From the NCBI GenBank assembly GCA_021770785.1, contig JAETQH010000009.1:1-64000 (forward strand): 64,000 nucleotides of DNA, in the 5' to 3' direction. How positions within the stretch are numbered: the first letter of the stretch is position 1; every line of letters begins with the position of its first letter. This stretch comes from Lachnospiraceae bacterium. GTDB taxonomy: Bacteria > Bacillota > Clostridia > Lachnospirales > Lachnospiraceae. The notes beneath the pieces are model-generated. The model ran no database searches and was not told where the DNA came from. It saw nothing but the letters and a program-made list of their open reading frames with translations. Shown here piece by piece: positions 1 to 64,000 of the stretch. The translations under genes and the position numbers were made by a program.

Positions 1-52
1 GAAATATGAAGATGAAAAATGTTACAAAATAACAATAAAAATAGAGGTGAAA

Positions 53-631
53 CTAAAATCTTGGAAATTGCGGAGACCTTGTAAAATAAGGACTTCGAGT
101 TTCCGAGAGCACACTTCCGTTATAGGAGGCATTCTCTATGGCCCTGCCGCCCGTTGAATCAATATTCTGCTTGATCACATCGCAGGCATAGGTATCATAA
201 TAGGGCGACAGGTCTTCCAGCATATCGGACTGCGCCAGTCTGCGAAACTGTTGTTCGCTCACCACCATGATATCCGGCAGGTCATTGGAAGCGATCGCCA
301 GATCCAGCTTCTGGTGAAAATCAGAGGAGGACGCAGACCATTTGACGGAAATATCCACGTTTAGATTTTCCCTGACAAACCTTGTATAATAATTGTCCGT
401 GACCGAGTCGCCCTCCGGCATGGCAATCGTCGGATTAATGGACTGGACAATCTCCACCGTTACCGGCTCCTCATATTTCCCAAATGGGGAGGGATCTCCA
501 TTCTCATCCACGGGAAGATTGCTGCCGCCTGTATCCTTGTCTTTTCCGCCCTGGAAATTGCCGCACCCAGCCAGCAGCCCCATGACCAGGCCAGATACCG
601 CAAGCAGGCTTATGATCTGTCGCTTTTTCAT
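53..631 (-). pseudogene. Truncated extracellular solute-binding lipoprotein (LplA/YtcQ-like ABC sugar importer subunit)
   Basis: N-terminal fragment of an ABC-importer solute-binding lipoprotein. The start at 631 follows an AAAGGAGA Shine-Dalgarno (643-650). MKKRQ, a hydrophobic stretch and the lipobox LLAGC form a lipoprotein signal peptide, followed by a low-complexity G/K/D linker. The chain resembles family 1 oligosaccharide-binding proteins up to about STGGRAIENASYNG (near nt 112). After that about 20 unrelated residues lead to a stop at 53. Relatives run to roughly 500-560 residues; only 192 remain, so the ligand-binding protein cannot be complete. It is divergent from a YesM/YesN-type two-component pair, the usual partner of such importers, which suggests a former sugar-uptake locus. 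What lies beyond the left edge is unseen. Confidence 0.7.
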
Positions 632-796
632 ACTTGTCGCCGTCTCCTTTTCCATAATTGATTCTATCATTTTCTCCAGCCATATGGTACAGAATATTTT
701 CACGCACAAGCGGATTATTGTGTCATGTGTGATCCCCCATGTCACAATTGTCCACTATTTTCGCAGAATTGTCCACCTCCAGCCATACTGGCAATA

Positions 797-826
797 TTGA
801 CAAAACTTCTGCCCAAAATTTATAAT
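797..826 (+). promoter_or_regulatory. Promoter of the sensor kinase/response regulator pair
   Basis: TTGACA (797-802) and TATAAT (821-826) are separated by 18 bp, 40 bp upstream of the kinase start. Both hexamers match the sigma-A consensus exactly. Confidence 0.75.
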
Positions 827-865
827 AAAAAAAAATAATAATAAGAAAAGTATGGAGTTCCTTTT

Positions 866-2640
866 ATGAAAATACCCGTCAGATTCAAAAATATATCCTT
901 AAAATCCAGAATATTTATTTCCTTTTTCGGCATCCTTCTGCTGATGACCGGTTCCTGCTTTTTTACGATCAGCCGTTTTATCACCCGCTTTACCGAGACG
1001 CAGCTCAATGATGATTATGAGAATATCCTGTCCGAAACCTGTGACACTATGGAAAACCTGCTCTGGAATCTCACGCTGACCTCCGGGCAGATCCTGGACA
1101 ATGAGGAAATACAGGAAACGCTGATGCTGTACCAGGGCAGTATCTCCCCCTATGAACGGCAGACGCATTACGCCGCCCTCCTTGACACCATCACCATGCT
1201 GACGCTTGCCAACACGGATATCTCCCTGCTCTATCTGTATGACAATGACAGTCAGGACTTTGTTTTCAGCAGCTTTCCGGTCAGCCAGATCCAGCTAGGA
1301 CAATTCCCTGTCCTTTATCAGAATACCGCTTTCTCTTTCTGCGGGCCATGCGAAAGCCAGAGCAGTTACAATGGAAATCCGGTATTGATATTAAACCGCA
1401 CCGAAACCCTGCCAAACGGAAAGACTGTGCTCTTATCCATTGAATCCGGCTTTTATTCCCTGCTCGCCCCGATCCGCTCCGTCGAACGCAAATCCGCTTT
1501 CCTCGCCATAACAAACGCGTCCGGCGAACTGGTCTATACCACATATGCGGATGAATCCGGCACAGGGATCACGGACATTCTGGACGGAAAGCAAAACAGG
1601 CATTACCGCTCCATGTCCAAATCCATGTCGCAGGGCTGGAACGTGCACATCATTATCCCAGAACATGTCTATATTCAGGATTTTTACCAGTCGCTCGCCG
1701 ATATACTGGTATCTGTCCTGATTATTGCCGCCTTTGTCGCCCTGATCGCCGTGTACTTCTGGAGAAGCGTCTATTCCCCGCTGCGGCTGTTCGACCGCCA
1801 GTTAGGGCTGCTGCTCTCAGATGAAAACAGCACTACGCAGATGCATTCTTCCATTCCCGAGTATGATCATCTGCTGCATAAGATCGTGCTCATGCAGCGG
1901 CAGATACAGGAAATGATACGCCAGATCATACAGCAGGAGAAGACAAACACGAAGATACAGATCGAAAAGCTGCGGGCACAGATCAATCCGCATTTTTTGC
2001 TCAATACACTCAACACCGTCCACTGGATGGCCCTGATGAACGGGCAGGACGACATTGATACGATCACCCAGTCCCTGTCCCACCTGCTCAGCTACAACCT
2101 GGACAAGGAAAGCGTCACCACAAACCTTGACAAGGAACTGGGTGCCCTGACAGAATACATCCAATTGCAAAAAGTGCGTTATGACTTCCGTTTCCGCATA
2201 GACAAGCCTGCGGAAAATGACCTGAATATCCCTGCCCGAAATTTTAATTACAGCCGTTGGTTGAAAATGCGCTGGCTCACGGCTATCAGCCCGGCATGGA
2301 AATCCTTGTCCGCATACAGGTTGACGATTCCATCCATCTGACGGTATCGGACACCGGCACGGGAATGGAAGCGGAAGTCCTTACAAGGATCAACAGCCTT
2401 TATCCCCCATCCGTGCCCAGTTCAGACCAGTCATCCGCCGGCACAGGAAACGATATCCCTCAGTTTGGAATCGGTCTTGCCTACGTGATGAACAATCTGT
2501 ATGCTTTCTACGCGGATCGTTTTTACTTTCATATACAAAGCTTAGAGAACAAAAGTTTAGAAAACCGCGGAACAGTTGTTACAATAGATTTTCCCAAACG
2601 GAAAGGAAATGGTTATCATGTTAAAAATACTGATCGTTGA
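866..2640 (+). pseudogene. YesM-type sensor histidine kinase, frameshifted at the N-box
   Basis: Membrane sensor kinase that would phosphorylate the downstream AraC-type regulator. The first part (866-2341) has a TM segment near residues 15-37, an extracellular sensor region, a second TM near 280, a HAMP-like linker and the His_kinase motif QINPHFLLNTLN with the phospho-accepting His near residue 375. Reading frame is lost around 2238-2250. The ATPase continues in another frame from about 2248 (LQPLVENALAHG, then DTGTGME and FGIGLAYV) to the stop at 2640. The shift equals one missing base, or two extra, inside an A/T-rich run, so either mutation or sequencing error is possible. Without repair the product lacks its ATP-binding domain. 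The 3' end overlaps the regulator start. Confidence 0.8.
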
Positions 2641-4006
2641 CGACGATGCCCTGACGCGGAAAGGAATCCGCATGCTCATGCCCTGGGCCAGACACCAGAT
2701 GGAAATTATAGGAGAGAGCGCAAACGGAAAAGAAGCCCTGGATTTCCTGAAGGAAAACAAAACAGATCTCGTCCTTGTCGATCTTGACATGCCTGTCATG
2801 GACGGTATGACCTTCATCAAAACGGCATCCGAACTGTACTCGGAGTTAAACTATGTGGTGCTGACGATCCATACGGAATTTGAACATATTCAGGGCGCGC
2901 TGCGCTGCGGCGCCATTGATTACATTGCAAAGACACAGTTTGACAAAGAAAATTTTGACCAGATACTTGACCGCATCCACGCGGGAATTATCCGGAAAAA
3001 TTCCGTTTTTGCAGGTTCTTTGGGCATGAACTGGAAGGAAAGTAAGATTTTGTATCCCTCTGTCTATGCCCTTGTCACCATGGATCCGGACACTGATGAA
3101 CATATATTCAGATTCTGGGAGTTAAACGGGCTTTCGGGACGGAAAGATCTCTATGAACTGATGGGCGGCGTATGGGTGTTCTCGGAACAGAAAGAGTCCT
3201 TTGCATTCCCCGACAATTTTCCAAATACCATGCTGCTGCGCATTCTTGATGTCTCCGACATGACTTTCGCCCAGCTTGGCAGACTGCTCCGCCGGTTTAT
3301 GAACGACAGGTTTTTTTATGAACATCAGCCCATCAAGGATGTCAACGACAAACACGCGTATGAACTTTATGAGGAGGAGACCATTCAAAACGAGGAAACC
3401 GTCGAGCGGTTAAAAAAAGACTGGCTGTCCCTAAACTGGGTACATGAAAATGAACTTTTTGACAAGATCACCTTTGACCTGAAAAACAGCAGGCTGAAAA
3501 CCTCTACCCTCTATCACCTGCTGCTCGCGCTGGAATCCGTCTGGAACTGTGCCTATGCAGAGCTTACCGGGGAAACGATTTCCCTTCCCCCGCTCTTTCA
3601 CAACTGGCAGGAGGTGGAGGACTGGCTGATCCAGGTATACCAAAAAACCGATTATTTCCAGTCGCAGGGAAAGTACTCCGCCAACGTTATCCGCAGTATC
3701 CTGAATGTAAAGAGCCATGTCGACGCACACTACAGCGAGACCATGGATACCACCGAAGCCGCCCGCAGCGCGCAGATGAGCTACGGATATTTCAGCCGCT
3801 GCTTTCACGATATCGTGGGCGTATCCTTCATTGATTACTGCACCCAGGTGCGCATGGAACACGCAAAGCAGCAGCTCGAAAACACGGATAAATCCATTCA
3901 GGAGATCGCTTTCAGCGTCGGATATAACGATGAAAAATATTTCAGCCGCGCCTTTAAAAAGCTGACCAGACTCATTCCCAGCGATTACCGGAAGGGATAC
4001 AGGTAA
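2618..4006 (+). CDS. Response regulator, REC plus AraC-type DNA-binding domain (YesN family)
   Basis: Transcriptional regulator of a sugar-responsive two-component system. Residues 1-120 form a receiver domain (KILIVDDDA at the acidic pocket, LVLVDLDMP with the phospho-acceptor Asp, and the switch Lys in IAKTQFD). The middle region is unassigned. Residues about 355-460 are a double helix-turn-helix AraC domain ending IAFSVGYNDEKYFSRAFKK. The ATG at 2618 is preferred over 2609 because AAAGGAAA (2602-2609) is well placed for it. It overlaps the end of the kinase, indicating translational coupling. Targets were probably the adjacent transporter genes, of which only a truncated binding protein remains, so the regulator may be an orphan now. 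Confidence 0.88.
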   Translation: MLKILIVDDDALTRKGIRMLMPWARHQMEIIGESANGKEALDFLKENKTDLVLVDLDMPVMDGMTFIKTASELYSELNYVVLTIHTEFEHIQGALRCGAIDYIAKTQFDKENFDQILDRIHAGIIRKNSVFAGSLGMNWKESKILYPSVYALVTMDPDTDEHIFRFWELNGLSGRKDLYELMGGVWVFSEQKESFAFPDNFPNTMLLRILDVSDMTFAQLGRLLRRFMNDRFFYEHQPIKDVNDKHAYELYEEETIQNEETVERLKKDWLSLNWVHENELFDKITFDLKNSRLKTSTLYHLLLALESVWNCAYAELTGETISLPPLFHNWQEVEDWLIQVYQKTDYFQSQGKYSANVIRSILNVKSHVDAHYSETMDTTEAARSAQMSYGYFSRCFHDIVGVSFIDYCTQVRMEHAKQQLENTDKSIQEIAFSVGYNDEKYFSRAFKKLTRLIPSDYRKGYR

Positions 4007-4013
4007 GGAACTG

Positions 4014-4041
4014 TTGATAATTTTGTTGGCTTGTATATAAT
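4014..4041 (+). promoter_or_regulatory. Orphan promoter downstream of the response regulator
   Basis: TTGATA (4014-4019) and TATAAT (4036-4041) lie 16 bp apart, followed by an AAGGAG sequence near 4059 but no open frame of useful length. It may be the relic of a lost gene or a spurious match. Confidence 0.35.
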
Positions 4042-4164
4042 GGCAACATATAATATAAGGAGCTGTAAAGAAATAACATTGCAATATTGCGCTGAATATG
4101 TCTTCGAGTATGAACCATGAAAGCCTAAGACACACAGTTTTAAGAATATTTAAATTAAAATCTG

Positions 4165-4194
4165 TTGATAAGCCAATACTAAATACCGTATAAT
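4165..4194 (+). promoter_or_regulatory. Promoter of the toxin-antitoxin pair
   Basis: TTGATA (4165-4170), an 18-bp spacer and TATAAT (4189-4194), 30 bp before the antitoxin ATG. GAAGGGAAGTG just upstream of the ATG supplies the ribosome-binding site. Confidence 0.6.
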
Positions 4195-4223
4195 AAAGAA
4201 AATAGTCGAAGGGAAGTGATACT

Positions 4224-4394
4224 ATGGCACCTGCAGCACAGGCAATTAGAAACCAGGAAATCCTAAAAACTGAATATTCCGAAAAAGCAGCCATAGGCGC
4301 ATTATATGATGAACTCTCCAAGGGAATAGAAAGTCTGAAAAAAGGCGATGTTTATACGATTGATGAAGCATGGGAGGAAATTGACAAAATATAA
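4224..4394 (+). CDS. Small antitoxin of a type II toxin-antitoxin pair
   Basis: A 56-residue protein (MAPAAQAIRNQEIL... ending EEIDKI) read directly from the sequence. It is acidic and helical, and its stop overlaps the ATG of the RelE/ParE-type toxin by one base (TAATG). That arrangement, the size and the promoter make an antitoxin that neutralises the toxin and represses its own promoter the most likely role. The family was not identified beyond this. Because the toxin is frameshifted, the antitoxin may now be without a target. Confidence 0.7.
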   Translation: MAPAAQAIRNQEILKTEYSEKAAIGALYDELSKGIESLKKGDVYTIDEAWEEIDKI

Positions 4395-4734
4395 TGCCAG
4401 AAAAACCAAAGAAATATAAAATCGTAATATCCAAGGACGCTCTTTGGGATATTAAATCAACCAAAAAGTATATTCTCGACACCTTCAAATATCGGGAATC
4501 TGCGGAAAACTTTTCAAAGAAGATCAAGAAGGCAATCAAGGAACTGGATTCCTTCCCCAAAGGTTATGAAGCTACGGGATATGTGATTGAGGGTTTGAGC
4601 ATTTATTCAAACCTTACAGTACATATTTAATCTTCTTTGTAGTAGAGGATGCCACCATTACGGTAATCCGTGTCTTGAAAGACCGCATGTATTGGCAGTC
4701 CATTATCAAGAAAATGCAGAAAATCAACAGATAG
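4394..4734 (+). pseudogene. RelE/ParE-family toxin, frameshifted
   Basis: Members of this family are ribosome-dependent mRNA nucleases or gyrase poisons. The first frame gives 78 residues (MPEKPKKYKIVISKDAL... KGYEATGYVIEGLSIY) and stops at 4630. One base later the family signature resumes: YSTYLIFFVVEDATITVIRVL, then KDRMYWQSIIKKMQ, ending at 4734. Restoring one A in the run near 4608 gives a normal protein of about 112 residues. The lesion removes the C-terminal strand and helix that carry active residues in RelE-like toxins. It is a homopolymer shortening, so a sequencing error is possible. The 3' end overlaps the convergent ABC gene. Confidence 0.75.
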
Positions 4735-5356
4735 ATTTACTCCAATCCTCCCGTTTCAGTGAAGAGATGCAGATAATCTCCTCCGCTTCGCCCGCCAGCC
4801 CCCTGTCATGCGTGACAAATACCAGCATCCTGTCCGTCCTGCGGATAAAATCTTTGAGCCATTCCACGGTATCCGCATCCAGGTTATTAGTGGGTTCATC
4901 CATAAATATCCAGTCCCGTCCGCAGTACAGAGCCCTTGCCAGGGCAATTCTCTGCCTTTCGCCGCCGGATACGGAGTCGTTGGAAATCTCTTTTCCCGCA
5001 AGCCTGCCAAGGCCGGTAAGAGCGATCACCTGTCTGATCTGCTCTTCATTATAATCTTCTGACATGGCAATATTTCTTTCCAGACTCTCTGAAAACAGGA
5101 AGGGCTCCTGCGGAATATATCCGAAACAATGAAACCATTCTTCTTCCTGCCCTTTTAGGTTCTCTTTTCCGATACAGACCTCCCCCTGATAATCCTGCAG
5201 GAACCCACAGAGTATTTTAACCAGTGTACTTTTTCCGCTTCCGTTTTTTCCGCAGATGGCGGTTTTCTTATGGTTAATTGTCAGGGAACAGTTTTCCAGA
5301 ACCGGCGTATTGTCATATCCATAGGAAAGCGCCCTGACTAAACAGTCACTCACCAC
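4724..5356 (-). CDS. ABC transporter ATP-binding protein, possibly the C-terminal piece of an exporter
   Basis: Nucleotide-binding domain of 210 residues: Walker A GKNGSGKST near residue 36, Q-loop YIPQEPFLF, signature SVSGGERQR, Walker B WIFMDEPT and the switch His in FVTHD. It starts at GTG 5356, overlapping the last codons of the GH115 gene, with no clear ribosome-binding site. The sequence style (LSYGYDNTPVLENCSL) is that of the ATPase half of a fused ABC exporter, and no membrane domain is encoded nearby. It is either a stand-alone ATPase coupled to the upstream gene or a remnant joined here by rearrangement. Downstream it converges on the broken toxin gene. Confidence 0.65.
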   Translation of the reverse strand: MVSDCLVRALSYGYDNTPVLENCSLTINHKKTAICGKNGSGKSTLVKILCGFLQDYQGEVCIGKENLKGQEEEWFHCFGYIPQEPFLFSESLERNIAMSEDYNEEQIRQVIALTGLGRLAGKEISNDSVSGGERQRIALARALYCGRDWIFMDEPTNNLDADTVEWLKDFIRRTDRMLVFVTHDRGLAGEAEEIICISSLKREDWSKSIC

Positions 5357-8352
5357 GCCGTATCCATCGGCGGCTGTTCTTCACCTTTTGTCAGATAAAA
5401 CCTGTCGTACCGCATACCGGAGGCCAGCGCATAAATATGCAGCGTATGCTCTCCTCTGGCAAGCGGTATCGCCGCCGCGGGAACCCAGCGGTAAACCTGC
5501 TCCGCCTCATAGCGCCAAAGCCCGCCGTTTCCATAAAGCTTTTCCGCCGGTATCTGTTTCCCGTCAATTCCTATGCCAAAGAATCCCTCTTCGCGCACAT
5601 TGAACTTGGACAGCATCCAGAGCGTATACGTTCCGCCGGAACACTGAATGCGGTAATTCAGGCTCGGGGCAGTTTCAGGTTTCCAGCAAAGCTCCGGCGT
5701 CTTTTCCGTAAGATGATCAGAATAACATGTCCTTATATACATGGCAAGTCCGCTGCGCCCGAAAGATTCACTGCTGCAGTGCCGCCAGAGTCCGCGCGCC
5801 TGCTGCCCTGCCTGTTCTGACTTTTCTGTCTCCTGTGTCCACGCATCATTACTCTGTGCAAGCACGGACGCCGCGTCAATCCGTATCGCACCGTCTGTCT
5901 CTGCAAATATATGGTTTCCCTGTTCAAGATACCAGTCCGGGGTTACTGTCCTGCCAAAGCATTCCGCCTGTTCTTCCCTGTATGTCACTGTGAGGGAATC
6001 CCTGTCGTTTCCGCGGACAGCATAGAATACAGGTCTGGGCGGTATCGAACGTATATCCTCCTGGTTTCCCTGTGCATAAAAAGCATTGCACCACATGGTC
6101 AGATCCTGCTCTTTGGGCAAAGCCTGTGCTCCCCTGATGCCTGCCAGGCTGTTTTCCTTCCGCGGTTTTGTATAGATCACCATACGCGAAAAAGCAAAAT
6201 ACCTGTCGATCGCCCACACATGGAGCCGATGCATTCCTGCCTGGTTCTGTTCTGCTGTATGCTGCTGTTCTGATTCTGCCTTCCATTGCCCGCCTGCCTG
6301 CCGCTCTCCCGCCGCATCCGATGACACCGGAATGACAAGCTTGAAATACAGCCTGTCTACATTATTAAGCACATTCTCCTTCCAGTTTCCGCGCCACTCA
6401 TCATTGGAGACAGATTCCACGATCTGTACCGGTCCCCCGTCAAGCGAAATACCGACACGGAGCCTGCCGACGGAATTGAGCGACGGAAAACGGTGGATCT
6501 CCAGTAAAACCTCTCCTGTACTGTGCGTGAGAAATGCGAAGGTCAACGGTTCCGCCTCTGTTCTGTCTTTCGGCAGATCCTCCGGCTCCCTCTGCACGCA
6601 CGCCTCCAGCAGACCGCCCTGCATACGTCCAAGCCTGCGAATAAATTTAAAATCACCCGCTTTATGCTTTTCAGCATAAATATTCAGAACATCTGACTCC
6701 CTGTCCCCTGAACAGACACGGAGGGAATTCCACTGCATGGGTCTGTCCAGAACAATCAGTCCGTCCTCCTCCAGTGCGCAATATGAACCGGCTCCTTCTG
6801 TGATATCCGAATCCGCACACGACAATCCTGCGCACTCCGTTTTCAACGTCCTGACCGGAATCCGCTGCGCCCTGCCGTCACCCGCATTTTGTATCAGGAT
6901 CTCTCCTGTGCGGTCCTCAGACACGTCCGACACGCGGACAAGAATTCTCTTTTCCTCCTTTACCACTGTCTGATTTTCTGAAACCGCCACCCACGCAGGC
7001 GCCTCTATCGTCACCGCAAATTCGCCGCTGCCCGTGTTGCCGATATCGATCCATTTCTCCCCGGGTGTCACAAAACAAAGCGCTTTCCCGTCATTCCACA
7101 CATCGATCCGCATGGACGGCTTTCCTTCAATTTTCAAAGGCGGTGTACAGACCGGCATCATCGCCGCACGCGGCGGCGGAAAGCCCTCCGGGTTCAGAAT
7201 GCCGCTCCACTTCCCGCCGCACATCACATGATTGTAATAGTGCAGAAGCCGTCTGCGCGCGTCCTCCGCCTCCCTCGATCGTTCCGTGTACAGGGCTGCC
7301 GCCTGCATGTTTCCGCGATCGTACATCAGTGTGCTCCTGTCCCCGTAATAATAGGCCAGATTTGTAAAATACGCGGCGTGGACCCGCATCAGCACCATCT
7401 GGAAAAAGGCATCCTGCTCCTCCGCCGACAGACTCTCATACAACGCATTTCCCTCCGCAAACATCTCCTCGTACCGGTGGATCCGCAGCGCCGCCTCGTC
7501 GCCATATGCTGTCTGCGAGAACGCGTCATGATCCATGTTCTCCACTTTCCGCACATTTGTCACCTGCGCAAAGTCCCCCAGCAGCTTCGCCGCCTGCTTT
7601 CCGATCTTCCCTGTAAATGTCCTGTCAATCCAGTCCTCCACAAAGGCGTCCACGTTTTCTGTCAAAGCGCCTGTTTTCCCGATCTCCCACGCCAGTCTCA
7701 GAAAAAAGGTAATCTCCTGCTCAAGCGGCTTCATGGCGCCGCTGTTGAGCACCCACAGCTTACGGATCCCCTCGTTCCACGCCTTCTGCAGCTCATTTCT
7801 CGTGTGTGCCAGCGGAATGGAACAGAGAAACACATAGGACATGCTTGGCGGCGCCCAGTAAGAATTGTGGTAATAGATCCCGTTCCCGCCCCTGCGTCCC
7901 TTTTCTTTTTCAGACGGATAACGGCGGATGTACCCGTAATTGTCATTTGCCCACACAAGCGTCATGTCCTCCGGTATCTCCAGACCATTATCGTACAGAT
8001 CCAGCACTTCCTTGTACGGGATGAAGGTCATCATGGTTTCCCGCCCAAGTGTGCCCTGTAGGATTTCGCGCTGATCCGCAATGATTTTTTCCAGCAGTTC
8101 CACCTTGGCAGCCCTGATTTCCTCCTCCGTCTTCTCCGCCAGACCCTTTGTCTCAAATCCGGAATCATGAATGCCGCGCATGCCAAGTGTATAGCACACC
8201 TCGAAGTCCTTGTTCTGCTCCACGCTCTCCTGCCAGTATTCCTTTAAAATCTCCCTGTTCCTGCCTTCGATCGAATAGTCGTAAACCGCATCCGCATAAC
8301 CCTTTTTCTGTATCCAGGGCTTCCACTCACGGTTGTTTGAACGCATCAGCAT
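5350..8352 (-). pseudogene. GH115 xylan alpha-glucuronidase, N-terminus missing
   Basis: GH115 enzymes remove (4-O-methyl)glucuronic acid from xylan side chains. Family signatures are clear: YTLGMRGIHDSG, IADQREIL, FIPYKEVLDLYDNGLEIP and TLVWANDNYGYIRRYPS near residues 110-145, then GIYYHNSYWAPP and IRKLWVLNSGAMKP. The C-terminal half holds beta-rich accessory regions typical of long GH115 proteins. The frame opens inside the catalytic domain at RSNNREWKPW. The N-terminal part, roughly 200-300 residues in relatives, is absent. Upstream the same frame runs through one amber codon into a fragment of an unrelated AAA-ATPase gene, so this is a deletion fusion and probably inactive. No signal peptide is present. 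Confidence 0.75.
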
Positions 8353-8544
8353 ATCCTCAAAGAAATACTAAAGCATACTCATATTCAGCGTTTTGCCGAA
8401 ACGGCGCGGGCGCGTAAATAAATTGACATCACCTTTTTTATCCAAAAGTTCCTTTATGAACCATGTTTTATCGAGATAATAATATCCTCTTGTCACTAAT
8501 TTTTCAAAATGATCGACGCCTACCGGCAGCGGTTTGTGATCCAT
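8353..8544 (-). pseudogene. 5' fragment of an AAA-ATPase-like gene joined to GH115
   Basis: Starting at ATG 8544, 58 codons encode the N-terminus of the AAA-ATPase-like family: DHKPLPVGVDHFEKL, GYYYLDKT, and the nucleotide-binding signature FTRPRRFGKTLNMSML. A TAG stop (8370-8368) follows, then YFFED in the same frame, directly continuous with the GH115 sequence at 8352. The intact paralogue at 41045-42760 reads LNMSMLRYFFEAG at the same place. The fragment therefore ends about where the family continues, and the rest has been deleted. A G-rich sequence before the ATG may be its ribosome-binding site. Confidence 0.75.
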
Positions 8545-8753
8545 ACAAGTACCCCCGTCCTAATCAAGATCTTTTTATAGACATTGTAACCTTTTTCAGT
8601 CAGGTCTGTAAAGCCAAACCCAGAAAAATAAGCCCCGATCGCACTATTTTTACGATATTCCCTATCTGTGGATCCGGAATTACATGATAAAATAAGTATC
8701 TGTTCACTTTTGCCAGACCAGAAAGCCTGTTTTTTGCTTTATTATAAAAATGA

Positions 8754-8783
8754 TGGACAAAACAACCGAAATTGTTGTATAAT
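8754..8783 (+). promoter_or_regulatory. Probable chemoreceptor promoter
   Basis: TGGACA (8754-8759) and TATAAT (8778-8783), spacer 18 bp, lie about 50 bp before the chemoreceptor ATG; AAGGAG follows near 8820. The rest of the gap 8545-8833 shows no gene. Confidence 0.5.
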
Positions 8784-8833
8784 TTTATTATATTTTCTAC
8801 ACGATAACGATACCAGAATAAGGAGATGAAGTT

Positions 8834-10551
8834 ATGTTAAAAAAACTGAACAACCTCAAAATCAGAGACCGGCTGATCCGCGCTTTCATTACGATCGCAT
8901 GCATGATGACTGCTGTTTCCGCTGTCATACTGATCACCATGATCATCATGTCGCGTCTCTATGCGTCAGCAATCGTCAATTATGGATTCGCACAGGGTGA
9001 TGTGGGAAAGGCCATGGCACAGTTAGCCGACACCCGCTCGGCGATGCGCGGTATCATCGGCTACGATGATCCGGACAGCATCAACAAGCTGCTCAATGAC
9101 CATCAGACTTACAAGGAAAGCTTTACAAGAGACTTTGAAAACCTCGAGTCCTACATGATCACCGACGAGAACAAGAAGCTCTACAACGATATAGAGACCA
9201 AGCTTGTAGACTACTGGAAGCTCGAGGAAGAAATCATTCTGCAGGGATCCGGCATCGATATCGCACAGTCCAAGCTCGCACAGGAGAGAGCCGTAAACGA
9301 CCTGATTCCAAGATACAACGAGATCTACGATGATCTGACACAGATCATGGATATCAAAGTGGACCGGGGACAAAGCATGTCCACCACCCTCTCCGCCGTT
9401 GTTGTCATACTCACGATCGTCATTGTTGTCGTTATTACGATCTCGATCCTCTTTGCCCTCTCTCTGGGAAAAGGCATCGCAGACAGCATCGCAAAACCGC
9501 TCGCCCAGGTTATGCAGCGTCTGGATATCTTCGCAAAGGGCGATCTCTCATCCCCGTTCCCGACGGTTGAGACGAAAGATGAGCTTGCCGAAATGGTCAG
9601 CGTGACGACCAATATGGCGGCCTCCCTCCAGTTTATCATCCACGATGTGGCTGAAGTGCTGGATCAGATGGCAAACGCAAACTTTGCAGTCATCAGCAAA
9701 GACCGCGCTCGGTATGTCGGTGAGTTCGAAGCGATTCTGACTGCGATGAAACTCCTGAAAAAACAGATGTCCGAAACACTGACGGCAGTCAGCGAAGCGT
9801 CCAACCAGGTCGCTGCAGGCGCAAGCAATCTGGCGGACGCTTCCCAGAATCTCGCAGAGGGCGCTACCGACCAGGCAGGCGCTGTCGAGGAGATGCAGGC
9901 GACCATCACGACAATATCCGACGATATCCGCGCCACAGCAAACCAGGCAGGCGAATCCTACAACCAGGCACGCACCTATGCTGACGAGGCAGAGCGCAGC
10001 CACAAGGAAATGAAGGAAATGATGTTGCCAACCTGCTGCGACGCATCAATGACGCGTCGCAGCAGGTTGGCAACATCATTTCCGAGATCGAGGATATCGC
10101 ATCACAGACAAACCTGCTCTCCCTGAATGCTTCCATCGAGGCTGCCAGAGCCGGTGAGGCCGGAAGGGGCTTTGCGGTTGTTGCAGACCAGATCCGCCAG
10201 CTTGCAGAACAGAGTGCACACTCCGCAGCGGAGACCAGGACCCTGATCGAGACCTCATTGAGCGCCATTTCCGACGGAAGCAAGACTGCCGATATCGTCA
10301 ACGCGTCCATCGACCGCGTTGTGGAAGGGATCGAACTCATTGCCAGCGCGTCCAAGAATATCAGTGAGACAGCGAACGAACAGGCTGAGGCAATGAAGCA
10401 GACAGAACAGGGTGTCAACCAGATATCCGAGGTCGTACAGTCCAACTCTGCAACCGCAGAACAGGCATCCGCAACGAGCGAAGAGCTCTCCGCGCAGGCC
10501 ATGACACTGGATACCCTCATCAGCAAATTCCAGCTTCCTGCCATAGAATGA
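8834..10551 (+). pseudogene. Methyl-accepting chemotaxis protein, disrupted
   Basis: Membrane chemoreceptor signalling to CheA/CheW. The first part (8834-about 10020) has a TM segment near residues 14-37, a helical four-helix-bundle-type sensor region, a second TM near 190-215, a HAMP domain (IAKPLAQVMQRL) and the first methylation helix. At 10018 the frame enters an inverted copy of downstream sequence and runs to a stop at 10126. The true reading resumes in another frame from about 10042 with [19 protein letters not shown], then the hairpin tip [19 protein letters not shown] and [15 protein letters not shown], ending at 10551. Signalling tip and second methylation helix are thus separated from the sensor. 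No other chemotaxis genes are nearby. Confidence 0.85.
10018..10080. repeat. Perfect 27-bp inverted repeat inside the chemoreceptor
   Basis: Left arm 10018-10044 and right arm 10054-10080 are exact reverse complements around a 9-base centre (10045-10053). The right arm encodes the expected chemoreceptor residues ASQQVGNII. The left arm replaces what should be coding sequence, so it is a templated inverted copy of the right arm. Confidence 0.95.
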
Positions 10552-10560
10552 TACATACGC

Positions 10561-10594
10561 TGGGCACCCGTCAGCGCATGCTGGCGGGTGCCCA
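10561..10594. terminator. Hairpin between chemoreceptor and convergent rhodanese gene
   Basis: TGGGCACCCG (10561-10570) pairs with CGGGTGCCCA (10585-10594) around 14 bases. It sits between convergent genes. There is no long T-run, so terminator function is likely but not certain. Confidence 0.55.
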
Positions 10595-10613
10595 TATGCA
10601 TAAAGCGATGATC

Positions 10614-11294
10614 CTACAAAACCACATACACCTTCCGATATCCCGCTTCCGCGAGCAGTGCCGCTGCGATGCGGCTCTTATATCCCATCTGGCAATACAA
10701 GAAGAGGACAGCCTCCCTGTCCGCACAGACACAATAGGGATTTCTGGACAGCTCCTGCAGCGGGACATTGACGCTCCCCTTCCTGTGTCCCTGACCGTAC
10801 TCTTCCCCGCTGCGGACATCCACCAGCAGAATGCGCCTGTCCGCTTTCAGCATCCTTTCCGCTTCCTGCCACAAAATCGTTGTCCATCCTTCTGACGCAG
10901 GTGGTTTTGGCTTTCTTCGGCGCTGTCTGTCCAAAATCCTCTGTAATATTTCCTCTGCTTCCCCGTATGTAATCGGCTCGTCTACCCCGAAGACGCCGTC
11001 ACTCCACGCTGTCATGATTCCCTTTGCGTAAACCTGTGCGATATGATTGACACAGGTTCTGCAGGCATACAAATCCCTTAGGCACAATGATGCTTCTATA
11101 TGCTGCTCATCTGCTTCCCCCTCACGAAGAAGCACCTGATGTATGATTCCCGCAGCCGTCCGGCGCTTTATGAGCTCTTCCGGCTGCTGCGCAACATCAC
11201 AGTCCGTTCTCCCTGTTCCTTCCATGGCGCCATAAACGATTTTTTCCAGCCGTCCGGCAAACTGCCCCACTGTAAGACAACAGTCCCTTTCCAT
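10614..11294 (-). CDS. Rhodanese-domain protein with N-terminal helical region
   Basis: About 226 residues. The C-terminal ~95 residues are a rhodanese fold: ILLVDVRSGEEYGQGHRKGSVNVPL, then the active-site loop LYCQMGYKS, with Cys the expected sulfur-carrying residue. The N-terminal 130 residues contain CRTCVNHIAQVYAKGIM followed by FGVDEPITYGEAEEIL, resembling one S-layer-homology motif. No signal peptide is evident, so it is probably cytoplasmic. The ATG at 11294 is chosen over 11315 because GAGGG precedes it. It lies 47 bp downstream of the GH27 gene in the same orientation. Its role in that context is unknown; sulfur transfer is a family inference. Confidence 0.7.
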   Translation of the reverse strand: MERDCCLTVGQFAGRLEKIVYGAMEGTGRTDCDVAQQPEELIKRRTAAGIIHQVLLREGEADEQHIEASLCLRDLYACRTCVNHIAQVYAKGIMTAWSDGVFGVDEPITYGEAEEILQRILDRQRRRKPKPPASEGWTTILWQEAERMLKADRRILLVDVRSGEEYGQGHRKGSVNVPLQELSRNPYCVCADREAVLFLYCQMGYKSRIAAALLAEAGYRKVYVVL

Positions 11295-11341
11295 AATGAT
11301 CCCTCTTCCGCCCATGGCATCTTAAACAAAGCCAAAAGATC

Positions 11342-13150
11342 CTAAACCGGCGTGATCCGGTAGGTCACACTGTCATAAGCATCCAGACCCCTGACAGAAA
11401 AGCGCGCTGACGTATTTTCATGCCGGCTGCCCGTCCACACATCTGCCACATCATACCCTGCGGCACTCATAAAGCGCTCCTGGTCCACCATCTTGTGTCC
11501 GATATACTGGACAATGTCCTCCGTGCAGACCGCAAGCTCCCCTTCATACCGCACGCTGTCCAGATTGATAAAGCAGAGCGCAACCGCACCGTCCGCCAGA
11601 GGCTTTGCAAGAATATCCACCCTGTCGTTGTCCGTGATATACGATGTGTCCGGATGTTCCCTGTCCATGGAGCACCAGATCCGCTTTGCCTGTATTCCCA
11701 GCATGTCCTGATTCAGCGCGATGATCGATCTGTTTGCGACAATCTGCCACAGCGCGTCCCCCTTTGTGAGCCGCCGCAGATCCATTCCCAGCATGAGCGG
11801 CGCGTTCATCATGCACCACATCGTCATATGCGTCCTGCACATCACGGGCGTGATGCCGTCCATACCGATCACCAGCATGTCAGGATCGTTCCACCCTTTA
11901 TCCAGCCCTGCAAATTCATCCATCACTACCGCTTTGTTATACTGCGACGTGATACTTGCCGTATCCTTGGACTCCCATGATGCCCTGCCCGGATTTCCGT
12001 CCGATCCGACCCAAAAAGTGATATCATTTAAAATACGCCACGAATCACCGACCTTATATCCCCAGTTCTGCGGCTGTGTCTTTCCCCATTCGCAGATGGA
12101 AAAACGGATATCATGGCCGGGCTTTGCCCTGTTTAAGCCCTCGAACAGAGCCGCATAGGAGTTCAGTACATTTTCCTGCCTTCTGTGGTTCATCAGCCGT
12201 ACTGTATTTTTTCCTTTTTTCAGTGAGACCATGATCGGCTGCGACCACACAAAAGCCTCCGGATCCGCCGTCTCTGGCAGGAGGCCGTCGCAGTACCTTG
12301 TCTCACATGCAGGCTCTCCCACCGCAAGCTGCAGCCATTCGCCCACACCCTCCTCTTTTCCTGTGGCATACTCCACCGAAATGCCGTATCTGCCGTCATC
12401 GGGCACATCAACGCAGAATGTCAGCTCGCCGCTGCGGTCTCCCACCGGCGTCACCCCGGTATTTGTCCCGTCAAACGTACCGATATGCGTCGCATAGCCG
12501 TTTCTGTGTAAATATGCACCCTGTCCGGTAAAAGCACCGTCCTCCTCCGTCCGGTATATCCGCCCGGACCCAGACCCGCCGACCCGGATCCCCCTGATGT
12601 TTGGTGCATAGACATATCGCGCATTGGCGGCGTCGGAGAAGGTGGCATTGTCCCACAGATAATAGCAGTTGTCCACCTTGATAAAATCGATGTCCCATTC
12701 CGCATAACTTTGTGCGTCCAGATCTTCATAACCGCAGGTGCCGACCGCGGCGCCTGCACAGAGATTCGTGCCGATGTCATTGTACATGCCGAATTTCAGC
12801 CCTCTATCGTGGATATAGTCCGCCAGCGTACGAAATCCGTCTGGAAACTTCTGCACCTCATTGGCGAGCCGTCCTTCCACCCGCTCTGTCCTGTAACAGC
12901 CGTCGTCCAGCACAAGATATTCGTATCCTGCCCTGTCAAGCTCCAGCGACACCATGGCATCCGCCATCTGCCTTGTAAGCTCCTGCGTGTTGCCGCTGCC
13001 AAATGCGTTCCAGCTATTCCATCCCATGGCCGGCAGACGCCCGCACTTCTTCCCGGGCAGGACCCTGCCGTCAGCAAACGCCGGAAAAGTATATGCCCTG
13101 TCCGTGATCAGATCCGGCGCCTGCCTCGATGTTCTTTTGCCTCTTTCCAT
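11342..13150 (-). CDS. GH27-family glycosidase (alpha-galactosidase-like) with an inserted carbohydrate-binding-like domain
   Basis: Cytoplasmic-looking GH27 enzyme of 602 residues. The family hydrolyses alpha-galactosides, and some members beta-arabinopyranosides. Visible signatures: MGWNSWNAFG near residue 43, YEYLVLDDGCY, GLKFGMYNDIG, nucleophile Asp in DFIKVDNC near 158, ICEWGKTQPQNWG near 350, and the acid/base region GWNDPDMLVIGM near 421. Between about 170 and 340, beta-rich sequence (IYRTEEDGAFTG..., then VSLKKGKNTVRLMNH) resembles a CBM35/CBM6-type module inserted in the TIM barrel. It starts 18 bp after the GH43 gene stop, so the two are co-transcribed. No secretion signal, so the substrate is probably an imported oligosaccharide. 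Confidence 0.85.
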   Translation of the reverse strand: MERGKRTSRQAPDLITDRAYTFPAFADGRVLPGKKCGRLPAMGWNSWNAFGSGNTQELTRQMADAMVSLELDRAGYEYLVLDDGCYRTERVEGRLANEVQKFPDGFRTLADYIHDRGLKFGMYNDIGTNLCAGAAVGTCGYEDLDAQSYAEWDIDFIKVDNCYYLWDNATFSDAANARYVYAPNIRGIRVGGSGSGRIYRTEEDGAFTGQGAYLHRNGYATHIGTFDGTNTGVTPVGDRSGELTFCVDVPDDGRYGISVEYATGKEEGVGEWLQLAVGEPACETRYCDGLLPETADPEAFVWSQPIMVSLKKGKNTVRLMNHRRQENVLNSYAALFEGLNRAKPGHDIRFSICEWGKTQPQNWGYKVGDSWRILNDITFWVGSDGNPGRASWESKDTASITSQYNKAVVMDEFAGLDKGWNDPDMLVIGMDGITPVMCRTHMTMWCMMNAPLMLGMDLRRLTKGDALWQIVANRSIIALNQDMLGIQAKRIWCSMDREHPDTSYITDNDRVDILAKPLADGAVALCFINLDSVRYEGELAVCTEDIVQYIGHKMVDQERFMSAAGYDVADVWTGSRHENTSARFSVRGLDAYDSVTYRITPV

Positions 13151-13168
13151 TTTTTATTTCATCCTTCC

Positions 13169-14059
13169 TCATTTTCTGTCTAAGCATGTCAGAAGCTTCT
13201 GATATTCCTCATCCGTGATCTGCAATATTCCCCCGTGGCGTTTTTTTGTTTTTCCCATATCATACTCATGCGGCGACAGGATCCTGAAACTGCCGGATGC
13301 CAGATCGTCAGTCAGCATGGGCAGATATCCTTCCCTGGTCTGGAACCGGTCCGCGATCAGACACCATGTCTTTCCATCCGGCATGAGGTAGCCCTCCGGT
13401 CCCTCGACGCCAACCAGATGATCCAATACCGGGGAAGATATCCTGGCAAACTCCCCCGTCAGGGAATCTGACCGTTCCATCACCAGCCTCTTGTCCGTCT
13501 CATCCTTGGAGATGCGGTAGTACTGTCCGTCGTCCTCCAAGATTGTCGTATCGATCACATCTTTTTCTTTTTCCATATACAGGAACGTATCAGAAAACTG
13601 CTTAAAATCATTTGTATAGGAAGCGTAGATCCTGTGTTTTCCGTCTACCTTTGACGCAAAGAATACAAGAAAAGCATTCTTTTCCCTGTCAAATACCGCC
13701 TCCGGCGCCCACACACATCCGGCTTCGGGGATCCCGACCTCACAGCTTCTTTCCTTTGTCCAGTGCACGAAGTCGTCTGTTTCCCATATGATAATGCTCC
13801 TGCTTCCGTTCTCCTGTGCCGCCTCCCAGCCATACCCAGCCTCGATGCGAAGATCGGTAGCGATCAGATAGATTGTGCCTGTCTGCGGGTGCCGCACCAG
13901 AAACGGATCCCGCACACCGCAGGTGCCGGTCTGTGACAAGAGAACCGGCTTTCCATCGTTTAGATCCTGCCAGTGCAGCCCGTCCCTGCTCACAGAAAAA
14001 TAGATCTGTTCTCCATTTCTTTCATCTCCGATAAAATGTGAAAATAGATATGCCGCCAT
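13169..14059 (-). CDS. GH43-like five-bladed propeller glycosidase (arabinosidase/xylosidase type)
   Basis: 296-residue protein with the pattern of GH43/GH32-clan beta-propellers: YFSVSRDGLHWQDL, GVRDPFLVRHPQTGTIYLIATD, VWAPEAVFD, VIDTTI and VEGPEGYLMPDGKTW. The Asp of RDPF, the Asp of VIDTT and the Glu of EGPE are candidate catalytic residues by analogy with GH43; exact assignment needs an alignment. AAGGAGG precedes the ATG at 14059. It is the first gene of the minus-strand run GH43-GH27-rhodanese, downstream of the replication origin. No signal peptide, which suggests intracellular trimming of arabinose or xylose side chains from imported hemicellulose fragments. Confidence 0.72.
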   Translation of the reverse strand: MAAYLFSHFIGDERNGEQIYFSVSRDGLHWQDLNDGKPVLLSQTGTCGVRDPFLVRHPQTGTIYLIATDLRIEAGYGWEAAQENGSRSIIIWETDDFVHWTKERSCEVGIPEAGCVWAPEAVFDREKNAFLVFFASKVDGKHRIYASYTNDFKQFSDTFLYMEKEKDVIDTTILEDDGQYYRISKDETDKRLVMERSDSLTGEFARISSPVLDHLVGVEGPEGYLMPDGKTWCLIADRFQTREGYLPMLTDDLASGSFRILSPHEYDMGKTKKRHGGILQITDEEYQKLLTCLDRK

Positions 14060-14159
14060 AAAAACCTCCTTAATCTACAGTACGTTGTCCTTTCAAGGAG
14101 AATATAACATATTTTCCTTGAAAAGTCACTGTATTTGCTGATGATCTGATTGGTTTCTT

Positions 14160-14240
14160 TTCGTTTATGTCAAACCGTGTTGTTTATTTATTATATAAAA
14201 AGACAACAACTTATTTATTTTATTACGAGATTAACATTTG
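14160..14240. other. AT-rich stretch beside the iterons, possible DNA-unwinding element
   Basis: Strongly A+T-rich sequence, including a short inverted repeat of GTTGT/ACAAC around a TTATTTATTATATAAA core, immediately precedes the iteron array. Iteron-type origins normally have such an easily melted segment; assignment here is positional inference. Confidence 0.4.
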
Positions 14241-14272
14241 CCTGATTTCCAAGAAAATCCAGCATTTCTAAA

Positions 14273-14902
14273 GGACAGGTTTACAGTCAGCTAAGGATTG
14301 GAATACGGTCAGACAGGGACATATTTACGGATAGCAGGGGACAAATTTACAGAGGATCAAAGGAGCTTTGCAAAGGACAGATTTACAGTCAGAAAAGGAC
14401 TTTTATACAGTCAGGGTAGGACAAATCTATGGAAGGATGGAGCAGGGGACAAATTTACAGAACGGCGTCTGGAGGGAATACCGGATCGGAAATTTCTGTG
14501 CCAGGGGATATTTCAAGGGACAGATTTACAGAGCGTATGTGTCAGAAAGGGACAAAAATACAGATCAATATCGGTGTAAAGGGACAAATTTACAGAGTGT
14601 GGGAAGAAAGATGCGTTCTGGTCTGGAGCGGTTTCGTGAAATTGACGAGATTGACCAATGTGGTCTTTCTATTTCCTTTTTTTGGATAAGATGCCTGTGT
14701 TTAGGTAGGGACAAAAATACAGTCACATCAGGACATTATTACAGTAAGACGATAAAAAAAGCTTGTATTCATTGAAAAGAAAGCAATCAGGTCTTTGTAA
14801 AGGATCAGATACAGTGTTGACTAAAGAGGTCACGACAAGGGCGGTTTTTGAAAAACAGAAAGGACAAAAATACGGTCAGAAAGGGACAAATATACAGAGG
14901 AT
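14273..14902 (+). repeat. Iteron array, replication origin of a plasmid-type replicon
   Basis: About 16 imperfect direct repeats, consensus near AGGGACAAATTTACAG and often followed by TCAG or AGGA. Copies begin near 14273, 14294, 14315, 14337, 14372, 14394, 14416, 14445, 14515, 14546, 14578, 14706, 14728, 14799, 14859 and 14881. The first eight are 20-35 bp apart, several at about 21-22 bp (two helical turns); later ones are more scattered. All share one orientation. The array lies directly upstream of a Rep_3-type initiator gene, as expected for Rep binding sites controlling initiation, copy number and rep transcription. No convincing gene lies within. Confidence 0.85.
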
Positions 14903-15009
14903 TTGGCGTGTGGGCTGTTTTTCAGCAAATTATTCTACTTGCATAATTTATGATAAAATGGCAAAATAAATCTGTAACTGCAGACATGCTTCACAAAAGA
15001 AGGTAGACG

Positions 15010-16245
15010 ATGGAAAATAGGATTGTAGCGACTACATATGATGCGGACTTAGGTACATACAGAAAATCAAATTATCTGATCAAGGCGAAATATAAAATGT
15101 CACTGACCAGTGAGAAGCTGTTTGCCATTTCGTTATCCAGACTGAGGGAAAATTTTGAGAACGGTGGAAAGATGAGTGTGACCATCACGAAAAGTGAGCT
15201 CAGAAAGCTTCTGGCCAAACAGGATAAGGATGGGAACAGCGTTATAGATGACGGAAATATCTACAGGCAGTTGCTGGAAGCGGCAAATAGCCTTCATCTT
15301 TTGGCGATCTATATCCAGAATGACAGTAAAAAGCATTTTCATATAGAAAATATCTACCATACCATCAATTATAATGACAGTGACCTTTATTTTGAGTTTA
15401 ATCCGAATATACGCAACTATGTGATAGAGCTAAAGGACAATTTTACAGTGCTGAACCTGCCTACCATGCTGCGCTTTACGAGAAATTACAGCTACAGGCT
15501 TTATGAGATCTTAAAGAGTAAGTGTTATTATCCCAAATATGTGCCGATCGAACAGCGGACGGACAGGTTTCAGTTTCGTCTGGATCTGTTGGAGCTTAAG
15601 TTTACGATCGGGGTGCTTGATGCAAAGGATGAGAAAGTGATCAAGCTGTTTCATTCCGAAAATCCGACGATGGATGTCTACAAGAGAGCCTACGAAATCT
15701 TAAAAAAGGGTGACGAAGGGAAGATAAAGGACAAAAAGGTAAAATATGATACTTGGAAGGATTTTAAGACCAGGGTCCTGGATCCTTCTGTGGAAGAGAT
15801 CAACGAGAAGACGGATATTCATGTCAGCTACATTCTTGGCAAAGGGGCAAGGGGCAGAGTCGTGGATATTGAGTTTTATGTGGATCTGCTCAAGGATGTT
15901 CCCGTCCCTGAAGTGAAGAAGACCGCGGAAGAGATGGAAGATTTTCTGGATGATATGCGGATGATCATGCCGCTGGTACTCAAAACAAAAGATCTGAGAT
16001 CGATTGCTGAGGCAGCAAATTATAACATGGACAAGATCAAAAAGGCTGTCCAGTTATATCAGAAGGCGGGAAATGTCGAGAATGTGGTCGGATTTCTGAT
16101 CTCGGCGATCAGGGAGAATTATACAGATGCTGCCAGACAAAAAAAGTGGGAAGTATTTGAAAAACAGGACTATGGGGATATGGATGAATTTGAAAATCTG
16201 ATATTAGCCAATAATGTGCAGATGAAACTAAGCGATATGGAATGA
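15010..16245 (+). CDS. Rep_3-family replication initiator protein
   Basis: 411-residue initiator that would bind the upstream iterons and recruit DnaB. The N-terminal half has the tandem winged-helix pattern of Rep_3/RepB proteins: NYLIKAKYKMSLTSEKLFAISLSRL, YRQLLEAANSL, and LPTMLRFTRNYSYRLYEIL, with the recognition-like region RFQFRLDLLELKFTIGV. The C-terminal ~130 residues (after VKKTAEEMEDFL) are helical and charged; a partner-binding role is only a guess. GAAGG precedes the ATG. Its position between iterons and a convergent parAB operon defines a complete replication/partition module. Members of this family drive theta-replicating plasmids and some secondary chromosomes. Confidence 0.85.
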   Translation: MENRIVATTYDADLGTYRKSNYLIKAKYKMSLTSEKLFAISLSRLRENFENGGKMSVTITKSELRKLLAKQDKDGNSVIDDGNIYRQLLEAANSLHLLAIYIQNDSKKHFHIENIYHTINYNDSDLYFEFNPNIRNYVIELKDNFTVLNLPTMLRFTRNYSYRLYEILKSKCYYPKYVPIEQRTDRFQFRLDLLELKFTIGVLDAKDEKVIKLFHSENPTMDVYKRAYEILKKGDEGKIKDKKVKYDTWKDFKTRVLDPSVEEINEKTDIHVSYILGKGARGRVVDIEFYVDLLKDVPVPEVKKTAEEMEDFLDDMRMIMPLVLKTKDLRSIAEAANYNMDKIKKAVQLYQKAGNVENVVGFLISAIRENYTDAARQKKWEVFEKQDYGDMDEFENLILANNVQMKLSDME

Positions 16246-16275
16246 CGCGGAGTGGGGATGGATCCTCCGCGTCAT
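16242..16275. terminator. Hairpin between convergent rep and parB
   Basis: ATGACGCGGAG (16242-16252) pairs perfectly with CTCCGCGTCAT (16265-16275). It sits between the stops of rep and parB, where a bidirectional terminator is expected. It has no T-run of note. Confidence 0.5.
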
Positions 16276-16288
16276 GCTCCTACCTGAT

Positions 16289-17470
16289 TTATGTGTTTAA
16301 GAGTCCGTTAAAACGGTTTGCAAGGATCTCGATCTTAGAGCGCAGGGTCTCGTCCTGAATGATGATGTTTTTGCCGGTTTTCAGGATGTTAAATGAATTT
16401 TCGAACTGTTCTATCGTCTGTTCGAGTTTTGCGATCGTCTCGATCCTCTTCAATTCATCTGTGGTGATCTCAATGTTTCTTAGCTCCCGCTGTTTTTTGT
16501 CCTCCTCCATTTTATCGATCTTAGCCTGAAGGTTCGCGCGCTCTTTCTCAGCTTTTTCCTTTGCCGCCCTCAGTTCGCTGATCTCGTCTTTGATGATCGC
16601 ATCCGGCGCTGATATGTTTTTCTGTTCAAGCTTCTCGACCTGTTTTGTGAGTTCATCGATCAGGCTTTCTTTTTTTCTTAGTTCATCTTCTTTCTGGGTG
16701 AGCGATTTTTGAAGCTCCCTGGCTTCGGCTTCCTGTTTTTTTATGATCTTTAGGTTTTCTGCATTTACGCTGCCATCCCGCTGTATGATCCCGAGTATCT
16801 TTCGCTGGGATTCCTCTGACAACACGGCAAAATTGGAAGCGTCATCTATCTTGATCTGTTCCTTATTGAACAATTCCTGCAGTTGAGGTATGAGTTTCGC
16901 TGTATTTGTATATTTTGTCACCTGCCGCGTTGACATTTTGGTCTTTTCGGCGATCATCTTGTTGATATTACTGTACTGCGTGTCGCCCTGATCCCGTTTC
17001 AGTTCGTAGAGCTCCTTTAATCTCAGGATGCTGTCCCGCTTCTTCTCCTGGCTCTCGTCGCGGTCTTCCACATTTGCCGCAATGAGGGCTATTTCTTCAT
17101 CGGTCTCGCTGTCGAATACCATTATATGGCTTGGGATACCGCTTGGAAACTGGTTTTTGTACTCTTCGTCTGTGAAGAGGTCGATCGCCCGCCATCTTCT
17201 CTCCCCGGATATCAGTCTGTACCTGTTTGTACTTTCGTCTTTCGTCAGGCAGATATTGTGGAGCAATCCCGTGGATTGGATGGATTCTTTCAACTGTTCG
17301 ATATCTTCCTGGGCATAGCGTTTGTTGAGAGGGTTGATGTCGATCTTATCCCTGTGTATATACTGAAAATTGAAATTTTGTTTTGCCTTCATGTCTTTTA
17401 GGGTATTGCTCTCCGTTATCTTTATGCTGCTTGCCATTCCTACGCCAAAGTTCTTTTTCTTTGCTGCCAT
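16289..17470 (-). CDS. parB: ParB-family partition protein
   Basis: Centromere-binding protein partnering ParA in replicon segregation. The N-terminal ParB/Srx nuclease-like fold shows IDINPLNKRYAQEDIEQL, STGLLHNICL and the signature LISGERRWRAIDLF near residues 88-101. The central helix-turn-helix region contains AEKTKMSTRQVTKYTNTAKL. The C-terminal third is a long coiled coil (repeated EEL/KKE heptads, residues about 240-345) ending in a small helical domain, longer than in chromosomal ParB. The ATG overlaps the parA stop by one base (TAATG), so translation is coupled. It converges on rep. Confidence 0.88.
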   Translation of the reverse strand: MAAKKKNFGVGMASSIKITESNTLKDMKAKQNFNFQYIHRDKIDINPLNKRYAQEDIEQLKESIQSTGLLHNICLTKDESTNRYRLISGERRWRAIDLFTDEEYKNQFPSGIPSHIMVFDSETDEEIALIAANVEDRDESQEKKRDSILRLKELYELKRDQGDTQYSNINKMIAEKTKMSTRQVTKYTNTAKLIPQLQELFNKEQIKIDDASNFAVLSEESQRKILGIIQRDGSVNAENLKIIKKQEAEARELQKSLTQKEDELRKKESLIDELTKQVEKLEQKNISAPDAIIKDEISELRAAKEKAEKERANLQAKIDKMEEDKKQRELRNIEITTDELKRIETIAKLEQTIEQFENSFNILKTGKNIIIQDETLRSKIEILANRFNGLLNT

Positions 17471-18327
17471 TATTTGTCTCCGCCTTTCTTTGTCACCAAT
17501 AGGTTTTTCAGTTTTTTATAGTGCCTGTTATCGATCAGGTCCATATAATTGAGTAGTTCGATATAATCATTGAGTGCCGGACATTTTTTGTTGTATGTAT
17601 ACAGCGGCTGGAAGGCGGTGTTTGCTTCTGCCACAGCGATCAGATCCCTTATGGCGATCGGTATGAAAAGATCACCGAGCTGCTCCTGGTAGCTGCCGCT
17701 CATTCCGGTAAAAAGGTTGGAGGTCTTGCTCTTGATTTTAGTAAAAAATACACCCATGAACTCGGCGTTTCTTTTAAAGTTCGCATTTAGTTCGATGATC
17801 AGGTTTGCGAGCTTTAGAACGCCCTCGTATGAGAAGTTGTCGAGGCTTATGGGCGTCACTACCTTGTCGGAAGTTAATATTGCGCAATACGATAAATAAG
17901 TCTTGAAAGGTGAGGTATCTATAAATATGTAATCATAATCCTCCTCGATCAGTTTGATGTTTTTGGCAAAGCGCAATTCTATCCTGTCGTTTTTATCATT
18001 TGCAGTTTCTTTTGTGCCGTCATAGATTTTGTATATGACATCGCACATTTCTTCGGAGGAGGGGAGCATGTGAACATTTGTGTAGTTCGTCTGAACGATG
18101 AATTCCTGCATGCTTTTTTTGGAATACATTTTATGGCAAAAGAGATGTTCATAATTCAACTCCTCGATATCGTCTTTGATTCCAAACATCCTGGATGTGT
18201 TGGATTGGGGATCCAGGTCTATTATCAATACATGGTATCCCGCCAGACCTAGTAATTCTGCCATTGTGCATACGGATGTCGTTTTACCCACACCGCCCTT
18301 AAAATTCATAAAAGTTATTTTTTGCAT
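17470..18327 (-). CDS. parA: ParA-family partition ATPase
   Basis: 285-residue Walker-type ATPase that moves ParB-bound DNA. The deviant Walker A motif FKGGVGKTTS begins near residue 9, with LIIDLDPQSN near 34 and YDYIFIDTSPF near 130 as the A' and Walker B regions. There is no N-terminal DNA-binding extension, so it is a short (type Ib-like) ParA; in such systems the operator is usually bound by ParB rather than ParA. Two palindromes sharing one core lie upstream (18443-18544), suitable as operator or centromere. It forms an operon with parB. Confidence 0.88.
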   Translation of the reverse strand: MQKITFMNFKGGVGKTTSVCTMAELLGLAGYHVLIIDLDPQSNTSRMFGIKDDIEELNYEHLFCHKMYSKKSMQEFIVQTNYTNVHMLPSSEEMCDVIYKIYDGTKETANDKNDRIELRFAKNIKLIEEDYDYIFIDTSPFKTYLSYCAILTSDKVVTPISLDNFSYEGVLKLANLIIELNANFKRNAEFMGVFFTKIKSKTSNLFTGMSGSYQEQLGDLFIPIAIRDLIAVAEANTAFQPLYTYNKKCPALNDYIELLNYMDLIDNRHYKKLKNLLVTKKGGDK

Positions 18328-18442
18328 TCTCTGTACCTCGTCTCTGCTGATTTTATTTCATTATATAGAATCAGGCAGTTTTTTGCAATCTTTTTAGCTG
18401 AGAATCTGATCGAAAATGATCCGGAGAAATTTTTTCTAAGGA

Positions 18443-18470
18443 ATTGCAGGTGAATTAATTCACCTGCAAT
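18443..18470. repeat. 28-bp perfect palindrome upstream of parAB (candidate centromere/operator)
   Basis: The 28 bases are self-complementary, with the core GTGAATTAATTCAC (18450-18463). The same core recurs at 18528-18541. Position between the divergent parA and LytTR genes fits a partition site. Confidence 0.7.
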
Positions 18471-18524
18471 GATTAAAAAATAATTAAATTCAAAGGAATA
18501 AGTGTCTGAGTTTTGGGTCAGAAT

Positions 18525-18544
18525 GAAGTGAATTAATTCACTTC
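18525..18544. repeat. 20-bp perfect palindrome sharing the same core
   Basis: GAAGTGAATTAATTCACTTC is fully self-complementary and contains the identical 14-bp core of the 18443 palindrome, 78 bp away (core to core), close to the same helical face at about 10.4 bp per turn. Confidence 0.7.
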
Positions 18545-18650
18545 TATTCTTGATGCGCACGGGAGCCGGAAAAAAATATGTACAATTATCATTTAGTACC
18601 TTATCCAGACTTTTCCATTTAAATGTGACCTGAATGAAAGCAAAGAAATC

Positions 18651-18678
18651 TTGCATTATGAAAAGTTCTGTGTATAAT
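18651..18678 (+). promoter_or_regulatory. Promoter of the LytTR regulator gene
   Basis: TTGCAT (18651-18656) and TATAAT (18673-18678) with a 16-bp spacer, about 80 bp upstream of the chosen start. The 18328-18650 interval otherwise holds only the two palindromes. Confidence 0.55.
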
Positions 18679-18759
18679 AAGAATATGATGGTCTCTCGCA
18701 ATATCAGGCACAGAGAGACGCAGGGAATTATTATGTGGTACAAAGGGAAGGGGACAGTC

Positions 18760-19470
18760 ATGTTCATCAGGGTGGCGATTGTAGAAGATGAGACAAAACT
18801 GCATGAATATTACGGAAAGCTGGTGGAAGCGTGGGGAAATGCCAGGAATGTCCGGCTCAACACCACATTTGTCGAGAGCTCGGAGGAATATCTGTTTAAG
18901 TTTGGCGGACAGAAAATATTTGATATCATATTTCTGGATGTCTGCATGAGAGACATGAATGGCATGGAACTGGCACATGAAATAAGAAAATCTGACCGGA
19001 ATGTACAGATTGTGTTTCTCACTGGGAAAACGGAGTATGTGTTTGAGGGATATGAGATCGGGGCGGTCAGATACCTGATCAAACCCGTTACAGAGTGTGA
19101 GCTGGTAAAAGTGCTGGACACATGTATGGAGAAGATCGGGAGCGGCAGGGAGGATTATATCGCAATAAAATACCATGGGGAAAATCTGAGGCTTTTAAGG
19201 AGCGAGATCCTGTCTGTAAAGGTTGACGGACATTATCTTAAGATGCAGACAGTAGACAGGACATATGAGTGGAAGGCAAGCCTTAAGGAGATCCTGCCAA
19301 AGCTTGATCCTGACAGGTTTGTCATGGCGAATCGGTCGGTTGTTGTAAATCTTGAATTTGTCAACAGGATTACCCGAGAGGAGTGCTTCCTTGAAAACGG
19401 GGAGTCGGTGGCGGTCAGCCGCGGTGCATACGGACCATTAAATGACGCGTTTATGAAATATTTTTTTTGA
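18760..19470 (+). CDS. LytTR-family response regulator
   Basis: 236-residue regulator of the AgrA/ComE class. The receiver domain has VAIVEDETK at its start, phospho-acceptor Asp in IIFLDVCMRDMNG, and LTGKTEYVFEGYEIGAVRYLIKP. The C-terminal LytTR domain (residues about 135-236) has LRSEILSVKVDGHYLKM and FVMANRSVVVNLEFV. The ATG at 18760 is preferred over earlier ones because AAGGGAAGGGG precedes it and the conserved fold begins there. It is followed within 33 bp by a GHKL kinase and then by an ABC exporter whose promoter region carries a tandem repeat suited to LytTR binding, so it probably switches on the exporter. Confidence 0.88.
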   Translation: MFIRVAIVEDETKLHEYYGKLVEAWGNARNVRLNTTFVESSEEYLFKFGGQKIFDIIFLDVCMRDMNGMELAHEIRKSDRNVQIVFLTGKTEYVFEGYEIGAVRYLIKPVTECELVKVLDTCMEKIGSGREDYIAIKYHGENLRLLRSEILSVKVDGHYLKMQTVDRTYEWKASLKEILPKLDPDRFVMANRSVVVNLEFVNRITREECFLENGESVAVSRGAYGPLNDAFMKYFF

Positions 19471-19502
19471 AGGACACAGCATGACCGGGAGGGAGGTGCA
19501 GG

Positions 19503-20153
19503 ATGTTTCATTTTGGGGACAGAAAATATCTGGATTATCAGGTGAAGGTGATGGCGAAACAGGTTGAGGAAGTAAATGATATCTATATGAAGATGCGGGG
19601 CTGGCGCCACGACTACCACAACCATCTCCAGAAGCTCAAAGCACACCTTGCCATGGGACAGATCGAGGAGGCGCAAAATTATCTGAATCAGCTTGAAGGA
19701 GATCTCGACGGCATTAATGTAAAGTACGCGACAGGCAATGTCAGCCTGGATGCCATACTGAACAGTAAGCTGAGCATCGCCGAAAGGGAAAAGATCCGTG
19801 TAAACTGCAAGGCTCAGATCGGGGAGAATCCGGCGATCGAGGACATAGACCTGTGCGTCATCATTGGAAATCTGATCGACAATGCGGTGGAATCCTGTCG
19901 AAAAATGTCCGCGGATGCGGATCGGTTCTTGCGGATCTATGTGAGTGTGTGCAGACAGCAGCTCTATATTGCCGTCACCAATTCCACCGGTGAGACAGTC
20001 AGGAAGCTCGACGCAGAGTATGTATCAACGAAACGCGGCGATCACGGACACGGCCTGAAACGCGTCGATCTCGTTGTTGAGAAGTACAATGGATATATCC
20101 GGCGCGCCAATGAGCCGGGGGTGTTTTCGACAGAGATCATGCTGCCGCTTTAG
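19503..20153 (+). CDS. Soluble GHKL sensor histidine kinase
   Basis: 216-residue kinase consisting only of a dimerisation helix pair and a GHKL ATPase domain, as in the catalytic end of AgrC/ComD kinases. The phospho-acceptor His lies in MRGWRHDYHNHLQKL near residue 38. N-box: VIIGNLIDNAVESC near 120. The ATP lid region is degenerate but GHGLKRVDLVV is clear. There is no membrane segment, unlike peptide-sensing AgrC proteins, so it must sense an internal signal or dock on another membrane protein, possibly the downstream exporter (inference). It is co-transcribed with the LytTR regulator. Confidence 0.85.
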   Translation: MFHFGDRKYLDYQVKVMAKQVEEVNDIYMKMRGWRHDYHNHLQKLKAHLAMGQIEEAQNYLNQLEGDLDGINVKYATGNVSLDAILNSKLSIAEREKIRVNCKAQIGENPAIEDIDLCVIIGNLIDNAVESCRKMSADADRFLRIYVSVCRQQLYIAVTNSTGETVRKLDAEYVSTKRGDHGHGLKRVDLVVEKYNGYIRRANEPGVFSTEIMLPL

Positions 20154-20191
20154 AAGCTGTAGGAAAATAACCGATGAAACGCCTTGGCAGG

Positions 20192-20223
20192 TTCGTGCAC
20201 GAAAAATTACAATTCGTGTACGA
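20192..20223 (+). promoter_or_regulatory. Tandem repeat operator, likely LytTR-regulator binding site
   Basis: TTCGTGCACGA (20192-20202) and TTCGTGTACGA (20213-20223) repeat at exactly 21 bp, two helical turns, as known for LytTR regulators. A TAAAAT element near 20250 may be the -10 of the exporter promoter. Confidence 0.6.
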
Positions 20224-20294
20224 TTTTTTTTTATTTTCGAAAGCATGGTAAAATAATAAATATAATCAATATTTCATATGACAGGAGAGAACGT

Positions 20295-22124
20295 ATGAAC
20301 GGAACAAAGTATACATTATTTGGCAATGTGCGGTATATTTATAAGATCCTGTATGGTGTGAAGCCCGTAATGAGACTTGCTGTGTACGGCTCGATATTTT
20401 TTTATCTGGCGCTGCGTGTGATCGGCACGGTCACGCTTGCCGCAGCCGTCGGGAGCATCACGGAAAAAGGAAGGACCAGTCATTATCTGATGGTGATGGC
20501 TGTCATGCTGGCGGTATACCTTGTATGTCAGATCGGGAGCCAGTACATCAAGGTGTGGAGTGATTATTATTATGAAACTACCCAGAACAAGGAATTTCTG
20601 ATGCAGCTCGTTCAGAAGAGCCTGCACGCTGATTATGTCAATGTGGAATCTCCCGCCCAGCAGCGCCTTATGACGAGGGCAACCCATGCTGTCAACCTGT
20701 ACAGGCAGGGGGTGAACCTGATGTACACCAACTATCCGCTGATCGTTGCCACGGCTGCAGGCATTGTGCTCTACTCCCTGACCATCTCTTTCTTTGACTG
20801 GCGGATCCTGGTCATCATCGTGATGATGTCTGTCGTAAGTTCGCTGCTGGAGGCGCGTTCCCGCAAGTACAGGGCGCAGACAATGGATGAGCAGTACCGG
20901 ATATGGGGCAGGTATTTCTATCTGAAACAGCAGACGATATCCGTGGAGAACGGCAAGGATATCCGCATATACAATATGGCTGACTGGTTCCGCTCGGGAT
21001 TTGACAGATTGGAAGGCAGAAACATCGTGCTGACGGCAGGGCAGTGCAGGCGTAAGTATGCGGTAAGTGTTTCCGATGCCCTTTTTGTTGCGGCGAGAGA
21101 TCTGCTGGCATATGCGATCCTGACTGCCGGGGTGTTAGACGGCTCCCTGAGTATAGCGGAGTTCACGCTGGGTCTTGGTGTCGTTGCCGGACTTGCCGAA
21201 TGGTTTGCCAACCTGCGTTATCACATCAGTTATCTGCTGGAGGGAAACCTGATGGTCTGTGAGTACCGCAAAATGATGGATTACCCGAATCAATTCCTGC
21301 GGGAAGAGGGCATGGGTATTCCCAGGGAGTGGTATGAGAAAATGCCAGTGGTCGAGTTTAAAAACGTGTCCTTCCGGTATGAGGAGGGGGAGGAGGACAT
21401 TCTCAAAGACATATCATTCTGCATTCAGCCCGGGGAGAAGATCGCGCTCGTGGGACACAACGGGGCAGGAAAGACCACACTTGTAAAGATGCTGTGCGGC
21501 TTCTACCATCCTACAGGCGGAGAGATCCTGATCGGCGGCCATTCCATAGAGACGCTGAATCTGGACGAGTATCACGATCTTCTGGCTGTCATCTTTCAGG
21601 ATATCAATATGATGCCGGTTTCTATCGCCAGCAATGTGTCGGGACGTATGGAGGAGGATACAGACATGGATCTGGTGCGCACATGCCTGCGCCGCGCGGG
21701 TTTATGGAAGGATATCGAAGCCCTCGAACGCAGGGAACTGACGAGCATGACCCAGACCTTCGATCCCGACGGGATCCAGTTGTCAGGAGGTATGATGCAG
21801 AAGCTCATGCTTGCCAGATGTCTGTATAAGGATGCGCCTTTGCTCGTGCTCGACGAGCCTACGGCCGCACTGGATCCGATCGCGGAAAATGACATGTATG
21901 AAGAGTATAAGGCGGCAACACGCAAAAAATCGGCGCTGTTCATCTCCCACAGACTCGCGAGCACAAAATTCTGCGACAAGATCCTCTTTCTCGAAAACGG
22001 CAGGATCCAGGAAACGGGCACACATGACGAACTGCTGGCAAAGAACGGAAAATACGCGGAGGTTTTTAAGGTGCAGAGCCAGTACTATCAGGAAGGAGAT
22101 GCAGACAGCCATGAAGAAGAATAA
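20295..22124 (+). CDS. ABC exporter half-transporter (TMD-NBD), subunit 1
   Basis: 609 residues: a six-helix membrane domain (about 1-330) then an ATPase domain. Walker A VGHNGAGKTTLVKML near residue 385, Q-loop AVIFQDINM, signature QLSGGMMQKLML (variant, where most have GGE/GQ), Walker B PLLVLDEPTAALDP, and switch His in FISHR. The ATG at 20295 is preceded by AGGAGAG. The gene overlaps the next exporter gene by 14 bp, so the two probably form a heterodimer. The LytTR/GHKL system and its operator just upstream suggest induction by that system. Substrate unknown: peptide, lipid or drug export are all possible, and no precursor peptide gene was found beside it. Confidence 0.88.
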   Translation: MNGTKYTLFGNVRYIYKILYGVKPVMRLAVYGSIFFYLALRVIGTVTLAAAVGSITEKGRTSHYLMVMAVMLAVYLVCQIGSQYIKVWSDYYYETTQNKEFLMQLVQKSLHADYVNVESPAQQRLMTRATHAVNLYRQGVNLMYTNYPLIVATAAGIVLYSLTISFFDWRILVIIVMMSVVSSLLEARSRKYRAQTMDEQYRIWGRYFYLKQQTISVENGKDIRIYNMADWFRSGFDRLEGRNIVLTAGQCRRKYAVSVSDALFVAARDLLAYAILTAGVLDGSLSIAEFTLGLGVVAGLAEWFANLRYHISYLLEGNLMVCEYRKMMDYPNQFLREEGMGIPREWYEKMPVVEFKNVSFRYEEGEEDILKDISFCIQPGEKIALVGHNGAGKTTLVKMLCGFYHPTGGEILIGGHSIETLNLDEYHDLLAVIFQDINMMPVSIASNVSGRMEEDTDMDLVRTCLRRAGLWKDIEALERRELTSMTQTFDPDGIQLSGGMMQKLMLARCLYKDAPLLVLDEPTAALDPIAENDMYEEYKAATRKKSALFISHRLASTKFCDKILFLENGRIQETGTHDELLAKNGKYAEVFKVQSQYYQEGDADSHEEE

Positions 22125-23964
22125 ATCCTTTTTTCAGTGTTTTCGGAAAAATATAGGAAATATACACAGTCTGTATCACCCGTTTATCCCGATCACCGTC
22201 CTGTATACGCTGACAAAACGCGCCCAGCCGTTTATCCCGATGATCCTGGGCGCGCGGATTGTCGATATGCTGGTGACGGGAGCGGACAGGGACGCGATCC
22301 TGACAGCCGCGTTTATCATGGTAGGAAGCCAGATGCTGGCAGCGCTGATCTGTAGTGCGATGCTAAAACTTCTGGATATGTGCTGGCAGATCGTGGAGCA
22401 CCGCAAATCCAGGGATATCGGCTTTAAGGCGATGAAACTGGACTATGATATTCTGGAACGCAACAGCACATTGGAGCTTATTGCGCAGGCAGACGACAAT
22501 ACGGACAAGATGGGGGGAATGTGTGAATATGTGCTCAAAACGATGGATCTGTTCGGTGCCATGTTCTCCTGCATTGGGGCGGTTGCTGCCATGGCAGGGC
22601 TTTTTATCGCCATGCCCCATCAGGGCACGGGCGTGGTGTATGGCTTCTTTGCATCCCCGGTCAGCTATTACCTGCTGCTTGGGATGCTGGTATTGACCAT
22701 CTATATCGGGAGCATGTGCGAGGCGAAACAGGGACGGATCCGCTACAACTGTGATCAGGTCGAGGTGAGGAGCGGACGGGTTTACTGGTTTTTCTTAAAC
22801 CTGATCAGTGACTATCCCAGGGGCAAGGATATCCGGATCTTCAAAATGTTCGACGTGATCTACAAGAAAGGCATGGCAGCCCGCGATGACATCGAAAGCG
22901 CCCAGAAGCAGGCGATCAGGGACGGGATGAAGGTCGGGGTATGGTCGGTGTTCGCACAGAATATCTTTACCGTGGCGGTGTATGCGTACGTGGGGATCAA
23001 GGCGATCTACGGCATGATCACGATCGGGGAAGTGACAAGATACATCAGCGCGATCACCCTGCTCCAGACACAGATCGGAGTTGTATTCTCGCTGTTCATC
23101 AACATTCACACACAGAATATCTATCTGGAGAGCTACAATGAACTGATGGAAGTCAGAAATCAAAAATACGACGGAACGCTTCCGGTGGAGAAGCGGTTTG
23201 ACAACGAGTATGAACTGGAGTTTAGAAATGTCAGCTTTCACTATCCAAACAATGACAGGATGGTGCTAAAGAATGTCTCCTTCTGCCTAAAGACAGGACA
23301 GAAATTAGCGATCGTAGGCGCCAACGGTGCCGGCAAGACCACTTTTATCAAGCTTCTGTGCAGGCTCTATGACCCTACGGAGGGGGCGGTCCTCCTAAAC
23401 GGCATCGACATCCGCAAATACGACTACGACGAATATATCCGCCTCTTTTCCATCGTGTTTCAGGATTACAGGATCTTCTCTTTCTCGGTGGCAGAAAACG
23501 TGGCGGCGGGTCCCGTATTTGACAGGGAGCGGGTGGTCAAAAGCCTTCAGGACGCCGGCATCTACGAGCGGGTCCTGAACATGAAAAACGGGATCGACTC
23601 GCGGCTTTTGAAGGATCAGCAGGACGGTGACGAGGAGGGGATCGAGATATCCGGCGGTGAAAAGCAGCGGATCGCGCTTGCCAGGGCGCTGTACCGCAAT
23701 GCACCGATGGTCATACTCGACGAGCCTACAAGCGCGCTGGATCCCATTGCCGAACAGGACATCTACACGCGTTTTAACGAAATGGTCGCGGAAAAGACCG
23801 CGGTGTTCATCTCGCACCGGATGAGTAGCTGCCGCTTCTGCGATGAGATCGTTGTGTTTGACGAAGGAGAGATCGTACAGAACGGGACCCACGAGGAGCT
23901 TGTGGCGCAGAAGGGAAGCGTTTACCACAGAATGTGGGAAGCGCAGGCGCAGTACTATGTTTAA
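22111..23964 (+). CDS. ABC exporter half-transporter (TMD-NBD), subunit 2
   Basis: 617 residues with the same architecture as its upstream partner: membrane domain with helices near residues 25-45, 60-80, 150-170, 190-210 and 285-325, then an ATPase with Walker A VGANGAGKTTFIKLL, Q-loop SIVFQDYRIF, canonical signature EISGGEKQRIAL, Walker B PMVILDEPTSALDP and FISHR. The ATG at 22111 has AAGGAGA at good distance and lies inside the end of the preceding gene. One partner has a non-canonical signature (SGGMMQ) and this one a canonical motif, as often seen in asymmetric heterodimeric exporters. A strong terminator follows. Confidence 0.88.
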   Translation: MKKNKSFFQCFRKNIGNIHSLYHPFIPITVLYTLTKRAQPFIPMILGARIVDMLVTGADRDAILTAAFIMVGSQMLAALICSAMLKLLDMCWQIVEHRKSRDIGFKAMKLDYDILERNSTLELIAQADDNTDKMGGMCEYVLKTMDLFGAMFSCIGAVAAMAGLFIAMPHQGTGVVYGFFASPVSYYLLLGMLVLTIYIGSMCEAKQGRIRYNCDQVEVRSGRVYWFFLNLISDYPRGKDIRIFKMFDVIYKKGMAARDDIESAQKQAIRDGMKVGVWSVFAQNIFTVAVYAYVGIKAIYGMITIGEVTRYISAITLLQTQIGVVFSLFINIHTQNIYLESYNELMEVRNQKYDGTLPVEKRFDNEYELEFRNVSFHYPNNDRMVLKNVSFCLKTGQKLAIVGANGAGKTTFIKLLCRLYDPTEGAVLLNGIDIRKYDYDEYIRLFSIVFQDYRIFSFSVAENVAAGPVFDRERVVKSLQDAGIYERVLNMKNGIDSRLLKDQQDGDEEGIEISGGEKQRIALARALYRNAPMVILDEPTSALDPIAEQDIYTRFNEMVAEKTAVFISHRMSSCRFCDEIVVFDEGEIVQNGTHEELVAQKGSVYHRMWEAQAQYYV

Positions 23965-23990
23965 CTGCCGGCGGCCGGTGAAGTGAAAAG

Positions 23991-24036
23991 ACCCTGAAGA
24001 ACAAGCCTTATGGCGACTGTTCTTCAGGGTTTTTTG
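23991..24036. terminator. Rho-independent terminator of the exporter operon
   Basis: Stem ACCCTGAAGAACA (23991-24003) pairs with TGTTCTTCAGGGT (24018-24030), followed by a T-run to 24035. The run of A/G on the other side may also serve convergent yqeY. Confidence 0.85.
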
Positions 24037-24043
24037 GAAGGGT

Positions 24044-24481
24044 TCACTGGCAGAGCCTGGCTACAACCTGATTGATCACGCTGCCATCCGCCTTGCCTTT
24101 TAATTCCGGCATGATCGTTTTCATGATCAGTCCTTTGTTTTTCTGTGCCGCAACATCCGCAAATTTTTCCGTGATAAAGGTCTCGATTTCCTCTGCGGAC
24201 ATCATTTTCGGCGCATATTCCTGAAAGATATCGTATCTTGCCTGATATTCCTGTCTCAGATCGGCCCTTGAGTCAGGACAGGTGTCAAGCTGTTCCTTGA
24301 CGGACTTGATCTCTTTCAGGATCACGCGGTCCACGATCTCCTCGCTGATGTTGTCACGGCAGCCCTCGTCGATCGCGACTTTCTTTGCCGCCGATACAAG
24401 GGCGGAGAGCGCGTCCTTTCTCACCTTGTCCCTGGCTTTCATCGCTGCCATCATGTCTTTTTGCAACTGTTCGAATCTCAT
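24044..24481 (-). CDS. yqeY: GatB/YqeY domain protein
   Basis: 145-residue YqeY-family protein, complete in length. The family resembles the tRNA-binding tail domain of the GatB amidotransferase subunit; its exact role is unsettled. Typical features are the N-terminal MRFEQLQKDMMAAMKARDKVRKDAL, ILKEIKSVKEQL, and the C-terminal KNKGLIMKTIMPELKGKADGS. GGAGGAGG precedes the ATG. It stands alone between the exporter terminator and the iron operon. This gene is normally chromosomal, which bears on whether the replicon is a chromid. Confidence 0.9.
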   Translation of the reverse strand: MRFEQLQKDMMAAMKARDKVRKDALSALVSAAKKVAIDEGCRDNISEEIVDRVILKEIKSVKEQLDTCPDSRADLRQEYQARYDIFQEYAPKMMSAEEIETFITEKFADVAAQKNKGLIMKTIMPELKGKADGSVINQVVARLCQ

Positions 24482-24653
24482 TCTGATCCTCCTCCCTGCT
24501 CGATTTGTTCTGGTACCTATTTTATATTAAATGCAGGTCTGATAAATGTCAATATACTTGAAGTATAACGATCTTGTCCTGACACAAAACGCAGGTACCG
24601 ATCGCTTTAAAATGATTGCGGTACTGCGATGAATATTTTGCACAAAAATACAA

Positions 24654-24669
24654 GTTAGTTTTACCTAAC
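24654..24669. promoter_or_regulatory. Candidate metal-regulator box upstream of feoA promoter
   Basis: GTTAGTTTTACCTAAC is an interrupted palindrome (GTTAG/CTAAC) resembling DtxR/IdeR-type boxes (TTAGG...CCTAA). It lies about 45 bp upstream of the feo -35 element. Confidence 0.5.
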
Positions 24670-24714
24670 ATATTGGTAAGTATGATGAAACTGCGGCTGG
24701 CGATAAAAATAACG

Positions 24715-24743
24715 TTGACAAAGATCCGGCGGAGTTTTATCAT
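24715..24743 (+). promoter_or_regulatory. Promoter of the feo operon
   Basis: TTGACA (24715-24720), a 17-bp spacer, then TATCAT (24738-24743). The intergenic region 24482-24825 holds this promoter and its flanking operator-like boxes; no gene was seen. Confidence 0.6.
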
Positions 24744-24786
24744 TATACTTGATTAGTGAATACTAACTTATATTTGGCATGCCAGG

Positions 24787-24800
24787 TTAGTTAAAACTAA
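24787..24800. promoter_or_regulatory. Second candidate metal-regulator box, between promoter and feoA
   Basis: TTAGTTAAAACTAA is palindromic except at its two central bases. An upstream ACTAAC at 24762 forms a wider inverted pair with GTTAGT at 24786-24791. Position downstream of the -10 fits iron-dependent repression. Confidence 0.5.
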
Positions 24801-24825
24801 TGCGAATCAAAAAGAAGGTGGATGC

Positions 24826-25038
24826 ATGATGCCGCTTACATTGGCAGTAGCAGGAGAGGAAAACAGGATCAGGAAGATCGGGGGAAAGCAGGAAGTCAGG
24901 GCACATCTGGAGAATCTCGGTTTTGTCGTGGGGAGTGCGGTTACGCTGATAAACGCGGTCGGAGGCAATGTTATCGTGAATGTGAAGGACTCCCGTATCG
25001 CTATCAGCAAAGAGATGGCGCAGAAGATCATGATCTGA
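24826..25038 (+). CDS. feoA: FeoA-family ferrous iron transport accessory protein (first copy)
   Basis: 70-residue SH3-like FeoA domain protein that supports FeoB. Visible pattern: RKIGGKQEVRAHLENLGFVVGSAVTLINAVGGNVIVNVKD, ending SRIAISKEMAQKIMI. AAGAAGGTGG precedes the ATGATG start. It is followed after 33 bp by a second FeoA and then FeoB. Two separate FeoA proteins ahead of FeoB is a common arrangement in Clostridia. Expression is probably repressed by iron through the boxes upstream. Confidence 0.88.
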   Translation: MMPLTLAVAGEENRIRKIGGKQEVRAHLENLGFVVGSAVTLINAVGGNVIVNVKDSRIAISKEMAQKIMI

Positions 25039-25071
25039 GCAAAATATTAGGAAAATCGGAGGAAGAAAGAG

Positions 25072-25293
25072 ATGAAAACGCTGAAGGGATCGAAAGTCGG
25101 TGATACCGTCCGGATTGTAAAACTCCACGGAGCGGGAGCGGTCAGGCGCCGGATCATGGACATGGGACTGACGAAGGGCGTGGATGTGCAGATCCGCAGG
25201 ACAGCGCCTTTGGGGGACCCGATCGAGGTGACTGTCCGCGGCTATGAACTTTCCATAAGGAAAGCGGATGCGGAAATGATCGAAGTTGAGTAG
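25072..25293 (+). CDS. feoA: FeoA-family ferrous iron transport accessory protein (second copy)
   Basis: 73-residue FeoA: GDTVRIVKLHGAGAVRRRIMDMGLTKGVDVQIRR, then APLGDPIEVTVRGYELSIRK, the canonical FeoA sequence and closer to the family norm than the first copy. GGAGGAAG precedes the ATG. It ends 13 bp before FeoB. FeoA proteins are cytoplasmic and thought to contact the FeoB G domain. Confidence 0.92.
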   Translation: MKTLKGSKVGDTVRIVKLHGAGAVRRRIMDMGLTKGVDVQIRRTAPLGDPIEVTVRGYELSIRKADAEMIEVE

Positions 25294-25306
25294 GAGGGGA
25301 GAAATA

Positions 25307-27520
25307 ATGAGTATGAAAATTGCGCTTGCAGGCAACCCAAACTGCGGAAAAACGACATTGTTTAATGCCCTGACAGGTTCCAACCAGTTTGTCGGGAACT
25401 GGCCGGGTGTCACGGTGGAGAAAAAGGAAGGAAAGCTCAAAAGACATGAAGGCGTCACGATCATGGATCTTCCCGGCATTTATTCGCTTTCTCCCTATAC
25501 ACTGGAGGAAGTGGTGGCCAGAGATTACCTGATCAGCGAGCGTCCCGATGCGATCCTGAACATCATTGATGGCACGAATCTGGAGAGAAATCTGTATCTG
25601 ACCACGCAGCTTACGGAACTTGGGATCCCTGTTGTTGTTGCGATCAACATGATGGATGTGGTGGAGAAAAACGGCGACAGGATCAACACCGCAGAGCTGT
25701 CGGAGGTGCTTGGCTGTAAGGTGGCAGCGATTTCTGCCCTGAAAGGAGACGGCATCATGGAGGCTGCGGAGGCTGCGGTCGACGCGGCAAAGAACGGAAA
25801 GGGTGTTCCCATGCACACCTTTTCGGGGACAGTGGAGCACGCCCTTGCCCATATCGGGGAGGCGGTACACGGACTGCCAAAAGATCAGAAGCGCTGGTAT
25901 GCCATCAAGCTGTTTGAACGGGACGATGAGGTATTAGGACAGCTGAAGCTGGAGGAGCCTGTCCTTGCCCATATTGAAACATGGATCAGGGAAACCGAGG
26001 AGGAGATGGACGATGATGCAGAATCCATCATCACCAATGAGCGGTATCTTTATATCGGGAACATCATCAAAGGATGTTTTAAGAAAAGATCCGCGGGAGG
26101 GATGACAAATTCCGATAAGATTGACAGGATTGTCACAAACCGCTTTCTTGGACTTCCGATTTTTGCCGCCGTCATGTTTCTGGTGTATTACATATCGATG
26201 GTGACGGTAGGAGCTTTTGCGACAGACTGGGCAAATGACGGGTTATTTGGTGACGGGTGGCACCTGTTTGGCATCGGCTCCCTGGCGTATGGGGAGGCAG
26301 GCGGCGATGCCGATCCGGCGGCTTACGGCATATGGGTTCCCGGGGTGCCGGTTCTTGTTGAAAATGCACTGGAGAAAGCGGGGGCTGCAGGCTGGCTTAC
26401 AGGACTGCTCAAGGACGGCATCGTAGCCGGCGTGGGCGCGGTGCTTGGCTTTGTGCCGCAGATGCTTGTCTTATTTCTGCTCCTCGCCTTCCTGGAAGCC
26501 TGTGGTTATATGGCGCGTATCGCCTTTGTCCTTGACCGGATCTTCCGCAAGTTCGGACTGTCCGGCAAGTCCTTTATCCCGATGCTGATCGGCACGGGCT
26601 GCGGCATTCCGGGGATCATGGCGTCGAGAACGATCGAGAATGAGCGGGATCGCAGAATGACGATCATGACGACAACCTTTATCCCGTGCGGTGCAAAGGT
26701 ACCGTTTATCTCCATGGTGGCGGGGGCGGTTTTCGGCGGATCCGCATGGGTGGCAACAAGCGCGTACTTTGTGGGCATGGCTGCGATCATTATTTCCGGC
26801 ATCATGCTGAAAAAGACGAAGATGTTTTCCGGCGATCCTGCGCCTTTTGTCATGGAGCTTCCGGCTTACCATATGCCCACGGCGGGCAATGTGCTGCGCT
26901 CCGCGTGGGAGCGCGGATGGTCTTTCATGAAGAAGGCGGGCACGATCATCCTGCTCTCCACTATCGTGATCTGGTTTGCGACTTACTTTGGGTTTACTTC
27001 GGAAGGATTCCGGATGCTTTCGGAGGAAGAGATGGACCAGTCGCTTCTTGCGGCAGCCGGCAGAGCGGTCGCATGGATCTTTATACCGCTTGGGTGGGGC
27101 AACTGGCAGGCGGCGGTGGCATCGATCACCGGTCTGGTGGCAAAGGAAAATATCGTCGGCACGATGGGGATCCTCTATCCCGGCAGATGGTCTGAGATCG
27201 GTGCAAACTTTACGCAGGCTGCGGGATATTCCTTCCTTGTGTTCAACCTTCTGTGCGCACCCTGCTTTGCGGCGATCGGTGCCATCAGGCGCGAGATGAA
27301 CAGTGCGAAATGGACTTGGTTTGCGATCGGCTATCAGTGCGGTCTGGCTTACGCGGCGGCATTGATGATTTACCAGATCGGTTCGGCATTTGCGGGAAAT
27401 GTGAACGTCATCGGACTGCTGGCGGCGATCGTGATCCTCGGCGGTATGATCTATATGTTGTTTCGGCCGTATCGGGAGACGGCGAAGCTGACTGCAAAAG
27501 TGAAAATGGCAGATTTGTAG
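25307..27520 (+). CDS. feoB: Ferrous iron transporter FeoB
   Basis: 737-residue inner-membrane Fe(II) transporter with an N-terminal G domain: G1 GNPNCGKTTLFN, G2 region NWPGVTVEKKEG, G3 DLPGIYSL, and the G4-like INMMD near residue 115. The membrane half carries two gate repeats with conserved Cys, as in GCGIPGIMASRTIENERDRR and FIPCGAKVPF, and a later segment with LLCAPCFAAIGAI. The start at 25307 follows AGGAGGGG. Length is normal. It acts with the two FeoA proteins upstream and the small Cys-rich protein downstream in iron uptake under anaerobic conditions. Confidence 0.95.
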   Translation: MSMKIALAGNPNCGKTTLFNALTGSNQFVGNWPGVTVEKKEGKLKRHEGVTIMDLPGIYSLSPYTLEEVVARDYLISERPDAILNIIDGTNLERNLYLTTQLTELGIPVVVAINMMDVVEKNGDRINTAELSEVLGCKVAAISALKGDGIMEAAEAAVDAAKNGKGVPMHTFSGTVEHALAHIGEAVHGLPKDQKRWYAIKLFERDDEVLGQLKLEEPVLAHIETWIRETEEEMDDDAESIITNERYLYIGNIIKGCFKKRSAGGMTNSDKIDRIVTNRFLGLPIFAAVMFLVYYISMVTVGAFATDWANDGLFGDGWHLFGIGSLAYGEAGGDADPAAYGIWVPGVPVLVENALEKAGAAGWLTGLLKDGIVAGVGAVLGFVPQMLVLFLLLAFLEACGYMARIAFVLDRIFRKFGLSGKSFIPMLIGTGCGIPGIMASRTIENERDRRMTIMTTTFIPCGAKVPFISMVAGAVFGGSAWVATSAYFVGMAAIIISGIMLKKTKMFSGDPAPFVMELPAYHMPTAGNVLRSAWERGWSFMKKAGTIILLSTIVIWFATYFGFTSEGFRMLSEEEMDQSLLAAAGRAVAWIFIPLGWGNWQAAVASITGLVAKENIVGTMGILYPGRWSEIGANFTQAAGYSFLVFNLLCAPCFAAIGAIRREMNSAKWTWFAIGYQCGLAYAAALMIYQIGSAFAGNVNVIGLLAAIVILGGMIYMLFRPYRETAKLTAKVKMADL

Positions 27521-27549
27521 AGATGATAAATGATGACAGGAGGGATCGG

Positions 27550-27756
27550 ATGCTTACATGGATTGTGGAGAATATGGCGACGATCATCATCAGTGTGCTT
27601 CTGATGATCGTGGTGGCGGCGGCCATTGCCAGTATGATACGCAGTAAGGGAAAGGGGAAATCATCCTGCGGATGCGGGTGTGCAGGTTGCGCCATGAATG
27701 GCGCCTGCCACCCTAAAAAGGATTTTCCCGAAGTTCCTAAACATAATCGGAAATGA
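27550..27756 (+). CDS. FeoB-associated Cys-rich membrane protein
   Basis: 68 residues: an N-terminal membrane helix (VENMATIIISVLLMIVVAAAIASM) followed by a basic linker and the Cys cluster SSCGCGCAGCAMNGACH. This matches small FeoB-associated Cys-rich proteins found right after feoB in Firmicutes, thought to assist or regulate FeoB (function not settled). The ATG at 27550 is preferred, with GGAGGGA just upstream. It is the last gene of the feo operon; no strong terminator is visible before the next promoter. Confidence 0.85.
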   Translation: MLTWIVENMATIIISVLLMIVVAAAIASMIRSKGKGKSSCGCGCAGCAMNGACHPKKDFPEVPKHNRK

Positions 27757-27793
27757 AAACGGCGTCAAATAAGGCGGAAAATTCCAACACCCA

Positions 27794-27822
27794 TTGCTTA
27801 TGTTTTCAACTTATATTATAAT
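27794..27822 (+). promoter_or_regulatory. Promoter of glycogen synthase
   Basis: TTGCTT (27794-27799), a 17-bp spacer and TATAAT (27817-27822), 30 bp before the ATG; GGAGGTG precedes the start. Confidence 0.65.
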
Positions 27823-27851
27823 AGAAGAAAAATAAATTATGGAGGTGTCGG

Positions 27852-29600
27852 ATGACAAAAAGAAAAACTACAACAACAACAAAAAAAAGTAAACCAGCCA
27901 GCACTGCAAAAAGGGGAAAAAATAATGTGTCAGAAGCAGTTAAGGCAGAATCCGTGGATCCGTCTTTAGAGGAGGACAAGACCCAAAATGTCAAGACAGC
28001 AAATGCTAAAAAAACGGAAACAGAAAAAACAGACGAAAAAGCGGCAGAAAAGAAAGTAGAAACAACAAAAACAGTCGAAACAACAGAAACAACAGAAACA
28101 ACAGAAACAGTCGAAACAACGGAAGCACCAAACACGGAAGTGTATACGACACCCAGAAGAAGTGTCGCATTTATCGGTTCAGAGTGTTACCCGTTTGTAA
28201 AGACTGGCGGTTTGGGTGATGTGATGTATGCCCTCCCCAAAGCGCTGATCAAACAGAACTGCGATGTGAAAGTGATCCTTCCGCGTTACAAGTGTATTCC
28301 CCAGGAATATCAGGAGAAAATGGTATATAAGGGCTCTTTCCAAATGGATCTGTGCGCCGACGGAAGATCATTTTATGTGGGGATCATGGAATATGTCTGG
28401 GAAGGCGTAGTGTATGATTTCATTGATAATGAAGAATTTTTTGCTACCGGAAATCCGTATACGAATCTGGTCGATGATATCCCCAAATATTGTTACTTCG
28501 CAAAAGCAGCGCTGGCAGCGCTGAACTACATGGACTGGATCCCCGATATCATTCACTGCCATGACTGGCAGGCGGCGCTGGTTCCCGTGTATCTGAGGAT
28601 AAAGTTTGTGGATACAAAGCTGACTTCCGCAAAAACGATCCTGACGATCCACAACCTGCGCTTCCAGGGCATCTACAATATTCCCACGATCCGCTACTGG
28701 TCGGGACTGCCGGATTATGTATTTAACAAAGACGCATTAAAGACAGGCTATGAGGACGCCAATATGTTAAAGGGCGGTCTTACCTATGCCAATATCATTA
28801 CAACGGTCAGCAATACTTATGCAGGGGAGATCCAGAATTCATACTACGGCGAGACACTGGACGCCCATCTGAGATATCATTCCAATAAGCTGCGGGGCAT
28901 TGTCAATGGTATCGATTATGATATCTGGAATTCCTATACGGATGACAGGCTGTACGAAAACTATGATATCACCAATGTGCTGGAAAAGAAAAAGGAAAAC
29001 AAGCGCAGGCTGCAGGAGGAGCTGGGACTGGCCCAGGATGACCACAAGTTCGTGATCGGCCTGATCTCCCGCCTGACAGACCAGAAAGGACTGGATCTGG
29101 TCAATTCCATCATGACACAGATCATGGATGAACATACGCAGGTCGTCGTACTTGGTTCCGGGGATAGCAGATATGAGGATTCCTTCCGGTATTATGAATA
29201 TGCTTACAAAGGAAATGTATGTTCTAATATCATGTACGACGAGACGAGGGCTCACAGGATTTATGCGGGGGCGGATGCGCTGCTGGTACCATCCCAGTTT
29301 GAGCCTTGCGGACTGACACAACTGATCGCCATGCATTATGGCACGATACCGATCGTCCGCGAGACTGGCGGTCTGAAAGATACTGTAGAACCGTATAACA
29401 TGTTCTCCAATATGGGAAATGGTTTTACGTTTGACCGCTACGATGCCGGTCTGCTGCTGGATGCCATTAACAGGGCGAAAAGCCTGTATTTCCTAAACCG
29501 CTGGTGCTGGGACGAAATGGTTCAGAGGGATATGGATAAGAACCTGTCATGGGATAATTCCGCAAAACAGTACAAAGATCTGTATTTGGATCTGACCTGA
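27852..29600 (+). CDS. glgA: Glycogen synthase (GT5) with a ~100-residue Lys/Thr/Glu-rich N-terminal extension
   Basis: Transfers glucose from ADP-glucose to glycogen. The GT5 catalytic part begins near residue 104: SVAFIGSECYPFVKTGGLGDV carries the nucleotide-sugar-binding KTGGL motif; later FQGIYNI, KGGLTYANIITTVS, GIDYDIWN, and the C-terminal Rossmann half with LISRLTDQKGLDL and PSQFEPCGLTQLIAMHYGT. Normal GlgA is about 480 residues; this one has 582 because of a low-complexity tail (TTTTTKKSKPAS, then repeated ETTETTE). The tail is probably disordered and cytoplasmic. The gene stands alone with its own promoter and terminator; no other glycogen genes are near. Confidence 0.92.
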   Translation: MTKRKTTTTTKKSKPASTAKRGKNNVSEAVKAESVDPSLEEDKTQNVKTANAKKTETEKTDEKAAEKKVETTKTVETTETTETTETVETTEAPNTEVYTTPRRSVAFIGSECYPFVKTGGLGDVMYALPKALIKQNCDVKVILPRYKCIPQEYQEKMVYKGSFQMDLCADGRSFYVGIMEYVWEGVVYDFIDNEEFFATGNPYTNLVDDIPKYCYFAKAALAALNYMDWIPDIIHCHDWQAALVPVYLRIKFVDTKLTSAKTILTIHNLRFQGIYNIPTIRYWSGLPDYVFNKDALKTGYEDANMLKGGLTYANIITTVSNTYAGEIQNSYYGETLDAHLRYHSNKLRGIVNGIDYDIWNSYTDDRLYENYDITNVLEKKKENKRRLQEELGLAQDDHKFVIGLISRLTDQKGLDLVNSIMTQIMDEHTQVVVLGSGDSRYEDSFRYYEYAYKGNVCSNIMYDETRAHRIYAGADALLVPSQFEPCGLTQLIAMHYGTIPIVRETGGLKDTVEPYNMFSNMGNGFTFDRYDAGLLLDAINRAKSLYFLNRWCWDEMVQRDMDKNLSWDNSAKQYKDLYLDLT

Positions 29601-29623
29601 TACAGGGCTGTCACAATTTTAGA

Positions 29624-29677
29624 AAGGCTTCCAGTCAGTGCGTGTAAAAAATATTACACACATTGATTGGAAGCCTT
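29624..29677. terminator. Long hairpin terminator between glgA and the convergent ABC operon
   Basis: AAGGCTTCCA (29624-29633) pairs with TGGAAGCCTT (29668-29677), with extra inner pairing GTGTAA/TTACAC. T-rich sequence follows on the plus strand; A-rich sequence precedes, so it may work both ways. Confidence 0.7.
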
Positions 29678-29716
29678 GTTTGTATTTCAAGTATCCTGGC
29701 AGGGATCGGTCACGCT

Positions 29717-32287
29717 CTAGATCATCCGCAGTCTCTCCACAATGCTCTGCCGCTCCAGGTTCTTAAAGCACGCAAAGGGGATCGTCACTGCAAATGCCAG
29801 AAGGATCGGAGTACAGATGACCAGCGGTAACAGCGTAAATCGGAACGAAGTAAAGCCGCCGGCCACCATGCCGCGGATCACCACGCCGACAGCCAGTGCA
29901 CTGACCAGGTAGGAGGCAGCCAGTGTGATCGCTGCGTAGCAGCATCCCTCGTAGACGAGCATCCTGCAAAGCTGTTTCCTCGTCATGCCGACGCTCTGGA
30001 TCATGGCAAACTCACGCCTGCGGGATACGATCGCTGTAATCATGGAATTTATGAAGTTCAGCACACCGACCAGGGCGATGACCACGCTGATCGTGTTGCC
30101 CATAACGGCAGCCGATCGTGTCTGGGTTTCATACTGCTGTGCCATGGAGAGCCGGGAGGTTATGGGCAGACTGGCATCCACCGCGGCGGTATAATCGTCC
30201 AGCCAGTTTTGTACTGTATTGATATGGGCATCGTCCACATCCAGAAACAGCCTGCGCAGTGTATTGTCCGGCCAGTTCTGCCGGAAGGTATGGGCAGGCA
30301 AAATGAAATGCTGTTCCATGGCGTCAGAAGTCCCCGCTTCCGATGCGCCGTCGTCAACCGGATTCAGCGGATGGACGATCGCCATGACAGTATAGTTTCT
30401 GCCCTCCAGCGCAACGCTGCTTCCAACAGAGGGAACAGGGAGAACAGGATGCGCTTCCCAGTCTGCGACCGCAGGGCCGACTGCCAGCACGTAATCCCCG
30501 CTGGAAAAGGCATCCGGGTTAAAGCTGCCTTCCATAATGTACCGTGGCTGGGTGGCGGCGTCCAGCGCGATGCCGTCCAGTCCGTATACCACTGCGTTCA
30601 TCTCCTGCAAATCGACGGCATGATGAAAGGCATCGACGCCGGCCGGATCGTAGCGCGCCCAGTCTGCCAGCACAGCCTCGGTATAAAAACCTTTTAGATT
30701 TTCGCGAGTCCGGTCATCGAACTGCCAGACAAACTGGTGGGAATACTGGTGGCCGACAGCCTCTATGCCCTCCATGATTTCCAGTTCCTGCACCAGACCG
30801 CTTTCCAGAGTGGTGCCATGGGGATCGTATCCCCCGATATAATCCTCGCTGGAGGCATCTGACAGCTCAAAGTCGGCGATCGAAAGTTCAGCGAGATACT
30901 TTTCCATATCAAATGCCGCATTCTTAGCGTAAAAGCAACTGAGCAGCACAAGTCCCAGCGTCAGCGAACAGATCACTGTGACCGTGCGCTTCCTGTTTCG
31001 TCCAAGGTTCTCCCATGCCATGCCCGCTAAGGACTCCCCCGTATGGCTGCGCTTTGTTTTTTTCCTGGCAAAAAAATCCGCATCGCTCATCCGCAGAGCC
31101 TCCACAGGGGACACTTTTCCAGCCAGGCGAACAGGGCGCAGGCAGGAAATGATCACGGTAAGCCATGCAAAAACTGCTGAACCGATAAAGATCAGCGGAT
31201 GAACGGACACTGTACTGTCACCATTTAGGATACCGGTAAAAGCCGGTACAAGCACCATACCAAGCAGCCAGCCCAGCACGAGACCCGCCGGGATCCCGAT
31301 GATGCTTAGGCGGTTTGCCTGCCCGTAGATCAGTTTTCGGATCTGCCGGTTTGTAGTGCCAAGCGTCTTTAACTTTCCGTAGAATTGCACATCGGCGGTG
31401 ACGCTGATCTGGAAGATGTTGTAGATGATGAGATAGCCTGCGATAAAGACCAGCACCATGCCAAGATACATCGGGAGCGTCTCCTGAAGCGCTGTTGCGC
31501 CCATCTCGGGGGAATAAGCCAGATTGACATGGTACGCCAGACCATCCAGTCCGGTGTCAGTGAGAATCTGATCCATGACTGCTTCAATGTTGTTGTCGCT
31601 GTACAGGCTGACCTGTACCATGTACAGACCTAAGATGGCGTTTCCGGGAGAAATCCTGCCGTCGGTTTCGGCATCGGCATATTCCCGGCTGACCCATGCC
31701 ATGCTGGCATAGCTGGACTCGTTACCCTCCCAGAAGCCGCAGAGGGTAAACGCCGCCTGTACAGGTTCGGCGCCGGGATCAGAATAATCCTTGCGCCATT
31801 CTAGGATCACTTCCTGACCGATCTCATGCGGAATGCCCAGACGATCCAGCGCGATCGTGTCCAGCGCCACTTCATCGGCAGACTGCGGCATCCGCCCGGC
31901 TGTAGGCGCCGCAAAACTGTGTGCCGCGTAGCTGTCATCCGCCCAGCGGATCTCGACCTGCCGTCCGCGCAGACTGCTGTTTTCGGCGACGCCAAGCACG
32001 ATGCTCTCTCCAAGCTCCTTCACATCCGGGTGCGCTGCCAGCTTTTGGACCTGTTCCGGGGTAATGTCCTTACAGCTTGCCTGGGCGTCATAGCCGGTCT
32101 GGCGGAAGGTCATTTTGATCAGGTTTTCGCGCATGCTCTGTGCCAGGGTAAACAATGTCGTGAACATGAGGGTAGTCATCAGGATCGCCAGAACGGCTAT
32201 GATGTTGCGGGTTTTGTTATTGCAAAATGTCCGCTGGCTGATCACTTTGACAGGGTTGAATTTCTCCTGATTTTTGTTTTTTACCAT
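29717..32287 (-). CDS. ABC transporter permease, FtsX/MacB-type (second pair)
   Basis: 856-residue membrane protein with two FtsX-type units: a first TM near residue 30, a large extracytoplasmic MacB periplasmic-core-like domain, TM helices near 280-300, 335-360 and 365-390, then a second core domain and three C-terminal helices (near 730-760, 785-815 and 820-845). AIVSRRREFAMIQSVGMTRKQL is the typical coupling motif next to the ATPase. Such permeases use ATP to drive mechanical export or antibiotic sensing/resistance (BceAB, MacB). It starts 13 bp after the ATPase gene stop, forming one ATPase-permease pair, and is the last gene of the 10-kb minus-strand cluster led by blaI. Confidence 0.88.
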   Translation of the reverse strand: MVKNKNQEKFNPVKVISQRTFCNNKTRNIIAVLAILMTTLMFTTLFTLAQSMRENLIKMTFRQTGYDAQASCKDITPEQVQKLAAHPDVKELGESIVLGVAENSSLRGRQVEIRWADDSYAAHSFAAPTAGRMPQSADEVALDTIALDRLGIPHEIGQEVILEWRKDYSDPGAEPVQAAFTLCGFWEGNESSYASMAWVSREYADAETDGRISPGNAILGLYMVQVSLYSDNNIEAVMDQILTDTGLDGLAYHVNLAYSPEMGATALQETLPMYLGMVLVFIAGYLIIYNIFQISVTADVQFYGKLKTLGTTNRQIRKLIYGQANRLSIIGIPAGLVLGWLLGMVLVPAFTGILNGDSTVSVHPLIFIGSAVFAWLTVIISCLRPVRLAGKVSPVEALRMSDADFFARKKTKRSHTGESLAGMAWENLGRNRKRTVTVICSLTLGLVLLSCFYAKNAAFDMEKYLAELSIADFELSDASSEDYIGGYDPHGTTLESGLVQELEIMEGIEAVGHQYSHQFVWQFDDRTRENLKGFYTEAVLADWARYDPAGVDAFHHAVDLQEMNAVVYGLDGIALDAATQPRYIMEGSFNPDAFSSGDYVLAVGPAVADWEAHPVLPVPSVGSSVALEGRNYTVMAIVHPLNPVDDGASEAGTSDAMEQHFILPAHTFRQNWPDNTLRRLFLDVDDAHINTVQNWLDDYTAAVDASLPITSRLSMAQQYETQTRSAAVMGNTISVVIALVGVLNFINSMITAIVSRRREFAMIQSVGMTRKQLCRMLVYEGCCYAAITLAASYLVSALAVGVVIRGMVAGGFTSFRFTLLPLVICTPILLAFAVTIPFACFKNLERQSIVERLRMI

Positions 32288-32300
32288 GGATCCGACCTCC

Positions 32301-32981
32301 TTACTGTGCTGCAGTGCGGACGATCCGGCCGTCTTCGATGCGGATGATCCGGTCTGCCATCTGTGCGATTTCCGGGTTATGGGTGATCATCACAATGGTC
32401 TGATAATACTCCTTGCTGGTCATCTTTAACAGACCGATCACGTCATCGCTGGTTCTGGTGTCCAGGTTGCCGGTAGGCTCATCAGCCAGGATGATGGCGG
32501 GCTTGCTGGCAAGGGCGCGCGCGATCGCGACGCGCTGCTGCTGACCGCCGGAGAGATTGTTTGGCAGGCTGTCCAGCTTCTTCTCCAGCCCCAGCAACCG
32601 GATCACCTGCATGATGAAGTTCCTGTCAGGTTTGCGGCCATCCAGGGTAATGGGAAGAATGATGTTTTCCCAGACGCTGAGGACAGGCACCAGATTATAG
32701 TTTTGAAAGATAAAGCCGATCTGTTTGCGGCGGAAAATGGTGGCCTGTTCGCTGTTTAGGCGGGCAAGCTCCGTGCCGCCAACCTGAATGCTGCCCTCGG
32801 TGGGCGTATCCAGCCCTCCCAGCATGTTAAGCAAAGTGGATTTGCCAGAGCCGGATGTGCCGATCACAGCCGTGAATCTTCCGCGCTCTATTTCCAGATC
32901 GACACCATCCAGTGCCTTCACCAGCGTTTCACCTTTGCCGTAGTATTTTTTAAGACCGGTGACTTTTAATATCGTATCCAT
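32301..32981 (-). CDS. ABC transporter ATP-binding protein (LolD/MacB/BceA type, second pair)
   Basis: 226-residue ATPase: Walker [16 protein letters not shown] near residue 40, [20 protein letters not shown], signature [16 protein letters not shown], Walker [15 protein letters not shown] and switch MITHN. This subfamily pairs with FtsX-like permeases. It is separated from the upstream permease gene by 107 bp containing a long inverted repeat, so the second pair may have extra transcription control. It is about 50% similar by eye to the ATPase at 35615-36280, suggesting duplication of an ATPase-permease unit. Confidence 0.92.
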
Positions 32982-33002
32982 AAGTTCGTCCTCCTTTACC
33001 TT

Positions 33003-33053
33003 AAATGAGACATTGCTTGATTAGATATAATTTATCATGGCAATGTCTCATTT
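33003..33053. repeat. 14-bp perfect inverted repeat between the two ABC pairs
   Basis: Arms 33003-33016 and 33040-33053 are exact reverse complements (AAATGAGACATTGC and GCAATGTCTCATTT) around a 23-bp AT-rich centre. It may be an operator, attenuator or mRNA-processing hairpin in front of the second ATPase gene. GTCTCATTT also occurs at 40449-40457 upstream of blaI. Confidence 0.6.
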
Positions 33054-33088
33054 GAGGTACATGAAAGGTATATTTTTGTAACACTTTT

Positions 33089-35602
33089 CTATTTGACCGA
33101 TAACCGCAGGCAGATTAGCGGCACGGATACGGACAGCAGCAGGATGAGCGACAGCACCACCCACAACGGCAGCAAAGAGAAGCGGTAGACGGCACACCAG
33201 GAATTCAGGGCCTCTATCACGGCAGGCATCACGGCCGCCGAGAAAAATATGACCGCCGGCACGAGCAGCATACTCATCAGAGCAGCGTGGAAGAGTCCTT
33301 CAAGCAGCATCAGACGGCGTAGCTGGGCAGCGGTCATTCCCAGGCTCTTGTAGACCGCAAACTCTGATCTGCGGCTGACGGTCTTGACCACCAGCATATT
33401 CGCAAAATTGATAAGAGCGATCCCGAGCAGTACCAGGGCGATCGCAAGCTTAGGCAGCACCTCGCTCAGAGCCGATGCCTGAAAGCTCGATACAAATTCG
33501 CTGCGCCGGACGATCCCGATCCCCCGGTTCGGACCCCGCTCATAATGATCCAGATAGGCTTCAAAGGCGTCCTGGCGCGCCGGATCGATATCAACCGCCA
33601 ATTGACGATATGCCTGGTCTGGGAACAGCGCATCGAATGCCTCCATGGGCAGGATGTACATGATATGGAACGCGGCCTGCGGGCTGTTTGATCCGCTGAT
33701 AAAGGAGATGCCGTGAATGATCGTTCCCATTATGGTATAGGTGTGCCCGTCCAGCGCCACACGTTCCCCCGCCGCTGGAGCGCCGACCGCCTTGTTGTCA
33801 TAGGTGCCCGCAGCCAGAACGTAATCTCCGGAAGCAAACGCGTCGGCATCAAAACTGCCGCTGGTAAAAGGATCATTTTCCAGCATATGCTGCAGAAAGG
33901 CTCCATCCGCCCCGACAATGAGACCGATGTAACCGCCGGTCTGCTCCAGACGCTCCAGACCGGCACACCAGTCCGGATAGACCGCATTCGCTTCCAGCAG
34001 CGTCATTGTTTCATCGTAGGAGCAGCGGTAATAGTCCGCGATACGCCGGCGCAGTTTTTCGGAAGCGGTCATCTGTATTTCGCGGGTTTTTAGGGAACTG
34101 ACCGCCGTGACCTCCGGGCGCGCCTGCAGTTCCTTCACCGTCTCTGCCGTAATGCTGCGGTTGTTTTCATTGTACCGCTGCGCGGAGAGATATGCCGAAC
34201 CGTCCATGAGACAATAATCCCACGGGGACATCTCGGATAAGTACAGATCCTCCCGGTAGCTCGTATACTGGATCCAGGTCGAACAAAGCAGCAGCGTTGC
34301 CAGCAATAAGGAGAGTGCCGACAGCGCGGTGCGCAGCCGGTTCCGGACCAATGTAGTGCGCACTGCCAGATCCACAAGGGTTGTGCGTCCATTTGAACGG
34401 CGCCTGCGGCGGGGCAGACAGCCAATGGCAGAATCAGATACCTGGATCGGTGTCATGCGGGACAGACGGATCGAGAGGATCAGGTAAGCAGCCAGTGTGG
34501 TGAGCAGGGTACAGAGCGCCGCCGCCGCAAAAGGCGGCAATGAAAGAAAGTGCAGCGCTGCATTTTCGTCCCTTCCCTCGAAGATCCTGCTGCTGATCAG
34601 AAAGTCCAGTCCAAACCCCAATATCCATCCGGGGAGAAAGCCCAGAAAAGAGATGAGGCAGCCTTGCTCCAAAAACAGGTGACAGATCTGTCTTGGCGTC
34701 ATTCCCAGCGATTTTAAGCGCGCATAATAAGAGGCGTCCCGCTGTGCTGCCACATGAATAATGCAGTAGATCATCAGATAGCCGCACAGTGGCACGGATA
34801 GTATGATAGAATAATACTCAACTGCCTGCAGCGCTGCCAGCTCCTGCATCGCCTCGCTATAGGCAGGGTTTGTTGTAAAGCGGATCCCGGGGATCCCCAA
34901 TTCGTCTAAAATGGAGGCAGCCTGTCCGTCTAATTTTTTAGGCTGGTGCAGGTTCACCCCCAGCGTTACAGTGGGGTTGGTCTTATCAAGACACTCCGGA
35001 ACCAGCTTCTGTGCTGTGTCAGGGGAGATCCACGCATAGGATTCGGTAAAAACAGTAGGGCTGGTCCACCAGCCGCACAGTGTGAAATCCGAGGTATGCG
35101 TGCCACCGTCAGAGGCAGTCCAGATCAAAGACACGCACGTTCCCAATTCATGGGGAATGCCAAGGGAATCCATGGTAAGCCCGTCCAGGGCGACCTCGCC
35201 GGGATGCTTTGGCAGATCTCCCGTGTCAGGAACGGACAGCACCGTTTCCGCATAGGCATGGTCGGCGACAGCCAGTTTTACCAGCCGCTGTCCGAGCATC
35301 GGATCTGTGAGCTGTCCTACCGTGCTGAGCCGGACGGAATTCCTGACCCTGGTATCGCCTGCGACCGCATCTGCCTGCTGTTTGGTCAGACCGGTATAGA
35401 GGATCTGGCTGGTCGAACCAAATTGATACTGGTATTGGAGCAGATAATAGCTTTCGACAGAGTCTCCCAGCAGGAAGATCAAGGTGTAGAGTGCCGTGAC
35501 CAGCGCGGCAGCAAGTGTCAGAATACAGTTCTGGATGCGGTGGGATTGGAAGTCGCGCCTGATCAGGGTGCGGCAGACTTTCAGGTTGTTGTTTGCAAGC
35601 AT
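33089..35602 (-). CDS. ABC transporter permease, FtsX/MacB-type (first pair)
   Basis: 837-residue permease of the same architecture as the 29717-32287 protein: N-terminal TM near residue 30, extracytoplasmic domain, three helices between 265 and 380, a second extracytoplasmic domain (450-690) and three C-terminal helices from 695. Coupling motifs QRDASYYARLKSLGMTPRQI and VSRRSEFAVYKSLGMTAAQL are clear. It follows its ATPase gene by 12 bp. Two related but not identical permeases in one cluster suggest either two transporters or one hetero-complex. Substrate unknown; linkage to a two-component system and BlaR1 points to a cell-wall-active compound or damage product (inference). Confidence 0.88.
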   Translation of the reverse strand: MLANNNLKVCRTLIRRDFQSHRIQNCILTLAAALVTALYTLIFLLGDSVESYYLLQYQYQFGSTSQILYTGLTKQQADAVAGDTRVRNSVRLSTVGQLTDPMLGQRLVKLAVADHAYAETVLSVPDTGDLPKHPGEVALDGLTMDSLGIPHELGTCVSLIWTASDGGTHTSDFTLCGWWTSPTVFTESYAWISPDTAQKLVPECLDKTNPTVTLGVNLHQPKKLDGQAASILDELGIPGIRFTTNPAYSEAMQELAALQAVEYYSIILSVPLCGYLMIYCIIHVAAQRDASYYARLKSLGMTPRQICHLFLEQGCLISFLGFLPGWILGFGLDFLISSRIFEGRDENAALHFLSLPPFAAAALCTLLTTLAAYLILSIRLSRMTPIQVSDSAIGCLPRRRRRSNGRTTLVDLAVRTTLVRNRLRTALSALSLLLATLLLCSTWIQYTSYREDLYLSEMSPWDYCLMDGSAYLSAQRYNENNRSITAETVKELQARPEVTAVSSLKTREIQMTASEKLRRRIADYYRCSYDETMTLLEANAVYPDWCAGLERLEQTGGYIGLIVGADGAFLQHMLENDPFTSGSFDADAFASGDYVLAAGTYDNKAVGAPAAGERVALDGHTYTIMGTIIHGISFISGSNSPQAAFHIMYILPMEAFDALFPDQAYRQLAVDIDPARQDAFEAYLDHYERGPNRGIGIVRRSEFVSSFQASALSEVLPKLAIALVLLGIALINFANMLVVKTVSRRSEFAVYKSLGMTAAQLRRLMLLEGLFHAALMSMLLVPAVIFFSAAVMPAVIEALNSWCAVYRFSLLPLWVVLSLILLLSVSVPLICLRLSVK

Positions 35603-35614
35603 AGCAGGTTCTCC

Positions 35615-36280
35615 TTATTCACAGATATGGCCGTCCTCGATACGGATCACCCGGTCAGCCATCTGTGCGATCTCCAGATTGTGCGTGATCATCACCAGTG
35701 TCTGGTGATACATTTCTACTGACAGCTTGAACAGACCCAGCACATTCTGCCCGCTCTTTGAGTCCAGGCTGCCGGTGGGTTCATCCGCCAGCAGAATGGA
35801 AGGTCTGCTGATCAGGGCTCTGGCGATGGCTGTCCGCTGCTGTCCGCCGCCGGAAAGCTCATGCGGGTAAGCGTCAAGTCTCTCCTGCAGATGAAGAAGT
35901 GCTGCGATTTCAGAAAAAAAGACCGGATCATGTGTTCTTCCGGCAAGGCTCAGCGGAAACAGAATATTCTCTCTGACGGTGAGCGTGGGGATCAGATTAA
36001 AGCTCTGGTAGACAAAACCTACCTTACTGCGGCGAAAGACTGCCAGCTCTTTTTCCTTCAGATTGGATAAGCGGACGCCGTCCACGATGATCTCGCCCGC
36101 ATCCGGGGTATCCAGCCCGCCGATCATATTGAGCAGTGTGGTCTTTCCCGAGCCGGATGCCCCGATGATCGCGGTAAATTTTCCTTTCTCAAGGGCGAGA
36201 CTGATGCCGCACAGGGCGTGTACGGCGCTCTCGCCTTTGCCAAATGTTTTATGGAGATTCTGTACGGTTACGATATCCAT
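35615..36280 (-). CDS. ABC transporter ATP-binding protein (LolD/MacB/BceA type, first pair)
   Basis: 221 residues: Walker [36 protein letters not shown], signature [16 protein letters not shown] (an extra Gly where most have SGGQQQR), Walker [15 protein letters not shown], switch MITHN. It lies 44 bp downstream of the histidine kinase gene and 12 bp upstream of the permease gene, so it belongs to the same operon. BceA-like ATPases are typically encoded beside the two-component system that controls them, as here. Confidence 0.92.
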
Positions 36281-36324
36281 GGCTGATTCCTCGCTTGTGA
36301 TCTATTTTTCATAAATTGTCAGAA

Positions 36325-37329
36325 TTAACTTCGCAGATACACCGAAAATGTCGTTCCTTCCCCCACCTTGGACTTCACGCTGATATAACCCTTCTGCCGC
36401 GTGATGATGCCGTTTGCCAGATACAGGCCAAGACCCACGCCCTCCTCTGCGGCAACCTCCTCTTCCCGGTAGAAACGTTGGAACACATTATTGTAGTGCT
36501 CCTGTGAGATGCCGATGCCGGTATCTGATATGTCGATGCGCGTATAGAACTGCCAGGGGCGCACAGTGATCGAGATCTTTCCGCCTGCCTGTGTGTACTT
36601 CACGGCGTTGTCCAGAATGTTTCCGACCGCTTCCGCCGTCCACTTGGGATCATGCCAGACCGTGATGTCCGCTCCGCAGGCAACAGATATTTCGATCTCT
36701 TTTTGCTCCGCCTTGCCCCACACCGTATTCATTGCCTGTGCAATGGTGTCGATCAGCCGGGATTCCACCGGATTGAGAACAAAAGTTCCTGTCTCTAGCC
36801 GGGACATTTTGATGAGGGACTGCATCAGAAAATCCAGTTTGTTGATCTGAGCCTCCATCGAGTCAGAGAACTGTGCCCTCTTTTCTTCGGGAATATCCTG
36901 CCGTCTGAGAATACCGGCATAGAGTTTCACATTGGCGATCGGTGTTTTTACCTGATGGGAAATATCGCTGACCAGGCTCTGCAGGGTCTGTTTGTCCCGC
37001 TGGCTTTGCAGGCGTTCTTCGCGCATAATATCGTAATACTGCATCAACCGGTCCTGAACCTTTGATGTCAGGGAATCGTCATAGGGACGCAGGATTTCTG
37101 GCTGGCGGCCTGCAATGGCGGCGTCCACGGTTTCGCATATATTGTCCGCAAATCGCACGATCTGATGTCTCTGCAATGCCGCCCACGATCCAGCTAATAA
37201 AATAAAGCCGGCACACACAGCCAGTATAGCATATCGGACTGGCGCTTCCGGCACGGATTCCCACAATATCCAGACCAGCGCCGATGTAAGCGCGCAGGCC
37301 GTCAATCCCAGAAAGATATAGGTTTTCAT
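36325..37329 (-). CDS. Sensor histidine kinase (VncS/BceS-like)
   Basis: 334 residues with two close N-terminal TM helices (about 5-22 and 33-50) and almost no external loop, an 'intramembrane-sensing' layout common in kinases that receive their signal from an ABC transporter. The H-box SDISHQVKTPIANVKLY has the phospho-acceptor His near residue 127; N-box AVGNILDNAVKYT near 240; G-boxes DISDTGIG and GVGLGLYLANGII. Its start overlaps the response regulator stop, giving tight coupling. It probably signals transporter load or envelope stress to the OmpR-type regulator. Confidence 0.9.
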   Translation of the reverse strand: MKTYIFLGLTACALTSALVWILWESVPEAPVRYAILAVCAGFILLAGSWAALQRHQIVRFADNICETVDAAIAGRQPEILRPYDDSLTSKVQDRLMQYYDIMREERLQSQRDKQTLQSLVSDISHQVKTPIANVKLYAGILRRQDIPEEKRAQFSDSMEAQINKLDFLMQSLIKMSRLETGTFVLNPVESRLIDTIAQAMNTVWGKAEQKEIEISVACGADITVWHDPKWTAEAVGNILDNAVKYTQAGGKISITVRPWQFYTRIDISDTGIGISQEHYNNVFQRFYREEEVAAEEGVGLGLYLANGIITRQKGYISVKSKVGEGTTFSVYLRS

Positions 37330-38015
37330 CGCTGTACCCCTTTCCAGATGTAGCCCATGCCGCGAACCGTCTGGATGTAGGCGTGGGCATCGTCCTCGAT
37401 CTTCGAGCGCAGGCGGTTCATGGTCACGGTCAGCGTATGGTCGTCGATAAAATTACCGCCGCTGTCCCACAGCTTCTCCAGAAGGATCTGCCGGGTAAGG
37501 ATCCTTCCGGCATTTTCCGTCAGTGCCCGCAGCAGCTTGTATTCATTTGGCGTGATCGGCAGTTTTTCGGCGCCCCGCTGTGCGGTCAGGGCAGCAAAAT
37601 CCAGCACCAGGAATCCGTCACTCCACCGCTGGGCGGACGCATCAGCGGCTGTTTTGCTGCTCCTTCGCAGGACAACATCCAGACGGCGCAGCAGGATCTG
37701 CATATTAAAAGGCTTCGTTACATAATCCTCGGCGCCCAGATCAAATCCGTCCAGCACATCCCGTTCCAGATCGTTGGCAGTCAGAAAGATCACTGGCAGA
37801 TCCGGTCTTGCCTGTTTGATCGCGCGGCACAGGTCAGCTCCGTTACCGTCCGGCAGATTCACATCCAGCAGCACCAGGTCAAAATGATCCTCCGCAAGAA
37901 GCTGCCGCGCTTTCCTGCAATTGTAGGCGGCGACTGTGATATAGCCGTTATTGTCCAGTTCAAAACACAACCCGGCACTCAGTGTCAGATCGTCCTCTAC
38001 CACTAAAATCCTCAT
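37326..38015 (-). CDS. OmpR-family response regulator (VncR-like)
   Basis: 229 residues from the preferred ATG 38015 (GAAAGG upstream; conserved MRILVVEDDLTL start). An earlier ATG at 38057 overlaps the blaR1 stop and is possible. Receiver domain: VEDD, LVLLDVNLPDGNG with the phospho-acceptor Asp, FLTANDLERD, VTKPF. C-terminal winged helix: LPITPNEYKLLRAL, then DDHTLTVTMNRLRSKIE and IQTVRGMGYIWK. It is co-transcribed with the kinase and the transporter genes. Expected to activate the ABC genes. Confidence 0.92.
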   Translation of the reverse strand: MRILVVEDDLTLSAGLCFELDNNGYITVAAYNCRKARQLLAEDHFDLVLLDVNLPDGNGADLCRAIKQARPDLPVIFLTANDLERDVLDGFDLGAEDYVTKPFNMQILLRRLDVVLRRSSKTAADASAQRWSDGFLVLDFAALTAQRGAEKLPITPNEYKLLRALTENAGRILTRQILLEKLWDSGGNFIDDHTLTVTMNRLRSKIEDDAHAYIQTVRGMGYIWKGVQR

Positions 38016-38056
38016 ATTGTCATACCTTTCTGATTTGTATACTCCCCACTCGATCA

Positions 38057-39832
38057 TCAGATATCAGAAAGAATGGAATGGGTCAGTTCAGCGGCGATCG
38101 AACCGGTGGCAAGATCATCGTTCTGGATGCTTGTGGCAAAGAAATAAGTGTGGTCTTCCTGCTCGATGTATCCGATAAACCAGCCTAACGTATTGGCTCC
38201 ATCTACTTCACCGGTTCCGGTTTTGCCATAGATCCTGCTGTTTTCTTCCGAATACAGGTAGATCGAATCTTTTACGGCACGGATGTTTTCCGGTGAAAAA
38301 CCAAACTGGTTGTAATAGAATTTCTGTAACATTTCAATCTGCTCAATGGGAGATATGCCCAGAGAGGAGTCTGCCCAATAAGAGGATATGTTCCCGCGGA
38401 CTGTCTGGTTTCCATACCCTATTTTTTCGATATAATCCCTTATGGCAGGAAATCCTGCCTGCCTGTCGATCGCCTGAAAATACCACGTAACGGAATCCTG
38501 CATGGCTGACTGCAGCGTCTGGTCGCTGTTCCACGATTCATATACATGGTGCTGTCCATCCCATTTCATCAAAGACTGTTCCGGCGAGATGATCCCGGTT
38601 TCAAGCCCGAACAGGGCACTGTATATCTTATAGGTGGAGACAGGAGTGATGCGTGTGGTGGCACATTCCTTGTTGTAGATCTGCCAGGAGTCATTTTCGG
38701 CATCGTACAGGACAAAACTGCCTTCGTATTTGCCGAAAACATCATCCAGGTCAAGGTATGTGATGTTCCTGCCCTGCTCATGGAAAACATAACGGTCATG
38801 GCCGGCAGCGTGGATTGACAGGACAGGGATAAAGCCTGCCAAAAAGGCCGCAATGAGGACATAGGACAAAAAGCTGGAAACCCTTTTGTGAAAGGATTCT
38901 TTCTGATAATTTGCAATATTTATGATCCGCCTCTGCATTTGTGCCATACTGCCGCTCATGCCCGTGGCAAAGGGAAAGGATGCGCGTGATATTTTTTCGG
39001 CAAGATCGATCAACGTGTGTCCGTAGCGTTCATGATCGTCCGCTTCCAGTATGTCCAGGACAGAAGTGTCGCAGGCAATCTCACGGTCCGTTTTCATTTC
39101 CTTGCAGGCATGCCACACAAAGGGGTTAAACCAGTACAGCACATTGGCAATGTGCATGAGATGGTTCATCACGGCATCCTTGTGTTTGTAATGCGAAAGC
39201 TCGTGGAGCAGCATATACCGCAGGTCTTTGGCATTATAATCAGAGATCAGGTGAATCGGCATATAAATACAGGGTCTGAACATGCCTGCAAGGACAGGGG
39301 ATTTCAAGAATGCCGTACTGTAGACAGGTATGTTTTTCGTTATGTTCATTTCCCTGAGACATCCCTGATAAATCTTGTGCACGCTGCGATTCTGCAGGGG
39401 AAGGGAGGATGTTTTCAGGGCATGGAAGCGGATCGCCGACCGGACTGTCAATATCACCATTCCTGCCACGCCGGCAGCCCATAAAACGAACAATAAGACC
39501 CCGACGCCGGAGGATGTTTTCTGGCTGGCGGTTACGCCAAAATCATTCATCCAGTCTAATGTGCCAGCCTGATGGGAAGCAGTATTTCCGCCTGGGGTGG
39601 TTCCTGTATGAGACGCAGCCATGGTCTGAAAGACCGACAGCCATGAAAAGAGCGGCAGTGACCGGACAGGCAAAAAAGGGACTGCCAGAAGTCCGAGCAG
39701 AGGGAACCATAAATGATACTGCATCCTGCTGGTCAGCCTGCTTCGCAACATATGTTTTGCAGCCAATAGAAGCCCGATGATAATACTGATAAAAATATTG
39801 CATAACAGGAACTGGAGCGCAAAATTTCCCAT
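38057..39832 (-). CDS. blaR1: BlaR1/MecR1-type beta-lactam sensor-transducer
   Basis: 591-residue membrane sensor. N-terminal helices surround an M56-type zinc metalloprotease domain with LLHELSHYKHKDAV (HExxH near residue 209). The C-terminal extracytoplasmic domain (from about 330) is a penicillin-binding, class D beta-lactamase-like sensor with active-site Ser in PVSTYKIYSAL (SxxK) and KTG motif YGKTGTGEVDG. Beta-lactam acylation would trigger cleavage of BlaI and derepression. The ATG at 39832 has AAGGAGG upstream and follows the blaI stop by 1 bp. Unusually, no beta-lactamase or PBP gene follows; the cluster continues into a two-component system and ABC exporters. Confidence 0.92.
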   Translation of the reverse strand: MGNFALQFLLCNIFISIIIGLLLAAKHMLRSRLTSRMQYHLWFPLLGLLAVPFLPVRSLPLFSWLSVFQTMAASHTGTTPGGNTASHQAGTLDWMNDFGVTASQKTSSGVGVLLFVLWAAGVAGMVILTVRSAIRFHALKTSSLPLQNRSVHKIYQGCLREMNITKNIPVYSTAFLKSPVLAGMFRPCIYMPIHLISDYNAKDLRYMLLHELSHYKHKDAVMNHLMHIANVLYWFNPFVWHACKEMKTDREIACDTSVLDILEADDHERYGHTLIDLAEKISRASFPFATGMSGSMAQMQRRIINIANYQKESFHKRVSSFLSYVLIAAFLAGFIPVLSIHAAGHDRYVFHEQGRNITYLDLDDVFGKYEGSFVLYDAENDSWQIYNKECATTRITPVSTYKIYSALFGLETGIISPEQSLMKWDGQHHVYESWNSDQTLQSAMQDSVTWYFQAIDRQAGFPAIRDYIEKIGYGNQTVRGNISSYWADSSLGISPIEQIEMLQKFYYNQFGFSPENIRAVKDSIYLYSEENSRIYGKTGTGEVDGANTLGWFIGYIEQEDHTYFFATSIQNDDLATGSIAAELTHSILSDI

Positions 39833-39833
39833 G

Positions 39834-40235
39834 TCAGGTTCCTCCTTTTCTGGCATCTTTGGTTTTCGATTCTTTTGATAAAAGAGAGCGGAGCGTATTG
39901 ATCTCGCTGTCCGATAATTTGTCGTGGTCAATATAAGCGGACAGCATGGCGGAAATATCGCCGTCATAAAAGCGTCTTAGAAACGAACTGCTCTCCTGGC
40001 CGATATACTCATCCTTATCCACCAGCGGGGTATACACAAACACCCGGCTCTGTTTTTCATAGGTAAGGACGCCTTTCGTCACCAGACGCTTGATCAGTGT
40101 CTGAATCGTTTTAGGGCTCCAGGAAGTCGTTTTGACCAGACGATCCGTTATTTCATTTGTACTGATCGGTGCGTACTTCCAGACAATCTTCATTACTTCA
40201 TATTCCGCCTCGGAAATTTGGGGCAAAGCTTTCAA
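39834..40235 (-). CDS. blaI: BlaI/MecI-family transcriptional repressor
   Basis: 133-residue winged-helix repressor: ISEAEYEVMKIVWKYAPIST at the start, recognition region TSWSPKTIQTLIKRLVTKGVL, then a C-terminal dimerisation helix region in which BlaR1-type proteases cut. The start is TTG at 40235, with AAGGAGG eight bases upstream; the downstream ATGs lie inside the conserved fold. It forms an operon with blaR1 and probably the whole downstream cluster. A clear TACA/TGTA-type BlaI operator was not found upstream. Confidence 0.92.
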   Translation of the reverse strand: MKALPQISEAEYEVMKIVWKYAPISTNEITDRLVKTTSWSPKTIQTLIKRLVTKGVLTYEKQSRVFVYTPLVDKDEYIGQESSSFLRRFYDGDISAMLSAYIDHDKLSDSEINTLRSLLSKESKTKDARKGGT

Positions 40236-40248
40236 AACAGATACCTCC

Positions 40249-40440
40249 TTAAAATATCCTGCGCAAACCGCAACGGTTATTTTTCCTAACTTTTTGTAGC
40301 AGTCCTTCTGTTGCGTAGAAGGCGCACAGTGTCTCCATGTCGATAAAATCGCGCCCTGGTTTTCTAAACAGCCTGATCTTGTGGCTGCCCGCTATTGTGG
40401 GAACCCGGTACGTCAGAGTGCTAGAGCATTTTTCAAACAC
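40249..40440 (-). CDS. Possible 63-codon leader ORF upstream of blaI
   Basis: From GTG 40440 a 63-codon frame (basic, ending NNRCGLRRIF) stops 13 bp before the blaI start, with its TAA merging into the blaI Shine-Dalgarno. Nothing recognisable in it. Ribosomes finishing here could affect blaI translation, or it may be chance. The surrounding gap 40236-40646 otherwise shows a GC-type hairpin (CAGGGGAAA/TTTCCCCTG near 40582) and a small palindrome near 40463, but no clear gene. Confidence 0.25.
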   Translation of the reverse strand: MFEKCSSTLTYRVPTIAGSHKIRLFRKPGRDFIDMETLCAFYATEGLLQKVRKNNRCGLRRIF

Positions 40441-40646
40441 GCTCTAAGTCTCATTTTCAAGACAGATAGAAATATCTGCCTGCATGGAATCACAGGGTGG
40501 CTGCGCCATAAATGTGGTTATTTTCCATGTTTTTATGCTTCCTTCGTGCCGTCCTGGTGACAGCCTGTTCTATGCGCACGGGCAGGGGAAAGGTTTTTCC
40601 CCTGTTCGGTTTATGATGTCTCCTTTTTAAGATTTTATCATGATAG

Positions 40647-40859
40647 TCAGATGTCGTCCTCACCGATCAGTCCGTACAGGCTGTACATGGACAACATATT
40701 CCTGTATTGCATCTTACTGCCCGCCAACTGACGGTATGTTGCCGATTTCTTTTTTCCCTCTGCTTTCATCTGTTTCATCTTATTGTCAGCCTGGTCATAG
40801 TTTGTCCGGACAGCAGTTAACATTTTTTCAAAGGCATCTAACCTGTCTTCTGCATTCAT
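40647..40859 (-). CDS. Small coiled-coil protein of unknown function
   Basis: 70 residues, highly charged and helical (EDRLDAFEKMLTAV, YDQADNKMKQMKAEGKKK), ending LYGLIGEDDI. An AAAAGGAG site precedes the ATG, which supports it as a real gene. No membrane segment. Not recognised as a named family. It is divergent from the AAA-ATPase gene and separate from the blaI cluster. Confidence 0.6.
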   Translation of the reverse strand: MNAEDRLDAFEKMLTAVRTNYDQADNKMKQMKAEGKKKSATYRQLAGSKMQYRNMLSMYSLYGLIGEDDI

Positions 40860-41044
40860 TTTAATCTCCTTTTGCTAAAAAACTCAACTGGTTACATTTC
40901 AGGAATGTTATTATTATCTTATCATAAATAAGGACATATTTCCATTCAATCTTTTTGCTGTTTTTATTCAAATAAGGTGTGATTTGCCTTATGGGATGTG
41001 GTATACTGTTAAAAATACGAAATTTTTCGGGAAAGGGGTATGAT

Positions 41045-42760
41045 ATGGCAGGAAAGGCAAAGCTTCCCATGGGGATTGAGAATTTCATGGAAATGCGTAC
41101 AGGGGGATTCTATTATGTCGATAAAACCGGACTAATTAAGACATTGTTGGAGAATCCGGGAAAAGTGATCTTGTTTACGCGCCCGAGACGGTTTGGAAAG
41201 ACACTGAACATGAGCATGCTTCGATATTTTTTTGAAGCGGGCAGTGATGTAATGCCGTTTGACAACAGCAAGATTTTTGACGGGCTTGAGATTTCGAAGG
41301 AAGAGGAACTGTGCAGGGAATATATGGGGAAATTCCCGGTGATTTCAATTACGTTAAAAGGAGCGACCGGGACAAATTATGAAGAGGCAAAGGAAATGCT
41401 TCGGTATGTTATCGGTACAGAAGCAATGCGGTTTCAGTTTCTGATGCAGAGCGAATGTCTGACAGAAATGGAACGCAGGCGTTATGAGGCGCTTATCAGT
41501 ATTGACAAGGGAGGGGATTATACCATGTCGGATGCACTGCTGAAAAGCAGCCTGCAGACGTTATCACAGTTATTACAGAAGCATTATGGGCAGGATGTCA
41601 TCATGCTGATTGACGAATATGATGTGCCCCTTGATTATGCTTACAGATCCGGATATTACGATGCCATGGTGGAACTGATCAGGGTTCTGTTTGGAAACGC
41701 ATTTAAGACGAATAACAGCCTGAAATTTGCAGTTCTGACAGGGTGTCTTCGGATATCAAGGGAAAGTATCTTTACAGGACTGAATAATTTTAAGGTATAC
41801 ACTGTAAAAGATGTGCGCTATAAGGAATATTTTGGTTTTACGGATGCGGAAGTCCGGCAGATGCTGGAATACTATGGATTTTCTGATCAGTATGATGCCG
41901 TGAAGGAATGGTATGACGGTTACATGTTTGGTAATCTGGGAATATATTGCCCGTGGGATGTGATCAATTACTGTGGCGACCTGCGCGATGGAAGTGTGAC
42001 AGAACCGCAGAATTACTGGGTGAATACAAGCAGCAATGACATCATCAGAAGGTTTTTGTCCAGAGCGGACGCTACCGCAAAGGATGAAATTGAGCGTTTG
42101 ATCAACGGCGGTCATGTGAAAAAGATGGTGCACCAGGAACTGACATACCGTGACCTGGATTCTGACATTGACAATCTCTGGAGCATTCTTTTTACGACAG
42201 GATACCTGACGCAGGCCGGGGAGGACGAGGAGGGCATATCGTCTCTGGCCATTCCAAACAGGGAAATCCGGTGGATCTACGTCCAGCAGATACGGAAATG
42301 GTTTAAGGATGAATCACGGAAGGATACGCGAAAACTGGAAAATCTACGCAGGGCATTTGAGGAGAATGATACGGCTGCCATTGAAAAGGAGTTTGCGTTT
42401 TACCTGCGAAAGACAATCAGCATCCGCGATACCAGCGTCAGGAAAGAAATGAAAGAGAATTTTTATCATGGCGTCCTGCTCGGGTTATTTGGAAACATGG
42501 ACGGCTGGAAGGTGAAATCCAATGCGGAATCCGGCGACGGCTACAGCGACATCAGTGTGGAAGTGGAAGATCAGGAAATCGGCATTGTCATCGAACTGAA
42601 ATACGCTGAGAATGCGGCATTTGATAACGCCTGTAAGGAGGCATTGGAGCAGATTCATGACAACCATTATGAGGAGGCGCTGGCTGATGACGGCATGACG
42701 ACTATTTACAGGTATGGAATCGCGTGCTATAAAAAACGGTGTAGGGTGGTTTCGGGTTAA
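41045..42760 (+). CDS. AAA-ATPase-like protein with C-terminal PD-(D/E)XK nuclease-like domain
   Basis: 571 residues. N-terminal AAA-ATPase-like region: LPMGIENFMEM, GGFYYVDKTGLI, nucleotide-binding FTRPRRFGKTLNMSML near residue 45, and Walker B VIMLIDEYD near 193. The C-terminal domain has SGDGYSDISVEV, then IGIVIELKYAENAAF near 515, giving a D...ExK nuclease-like core. The family is abundant and often multicopy in gut anaerobes; its function is not established. The ATG at 41045 follows AAAGGGG. A fragment of a paralogue lies at 8353-8544, fused to GH115, showing that these genes take part in rearrangements here. Confidence 0.85.
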   Translation: MAGKAKLPMGIENFMEMRTGGFYYVDKTGLIKTLLENPGKVILFTRPRRFGKTLNMSMLRYFFEAGSDVMPFDNSKIFDGLEISKEEELCREYMGKFPVISITLKGATGTNYEEAKEMLRYVIGTEAMRFQFLMQSECLTEMERRRYEALISIDKGGDYTMSDALLKSSLQTLSQLLQKHYGQDVIMLIDEYDVPLDYAYRSGYYDAMVELIRVLFGNAFKTNNSLKFAVLTGCLRISRESIFTGLNNFKVYTVKDVRYKEYFGFTDAEVRQMLEYYGFSDQYDAVKEWYDGYMFGNLGIYCPWDVINYCGDLRDGSVTEPQNYWVNTSSNDIIRRFLSRADATAKDEIERLINGGHVKKMVHQELTYRDLDSDIDNLWSILFTTGYLTQAGEDEEGISSLAIPNREIRWIYVQQIRKWFKDESRKDTRKLENLRRAFEENDTAAIEKEFAFYLRKTISIRDTSVRKEMKENFYHGVLLGLFGNMDGWKVKSNAESGDGYSDISVEVEDQEIGIVIELKYAENAAFDNACKEALEQIHDNHYEEALADDGMTTIYRYGIACYKKRCRVVSG

Positions 42761-42852
42761 GATCAATAAATGGGAATGGACGGGGATACAGGATTTAGAA
42801 CTGGGAAAAGCAGGCAGGTGCCCATTATGTTGATTAAGTAGGAGAAATAAAT

Positions 42853-43602
42853 ATGGATATACGTAATTTCAGAGACATTGGCGGTTATAAAAACCGTGAT
42901 GGCAAAGTCATGAAGAAAAATATGATTTTTCGCGGAGGCTCTTTAGACCGTATTACACAGGAACAGGCCGATTATTTTGAACATACGTTAGCAATCAGAC
43001 ATATTCTTGACTTCCGTGATAAAAAGGAAGCTGAAATGGCAAAGGATTTCGTGTTTTGTATTGCGGACTATGAGCAGATCAGTGCATTGAGAATTCAAAA
43101 GCATGATGAAAACGGTTTTGATTTTGAAAAGATAATAAAGAACAAAATGGACGCAAATCAGTTTCAATATATTCTTGGATATTTAAAAGAGGGATATAGG
43201 ACTATGGCGTTTGAAAATCCGGCATACCAAAAACTGTTTGAACTTCTTTTGAAAAATGACGGAAATATTTATTTTCGTTGCACTGCCGGGAAGGACAGAA
43301 CGGGAGTCGCCGGTTTTCTGATCATGATGGCGTTAGGCATGAAGGAAGAGGACGCGGTGAATGAATATCTGCTGTCAAATGAATACTTGAAACGGGGAGC
43401 CGGTGATCTGGCCGGAAAGTTGAATATACCTGAGGAATATAGGTGGATGTGCGCGCCGCTGCTGGGGGTTCAGGAAGATTTTATCCGGCTGACCATCAGT
43501 TCCATCCAAAGAAAATATAACAGTTACGATGAATTTTTTGAAAGCGAATATAAACTGGATAGGGAAAAGAGAAACCGCCTTATAGAAATTTACTGTGAAT
43601 AA
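42853..43602 (+). CDS. Tyrosine/dual-specificity phosphatase (PTP superfamily)
   Basis: 249 residues with the Cys-based phosphatase loop FRCTAGKDRTGVAGF near residue 140 (CX5R: Cys nucleophile and Arg) and the typical N-terminus NFRDIGGYKNRDGKVMKKNMIFRGG, as in bacterial PTPs with protein or phosphoinositide substrates. LDFRDKKEAEMA supplies a conserved Asp region. GGAGAAATAA precedes the ATG. No signal peptide. It lies 92 bp after the AAA-ATPase gene, and its stop is 12 bp from the end of a convergent antiporter gene. The substrate cannot be judged from context. Confidence 0.88.
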   Translation: MDIRNFRDIGGYKNRDGKVMKKNMIFRGGSLDRITQEQADYFEHTLAIRHILDFRDKKEAEMAKDFVFCIADYEQISALRIQKHDENGFDFEKIIKNKMDANQFQYILGYLKEGYRTMAFENPAYQKLFELLLKNDGNIYFRCTAGKDRTGVAGFLIMMALGMKEEDAVNEYLLSNEYLKRGAGDLAGKLNIPEEYRWMCAPLLGVQEDFIRLTISSIQRKYNSYDEFFESEYKLDREKRNRLIEIYCE

Positions 43603-43614
43603 AGACATAAAAGG

Positions 43615-44754
43615 CTATAATTTCTGTATTTCACCTGCAAGTTCAAATCCCTTTTTCGCCGCGATGACAGCAATAAATTCATTGATGATCGCAGCAGCGG
43701 CAATGGTGCCCTGTACGATTTGCACAAGTTCCGGTGCGGAAATCAGCGTCGAACATATGATCCATGTAAACACAAGCGAGACGCCCGAGTGAGGTAACAG
43801 TGTAAGGCCAAGGTATTTGCATACGGTATCCGGCATATGGGTAAGCCTTGCACCGCCTCTTGCACCAAAATATTTTCCAAAGGCTCTCGCTGTAATATAT
43901 AGGAATGTATATAAGCCTGCGCCAAGAATCAGGTGGTAATCCAAAGGTGCGCCAAGATCAACGATAGCGGCAAGCAGGGCTGCGCCAAGAATGGGGGCAA
44001 AGTAGCTGTTGGTCTTATCCAACTGTTCGGGTGTGACCATATTGGAAAACACTGCCGAAAAGGAAACGCCCATCAGCATATAATTCAGCGTAATGCCGGA
44101 AAGAAAGCAGGTATTTAGGAGCCATCCGATCATCATGGTAATTGTGATGCCGCTAAGCAGTGCGGTCAGTGTCCGGACTTTTTCGCTGGGTTTTCGCAAT
44201 AACAGTCCCACAGGGAAACCGGCTGCAGCTCCGATCAGAATAGGAAGAAAGATCATGACGGGGATCATGTACAGCGGGAGCGCGCCGCCGGAAGCCTCGC
44301 GTGCGACCAGGGAATTTACCGTAAAAAAGACTGCAATTCCCACCACGTCATCCAATATGGTCATGGGAAGCAGCGTATCAGTGACAGGCCCTTTCGCATG
44401 AAATTCATTGACAATGGACAGGGCGGGGGCCGGTGCGGTGGCAAGCGCAATACCGCCGAAAACAAATGCAAGATAAACAGGCACTCTGGCAATGGTAAAG
44501 AGAATACTAAAGGCAAGGGAAACAACCGCAAAGGTGCCAAGAGACTGTGCCAGTGTCGTGATGACGAGCGCTTTTCCGGAGCGTTTCAGCTTGTTCCATA
44601 TCAGTTCGGAACCGAGCATGACACCAAAGGCGCATTGCATCCACATAAGGATAATTTTATACCATCCGGCATCCAGAATGCTCTGGGGCATCAGCTTTAA
44701 GGCGTGGGGCCCCAGCAGCATACCGACAATCAGCCAGCCGAGAATGGATGGCAT
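43615..44754 (-). CDS. CPA2-type cation:proton antiporter, N-terminus probably missing
   Basis: 379-residue polytopic membrane protein of the Na+/H+ exchanger family: PSILGWLIVGMLLGPHALKL at the very start, GIALATAPAPALSIVNEF, and the helix ILDDVVGIAVFF with the paired acidic residues (DD) that carry ions. The family motif LPSILGWL normally follows a first helix of about 30 residues, absent here, and no ribosome-binding site precedes the ATG at 44754. Either the 5' end was lost or a frameshift in the A-rich run near 44758 hides it. The neighbouring AraC gene diverges from it. Function may be reduced. Confidence 0.75.
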   Translation of the reverse strand: MPSILGWLIVGMLLGPHALKLMPQSILDAGWYKIILMWMQCAFGVMLGSELIWNKLKRSGKALVITTLAQSLGTFAVVSLAFSILFTIARVPVYLAFVFGGIALATAPAPALSIVNEFHAKGPVTDTLLPMTILDDVVGIAVFFTVNSLVAREASGGALPLYMIPVMIFLPILIGAAAGFPVGLLLRKPSEKVRTLTALLSGITITMMIGWLLNTCFLSGITLNYMLMGVSFSAVFSNMVTPEQLDKTNSYFAPILGAALLAAIVDLGAPLDYHLILGAGLYTFLYITARAFGKYFGARGGARLTHMPDTVCKYLGLTLLPHSGVSLVFTWIICSTLISAPELVQIVQGTIAAAAIINEFIAVIAAKKGFELAGEIQKL

Positions 44755-44897
44755 TTTAATTTTAGAATGTCAGCTTCATCTGCCACAAAACGTATTTTGT
44801 CCGGAACAAGATGGACAAAGAAACAGTTTCTTCAATGACAAAAGGATATTTGGATGTTATACTTAAAAAAAGGATTTGGGAAACGGAGAGCCGTGAT

Positions 44898-47375
44898 ATG
44901 GTTGATTTTGACGAGAAGGCTGTCGTGGAAAAATGGAACATTACCAATGAAAGGCAGGAAGAATTTTGGTTTATGCTTTTCAGACAGGGAGATTTGCGTA
45001 AAATCTGGAAACCTCAGATTGAGATAATATTTATACTCAAGGGAACGGGCAAAATTTATTTTGCCAATACGAAAACGGTTTATACGGTGCAGGAAGAGGA
45101 TATCTTTGTAATCAATAGTTTTGAGATGAACAATTTTGAATTGGAAGCAAATGCGCTCGCCCTCTCTTTTTCAGTGTCTTTAAGGTTTTTGTCTGCCATG
45201 AATCCGGAGATGCTGAAATATCGGATAAACTGCCGTTCGTTTTTGCATAATAGGGATACGCAGGAATTGTTTGATATATTGAGGGGGGATCTGGCCAGGG
45301 CGTTTAAGGAGCAATATAAAAATGCAAATCATCGGTCTAAACATTTTATGAGTAAAACGGCGGCCATTCTTGAGGATCTGAGCAGATATTTTCTGGACAG
45401 GAAAAAAGCGATTGAAAGCTGGGGAAGCTTTCAATCGCTTAAACCGGCGGTCAATTATATCCAGTTGCATTACAGGGAGAACATTACGCTGAAAGACCTT
45501 GCAGAGCAGACTTTTTTAAGTAAGACATATATTTCCAGAAGTTTTACGAAATATTTCGGGATTTCATTTACAGATTATATAACGCTTTTGAGGATTGGTT
45601 ATGCTTCCAAGATGCTGCGGGGGCAGGATACGGTCTCAGCGATTGCTTTGGAGAGCGGATTTCTCAATGTGAATGCGATGATTCTTGCGTTTAAACGTCA
45701 TTGGGGAATTACTCCGGGAGAATATCGTAAAAAGCAGGAATCTCAGGAAAACGGCAAAACGGTAGATTCTGAGGATAATATAAAGGATGAGTTTGATTCG
45801 CTCATGAAATATGCTGTCAAAACCGTAGATGCAGAAGATTTATCGGAAGATATTACGGAAATCAACGCAGATATATATGGGAGAAAGCGCAGGGCTGCTT
45901 CTCATTGGAGGCGTATTCTGAATGCCGGATATGCCCGGAGCATCACTGACGGGACCGTGCAAAAAGAAATACGTTACCTGCAAAAAAAAGTAGGTTTTGA
46001 ATATATCCGCATCAAAGGGATACTCAATGATGATATGTGTCTGTTAAAAACAGATATGAACGGAAAAGTTAACGTGAACTATGGATATGTGGATGAAGTG
46101 ATTGATTTCATACTTTCGGCAGATGCAAAGCCTATGATTGAGATCGGATATGTGCCGGGGCTTCTTGCCAAAACTCCGGCAGTGCGTCTTATGCGGGACG
46201 GGATTTTTGGTGTGCCGTCAGACGTCGGAAAGTGGAAAGCGCTGATTGAAGGGTTGATGGAGCATATTATAAAACGTTATGGAAGCGAAAAGATAAGACA
46301 CTGGCTTTTTGCACCGTGGATTTCACCTGATTTTATGAGTTATGGACTTTGCAGTCAAAAGGAATATGAAGAGATTTATAATACATCTTATCAGGCGATT
46401 AAGAAAAGCAATCCGAATTTCGTGGTCACAGGGCCGGGGTGTATAGGATCCAGTCAATATTTGGAATGGTTCCTTGACATGTGCGATAGAAGAGGATGTA
46501 TGCCGGATGTTATCACTTTTCGCTCTTATGCGGAAGGAGAAGCTCATGATGAAGACGGACTGAATCTGATCAGTAATAATGAAAGTTTTCCCATGGTTGT
46601 AAGCAAAGATGAGAATCTGATCAGGAATACGACTGATAAGATAAAACATGTCCTGAATGATAGAGAATTATCAGGATATCCTCTTCTTCTTGAAGAGTGG
46701 AGTAATAATATATGGCAGAGGGATCTGTGTAATGATACCTGCTACAAATCAGCTTATGTATTTAAAAATGTTCTTGAAAATAACCACAGCCTGAACGGTA
46801 TGGGGTATTTTACATTGAATGACCGTCTTGATGAAGTGCCGCCCGCCGCGGACACGTTTCACGGCGGGTTCGGTTTGTTTACCAAAAATGATATTCCCAA
46901 AAGCGCCTGTCTGGCCATGGAACTTCTCGGGCAGATGGGGGAGCGGCTGGTGCAGCAGGGTGACGGCTATTGCATCACGTGTTCTGAACATGAAGTACAG
47001 ATTTTCCTGTACCATTACAGCCATTACGACCTTCTGTACCGATACAGACATATGACGAATCTGAGCAGGACAAGCCGCTATGATGTGTTTGTATCAAAAA
47101 ATACCCGGGCATTTTATATCCGGTTTGGGAATATGCAGGCGGGGAAATACGAGGTGAGGCGATATTCGATTACAAGAGAGGGGGGAAGCAGCTATGATGC
47201 GTGGGTGAAAATGGGTGCGCCTGAGCCTCTCACCAAAGAGGAAACGGAAATTCTGCGGAATCTGTCAAGACCGTTGTACCTGAGAGAATCCGTAGAGGTA
47301 AAAGAAGAAGGGATTTTAAGCATAAAGGCAAGCCTGAATCCTCAGGATGTCAGTCTTGTAAAAATTAAGATTTAA
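44898..47375 (+). CDS. AraC-family regulator fused to a degenerate GH39-like domain
   Basis: About 825 residues from ATG 44898 (GGAGAG upstream; an ATG at 44811 would add 29). Order: an N-terminal cupin-like sugar-sensing domain (KPQIEIIFILKGTGKIYF), an AraC double HTH (ITLKDLAEQTFLSKTYISRSF... SGFLNVNAMILAFKRHWGITPGEY) near 190-290, then a ~500-residue GH39 xylosidase-like TIM barrel and beta domain. In GH39 enzymes the acid/base Glu lies in a W(N)EP motif; here the matching place near residue 474 reads WLFAPWISPDF, so it is lost. A Glu at the nucleophile position is kept (LLLEEWSNN near 598). The barrel may bind a glycoside as a sensor. It precedes the GH3/esterase genes it probably controls. 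Confidence 0.82.
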   Translation: MVDFDEKAVVEKWNITNERQEEFWFMLFRQGDLRKIWKPQIEIIFILKGTGKIYFANTKTVYTVQEEDIFVINSFEMNNFELEANALALSFSVSLRFLSAMNPEMLKYRINCRSFLHNRDTQELFDILRGDLARAFKEQYKNANHRSKHFMSKTAAILEDLSRYFLDRKKAIESWGSFQSLKPAVNYIQLHYRENITLKDLAEQTFLSKTYISRSFTKYFGISFTDYITLLRIGYASKMLRGQDTVSAIALESGFLNVNAMILAFKRHWGITPGEYRKKQESQENGKTVDSEDNIKDEFDSLMKYAVKTVDAEDLSEDITEINADIYGRKRRAASHWRRILNAGYARSITDGTVQKEIRYLQKKVGFEYIRIKGILNDDMCLLKTDMNGKVNVNYGYVDEVIDFILSADAKPMIEIGYVPGLLAKTPAVRLMRDGIFGVPSDVGKWKALIEGLMEHIIKRYGSEKIRHWLFAPWISPDFMSYGLCSQKEYEEIYNTSYQAIKKSNPNFVVTGPGCIGSSQYLEWFLDMCDRRGCMPDVITFRSYAEGEAHDEDGLNLISNNESFPMVVSKDENLIRNTTDKIKHVLNDRELSGYPLLLEEWSNNIWQRDLCNDTCYKSAYVFKNVLENNHSLNGMGYFTLNDRLDEVPPAADTFHGGFGLFTKNDIPKSACLAMELLGQMGERLVQQGDGYCITCSEHEVQIFLYHYSHYDLLYRYRHMTNLSRTSRYDVFVSKNTRAFYIRFGNMQAGKYEVRRYSITREGGSSYDAWVKMGAPEPLTKEETEILRNLSRPLYLRESVEVKEEGILSIKASLNPQDVSLVKIKI

Positions 47376-47384
47376 TGACTGGAC

Positions 47385-47427
47385 AGAGCAATGATGAACA
47401 CAATCATTCATTATTGCTCTTTTTTTC
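47385..47427 (+). terminator. Rho-independent terminator after the AraC-GH39 gene
   Basis: AGAGCAAT (47385-47392) pairs with ATTGCTCT (47413-47420), followed by a run of seven T. Confidence 0.85.
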
Positions 47428-47490
47428 ATGGAATGTTGCTCTCTTAAAACGTGATCGTGCAATGATGTTTGGGAAAAGGCAATAAAAGTG

Positions 47491-47541
47491 TAGGAAATGC
47501 ATAGGAAATCGGTAGAAAAGATGCAGACATATTTCTATAAT
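47491..47541 (+). promoter_or_regulatory. GH3 promoter with three 11-bp-spaced TAGGAAAT repeats
   Basis: TAGGAAAT starts at 47491 and 47502, with a weaker TAGAAAAG at 47513, an exact 11-bp period. TATAAT lies at 47536-47541, and the third repeat occupies the -35 position, which lacks a TTGACA match. This is the layout expected for activator-dependent transcription, plausibly by the AraC protein encoded just upstream. AAAGGAGG precedes the GH3 ATG. Confidence 0.6.
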
Positions 47542-47573
47542 GGAATCAAATAGAAACAAAGGAGGACTTTTAT

Positions 47574-49853
47574 ATGGAAATTAGTAAAGTAAAAGAACTT
47601 GTTGCTGGTATGACATTGGAAGAAAAGGCGTCTCTTTGCTCCGGGCTTGACTTCTGGCATACGAAAGGTGTGGAACGAATGGGAATCCCGTCCGTGATGG
47701 TCTCAGACGGCCCTCACGGGCTTAGGAAGCAGGAGAAAAGAGGGGATCACTTAGGACTGAATGACAGTATCAAGGCAGTGTGCTTCCCGGCCGGCTGCGC
47801 CATAGCGGCGGGCTTCAGCCGCAAGACGGCAGCGAGGCTGGGGGAACTTCTCGGAGAGGAATGTCAGGTGGAGAATATCAGCACCATCCTCGGACCGGCG
47901 ATGAATATCAAACGCTCTCCGCTTTGCGGACGGAATTTTGAGTATTATTCGGAGGATCCTTTTCTGGCGGCAGAAATCGGGACTGCTTATGTAAATGCAG
48001 TCCAGAGCAGGAATGTGGGAACAAGCCCGAAGCATTTCATGGCAAATAATCAGGAATATCATCGCATGACAAGCAGCTCCGATATGGATGAGAGAACGGC
48101 AAGGGAGATTTATCTTGCAGCATTTGAAGGCATGGTGAAGAATGCGAAACCGTGGACTATCATGAACTCCTACAACAAACTGAACGGTACGTATCTTTGT
48201 GAGAACAAAGAAATACTTACAGACGTGCTCCGCAAAGAATGGGGATTTGACGGGTATGTCATGACAGACTGGGGCGCAATGAACCGCCGTGTGGAGGCAT
48301 TGAAAGCAGGCTGTAACCTTGAGATGCCGGGCGGAAGCAGCGTGACGGATGCACAGATTGTACAGGCAGTAAAAGACGGGGAACTTGAGGAGATGGTACT
48401 GGACCAGTCCTGCGAAGAACTTCTTCATATTGTGTTCCGTTATGTGGAGAACCGTAAAGAAGACGCCCTGTTTGACAGAGAGAAAGATCACGAAGCGGCA
48501 AGGGAACTGGAGGAGGAATGTATTGTCCTTCTGAAGAATGAAGGAGATATTCTTCCACTTTCCAAAGAGAAGAAGGTAGCTTTGATCGGCAAATACGCGG
48601 CAGCGCCCCGTTATCAGGGAGACGGCAGTTCCCATATCAACAGTTTCAGGGTGGATTCGGCATTGGAAACATTGAAGGAATGGGCGGATGTGGTTTATGC
48701 ACAGGGATATGATGATGCAGAGGATGTCATAGACGAGGCAATGCTGCGTGAAGCAGTGGAAACGGCAAGGAATGCAGAAGCAGCCGTCATTTTCGCCGGG
48801 CTTCCGGATAGTTTTGAATCGGAGGGATACGACAGGAAGCACCTTCGTATGCCGGACTGTCAGAACAGGCTCATTGAAGAAGTGGCTAAAGTTCAGCCGA
48901 ATACAATCGTAGTGCTTCATAATGGGGCACCGGTGGAGATGCCATGGATTGCGGAAGTGAAAGCGGTAGTGGAGGCTTACCTTGGCGGCCAGGCTGTAGG
49001 AAGTGCGGTTGCGAATGTGCTGTATGGCAAGGTGAATCCCAGCGGAAGACTTCCGGAGACATTCCCGCTTCGCCTGCAGGATACACCATGCTATTTGAAT
49101 TATGGCGGAGAAAGGGATAAAGTAATATACAGCGAAGGGGTATTTGTGGGATACCGTTATTATGAATCCAGGGAAATGCCGGTACTGTTTCCCTTTGGAT
49201 ATGGGCTGTCTTACACAACGTTTGCGTATAGTAACCTTACCATAGAAAAAGACAGTATCCAAGAATCTGAAACCGTGAAGATTACTGTCGATGTGACAAA
49301 TACAGGAACGTGTATGGGTAAAGAGGTGGTACAGCTCTATGTGGGGAAAAAAGGCGGAAGCATTGTACGTCCAATCCGTGAACTTCGTGCATTTGATAAG
49401 ATTGAACTGAATCCCGGGGAGACAAAGACTGTGGAATTTACGCTTGACAGCCGTGCCTTTGCATACTGGGAGACAGAAATCCATGACTGGTTTGTAGAAA
49501 GCGGCGCATATGAGATTCAGATTGGCAGATCTGCTTCCGAAATCATACTGTCAAAAGAAATCCGGGTGGAAGGCGAAAAGACAATTCCGAAGGTATATAC
49601 CAGGAACTCCACTGTTGGCGAGGTGATGGCGGATCCGAAGAGCCGCAGGATTCTGGAAGCGATGGGCAAAGAGATGAATATGGGTGAAAGCATTGCCGCT
49701 ATGGCAGACAGTCAGGGCGGTGCAGGCGTCATCAGCAAAGAGATGGTTGCGGCGATGATGGAAGGCATGCCCCTTCGTTCTGTCATGATGTTTATGCCGG
49801 GATTAAAGCCGGAAATGCTGGAACAGCTTATCAATGCTTTGAATGGGAAATAA
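47574..49853 (+). CDS. GH3 beta-glucosidase/beta-xylosidase-type glycosidase
   Basis: 759 residues, no signal peptide, so intracellular. The N-terminal GH3 barrel has GIPSVMVSDGPHGLRKQ, GPAMNIKRSPLCGRNFEYYSEDPFLA, KHFMANNQEYHR, and the nucleophile Asp in GYVMTDWGAMN near residue 229. The (alpha/beta)6 sandwich follows (VIFAGLPDSFESEGYDR), then a fibronectin-III-like domain (VDVTNTGTCMGKEVVQLYV). A C-terminal helical extension of about 85 residues (STVGEVMADPKSRRILEAM...) is shared by a subset of gut GH3 enzymes. It probably hydrolyses a beta-glucoside delivered to the cell; the esterase directly downstream suggests acylated glycosides (inference). Confidence 0.92.
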   Translation: MEISKVKELVAGMTLEEKASLCSGLDFWHTKGVERMGIPSVMVSDGPHGLRKQEKRGDHLGLNDSIKAVCFPAGCAIAAGFSRKTAARLGELLGEECQVENISTILGPAMNIKRSPLCGRNFEYYSEDPFLAAEIGTAYVNAVQSRNVGTSPKHFMANNQEYHRMTSSSDMDERTAREIYLAAFEGMVKNAKPWTIMNSYNKLNGTYLCENKEILTDVLRKEWGFDGYVMTDWGAMNRRVEALKAGCNLEMPGGSSVTDAQIVQAVKDGELEEMVLDQSCEELLHIVFRYVENRKEDALFDREKDHEAARELEEECIVLLKNEGDILPLSKEKKVALIGKYAAAPRYQGDGSSHINSFRVDSALETLKEWADVVYAQGYDDAEDVIDEAMLREAVETARNAEAAVIFAGLPDSFESEGYDRKHLRMPDCQNRLIEEVAKVQPNTIVVLHNGAPVEMPWIAEVKAVVEAYLGGQAVGSAVANVLYGKVNPSGRLPETFPLRLQDTPCYLNYGGERDKVIYSEGVFVGYRYYESREMPVLFPFGYGLSYTTFAYSNLTIEKDSIQESETVKITVDVTNTGTCMGKEVVQLYVGKKGGSIVRPIRELRAFDKIELNPGETKTVEFTLDSRAFAYWETEIHDWFVESGAYEIQIGRSASEIILSKEIRVEGEKTIPKVYTRNSTVGEVMADPKSRRILEAMGKEMNMGESIAAMADSQGGAGVISKEMVAAMMEGMPLRSVMMFMPGLKPEMLEQLINALNGK

Positions 49854-49880
49854 TAGTGGATTTGGAAAGGAGAAGACAAC

Positions 49881-51443
49881 ATGGCTGAATTTAGATTTGA
49901 TGATGTACCTGTACTGGAGACGACAGGCGGTAAACTGAAAGGATATTTTTACAACGGAGAATATATTTTTAAGGGGGTTCCCTATGCTGATGCGGACAGA
50001 TTCCAGATGCCGAAGGAAACCACATGGGAAGGTGTGAAGGATGCCTCTTCGTATGGATTCGTCTGTCCGCTGATGATGAAGGATACGCCGAGCGCGGAGC
50101 TTATGGTTCCGCACCGTTACTGGCCGCAGGATGAGCACTGCCAGAATCTGAACATCTGGACCAAAACGCTGGACAGCAAGAAGAAACTCCCAGTAATTGT
50201 ATGGCTTCACGGCGGCGGATATTTTGCAGGTTCCTCTATTGAGCAGGTTGCCTATGACGGGTTCAACATGTGTATGCACGGGGATGTGGTTGTTGTATCC
50301 GTTAACCACAGGCTGAACATCCTTGGGTATCTTGATCTTTCACCCTTTGGCGAAAAATATGCAAACTCCGGCAATGCAGGTCATGCAGATATGGTAGCGG
50401 CTCTGAAATGGGTGCATAATAATATCCCCTTATTTGGCGGCGATCCGGAGAATGTGACGATTTTCGGACAGTCAGGCGGCGGAATGAAGGTTGCAGATCT
50501 GATGCAGATTGCCGATGCGGACGGACTCTTCCACAGAGGACTGATTATGAGCGGGGTAAGCAGCGCCTCCCTGCTGCCTTCCTGTACGGGGGACGGACAT
50601 GCGATTGTTGCAGCGCTTCTTAAGGAGCTTGGCCTTTCTGAGGACGAGGTGGAGAAGTTAGAGACGGTTCCTTTCTATGAGCTTGCCAATGCTTATACGA
50701 AAGCAGCCCCTGCAATTGCCATGCAGGGCGGCTATGTAGGAAACGGTCCGCTTGTCGGTGATTATTATAAGGGAAATCCGCTTGACTATGGTTTCAGGGA
50801 GCATGCTTTTGAGATACCGCTCATGGTAGGCAGTGTATTTGGGGAATTTTCCTTTATGGCGGCGGAATATGACAAAACGAAATTGTCCAAAGAGGAGGCC
50901 AAAGCAATTGTAAGCGCCGTGTACAAAGAGCATACGGATGAAATGATAGAACTGTTTAAAGAGGCTTTCCCGGGCAAGGCTGCAACGGACCTGCTTGCGA
51001 TGGACCGTGTGATGAGACAGCCCTCCAAACAGCTTGCGAAGCTGCATGCCAAAGGGGAGAAAGCGGGAGCTTATCTGTATGATTTTGCATTGGAATTTCC
51101 GATTCACCATAATAAGATTGCATGGCACTGCTCGGATATCCCGTTCTTCTTCCATAATACGGATCTGGTGGAAGTGTGTCAGATTCCGGAAACAGGAGAG
51201 AGACTGGAAAGCCAGATGTTTGAGTCGTTTATGTCATTTGCAAAGACAGGGAAACCGGGGAGCGACAAACTGCCGGAGTGGAAGGCTGTAACCGCAGAGG
51301 AAGAGCCAACCATGATTTTTGACAGGGAATGCGAACTTCGCTATAACTTTGATGATAAATTGTATGAGAAGATAGACAGCATACTGCCTCCGTTTAATTT
51401 AATGGAGATGATGATGAGCGGAGAGAACCGGATTCAGCATTAA
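49881..51443 (+). CDS. Type B carboxylesterase
   Basis: 520-residue alpha/beta hydrolase of the carboxylesterase/para-nitrobenzyl-esterase family. Oxyanion motif WLHGGGYFAGS near residue 110, nucleophile Ser in TIFGQSGGGMKV near 196, and candidate catalytic His in KIAWHCSDIPFFF near 416. No signal peptide. AAAGGAG precedes the ATG, 27 bp after the GH3 gene, so they form an operon. It would remove acyl groups from glycosides or other esters; the substrate is not evident. Confidence 0.9.
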   Translation: MAEFRFDDVPVLETTGGKLKGYFYNGEYIFKGVPYADADRFQMPKETTWEGVKDASSYGFVCPLMMKDTPSAELMVPHRYWPQDEHCQNLNIWTKTLDSKKKLPVIVWLHGGGYFAGSSIEQVAYDGFNMCMHGDVVVVSVNHRLNILGYLDLSPFGEKYANSGNAGHADMVAALKWVHNNIPLFGGDPENVTIFGQSGGGMKVADLMQIADADGLFHRGLIMSGVSSASLLPSCTGDGHAIVAALLKELGLSEDEVEKLETVPFYELANAYTKAAPAIAMQGGYVGNGPLVGDYYKGNPLDYGFREHAFEIPLMVGSVFGEFSFMAAEYDKTKLSKEEAKAIVSAVYKEHTDEMIELFKEAFPGKAATDLLAMDRVMRQPSKQLAKLHAKGEKAGAYLYDFALEFPIHHNKIAWHCSDIPFFFHNTDLVEVCQIPETGERLESQMFESFMSFAKTGKPGSDKLPEWKAVTAEEEPTMIFDRECELRYNFDDKLYEKIDSILPPFNLMEMMMSGENRIQH

Positions 51444-51472
51444 CGGGTATTGGGAGACCAGGAGGAAGGAAA

Positions 51473-52306
51473 ATGGAGAAAAAGGAAAGAAAAATCGTAT
51501 TCGGTATAGCGTTGCTGATGCTGTTGATTTTTACTTTTACGGATTTGCAGATTTCTCTTGCAATTGCCAAAAAACCGTTTTTTGCAAGAGTGCTGGAAGT
51601 GGTAGGTGAAATTCCTTTTACGGTGCTTGCATTAGCGGGATGTGCGATGATTGTCCGTTTTCGGAACCGGGAATCTATGGCTAAGAAGATACTGGCTGTT
51701 CTTGGCGGAGGCATGTTGTTTGTATTATTTTCCGTGACGGGCGGTTTGATGACATGGAATTATCTGCGTGATAATCTTGGAGCGGTACCGAAGGCCTTGA
51801 TTCCGGTCATCGGGATTCTCATGGCTGGGACTGCGGTATGGATTGCATGTAAGGTGCCGAAAGAAAAACGCAAGGCTTCGCTGCGGTATGCGGCAACGGC
51901 ACTGATTTATTTTATACTTGTGCTGATTGTCATGAACTCGATTAAGACGGTATGGGGAAGAATGCGTTTCCGTGAAATGACGGATCCTGTCCATGAATTT
52001 ACCAGATGGTATCAGATTTGCGGAAGGGGAAGCTTTGACAATGCTTATGCATCGTTCCCGTCCGGGCATTCCATGAATTCTGCGGGTGTGATCCTGATGC
52101 TGCTTCTGCCGGATATCATTCCGGCATTACAGGATAAGAAAAAGATACTCCGCATCTGTACTTATGGATGGTGTATCATCGTGGGCGCCAGCCGTGTGTT
52201 TATGGGAGCACATTTCGCAAGCGACGTAACGGTAGGAATCGTATTATCCTTTGTATTATTTGATCTTACAAGCATGGTTTTGTATAAAAGAAAGAAGGAA
52301 GAGTGA
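51473..52306 (+). CDS. PAP2-family membrane phosphatase
   Basis: 277 residues with about six membrane helices. The three phosphatase motifs are present: KTVWGRMRFREM (motif 1), SFPSGHSMNSAG (motif 2, catalytic His), and GASRVFMGAHFASDV (motif 3, nucleophile His and Asp). Members act on lipid or undecaprenyl phosphates at the outer face of the membrane. AGGAGGAAGG precedes the ATG. It follows the esterase gene by 29 bp and a decayed GH3 gene begins 3 bp after it. Its link to glycoside use is unclear. Confidence 0.9.
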   Translation: MEKKERKIVFGIALLMLLIFTFTDLQISLAIAKKPFFARVLEVVGEIPFTVLALAGCAMIVRFRNRESMAKKILAVLGGGMLFVLFSVTGGLMTWNYLRDNLGAVPKALIPVIGILMAGTAVWIACKVPKEKRKASLRYAATALIYFILVLIVMNSIKTVWGRMRFREMTDPVHEFTRWYQICGRGSFDNAYASFPSGHSMNSAGVILMLLLPDIIPALQDKKKILRICTYGWCIIVGASRVFMGAHFASDVTVGIVLSFVLFDLTSMVLYKRKKEE

Positions 52307-52309
52307 AAT

Positions 52310-53085
52310 TTGACAGGGCAGAAGTGGACAGGAAGAGAAAAGGATGGATATGTACTGATCAATAATGGGGATGGGCAGACGTTGGGCATTGCGACAGCGC
52401 TTTCCCCGCAGATTGACTTGGTGACGGAACCTGGATGGATGCGTTTTGCAGATACATTCGGCGGGCATACCCGGATGACCATTGATATGACGAAGGCATA
52501 CTGTGACGGTTTCCAGCTCCTATAATACGTATCTCATACAGGATTTGCTGCGGGGAGAGCTTGGCTATGAAGGGGTTGTATGTAATGAATCCCAACTGAA
52601 ATCCATTACCATGTTGAAAAATAAAGACAGTGTCTTGCCGATTAAGCGGGGAATCAAAGTCTATGTCCCCACAAGGCAGATTCGGTCCCATGAGTATGCC
52701 GACGGGGGATCAGGAGGTGGTTCCGGTGGGTAAGAAGGCTGCAACAGATTATTAATGGAATACGGCCGCCAATGAAGCGGATCTTGACAATGTGATCAAT
52801 ATGAGGAAGGTCATGGGCGATAAACCGGTGATTGCGATTATGTCATTGAAAAATCCGATGGTGATGGCGGAGTTTGAGCCGCAGAGCCTGCTTCCGCTTC
52901 AGATGCCGAAAGACATGAAGACGGTAGAGTGCCAGAAGGAAGATGTGGCATTCGATATGGAATGTTATGTGGACAGTGAGGGACATACCTATGATTTTGG
53001 CTATGGGATGAACTATGCCGGAGTGATTTCAGATGAAAGAACTTGTAAGTATGTGAAACTGGAATGGAAGAAGCCTTATTACTAA
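52310..53085 (+). pseudogene. Decayed GH3 glycosidase remnant
   Basis: Three pieces of one GH3 protein in three frames. 52310-52525 holds the barrel region (GIATALSPQIDLVTEPGWMR, FADTFGG, KAYCDGFQ). 52503-52733 holds LLRGELGYEGVVCN joined directly to SITMLKNKDSVLPIKRGIKV, so about 150-200 residues are deleted between them. 52792-53085 holds the C-terminal sandwich (NMRKVMGDKPVIAIM), then a second internal deletion and the tail DFGYGMNYAGVI. A full enzyme would exceed 650 residues. It is different from the intact GH3 at 47574, so the locus once had two. Confidence 0.85.
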
Positions 53086-53125
53086 AAATAAATAAATGAA
53101 GGATAGGGAAAGTAAGGGAAAACGT

Positions 53126-54235
53126 ATGGATAAAAAATATGATGATAAATTAGTAACGCTTTTGAAAGAAAAGCAGAAGATGATAGACTACTACGGCGCT
53201 CCGCTCTTAATCAAGAATCTTCCGGACTGTGATGAAAAAGGTGCGATGGATCCGCGTCTTTATAACGATATGAAAAAGCAGCTTCGCATCATGGCATGGA
53301 TGCCGTCAAAATTAATGAGGATGGATGTGTCCGATAAGGGCATTACGAATTTGAGAAAGATGTTCAATGCAAAGAAGAGTATTCCGTGTGTGGAAGCAGA
53401 TATTTATGTGGAAGAAAAGAAAGCTCCTGCAGAAGACGGATACCAAATCCCAATCCGCATTTACAAAGATAAAAAGGGGTCCCAAAAGAAACCGGTTCTT
53501 TATTATATTCATGGCGGCGGATTTTTCGGGGGTTCACAGGATGTTGTGGATGAATCGGTCAAAATGCTTGTGGAGAAAACCGGTATCTGCATAGTATCGC
53601 CTGATTACCGCCTTGCGCCGGAGAATCCTTATCCGACAGGCCACAGAGATTGTTTTGCGGTATTAAAATGGATCTATGAAAATGCGGATTCTTTCGGTGG
53701 GGATAAAGACCATGTGTTTGTGGCAGGTGACAGCGCAGGCGGCAATCTTGCGCAGTATTGCACAACCCGTGACAGAGAAGAAAGGTATTATCTGATAAGA
53801 GGACAGCTTCTTCTCTATCCTACGCTTAACATGGCAGGTGTCAGAGATGAGTATTTCAAACCCGGTATGGATCAGTTTGAGATGGCGCCGAAACAAAAAA
53901 GAGGACTTTCCAAAATGATCGGTATGTTTGGGGGTATGGCTGCCGGATTAGAGCCGATTCTCGGAACACGGGATGTGAAGAATGATTATCTGAATCCCTA
54001 CACAAGAGATGCTAAAAATAATCCGCCTACATTCCTGACGGTCGGAGAACATGATTTCCTGAAAATAGAGACTTTGGGATATGGCGTTAAACTTTATAAG
54101 GCAGGTGTGGAAACAAAAATGGTGCTGTATAAAGGATTCGGGCATGCGTTCTTTGATAACACAGGCGTATATCCCCAGTGTGAAGACTGCATAGATGAGA
54201 TGGGCAGTTTTATTATGGCGCATTGTTGGAAGTAA
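53126..54235 (+). CDS. Alpha/beta hydrolase of the hormone-sensitive-lipase (HSL) esterase family
   Basis: 369 residues from ATG 53126 (AAGGGA upstream; the ATG at 53096 has no ribosome-binding site). HSL signatures: oxyanion YYIHGGGFFGGSQDV near residue 126, DYRLAPENPYPTGHRD, nucleophile Ser in VFVAGDSAGGNLAQY near 203, acid Asp in VGEHDFLKI, and catalytic His in KGFGHAFFDN near 336. No signal peptide. It is the last gene of the plus-strand glycoside/ester group and would hydrolyse short-chain or acetyl esters. Confidence 0.9.
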   Translation: MDKKYDDKLVTLLKEKQKMIDYYGAPLLIKNLPDCDEKGAMDPRLYNDMKKQLRIMAWMPSKLMRMDVSDKGITNLRKMFNAKKSIPCVEADIYVEEKKAPAEDGYQIPIRIYKDKKGSQKKPVLYYIHGGGFFGGSQDVVDESVKMLVEKTGICIVSPDYRLAPENPYPTGHRDCFAVLKWIYENADSFGGDKDHVFVAGDSAGGNLAQYCTTRDREERYYLIRGQLLLYPTLNMAGVRDEYFKPGMDQFEMAPKQKRGLSKMIGMFGGMAAGLEPILGTRDVKNDYLNPYTRDAKNNPPTFLTVGEHDFLKIETLGYGVKLYKAGVETKMVLYKGFGHAFFDNTGVYPQCEDCIDEMGSFIMAHCWK

Positions 54236-54424
54236 TAAAGCCGAATCGGGCATGGAAAATATGGAATATTACAGGGATTGTAAATGCTGCCAGAGCCTTG
54301 ATTATACTGGACGTTTTAAGACTTTTTCGGTTACGGGTTTCCCGTAATAGGAATTTTTATGCACACGGGCACCCAGAGGAAGAAGGCTCTTCCCTACTCG
54401 ATTTCAATAATGGCCTTATGGGAC
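54236..54424. other. Non-coding gap after the HSL esterase
   Basis: No supported gene. A short hairpin (GGAAGA/TCTTCC near 54378-54393) precedes the large AT palindrome. The rest of the gap up to 54653 is AT-rich and also empty, apart from a weak inverted repeat ATTCG...CGAAT at 54578-54603. Confidence 0.5.
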
Positions 54425-54483
54425 AAAAAATACAAAAATTAAAAAATGGTACTCAGTACCATTTTTTAATTTTTGTATTTTTT
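54425..54483. repeat. 59-bp near-perfect AT-rich palindrome
   Basis: Bases 54425-54453 are the exact reverse complement of 54455-54483 around a single C. The outer part is A/T only; the centre is GGTAC. It ends in a T-run and so may terminate the esterase operon and, on the other strand, the FRG gene; its length exceeds what termination needs. Confidence 0.85.
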
Positions 54484-54653
54484 TATAATGTTTCGCCTCA
54501 TAAAAACCTGTTTCATATCCCAGTAGGGCAAAAAGACACAATCTGTTACGTTTAATATATAACAGGCATATCAACTATTCGTTAAACTATCCTTTAGCGA
54601 ATATTTTTCATATATACCCGATCGGTATTTTAATATTTAATTTGTAAATTTAA

Positions 54654-55454
54654 TCATTTAACGTAATAGTGCCTCTTAATCCAGGAAGAAAGACCATCTA
54701 GCCCTGGATATATAGTGCGTTCATTAATATTAAGTTGATCCAGCATATCTCGGATTCTCCATTTTAATGACTTATCAATAACATATTTGATTGTATTTTC
54801 TGTTTTTAAATTTAAAAATGACTCTATATTTGATGTTTCTCTTGGAATTACAGAAAAATAAGAGTATTGGTTTATTATTCGTTGATCAATTGACGGTGGT
54901 TCCAACAAAATCATTGAATTGTTTTTCATATCATCGTCATAATCGTCTAAACTCTGAACCACTTTATTTAGCATTTCTACTGTGAAAAGATATGCCTGTT
55001 CTTCCCTTAATTTGTTTTGGTATTTATGAGGTAATAATCCATTTATTTCTTTAATATCAATAGCCCAAACTACACAGTTATTTTCTTGCATTTCAAAAAA
55101 TGGTTCGCCACTTGTTGCAAAGTGTAATCCGATTAAAGGTGAATATGTCCAATCAAGCAATCTTGTCGGCAATCCATGATGTTGCCCTATAACGAGCTGA
55201 CTCCATACCGAACTTATGAGGTCAGGTGCTTCAATGGAAGCATATTTAGTAAAATTTCGCAAAATAGCTTTTTCCAAATCATATCCTTTATATTTACAAT
55301 TTCTGCGAAGACTTGTTTCTAAGTGAAAATTAACATTAGGCAATCCTCTATATAAATATGTTGATCGATATCGGTTAATTTTGTCATCATACTTTTGCTC
55401 AGAAATAATATTCCATACTTCACATATTTCATGAATTTCTTTTATATTAATCAT
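54654..55454 (-). CDS. FRG-domain protein
   Basis: 266 residues from ATG 55454 (GAAGGTGG upstream; 55508 is an alternative). The FRG domain is recognised by YLYRGLPNVNFHLETSLRR, then WSQLVIGQHHGLPTRLLDWT with YSPLIGLHFAT, residues about 35-130. FRG proteins are of unknown biochemistry but frequent in phages and bacterial defence islands. The C-terminal half ends with a helical segment. Sequence here is strongly AT-rich compared with the genes before it, suggesting transfer. It is 271 bp downstream of the vWA gene in the same orientation, so it may belong to that operon or be adjacent cargo. Confidence 0.8.
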   Translation of the reverse strand: MINIKEIHEICEVWNIISEQKYDDKINRYRSTYLYRGLPNVNFHLETSLRRNCKYKGYDLEKAILRNFTKYASIEAPDLISSVWSQLVIGQHHGLPTRLLDWTYSPLIGLHFATSGEPFFEMQENNCVVWAIDIKEINGLLPHKYQNKLREEQAYLFTVEMLNKVVQSLDDYDDDMKNNSMILLEPPSIDQRIINQYSYFSVIPRETSNIESFLNLKTENTIKYVIDKSLKWRIRDMLDQLNINERTIYPGLDGLSSWIKRHYYVK

Positions 55455-55725
55455 TTGTCCACCTTCCATTCTAAAAATATCGAGAAAAAGAACTGGGCTT
55501 TTGTCCATTTAATAGAACCCTGGATACCCAAAATTGATTTTCTATTCCATATAATAAAATTTTTAGACTAATTTACATACAATATATTCATAGTAAAATA
55601 CTGACTACTATGTCATCTGTTTTGTTCTCTGTTCTGCCCCACGGACTTACAAAATGCTCAACACTTTTTACCAAGATTATGAAATGCTCAATACACCAGG
55701 AATTAATATTAATTTTAAAACAATA
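55455..55725. other. AT-rich gap between vWA and FRG genes
   Basis: No gene or convincing terminator seen. The looser spacing than elsewhere in the array leaves open an independent FRG promoter; none was certain on the minus strand. Confidence 0.4.
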
Positions 55726-56532
55726 TTAGATCACTCTATCTATGGTATCCACATCAAGATATTGGCCATAGGCACTATTAATAATTTTATCGTCCTTAGA
55801 AACCATAGGTGTCATGTTCATACCATCTTCTGAAGGAAAGCGATCAGACTTTTTTTTTGCACGCTTTTTAATTTCATCAAAAACATCAATAAATTGTTCG
55901 CTTGTATTAATCTGATATACCTCCTGAGTAGGTGTCAGTTTCCTGAGTACCTGCATATCTGCGTCTCGGCTTATTCCAATTGGAAAAATATGTAGTTCGC
56001 CTTTACTTACACGATCCCGCACCCAATTAAACTGTCGCGTAGGATCATCTCCACAAGAAAAAGCTTCGCCATCCGTCATAAAAACTAACATGGGAACATA
56101 ATTATCATTATCATTATTCTGTAGCTCCTGTATTTTGTCATCGATGACACGTAATGCTAAATTCAATGCTTCTGACATAAATGTCTGCCCACGTGCATGA
56201 AACTGAGTAGCCCTTTCCGGATCAATGCTTTGTATATCTACAAAGGGCTGAATGCGATGTGCATGACGGTCATAAACAATCACACTGATGAGGGCTTCTG
56301 ATGCCAGGGCAGAATCATCCTCCTGCATAGCGCGGAGCATATTCCTCATCACTTTACTTAGCAAATTAATACGAGATCCAGAAATACCAACAGAAGTATC
56401 CATCGAACCACTGACATCTATACAAAAGCAAATCGGAATACGCGGGCTAGTTCGCATTTGTTCATTATACATTTGGTCATATTCTTCTTTTAGATAATAT
56501 CCTGTATCATTAGAACGATTATATTCAGACAT
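55726..56532 (-). CDS. von Willebrand factor A domain protein, TerY-like
   Basis: 268 residues. A vWA fold with complete metal-ion-dependent adhesion site: DVSGS (Asp39, Ser41, Ser43) near the N-terminus, the Thr in ARGQTFMSEALNLAL, and FMTDGEAFSCGDD. IFPIGISRDADMQVL and QFIDVFDEIKKRAKKK complete the domain, matching cytoplasmic TerY-like vWA proteins. No signal peptide or membrane segment. In TerY-P systems this protein works with a kinase and a PP2C phosphatase; here a kinase-like protein is encoded 30 bp upstream, but no phosphatase is seen. GGAAGTG precedes the ATG. Confidence 0.88.
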   Translation of the reverse strand: MSEYNRSNDTGYYLKEEYDQMYNEQMRTSPRIPICFCIDVSGSMDTSVGISGSRINLLSKVMRNMLRAMQEDDSALASEALISVIVYDRHAHRIQPFVDIQSIDPERATQFHARGQTFMSEALNLALRVIDDKIQELQNNDNDNYVPMLVFMTDGEAFSCGDDPTRQFNWVRDRVSKGELHIFPIGISRDADMQVLRKLTPTQEVYQINTSEQFIDVFDEIKKRAKKKSDRFPSEDGMNMTPMVSKDDKIINSAYGQYLDVDTIDRVI

Positions 56533-56562
56533 AAAAACACTTCCTTTCTGATCATTTTTCTA

Positions 56563-58614
56563 TCAAAACTGTTTTCTTTTTTTCTGACATTCCGGGCAAT
56601 AATTAGGCAGCCTCCAATTATCTATACCGAATCGCTTATCGTAGTCTTCTTTCTGACCAAAAGTAAAATCAAACGAACAGTCACAGTTCCGACAACGCAA
56701 CTTTTTATATGCCTGTAATCGAATATGTTTACACTCGCTACAATACCGCTGCTTATGCCAATCAGGATTCTGGTCGGCAGCAAGCCGATGAAAAATCGCC
56801 ATTTTTTTAGAATAAATAAATTTTCTGTCTGTTGATGCATGATACGAACTTATACATTCAAAAAATTTATCAGAAGGTGTGTTTAGGCATGAATTACAGA
56901 TTCGGTAGGGTGTGTCAAAATACTTACGGTAAAAATAAAACTTAGGGTACTCGACGCCACAATAGGGACACTTAAAAAACTGTGTCTTGGCATCACGCTT
57001 AAATGTTTTTGGAAAAAGTTCAAGTGATTCCAAATCATATGGATGTTCCAAGTCTTTTCTAAATGTTTGCACTTCATGAAGCCAAAAACGAGGGGATTTA
57101 CGTTTTTCAGGTGCATTAAACTCCTTACCAGACATAAAGGTGTTATAAAAATCTCCTTTCAGTTCTCCTAGATGGCTCCACACAAAACGCCATCGCCCAC
57201 TAGGCCGATCTACATCTCGGTTTCCAGGTTGTCCGCTCCATGAGAAAGGAAATCTCATATTAGCAATACTTTGAGCCATATCCGTATTTTTTTCTTTTGC
57301 GTATGGTGTTTTTCCTGGCATCATAAGCATAAACACCAGCTCCGCAATCTCATAATTTTCTGTCTGTTGTGTATATAAACGTTTGCGGATTCCGCTCATT
57401 TGCAACTCCGGAGGCTGAAAAGTAATATTCTGCGATACACAAGAATACCCCTCAATCTGATAACAATCCATATCTACAAAATACACCTGGTTCTTATCTT
57501 TTACAAAGATAGATTGTGGATTAATGCAGCCAAAAAATATATGCCTATCCTGCAAAAATATAATGTGTTCCAATATACAAATTGTTAGTTCGCACAAATC
57601 TTTTTTATTCCAGCTAGGAAAATTCAATTTAAGCTGCTCCTCACCAAGAACACTTTGCATCAAAGGTAGCCCCTCTGCTTGCGGTATCATTGCTCCTACA
57701 AAGCAGCCATTAACATCATACAGCTTTGAAACAGGCCATCCTATTCCTTTGCGCCGAATTGGTTTTTGAAGCATCAGTTCTGTTTTATTTTCAAAATAAG
57801 TAGTTCTTAACACATTAGGTGCATAGATTTTAGCCAGTATGCCTGTTTGGTTTGTCCTGTAAGTAATGGATGCGGCATTACTCATAAATTCCTGAAGTAA
57901 TGTTATTTCATTACCCTGATCATCATACACCGTTTTACCCTTATCAATAATTCCATGGATTAATCTGCTTGTTGGATAACATTGTGTAATGACAGTCATT
58001 ACCTTAAATACTTCATCTGCAGGTACAATTGCCTGCTTTGCTGAAATTTCATTGTTTGCAAATCCAGACAGTCTTCCCTCATTGTCAAGCGTAAAAAAGC
58101 GGAGTTCTTTACGCAGTTTATATGCAATATTTTTAACTTTTTTTGCTTTATCCAAAGTCTTTGATAAAAAAAGGAATGGCCCTTGAACATCTTGTTGTTT
58201 AAATAAGTCTTCATAATTTTTTAGGTTACAATAGATATTTGCATTTTCCTTCTCAATAAGTATTGTATGAAATATCTTTTGTATATCATCAGGCATCGAA
58301 CTATATTCAAATCCCGGTATTAATACAGATCTCTTGTGTACACTTTTGGTATTAAGCGTGTGCCACGCTTGTATAAAAGATATAAATCCTTTTGTGCGCA
58401 TTAATTCTCCTTCTACTATTATGTTAATTTCCAAGGAGTTGAAAAGTACTGATGGATTTGCCCCATATTGAGGCCACTTTACATTTGATTTATTTGTCTG
58501 GTTTGTTTTTTTACGTTCTTTTGCTACATTACCCTTATTTCTTTGATATGTACTATAGGAACCTTCAACAGATTTAGGTGTCGTTTTATTAAAATCCTGT
58601 GTAAAATTCGTCAT
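56563..58614 (-). CDS. Protein-kinase-like protein with C-terminal zinc ribbons, probable pseudokinase
   Basis: 683 residues. The N-terminal ~55 are polar; residues 60-200 form an unassigned alpha/beta region. A protein-kinase-like fold follows: LAKIYAPNVL (nucleotide-binding Lys near 260), a hinge near AMIPQAEGLPLM, then HIFFGCINPQSIFV near 363 where kinases of this type have GD(I/L)NP, and VYFVDMDCYQIEGY near 379 in place of the DFG region. The catalytic-loop Asp is thus Cys. The C-terminal ~140 residues carry CxxC pairs (FKCPYC, ICNSC, YCSEC, LRCRNC, NYCPEC), at least two zinc ribbons. The ATG (GGAGG upstream) overlaps the TIR gene by 26 bp. Probably a signalling hub between TIR and vWA proteins (inference). 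Confidence 0.75.
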   Translation of the reverse strand: MTNFTQDFNKTTPKSVEGSYSTYQRNKGNVAKERKKTNQTNKSNVKWPQYGANPSVLFNSLEINIIVEGELMRTKGFISFIQAWHTLNTKSVHKRSVLIPGFEYSSMPDDIQKIFHTILIEKENANIYCNLKNYEDLFKQQDVQGPFLFLSKTLDKAKKVKNIAYKLRKELRFFTLDNEGRLSGFANNEISAKQAIVPADEVFKVMTVITQCYPTSRLIHGIIDKGKTVYDDQGNEITLLQEFMSNAASITYRTNQTGILAKIYAPNVLRTTYFENKTELMLQKPIRRKGIGWPVSKLYDVNGCFVGAMIPQAEGLPLMQSVLGEEQLKLNFPSWNKKDLCELTICILEHIIFLQDRHIFFGCINPQSIFVKDKNQVYFVDMDCYQIEGYSCVSQNITFQPPELQMSGIRKRLYTQQTENYEIAELVFMLMMPGKTPYAKEKNTDMAQSIANMRFPFSWSGQPGNRDVDRPSGRWRFVWSHLGELKGDFYNTFMSGKEFNAPEKRKSPRFWLHEVQTFRKDLEHPYDLESLELFPKTFKRDAKTQFFKCPYCGVEYPKFYFYRKYFDTPYRICNSCLNTPSDKFFECISSYHASTDRKFIYSKKMAIFHRLAADQNPDWHKQRYCSECKHIRLQAYKKLRCRNCDCSFDFTFGQKEDYDKRFGIDNWRLPNYCPECQKKRKQF

Positions 58615-59431
58615 TTACTTGCCTCCATTTCTTATTCCATCGTCTTGCAGTATCCCTAATCTGCACATCTGCAGACATAATCAGATCAAAATACAATTTT
58701 TCAATTTCAAATTGATCATTTCGAATACGTGCCAAATCTAATAAATATATCCCACCTCCCCCATCGTGATATTCATCCCAAAGTTTTCGCGCCAGTGTTT
58801 CGGCCTCATACGAAATATTTCTCCCATCCCGTCTACGCACCTTTTTAAAATCTTCACGAAGTTGATCATACAAACAAACCGTATTTTCAGGCATAAGTCC
58901 TTCTGAATAGAGCCTTTGTTCTATTCTTAGTGTTATCTCCGTTATCTTGGGATTATTCATATCTGAAACCATATCTAAAAATTCTGCAATATGAGATGAA
59001 ATTTCCTGAAATTTCTTTAACTCTTTACCAAGGTCTCCCAGATTTTGTGCATATATATTATTTAATTTTTCTTGCAATTCTCTAAATTTCTCTTGCCAGA
59101 ACTCTACATATGTTGCCTTATTTATAGGATTGTATATTTCTGAATTTATAACTGCTGGAAAAATTCTATCCTTATATTCTCTATCTCTCATCATTTCCAA
59201 CACTTCATACATACAATTTGCAGATTTTAGGTAAGAATCGGAAATAATAAGAATAATGTAATCCATGCCGTGAATCGATTGCATATATTTTTTTATACTA
59301 TCCCATGCCCTGATTTTAAATTTGTCCCTATATAAATCAACGTTGGGGTTGCCACGGAAGTAATCATATATATTATCTGCTATCTTATCATCATCCCAAC
59401 AATAAGATAAAAATATCCTTATTTTCTTCAA
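58589..59431 (-). CDS. TIR-domain protein, probable NAD+-consuming effector
   Basis: 280 residues. The N-terminal TIR domain (1-150) reads IRIFLSYCWDDDKIADNIYDY (box 1), VDLYRDKFKIRAWDS, and YIILIISDSYLKSANCMYEVLEM, with Glu76 at the catalytic position of TIR NADases. The C-terminal part is helical and unassigned (EFLDMVSDMN, then EAETLARKLWDEYH). The start is TTG at 59431 with GGGGAGG eight bases upstream; no ATG fits. It lies 15 bp after the sugar-isomerase-like gene and overlaps the kinase-like gene. TIR NADases kill or arrest infected cells in Thoeris and related systems; that role here is inference. Confidence 0.87.
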   Translation of the reverse strand: MKKIRIFLSYCWDDDKIADNIYDYFRGNPNVDLYRDKFKIRAWDSIKKYMQSIHGMDYIILIISDSYLKSANCMYEVLEMMRDREYKDRIFPAVINSEIYNPINKATYVEFWQEKFRELQEKLNNIYAQNLGDLGKELKKFQEISSHIAEFLDMVSDMNNPKITEITLRIEQRLYSEGLMPENTVCLYDQLREDFKKVRRRDGRNISYEAETLARKLWDEYHDGGGGIYLLDLARIRNDQFEIEKLYFDLIMSADVQIRDTARRWNKKWRQVNDEFYTGF

Positions 59432-59446
59432 AAAGCGGCCTCCCCA

Positions 59447-60424
59447 TTAAAAACTGCTATTTTCTGACCCTGGAATTAAATCACTTTCAATTTCCCCTGC
59501 AAAATAACTGCCAATCTGTGCAATAAACCGCAATACATCTTGCTTCATTATTTCAGGAAAGGATGACAGTACTGGGGCTGTCTCAAAACTCAATACCCCA
59601 TTAAATTGAATTGCTCGTAGCCCCCTAATAAAACCAGCCCAATCCGTAGATGATTCATTTTCACGGTTTTGGGTAAAAGTAAATGGTATCTGGTGTAAAT
59701 CGTTCACTCCATCATTATCATGAATATGAAGTACTTTTAACCGGTTTCCAAGTATTGTGATAAAATCCTCAAAGTCAAGCCCGATCAGATTTGCATGCCC
59801 TGTATCAAAACAGAATCCCAACACTTCAGCGCCGTACCTTTCATTCATACGATCAATGCGTTCCACCGCCTTCCTTGCATCGCAGCATGGTCCTTCTATG
59901 ATATGGCTTCCTATACTGGTATAAATATTTTCTACGCATATCGTAATGCTCAGTTTCTTTGCAAGCGGCGCGAGCGACTCTAAAAAACTTTCCGTTTGTT
60001 CCCACTCTGCAGCTTCAGAACCAAGCTCTCTGGTCAGCTTAAATCCATGCACCACAATGTATGGACAGCCAAAGAAAGCGCAGATCTCCATGCTTTTGGG
60101 TGCTACGGTGTGCATCAGATAATCATTGATTCCCATTGCCGCGCCGGGTATATAAATCGGATACGGCATATGCATTTGGTTAATATATATACCTGCAGTT
60201 TCTACGGCTTCTTTATGCGGCGTAAAAAAATGTTTAAGCTTTTCAACAGACTGACTGAAAAAATCATTTATTTCCATAGAATATAGTGATGTATTTGTAA
60301 GATATGAATTCAAACTGAAATCACAGCAGGACAACCCCGCATGTTTTATCATTTCAAATCCTTCTATGGGATATTTGTCAAAAACGATATTTTTACTCTG
60401 CACGCCGACAGATAATGTGTTCAT
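59447..60424 (-). CDS. Sugar phosphate isomerase/epimerase-like TIM-barrel protein (AP-endonuclease 2 superfamily)
   Basis: 325 residues from ATG 60424 (AGGAGGAAAGAGG upstream). Xylose-isomerase-like TIM barrel with a likely intact metal site: ITICVENIY (Glu), LGFCFDTGHANL (Asp, His), LKVLHIHDNDG (His, Asp) and GVLSFETAP (Glu). Early strands show NQMHMPYPIY and YIVVHGF. Members isomerise or epimerise sugars or act as endonuclease IV. No signal peptide. The protein encoded at 63093-64000 is a paralogue lacking these ligands. Placement inside a TIR/vWA/kinase operon hints at production or modification of a small molecule (inference). Confidence 0.82.
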   Translation of the reverse strand: MNTLSVGVQSKNIVFDKYPIEGFEMIKHAGLSCCDFSLNSYLTNTSLYSMEINDFFSQSVEKLKHFFTPHKEAVETAGIYINQMHMPYPIYIPGAAMGINDYLMHTVAPKSMEICAFFGCPYIVVHGFKLTRELGSEAAEWEQTESFLESLAPLAKKLSITICVENIYTSIGSHIIEGPCCDARKAVERIDRMNERYGAEVLGFCFDTGHANLIGLDFEDFITILGNRLKVLHIHDNDGVNDLHQIPFTFTQNRENESSTDWAGFIRGLRAIQFNGVLSFETAPVLSSFPEIMKQDVLRFIAQIGSYFAGEIESDLIPGSENSSF

Positions 60425-60502
60425 TTGCCTCTTTCCTCCTCGTTTTAGCCATCCAACACAATTATTTTTCATTCAATAGCATTACTGGATGTGATCCCTT
60501 TG

Positions 60503-62062
60503 CTACTGCTTTTTGGCGAACAATGCCTTCGCTTCCTCCAGATTATCGCAGTCAGCTTCAATCGCCTGCTTTAGTAATTTTAGTCCAGCTTCTGTATCAG
60601 TATCTGTTCCGATTCCATATATGTAACATTTTGCAAGCGGGTATCCAGCTGTATGATAGCACTTTTTTTCCACAGCATCGTAAAGATATTGAAACGCAGC
60701 CCGTTCATTTCTTTCAGTTCCTTTTCCTTCAAGATAACATATTCCAAGTTTTGCCTTAGCTTCGACAAAACCAAGCCTGACAGCTTTATCATACAATTTG
60801 ACGGAAACAGCCCCATATTCAGGATTTCCTTTTATAGAAGAATAACATTCCGCAAGCAGGTAAATTCCTTCTGGCTCATTATATGGTATCGTCTTTTTTA
60901 AGTATGCAGCTGCTTTCTTCTTGTCCACCGCTACTCCGATTCCCTCTAAATAACAGCGCCCTAATTCGGTGTATGCCTTTGCTTCTCCTTCTGCAGCTGA
61001 CTGCATCAGCTTATCCAATCCTTCTTTGATTCTCCCATGATTTACACAATAAACTCCCATTTCATACAGCTCTAATGAACTGTAACTCTTTTCCGTCCTG
61101 TCTTCATTATCTCTGTTATCTTGGGCTTGTGTTTTTCCATCCATTCCTGTGTTTTGCATTTCCTGCATCGTCATTTCCACTGCTGCTATCCGTTCATCGG
61201 TAGGTGGATGTGTTGAATATAATATATACTCCATGGAGAGTTTATTGATCTTCTGCTCGTGGGGAAATTTATTGAATGTATCAATCAGCCCATTTCCAAA
61301 ACCGATCAAGGTACTCAGCCTGTCCGCAGCAAATTCACTTTTCCTGCCGAAAAATCTGATCCCAATTGTTTCTATCAATGCAATCACTGCCAAAAAGAAG
61401 TCAAATACTTTTCCAATGAGTGAAAACAGATATTTTGTTAGCCTGAAAATACCGAATCCATTTTCGACATTTCCATCCGAAAACATAGTTCCGAAAACTA
61501 AGCCCATAAATGTTCCAAGACACCAGCAAAACGCCATGTAAACCCATCTTATCACACTGACTGCAAGTGTTCCCTGTAATGACATCATCAATGCGGCAGT
61601 GTCTCCATTGATATGATGTGCCAGTTCATGCGCCAACACGCCCCCAATTTCATCATCATACATATAATTTGCCAATAAATCCCTATGCACTACTATTGTA
61701 CGGCTGCCTGCGGCATATGCATTGATTCCTTCTGCATCTGATACAAAGAATTCAATATTGCCCGGAACACGGATTCCTTTGCTGGCTGCGTTCTCGCAGA
61801 CCTTCTTCCATATTCGCTGTATTCTCTCTGACTCTATTCCATCCGGTTTTCTAGCATTTATAATCCATGTGTAATACCAGTCGACAAACGGTGTGAGCGC
61901 AAGAAGATACAAGCCTGCCAGCACTGCGAAGGCAAGTACCGCCCCGATGGCTGCCGTCTCTACAAATGCAGTACATAAGAATAGGAGCCACGAATAATTG
62001 ATTGCCAGTGCAAACCAAAAACCCCAGTTACAGTTTTTGAAACGGATACTTTTCTGATTCAT
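60503..62062 (-). CDS. Membrane M48-family metalloprotease with C-terminal Sel1 repeats
   Basis: 519 residues from ATG 62062 (AGGGGGGG upstream). Two N-terminal TM helices (about 14-65), then an HtpX/Ste24-like M48 domain: IEFFVSDAEGINAYAAGSRTIVV, zinc motif LAHELAHHINGD near 145, two further TM stretches (170-195, 215-240), and the third ligand in KSEFAADRLS. From about 345, four Sel1-type repeats (YTELGRCYLEGIGVAVDKKKAAAYL; AKLGICYLEGKGTERNERAA; and so on) form a helical scaffold for protein contacts. The fusion of protease and Sel1 array is unusual. It could release or process a partner upon a signal (inference). Confidence 0.85.
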   Translation of the reverse strand: MNQKSIRFKNCNWGFWFALAINYSWLLFLCTAFVETAAIGAVLAFAVLAGLYLLALTPFVDWYYTWIINARKPDGIESERIQRIWKKVCENAASKGIRVPGNIEFFVSDAEGINAYAAGSRTIVVHRDLLANYMYDDEIGGVLAHELAHHINGDTAALMMSLQGTLAVSVIRWVYMAFCWCLGTFMGLVFGTMFSDGNVENGFGIFRLTKYLFSLIGKVFDFFLAVIALIETIGIRFFGRKSEFAADRLSTLIGFGNGLIDTFNKFPHEQKINKLSMEYILYSTHPPTDERIAAVEMTMQEMQNTGMDGKTQAQDNRDNEDRTEKSYSSLELYEMGVYCVNHGRIKEGLDKLMQSAAEGEAKAYTELGRCYLEGIGVAVDKKKAAAYLKKTIPYNEPEGIYLLAECYSSIKGNPEYGAVSVKLYDKAVRLGFVEAKAKLGICYLEGKGTERNERAAFQYLYDAVEKKCYHTAGYPLAKCYIYGIGTDTDTEAGLKLLKQAIEADCDNLEEAKALFAKKQ

Positions 62063-62072
62063 AAAGCCCCCC

Positions 62073-62411
62073 CTATTTTTCCATTTTGGCAAAACCTTTC
62101 ATAAGCTCTGTATTTTCATGCATCATGCTGGTGATTAACGGCTGGTACACCGCCGTGAGCTCCGGCTGCTGGATTAATTTATCTGCCATATCTTTTATTA
62201 TATTCCGCTGCATTTCACTGATTCGTTTCACTTCATCAAATTTGACGCTGAAAGTATATGTATTTTTTAGCAACTGGTTATTGAATCTCTGTGTCTCTTC
62301 AATCAGCTTTCTGACTTTTACCTCCGAATACTGTTTTGTTTTATACATATCGGACACATGCTTTAATAAGTCAATCGGGCTGATGCTTACTTCTATTCCC
62401 AAATTTTCCAT
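62073..62411 (-). CDS. Small helical protein of unknown function
   Basis: 112 residues, entirely helical in appearance with heptad-like stretches (VKVRKLIEETQRFNNQLLKN, VKRISEMQRNIIKDMADKL). No membrane segment and no recognised family. It sits 10 bp before the M48 protease gene and 3 bp after the next unknown, so it is translationally coupled in the operon. It could be an adaptor or protease substrate; nothing in the sequence decides this. Confidence 0.7.
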   Translation of the reverse strand: MENLGIEVSISPIDLLKHVSDMYKTKQYSEVKVRKLIEETQRFNNQLLKNTYTFSVKFDEVKRISEMQRNIIKDMADKLIQQPELTAVYQPLITSMMHENTELMKGFAKMEK

Positions 62412-62414
62412 TTT

Positions 62415-63089
62415 TCATTTTCCTTTCCTAAAATAATTTTCCAGTACTCTGTTCATTTCATATACCCGGACAAAATAATCCCTGTTGATTTCTTCGGAAA
62501 TCAGAAGTTTGTTCTCTAAGTGCTCCTCTATCAGATCCTTTATTGTTCCAAGGCCTTCTTTCCCGCTCCTTTGAATCTCCCTGTGTGCATTCATAAGGCA
62601 TGCTATATTGTCTGTGTCCAGTTCAATTCTCTCCGTTTCCATATATATCTTATTGAGGATATTTTTTGCCCCTGCCTGGGAAATGATTGTCCTAATCCGC
62701 TGAATTTTTGCTTCCTCATATATTTCATGAATATCAACATCTCGAATGCTTTTGATTGTAAAATATCTTTTACATAATTCCTGATACAGAACGCTTTTCC
62801 AATATTCCATATCCCAATATACATAATTGTCAGGTAAAGGTATTGAAGTTTTTTTCAGCAGCGAATATGCCATCCGTCTTACATTAACATTGCATTCTGA
62901 CATTTTGAGGGCATTTTCCAAGATCTTATTTGCTTCATTTAAGATATCATCAATGATTTTTATATCATTTATGTACATCATTCCAGACACATACTCGGCA
63001 CTGTACGTCTGGTGCGGTTCTTTTATGGCTCGAAAAAGTTCTTTAATATTGTTTTCCTTTGCAGCATTAAATACATCTCTCGAAGTCAT
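62415..63089 (-). CDS. Helical protein of unknown function
   Basis: 224 residues, predicted helical and charged, starting MTSRDVFNAAKENNIKELF, which resembles one degenerate ankyrin- or HEAT-like helical pair, then YSAEYVSGMMYINDIKIIDDIL. No membrane segments, Cys clusters or catalytic motifs seen. Its start lies 3 bp after the stop of the upstream gene and its stop 3 bp before the next start. Function unknown; tight coupling argues that it is part of the same system. Confidence 0.7.
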   Translation of the reverse strand: MTSRDVFNAAKENNIKELFRAIKEPHQTYSAEYVSGMMYINDIKIIDDILNEANKILENALKMSECNVNVRRMAYSLLKKTSIPLPDNYVYWDMEYWKSVLYQELCKRYFTIKSIRDVDIHEIYEEAKIQRIRTIISQAGAKNILNKIYMETERIELDTDNIACLMNAHREIQRSGKEGLGTIKDLIEEHLENKLLISEEINRDYFVRVYEMNRVLENYFRKGK

Positions 63090-63092
63090 GGG

Positions 63093-64000
63093 CTATTCCT
63101 CCCTGTCCAGTCTGTCAAAATAAAACGACGGCATATATTCGTCATTAAAATATCCAATGTTCTCAATTCCCATTTCCCGAAGCTGTGCCTCTATTTCCCG
63201 GTAATAAATGTTGCAGATAACTACGCAGTAGTCTCTAGGCAGTTCTTTTAATACCTCTGGGTTCTTTACCTCCAGCCCTTCAAACATCGTCCCCCAGAGT
63301 TTCGGATTGTTGTCGCAGGTAAATAGCGGTGGGTATTTTTCACCGTAACATTTCATGTAGTTGCGGCACATATTGCCCGCACCGAAAAGGACCAACTTTT
63401 TGTAATTTTTCAGATTGTTTTCCATTTCAATCTGCCACTTAAAGTATTCCGCTGTCTGTCTTGCAAGTGGATAGAGTACAGGTCTTAAAATAGGTGAAAA
63501 TGAACTGCATGTACTCGAAAAATCAACCGCGAGCTCTCCGTCAAAGCTGATATCACGAAGACCTCTTATTGCGCCGAGCCAGTCTGTTTCCGAATCAGCA
63601 TATGAAAATGGAAGCATTGATACATCCTTACGACCATCATTCTCCCTTAAAATCACAGTCCTTAAGTGCTTCCCAAGTATATTGATGAAAGTCTGGACAT
63701 CATTTCCGCAGATGTTGCATATTCCAATGTCCACGCAAAAACCGAAAGCTTCATAACCAATTTGGCTGTTCAGCATGTCTATCCATTCTACAGCCTCAAC
63801 TGCTTCAGCACAGAAACCACGTATCAGATGCCCGCCTACGTTCCTTGCCTGGTTTTTCAACAAAAGCATCACACCATATTGGTGAGCCTTTACCGCTGCA
63901 CTTACAAGATAATCATGTGCTGCCTGCTCCTCTTCCCCGCTGTTTTCTACGAGCTGTATGGGCAGTTCTATAAGCAGAAATTCGCACCCTGTCCTCCTAC
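63093..64000 (-). CDS. Degenerate TIM-barrel sugar-isomerase-like protein with Rossmann-like C-terminal domain (5' end outside window)
   Basis: The frame is open to the window edge, so the start is missing. The barrel part aligns with the 59447-60424 protein (GYEAFGFCVDIGICN / LGFCFDTGHAN; LRTVILRENDG / LKVLHIHDNDG; GELAVDFSS / GVLSFETAP). It has lost the His, His and Glu of the metal site, so it is probably not catalytic as an isomerase. The C-terminal ~110 residues (KLVLFGAGNMCRNYMKCYG, then LFTCDNNPKLWGTMFEGL) form a Rossmann-like dinucleotide- or nucleotide-sugar-binding unit of a kind seen beside glycan enzymes. It is the first visible gene of the array and may act as a sensor or partner of the intact paralogue. 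Confidence 0.75.
   Translation of the reverse strand, partial: RRTGCEFLLIELPIQLVENSGEEEQAAHDYLVSAAVKAHQYGVMLLLKNQARNVGGHLIRGFCAEAVEAVEWIDMLNSQIGYEAFGFCVDIGICNICGNDVQTFINILGKHLRTVILRENDGRKDVSMLPFSYADSETDWLGAIRGLRDISFDGELAVDFSSTCSSFSPILRPVLYPLARQTAEYFKWQIEMENNLKNYKKLVLFGAGNMCRNYMKCYGEKYPPLFTCDNNPKLWGTMFEGLEVKNPEVLKELPRDYCVVICNIYYREIEAQLREMGIENIGYFNDEYMPSFYFDRLDREE

Follow-up and report, generated by a model that had tools for sequence, protein, structure and literature searches.

A TIR gene beside pseudokinase and vWA genes of the TerY-P kind: a candidate TerY-P variant in a Lachnospiraceae bacterium

Genes and features of the locus

The window, a 64,000-nucleotide stretch from one end of a Lachnospiraceae contig, ends in nine genes on one strand. 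The ORF listing of the window confirmed all nine between 54654 and 64000 on the minus strand (Table 1).

Table 1. Features at the end of the window
Feature	Position	Strand	Evidence
Perfect 29-bp inverted repeat, A/T runs at its ends	54425..54483	.	repeat scan
FRG-domain protein, 284 aa as listed	54654..55508	-	FRG E=4.5e-22; PDC-S15 E=6.4e-48
vWA protein, 268 aa, TerY-P-type	55726..56532	-	Pfam VWA E=3.2e-8
Pseudokinase, 683 aa	56563..58614	-	alignments, motif table
TIR-domain protein, 280 aa, TTG start after GGGGAGG	58589..59431	-	Pfam TIR_2 E=1.4e-14
TIM1, xylose-isomerase-like TIM barrel	59447..60424	-	AP_endonuc_2 E=1.5e-20
Membrane M48 peptidase with Sel1 repeats, 529-aa ORF, HELAH at 155	60503..62062	-	Peptidase_M48 8.5e-20, Sel1 1.2e-15
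112-aa protein	62073..62411	-	no Pfam family above cut-off
224-aa protein	62415..63089	-	no family above cut-off
TIM2, TIM barrel with C-terminal sugar-enzyme-like Rossmann domain	63093..64000, on to contig 64322	-	AP_endonuc_2 E=6.8e-5, below cut-off

From TIM2 to the vWA gene, the successive gaps were 3, 3, 10, 78, 15, -26 and 30 bp, followed by 217 bp before the FRG gene. By eye, a purine-rich, ribosome-site-like stretch precedes seven starts (TIM1, M48 at 62062, the 112-aa and 224-aa proteins, TIR, kinase and vWA). The listed FRG start has no clear stretch of this type, and an internal ATG at 55454 has one. TIM2 starts outside the window, at contig position 64322, and overlaps an upstream methyltransferase/cytidylyltransferase gene by 4 nt. 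Judged by its sequence, the inverted repeat is likely a bidirectional terminator that closes the gene run. The promoter scan gave nothing above chance (37 found vs. 38.5 expected), and the window holds no tRNA that could have served as an insertion site.

The preliminary description proposed a single new defence or stress operon of nine genes, in which the paired TIM barrels may supply sugar-derived signalling. The shared strand and the short gaps agree with this proposal, but the window cuts a longer run: the same-strand genes go on past the window for ~40 kb upstream, through glycan genes, to ~105 kb (near the contig end, 105,632), and the FRG gene lies 217 bp off. We rejected a nine-gene operon.

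TIM1 and TIM2 belong to the glycan cluster

Five sibling species encode proteins 63-68% identical to TIM1. Relatives of TIM2 (36-54% identical) lie beside TIM1 in four of them, separated from it by a single gene in one species, and the pair adjoins glycan genes in three siblings and lies near flagellin genes in two. By eye, the C-terminal domain of TIM2 resembles one carried by many of the upstream glycan enzymes. The kinase was absent from all 61 other members of the genus that were searched, and the sibling stretches around the TIM barrels (pieces of 7-19 kb) held no relative of the TIR, the kinase or the vWA protein. Because the TIM2-TIM1 pair occurs in siblings without the rest, TIM1 and TIM2 are glycan-cluster genes, with TIM2 at the cluster's 3' end, and lie outside the TIR-pseudokinase-vWA module. 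It follows that the sugar-derived small molecule of the preliminary description is likewise unsupported, and we rejected a role for the TIM barrels in making such a signal. These observations contradict the nine-gene reading for the TIM barrels, and we regard that reading as most improbable.

The M48-Sel1, 112-aa, 224-aa and FRG neighbours

The proposed M48-Sel1 protease does have the expected features, namely HELAH, Sel1 repeats and four TM-like segments. Its place in an operon with the core was not borne out: among the genomes compared, it stands between TIM2 and TIM1 only in the window genome, and none of the 144 other relatives searched has a homologue at E<=1e-20. We thus rejected it as a core member. 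For the 224-aa protein, a search of 144 other relatives gave no homologue at E<=0.001. PglZ, Bacillus HBL and other identities were rejected for the 112-aa protein since all matches fell below curated cut-offs.

The FRG protein was rightly recognised by its domain and also matches the PDC-S15 family strongly. Given the 217-bp distance, it is probably its own unit, a stand-alone candidate-defence gene of that family. Among 33 proteins scanned between 1 and 54 kb, no defence island was found: PADLOC returned, at E<=1e-10, only the mad3 profile, in five proteins that are probably the five ABC-transporter ATPases.

The TIR and vWA proteins keep their key residues

The genome has two TIR_2 matches, one of which is the TIR protein of the window. 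Its Glu76 aligns with the Glu of the YE pair in the TIR structure 7uxr (residues 6-84; a weak match, E=0.0064), which we take to be the catalytic Glu. This agrees with the Glu first assigned to the protein and would put it in the NADase position. PADLOC gave weak matches to SAVED_TIR (1.2e-4) and bSEFIR (0.0013). The plasmid search did not find the TIR.

The vWA protein has a complete MIDAS (DVSGS at 39-43, T117 and D154), as had been described. It is 29-31% identical to four vWA proteins from TerY-P-type triads, and the PADLOC TerY profile matched it weakly (E=0.0017).

The kinase-like protein has lost its catalytic residues

The 683-aa protein comprises a degenerate PIN-like N-terminus (~60-200), a kinase fold (~235-455) and C-terminal zinc ribbons with five CxxC motifs, whose cysteines are retained. 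The Pfam kinase match was weak (PF14531, E=0.018, below cut-off), and the family profile matched PDB protein kinases (best E=7.5e-8), which places it in the kinase family. Its relative in L009 matches Pkinase, PIN_4 and zf_Tbcl. The catalytic loop reads FGCINPQSI where the relatives have GDINPxNI. By alignment, the catalytic Asp has become Cys363, the Asn has become Ser368 and the G-loop is gone, while Lys262 and Asp381 are retained. The label of zinc-ribbon pseudokinase is thus appropriate. Matches to Cas12f, a calicivirus coat protein and a nucleoside kinase were only weak, and these identities were rejected. Mobile carriage of the core was also rejected: no kinase was found in phages or viral contigs, and the 35 plasmid matches were distant (identity always <60%, query coverage always below 80%).

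Relatives of the kinase lie in TerY-P-type loci with PP2C

A contig search with the single kinase sequence gave no loci, and alignment A5 as the query gave 58. The motif count used 56 of these (L122 has no kinase ORF and L137 an ORF of <300 aa) together with L011-L013. Some loci carried two labels (L097 = L009, L098 = L047, L081 = L046), and L100 and L101 were identical over 21,350 bases. The catalytic-loop pattern was not matched in L017 (= G579) or L031 (a 22% match).

Genes for vWA and PP2C proteins accompany the relatives in L009, L011, L012 and L013, and L009 and L012 also have an XRE-PIN protein. Together with the vWA identities, this supports assigning the window's kinase and vWA to the TerY-P type. 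Among 65 kinase rows from 59 loci, the catalytic Asp was kept in 59; two rows did not cover the site, one had Cys (L081) and three had Ser/Asn. The last three (L117-L119) are second paralogues in loci that retain PP2C. A PP2C gene lay within five genes in 53 of the 59 Asp-keeping rows and close by in two more (L114 by tblastn, L013 by annotation), making 55/59. As for the others, L107_1 has a PP2C ~6.6 kb away, beside a second kinase, and in L108, L123 and L133, where no PP2C was seen, the contig ends within 845 bp. No PP2C was found on the window's contig (C52; window, L002, L003 and L165) by tblastn with six PP2Cs at E<=0.1; the genome's three PP2C_2 matches all sit on other contigs.

None of 34 upstream-slot proteins of other kinase loci was a TIR (all 21 families found were inspected). 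These were 34 of 36 proteins, the two left out being the TIR of L081, which is the case itself, and the duplicate L101. The XRE-PIN protein occupied this slot at 15 further loci, and in 8/59 loci the 2500 bp upstream held no gene on the same strand. This control was cleaner than the wider neighbour scans, which covered 135 of 192 proteins (the top 25 families per set).

The TIR-pseudokinase-vWA core recurs in a distant genome

A second copy of the core was found in a distant genome, a Clostridia MAG from water-deer colon (G579, JAGASE010000021.1; locus L046/L081). There an RyR-domain gene (L046:7687-8007) is followed after 97 bp by the TIR gene, which lies 5 bp from the kinase gene, and the vWA gene comes 20 bp after that; no PP2C was found at the locus. 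The catalytic loop, IGCPDPASI, has the same Asp-to-Cys and Asn-to-Ser changes as the window kinase. Cys363 is common to both copies, the G-loop is lost in both, and Asn stands at the position of the window's Asp381. The two vWA proteins match at E=2e-24. The two kinases have 12 otherwise unshared states in common vs. at most 3 with any other row, and the two vWA proteins 4 vs. 2. The kinase tree joined the two copies with a support of 100/100, subject to a warning of long-branch attraction; in the vWA tree, which had very long branches, they were not adjacent. The two TIRs showed no significant BLASTP similarity (E=0.70), and the phmmer TIR scan was so insensitive that they failed to find each other.

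The TIR, the pseudokinase and the vWA protein thus form a unit that is present again in a distant genome. The preliminary description would be refuted by a gene order not conserved in other genomes: the order of this core does recur, and the nine-gene order was not seen in the relatives searched. The same order, the same kinase changes and the lack of PP2C in L081 argue that the three genes belong together. Since its TIR is what led to the choice of the window, L081 is the single independent observation, and the core is known from two genomes only. Among 70 genomes of the G579 family, the kinase occurred only in G579, and 49 others aligned with it solely over the short zinc-finger part at the C-terminus. 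In the class sample, 44/391 matched the kinase at E<=0.001, mostly in that part only.

Upstream of the second copy lie a Tubulin_2 gene and a gene whose secreted product shows, by eye, a DNSGS motif like that of vWA proteins. Nearby is also encoded a membrane protein that has HExxH but no M48 match; through it a protease may be linked to the core. This protein, the membrane M48-Sel1 of the window and the flagellin genes in two siblings would suit another reading, in which the whole run is a glycan and envelope quality-control operon whose M48-Sel1, TIR, pseudokinase and vWA proteins monitor a surface glycan or the flagellum. The tight junctions with the glycan cluster also fit, and the 15-bp TIM1-TIR gap ties the core to it. 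However, siblings keep TIM2-TIM1 without the kinase (0/61 other genus members), the 224-aa protein or M48, and around the second copy of the core no gene for glycan synthesis was recognised. We consider this reading quite unlikely.

Decay and coincidence could also produce such a locus: a horizontally acquired TerY-P triad would have lost its phosphatase, its kinase would be eroding, and an unrelated TIR would happen to lie alongside. In the trees, the window kinase and vWA sit on long branches, which fits decay, as do the small number of cases (two) and TIRs that are not demonstrably orthologous. The GC content is also low, at 0.326 for the TIR and 0.358 for the kinase vs. 0.416-0.445 in the five nearest glycan genes, although the next three glycan genes have 0.359-0.376. 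Against decay, the kinase frames are intact in both genomes (683 aa in the window, 671 aa in the second copy), which also share identical residue changes and gene order, and the window retains the vWA MIDAS, the zinc-ribbon cysteines and a 26-bp overlap of the TIR and kinase genes. Decay is, in our judgement, an unlikely explanation.

Finally, the "dead" kinase might be a transferase with other chemistry, acting on the TIR or the vWA protein. The retained Lys262 and Asp381 and the shared Cys363 are in line with this, and the reference list of PMC13174449 names pseudokinases that carry out other chemistries. The Asn at the Asp381 position in the second copy and the loss of the G-loop in both copies speak against it, and we find it highly unlikely.

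Discussion

We propose that the TIR-pseudokinase-vWA module derives from the TerY-P triad, its phospho-switch having been made a scaffold and a TIR having taken the phosphatase's place; the chances for and against this derivation appear evenly balanced. The triad consists of a TerY-like vWA protein, a PP2C and a Ser/Thr kinase-zinc ribbon fusion. The window's vWA and kinase are homologous to its members, the zinc ribbons are kept, and the kinase-then-vWA order is that of most relatives examined. In contrast to the triad, the kinase has lost its catalytic residues, PP2C is absent and a TIR lies directly upstream. TerY-P is reported to be active against T7-like phages (commentary, PMC7699616) and against phages in P. 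aeruginosa PAO1 (PMC10889362).

The module also resembles Thoeris and other TIR anti-phage systems in having a TIR with the Glu, and the second copy adjoins an RyR gene. Unlike Thoeris, the window pairs its TIR with a pseudokinase and a vWA protein. PADLOC found no Thoeris partner or ThsA in the nine window proteins (E<=1) or in the 33 from 1-54 kb (E<=1e-10); its ThsB profile did not match the window TIR and matched the second TIR at E=4e-4. PMC7159879 describes GAP1-N2 GTPase-centric neighbourhoods, with a tubulin theme in Firmicutes and actinobacteria and a kinase-ZnR, PP2C and vWA theme in actinobacteria. Tubulin_2 and the DNSGS-motif protein are encoded upstream of the second copy, and none of these was recognised in the window copy; the kinase theme of that paper differs in its active kinase and PP2C. 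Swarozyc (PMC13174449) was rejected as a known match, as all three uses of "pseudokinase" sit in its reference list.

In the usual triad, the PIN-kinase-zinc-ribbon protein writes phosphates and PP2C erases them, with vWA as a partner. In the window's lineage, the kinase would have become a scaffold and sensor as its catalytic residues and the phosphatase were lost. The zinc ribbons and the pseudo-PIN part may bind a trigger, for example nucleic acid or metal, and the vWA protein may bind its partner through Mg2+. The scaffold-vWA complex would keep the TIR, the output, idle until an infection or stress signal alters the complex and the TIR assembles. The assembled TIR would then destroy NAD+ or make an ADP-ribose signal, leading to growth stop or death. 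The role of the core would probably be NAD-based defence. The fuller reading is more tentative, somewhat short of an even chance: TerY-P would have turned into an NAD-based TIR switch gated by the pseudokinase and vWA, tuned in one lineage by an RyR protein able to bind the signal of the TIR or break it down.

RyR-domain phage proteins bind or cleave TIR-made cADPR signals, according to a preprint (PMC13232231). With an RyR gene next to the second TIR, a signal-handling protein would stand on the host side, whereas that preprint has it on the phage side. If the proposal is true, a natural variant with a dead kinase and a TIR in the phosphatase's stead would point to the vWA-kinase pair as a sensor to which different outputs can be coupled, and the TIR-pseudokinase-vWA set provides a three-gene test case.

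The gene run and its neighbouring glycan cluster

The preliminary description read the nine genes at 54654-64000 as one defence or stress operon. The open reading frames are present and tightly spaced, but the TIM barrels belong to a glycan cluster. The gaps were 3 bp from TIM2 to the 224-aa gene, 3 bp to the 112-aa gene, 10 bp to the M48-Sel1 gene, 78 bp to TIM1 and 15 bp to the TIR gene, which overlapped the kinase-like gene by 26 bp; gaps of 30 bp and 217 bp then led to the vWA and FRG genes. By eye, a purine-rich stretch resembling a ribosome site preceded seven starts of the run, and an internal ATG at 55454 looked better than the listed FRG start. A perfect 29-bp palindrome with terminator character (54425-54483) closed the run.

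Table. Coordinates of the core, the TIM-barrel pair and the genes upstream of the second TIR (L046, locus of the second copy).
Feature	Position	Remarks
TIM2	63093-64322	
TIM1	59447-60424	
TIR	58589-59431	(-) strand
Kinase-like protein	56563-58614	(-) strand
vWA	55726-56532	(-) strand
1457-aa membrane protein	L046:3235-7608	two genes upstream of TIR; zinc-ribbon-like stretch, HELTH near C-terminus
RyR-domain gene	L046:7687-8007	directly upstream of TIR; PF02026, E=5e-35

Pfam matches in the run were FRG, VWA, TIR_2, AP_endonuc_2, M48 and Sel1. In PADLOC, the FRG protein matched PDC-S15, the TIR protein weakly matched SAVED_TIR (1.2e-4) and bSEFIR (0.0013), and the vWA protein weakly matched TerY (0.0017). 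Among the 33 proteins of 1-54 kb, the only profile at E<=1e-10 was mad3, in five proteins that are probably ABC-transporter ATPases. The window is therefore not a defence island. The GC content of the TIR, kinase, vWA and FRG genes was 0.31-0.385 versus 0.416-0.445 in the nearest five glycan genes, but the next three glycan genes (0.359-0.376) were close to it; low GC is thus weak evidence of horizontal gain. By eye, ORFs at 15010-18327 resembled a replication initiator, ParB and ParA, perhaps of an integrated element, and short same-strand ORFs at 52310-53085 looked like fragments of a broken glycoside hydrolase gene.

The source genome is a 4.99-Mb draft (100% complete, 6.93% contamination). 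On its 105,632-base contig (C52), the same-strand run reached about 105 kb, far past the window, with glycosyltransferases, methyltransferases, an epimerase, an IspD-like cytidylyltransferase and a methyltransferase/cytidylyltransferase fusion (four proteins identified by Pfam, the remainder by eye). TIM2 starts at 64322, with a 4-nt overlap with the stop of the fusion gene. Across the roughly 40-kb cluster (64319-105632), many unrelated enzymes appeared by eye to share a similar C-terminal GAG-type Rossmann domain; the window portion of TIM2 (63093-64000) also appeared to bear one.

TIM2 matched 7 of 145 relatives at E<=1e-15, own genome counted. Its relatives directly adjoined those of TIM1 in three sibling genomes (G255, G215 and G244) and were separated by one DUF1796 gene in a fourth (G250), with identities of 36-54% for TIM2 and 63-66% for TIM1; the G215 TIM2 relative had an in-frame stop. 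By eye, the fusion gene lay upstream of the pair with 1, 3 and 0 genes between in G250, G255 and G244, and the 10.3-kb G215 contig held no glycan gene other than the pair. In G237, the TIM1 relative (68%) lay at a contig end, so TIM2 presence is not judgeable there. Flagellin genes near the TIM genes in G244 and G237 make a flagellin or surface glycan the likely product. Because the pair belongs to the glycan cluster, the proposal of a sugar-derived signal from the TIM barrels loses its basis. Only the window genome, among those compared, carried the M48-Sel1, 112-aa and 224-aa genes (60503-63089) between the two; in the 144 other relatives, neither the 224-aa protein (E<=0.001) nor the M48-Sel1 protein (E<=1e-20) had a homologue.

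The kinase-like protein and the TerY-P family

When 200 family genomes were searched with the single sequence, three had the kinase-like protein, its own and one distant match (23%) among them; of 62 genus members only its own genome matched. Its nearest relatives (about 30% identical) were PIN-kinase-zinc-ribbon proteins in loci with vWA and PP2C genes; the one at L009 matched Pkinase, PIN_4 and zf_Tbcl, and in some loci an XRE-PIN protein preceded the kinase. These loci match the TerY-P triad. In the part of PMC11090510 consulted, the triad consists of a TerY-like vWA, a PP2C and a Ser/Thr kinase with a fused zinc ribbon, and its presumed role is that of a metal-sensing switch working by phosphorylation. 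The excerpts consulted report action against T7-like phages (PMC7699616, a commentary) and against phages in PAO1 (PMC10889362).

The window protein had NAAS at the G-loop position versus GGEG in relatives, and GCINPQSI versus GDINPxNI in the catalytic loop; Lys262 and Asp381 were kept. In alignments inspected by eye, the PIN acidic residues of relatives were mostly lost. By its sequence, this would be a dead kinase. Six PP2C queries gave no tblastn match (E<=0.1) on its contig (the window plus L002, L003 and L165); the source genome had three PP2C_2 matches, on contigs C192 and C86.

As controls, a 58-locus scan with the kinase-family alignment plus three plasmid-collection loci yielded 65 kinase rows (>=300 aa) from 59 loci. 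The catalytic position was Asp in 59, not covered in two, Cys in one (the second copy, L081) and Ser or Asn in three. PP2C lay within five genes of 53 of the 59 Asp rows; closer search found it for L114 and L013, in L107_1 it lay about 6.6 kb on, adjoining a second kinase, and three Asp rows ended 16-845 bp short of a contig end. Six of 398 phylum-sample genomes (E<=1e-10) and five of 373 order-sample genomes (E<=1e-15) matched, own genome included in each; the kinases that these samples added all had the Asp of the catalytic loop.

A same-strand gene lay within 2500 bp upstream of the kinase in 51 of 59 loci, encoding XRE-PIN in 15 and other proteins in 36. We scanned 34 of the latter, setting aside the L081 TIR and one duplicate, and none of the 21 families found (E<=0.001) was TIR. 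Since the window was chosen for its TIR, the independent TIR-kinase observation comes from one genome. As an estimate rather than a test, we put the chance of a TIR beside the Cys kinase at about 1 in 60, if it were equally likely beside any of these kinases.

The Ser/Asn rows were Bacillaceae kinases (L117:14445-16229, L118:14188-15966, L119:14190-15983), each in a second kinase-vWA pair downstream of an intact kinase-vWA-PP2C set, and form a separate second line of probably dead kinases. Campylobacter gastrosuis PS10 had three TerY-P-type places (L100, L101, L132), each with the kinase split over two ORFs. L100 and L101 were identical over all 21,350 bases yet lay on one contig at a distance of about 211 kb, which points either to a large segment duplicated recently or to a misassembly.

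A second copy of the core

The best other kinase match in a 391-genome class sample (39% identity over residues 202-681) came from the Clostridia MAG RGIG8725 of water-deer colon (G579; JAGASE010000021.1), where the core recurs. The order was 1457-aa membrane protein, RyR, TIR, kinase and vWA, with gaps of 78, 97, 5 and 20 bp; the membrane protein matched no family above its cut-off. The TIR protein matched TIR_2 (E=1.6e-10) and, under the cut-off, Sel1-like repeats (E=6.6e-4). The kinase loop, IGCPDPASI, carried the same Asp-to-Cys and Asn-to-Ser changes as the window; the G-loop was lost, and Asn stood at the DFG-Asp position. The sole PP2C-like match nearby (23%, E=0.058) lay in a gene assigned by Pfam to the AAA ATPases and is therefore put down to chance. 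Further upstream were genes for Tubulin_2 and for a secreted protein that contains a DNSGS motif, surroundings reminiscent of the GAP1-N2-type tubulin neighbourhoods in the section of PMC7159879 consulted.

The kinase tree joined the two copies with 100/100 support, though both were long-branched and the program warned of a false join; in the vWA tree they were not side by side. Derived states otherwise unshared favour kinship: the window kinase shared 12 with the second copy and no more than 3 with any other row, and the vWA shared 4 versus 2. BLASTP detected no similarity between the two TIRs. Therefore the kinase-vWA pair probably had a single origin, and the TIR has either evolved rapidly or been recruited in two separate events.

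Proposed role of the core

Pfam found no RyR among the nine window proteins, and a RyR partner of a TIR on the host side would be new to us. In the second copy, RyR adjoins TIR. The portion of a preprint consulted (PMC13232231) reports that RyR-domain proteins of phages either bind 2' and 3' cADPR or cleave them, which makes them sponges for TIR signals or degraders of these, with substrate-binding residues conserved across PF02026; a nucleotide signal is thus supported in that copy. Among the literature matches listed, whose coverage of subscription journals is thin and so no proof of absence from print, this kind of TIR and TerY-P combination was not found.

The observation is thus confirmed in part and its interpretation supported in part: the three-gene core stands and the nine-gene unit does not. 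Domains, gene order, residue losses, the missing PP2C and the recurrence are direct sequence observations. The pseudokinase and vWA may form a scaffold that senses a trigger and would release or assemble the TIR, which could then deplete NAD+ or make an ADP-ribose signal. The core is best read as a three-gene TerY-P variant in which TIR takes the position of the phosphatase, located where a glycan cluster ends.
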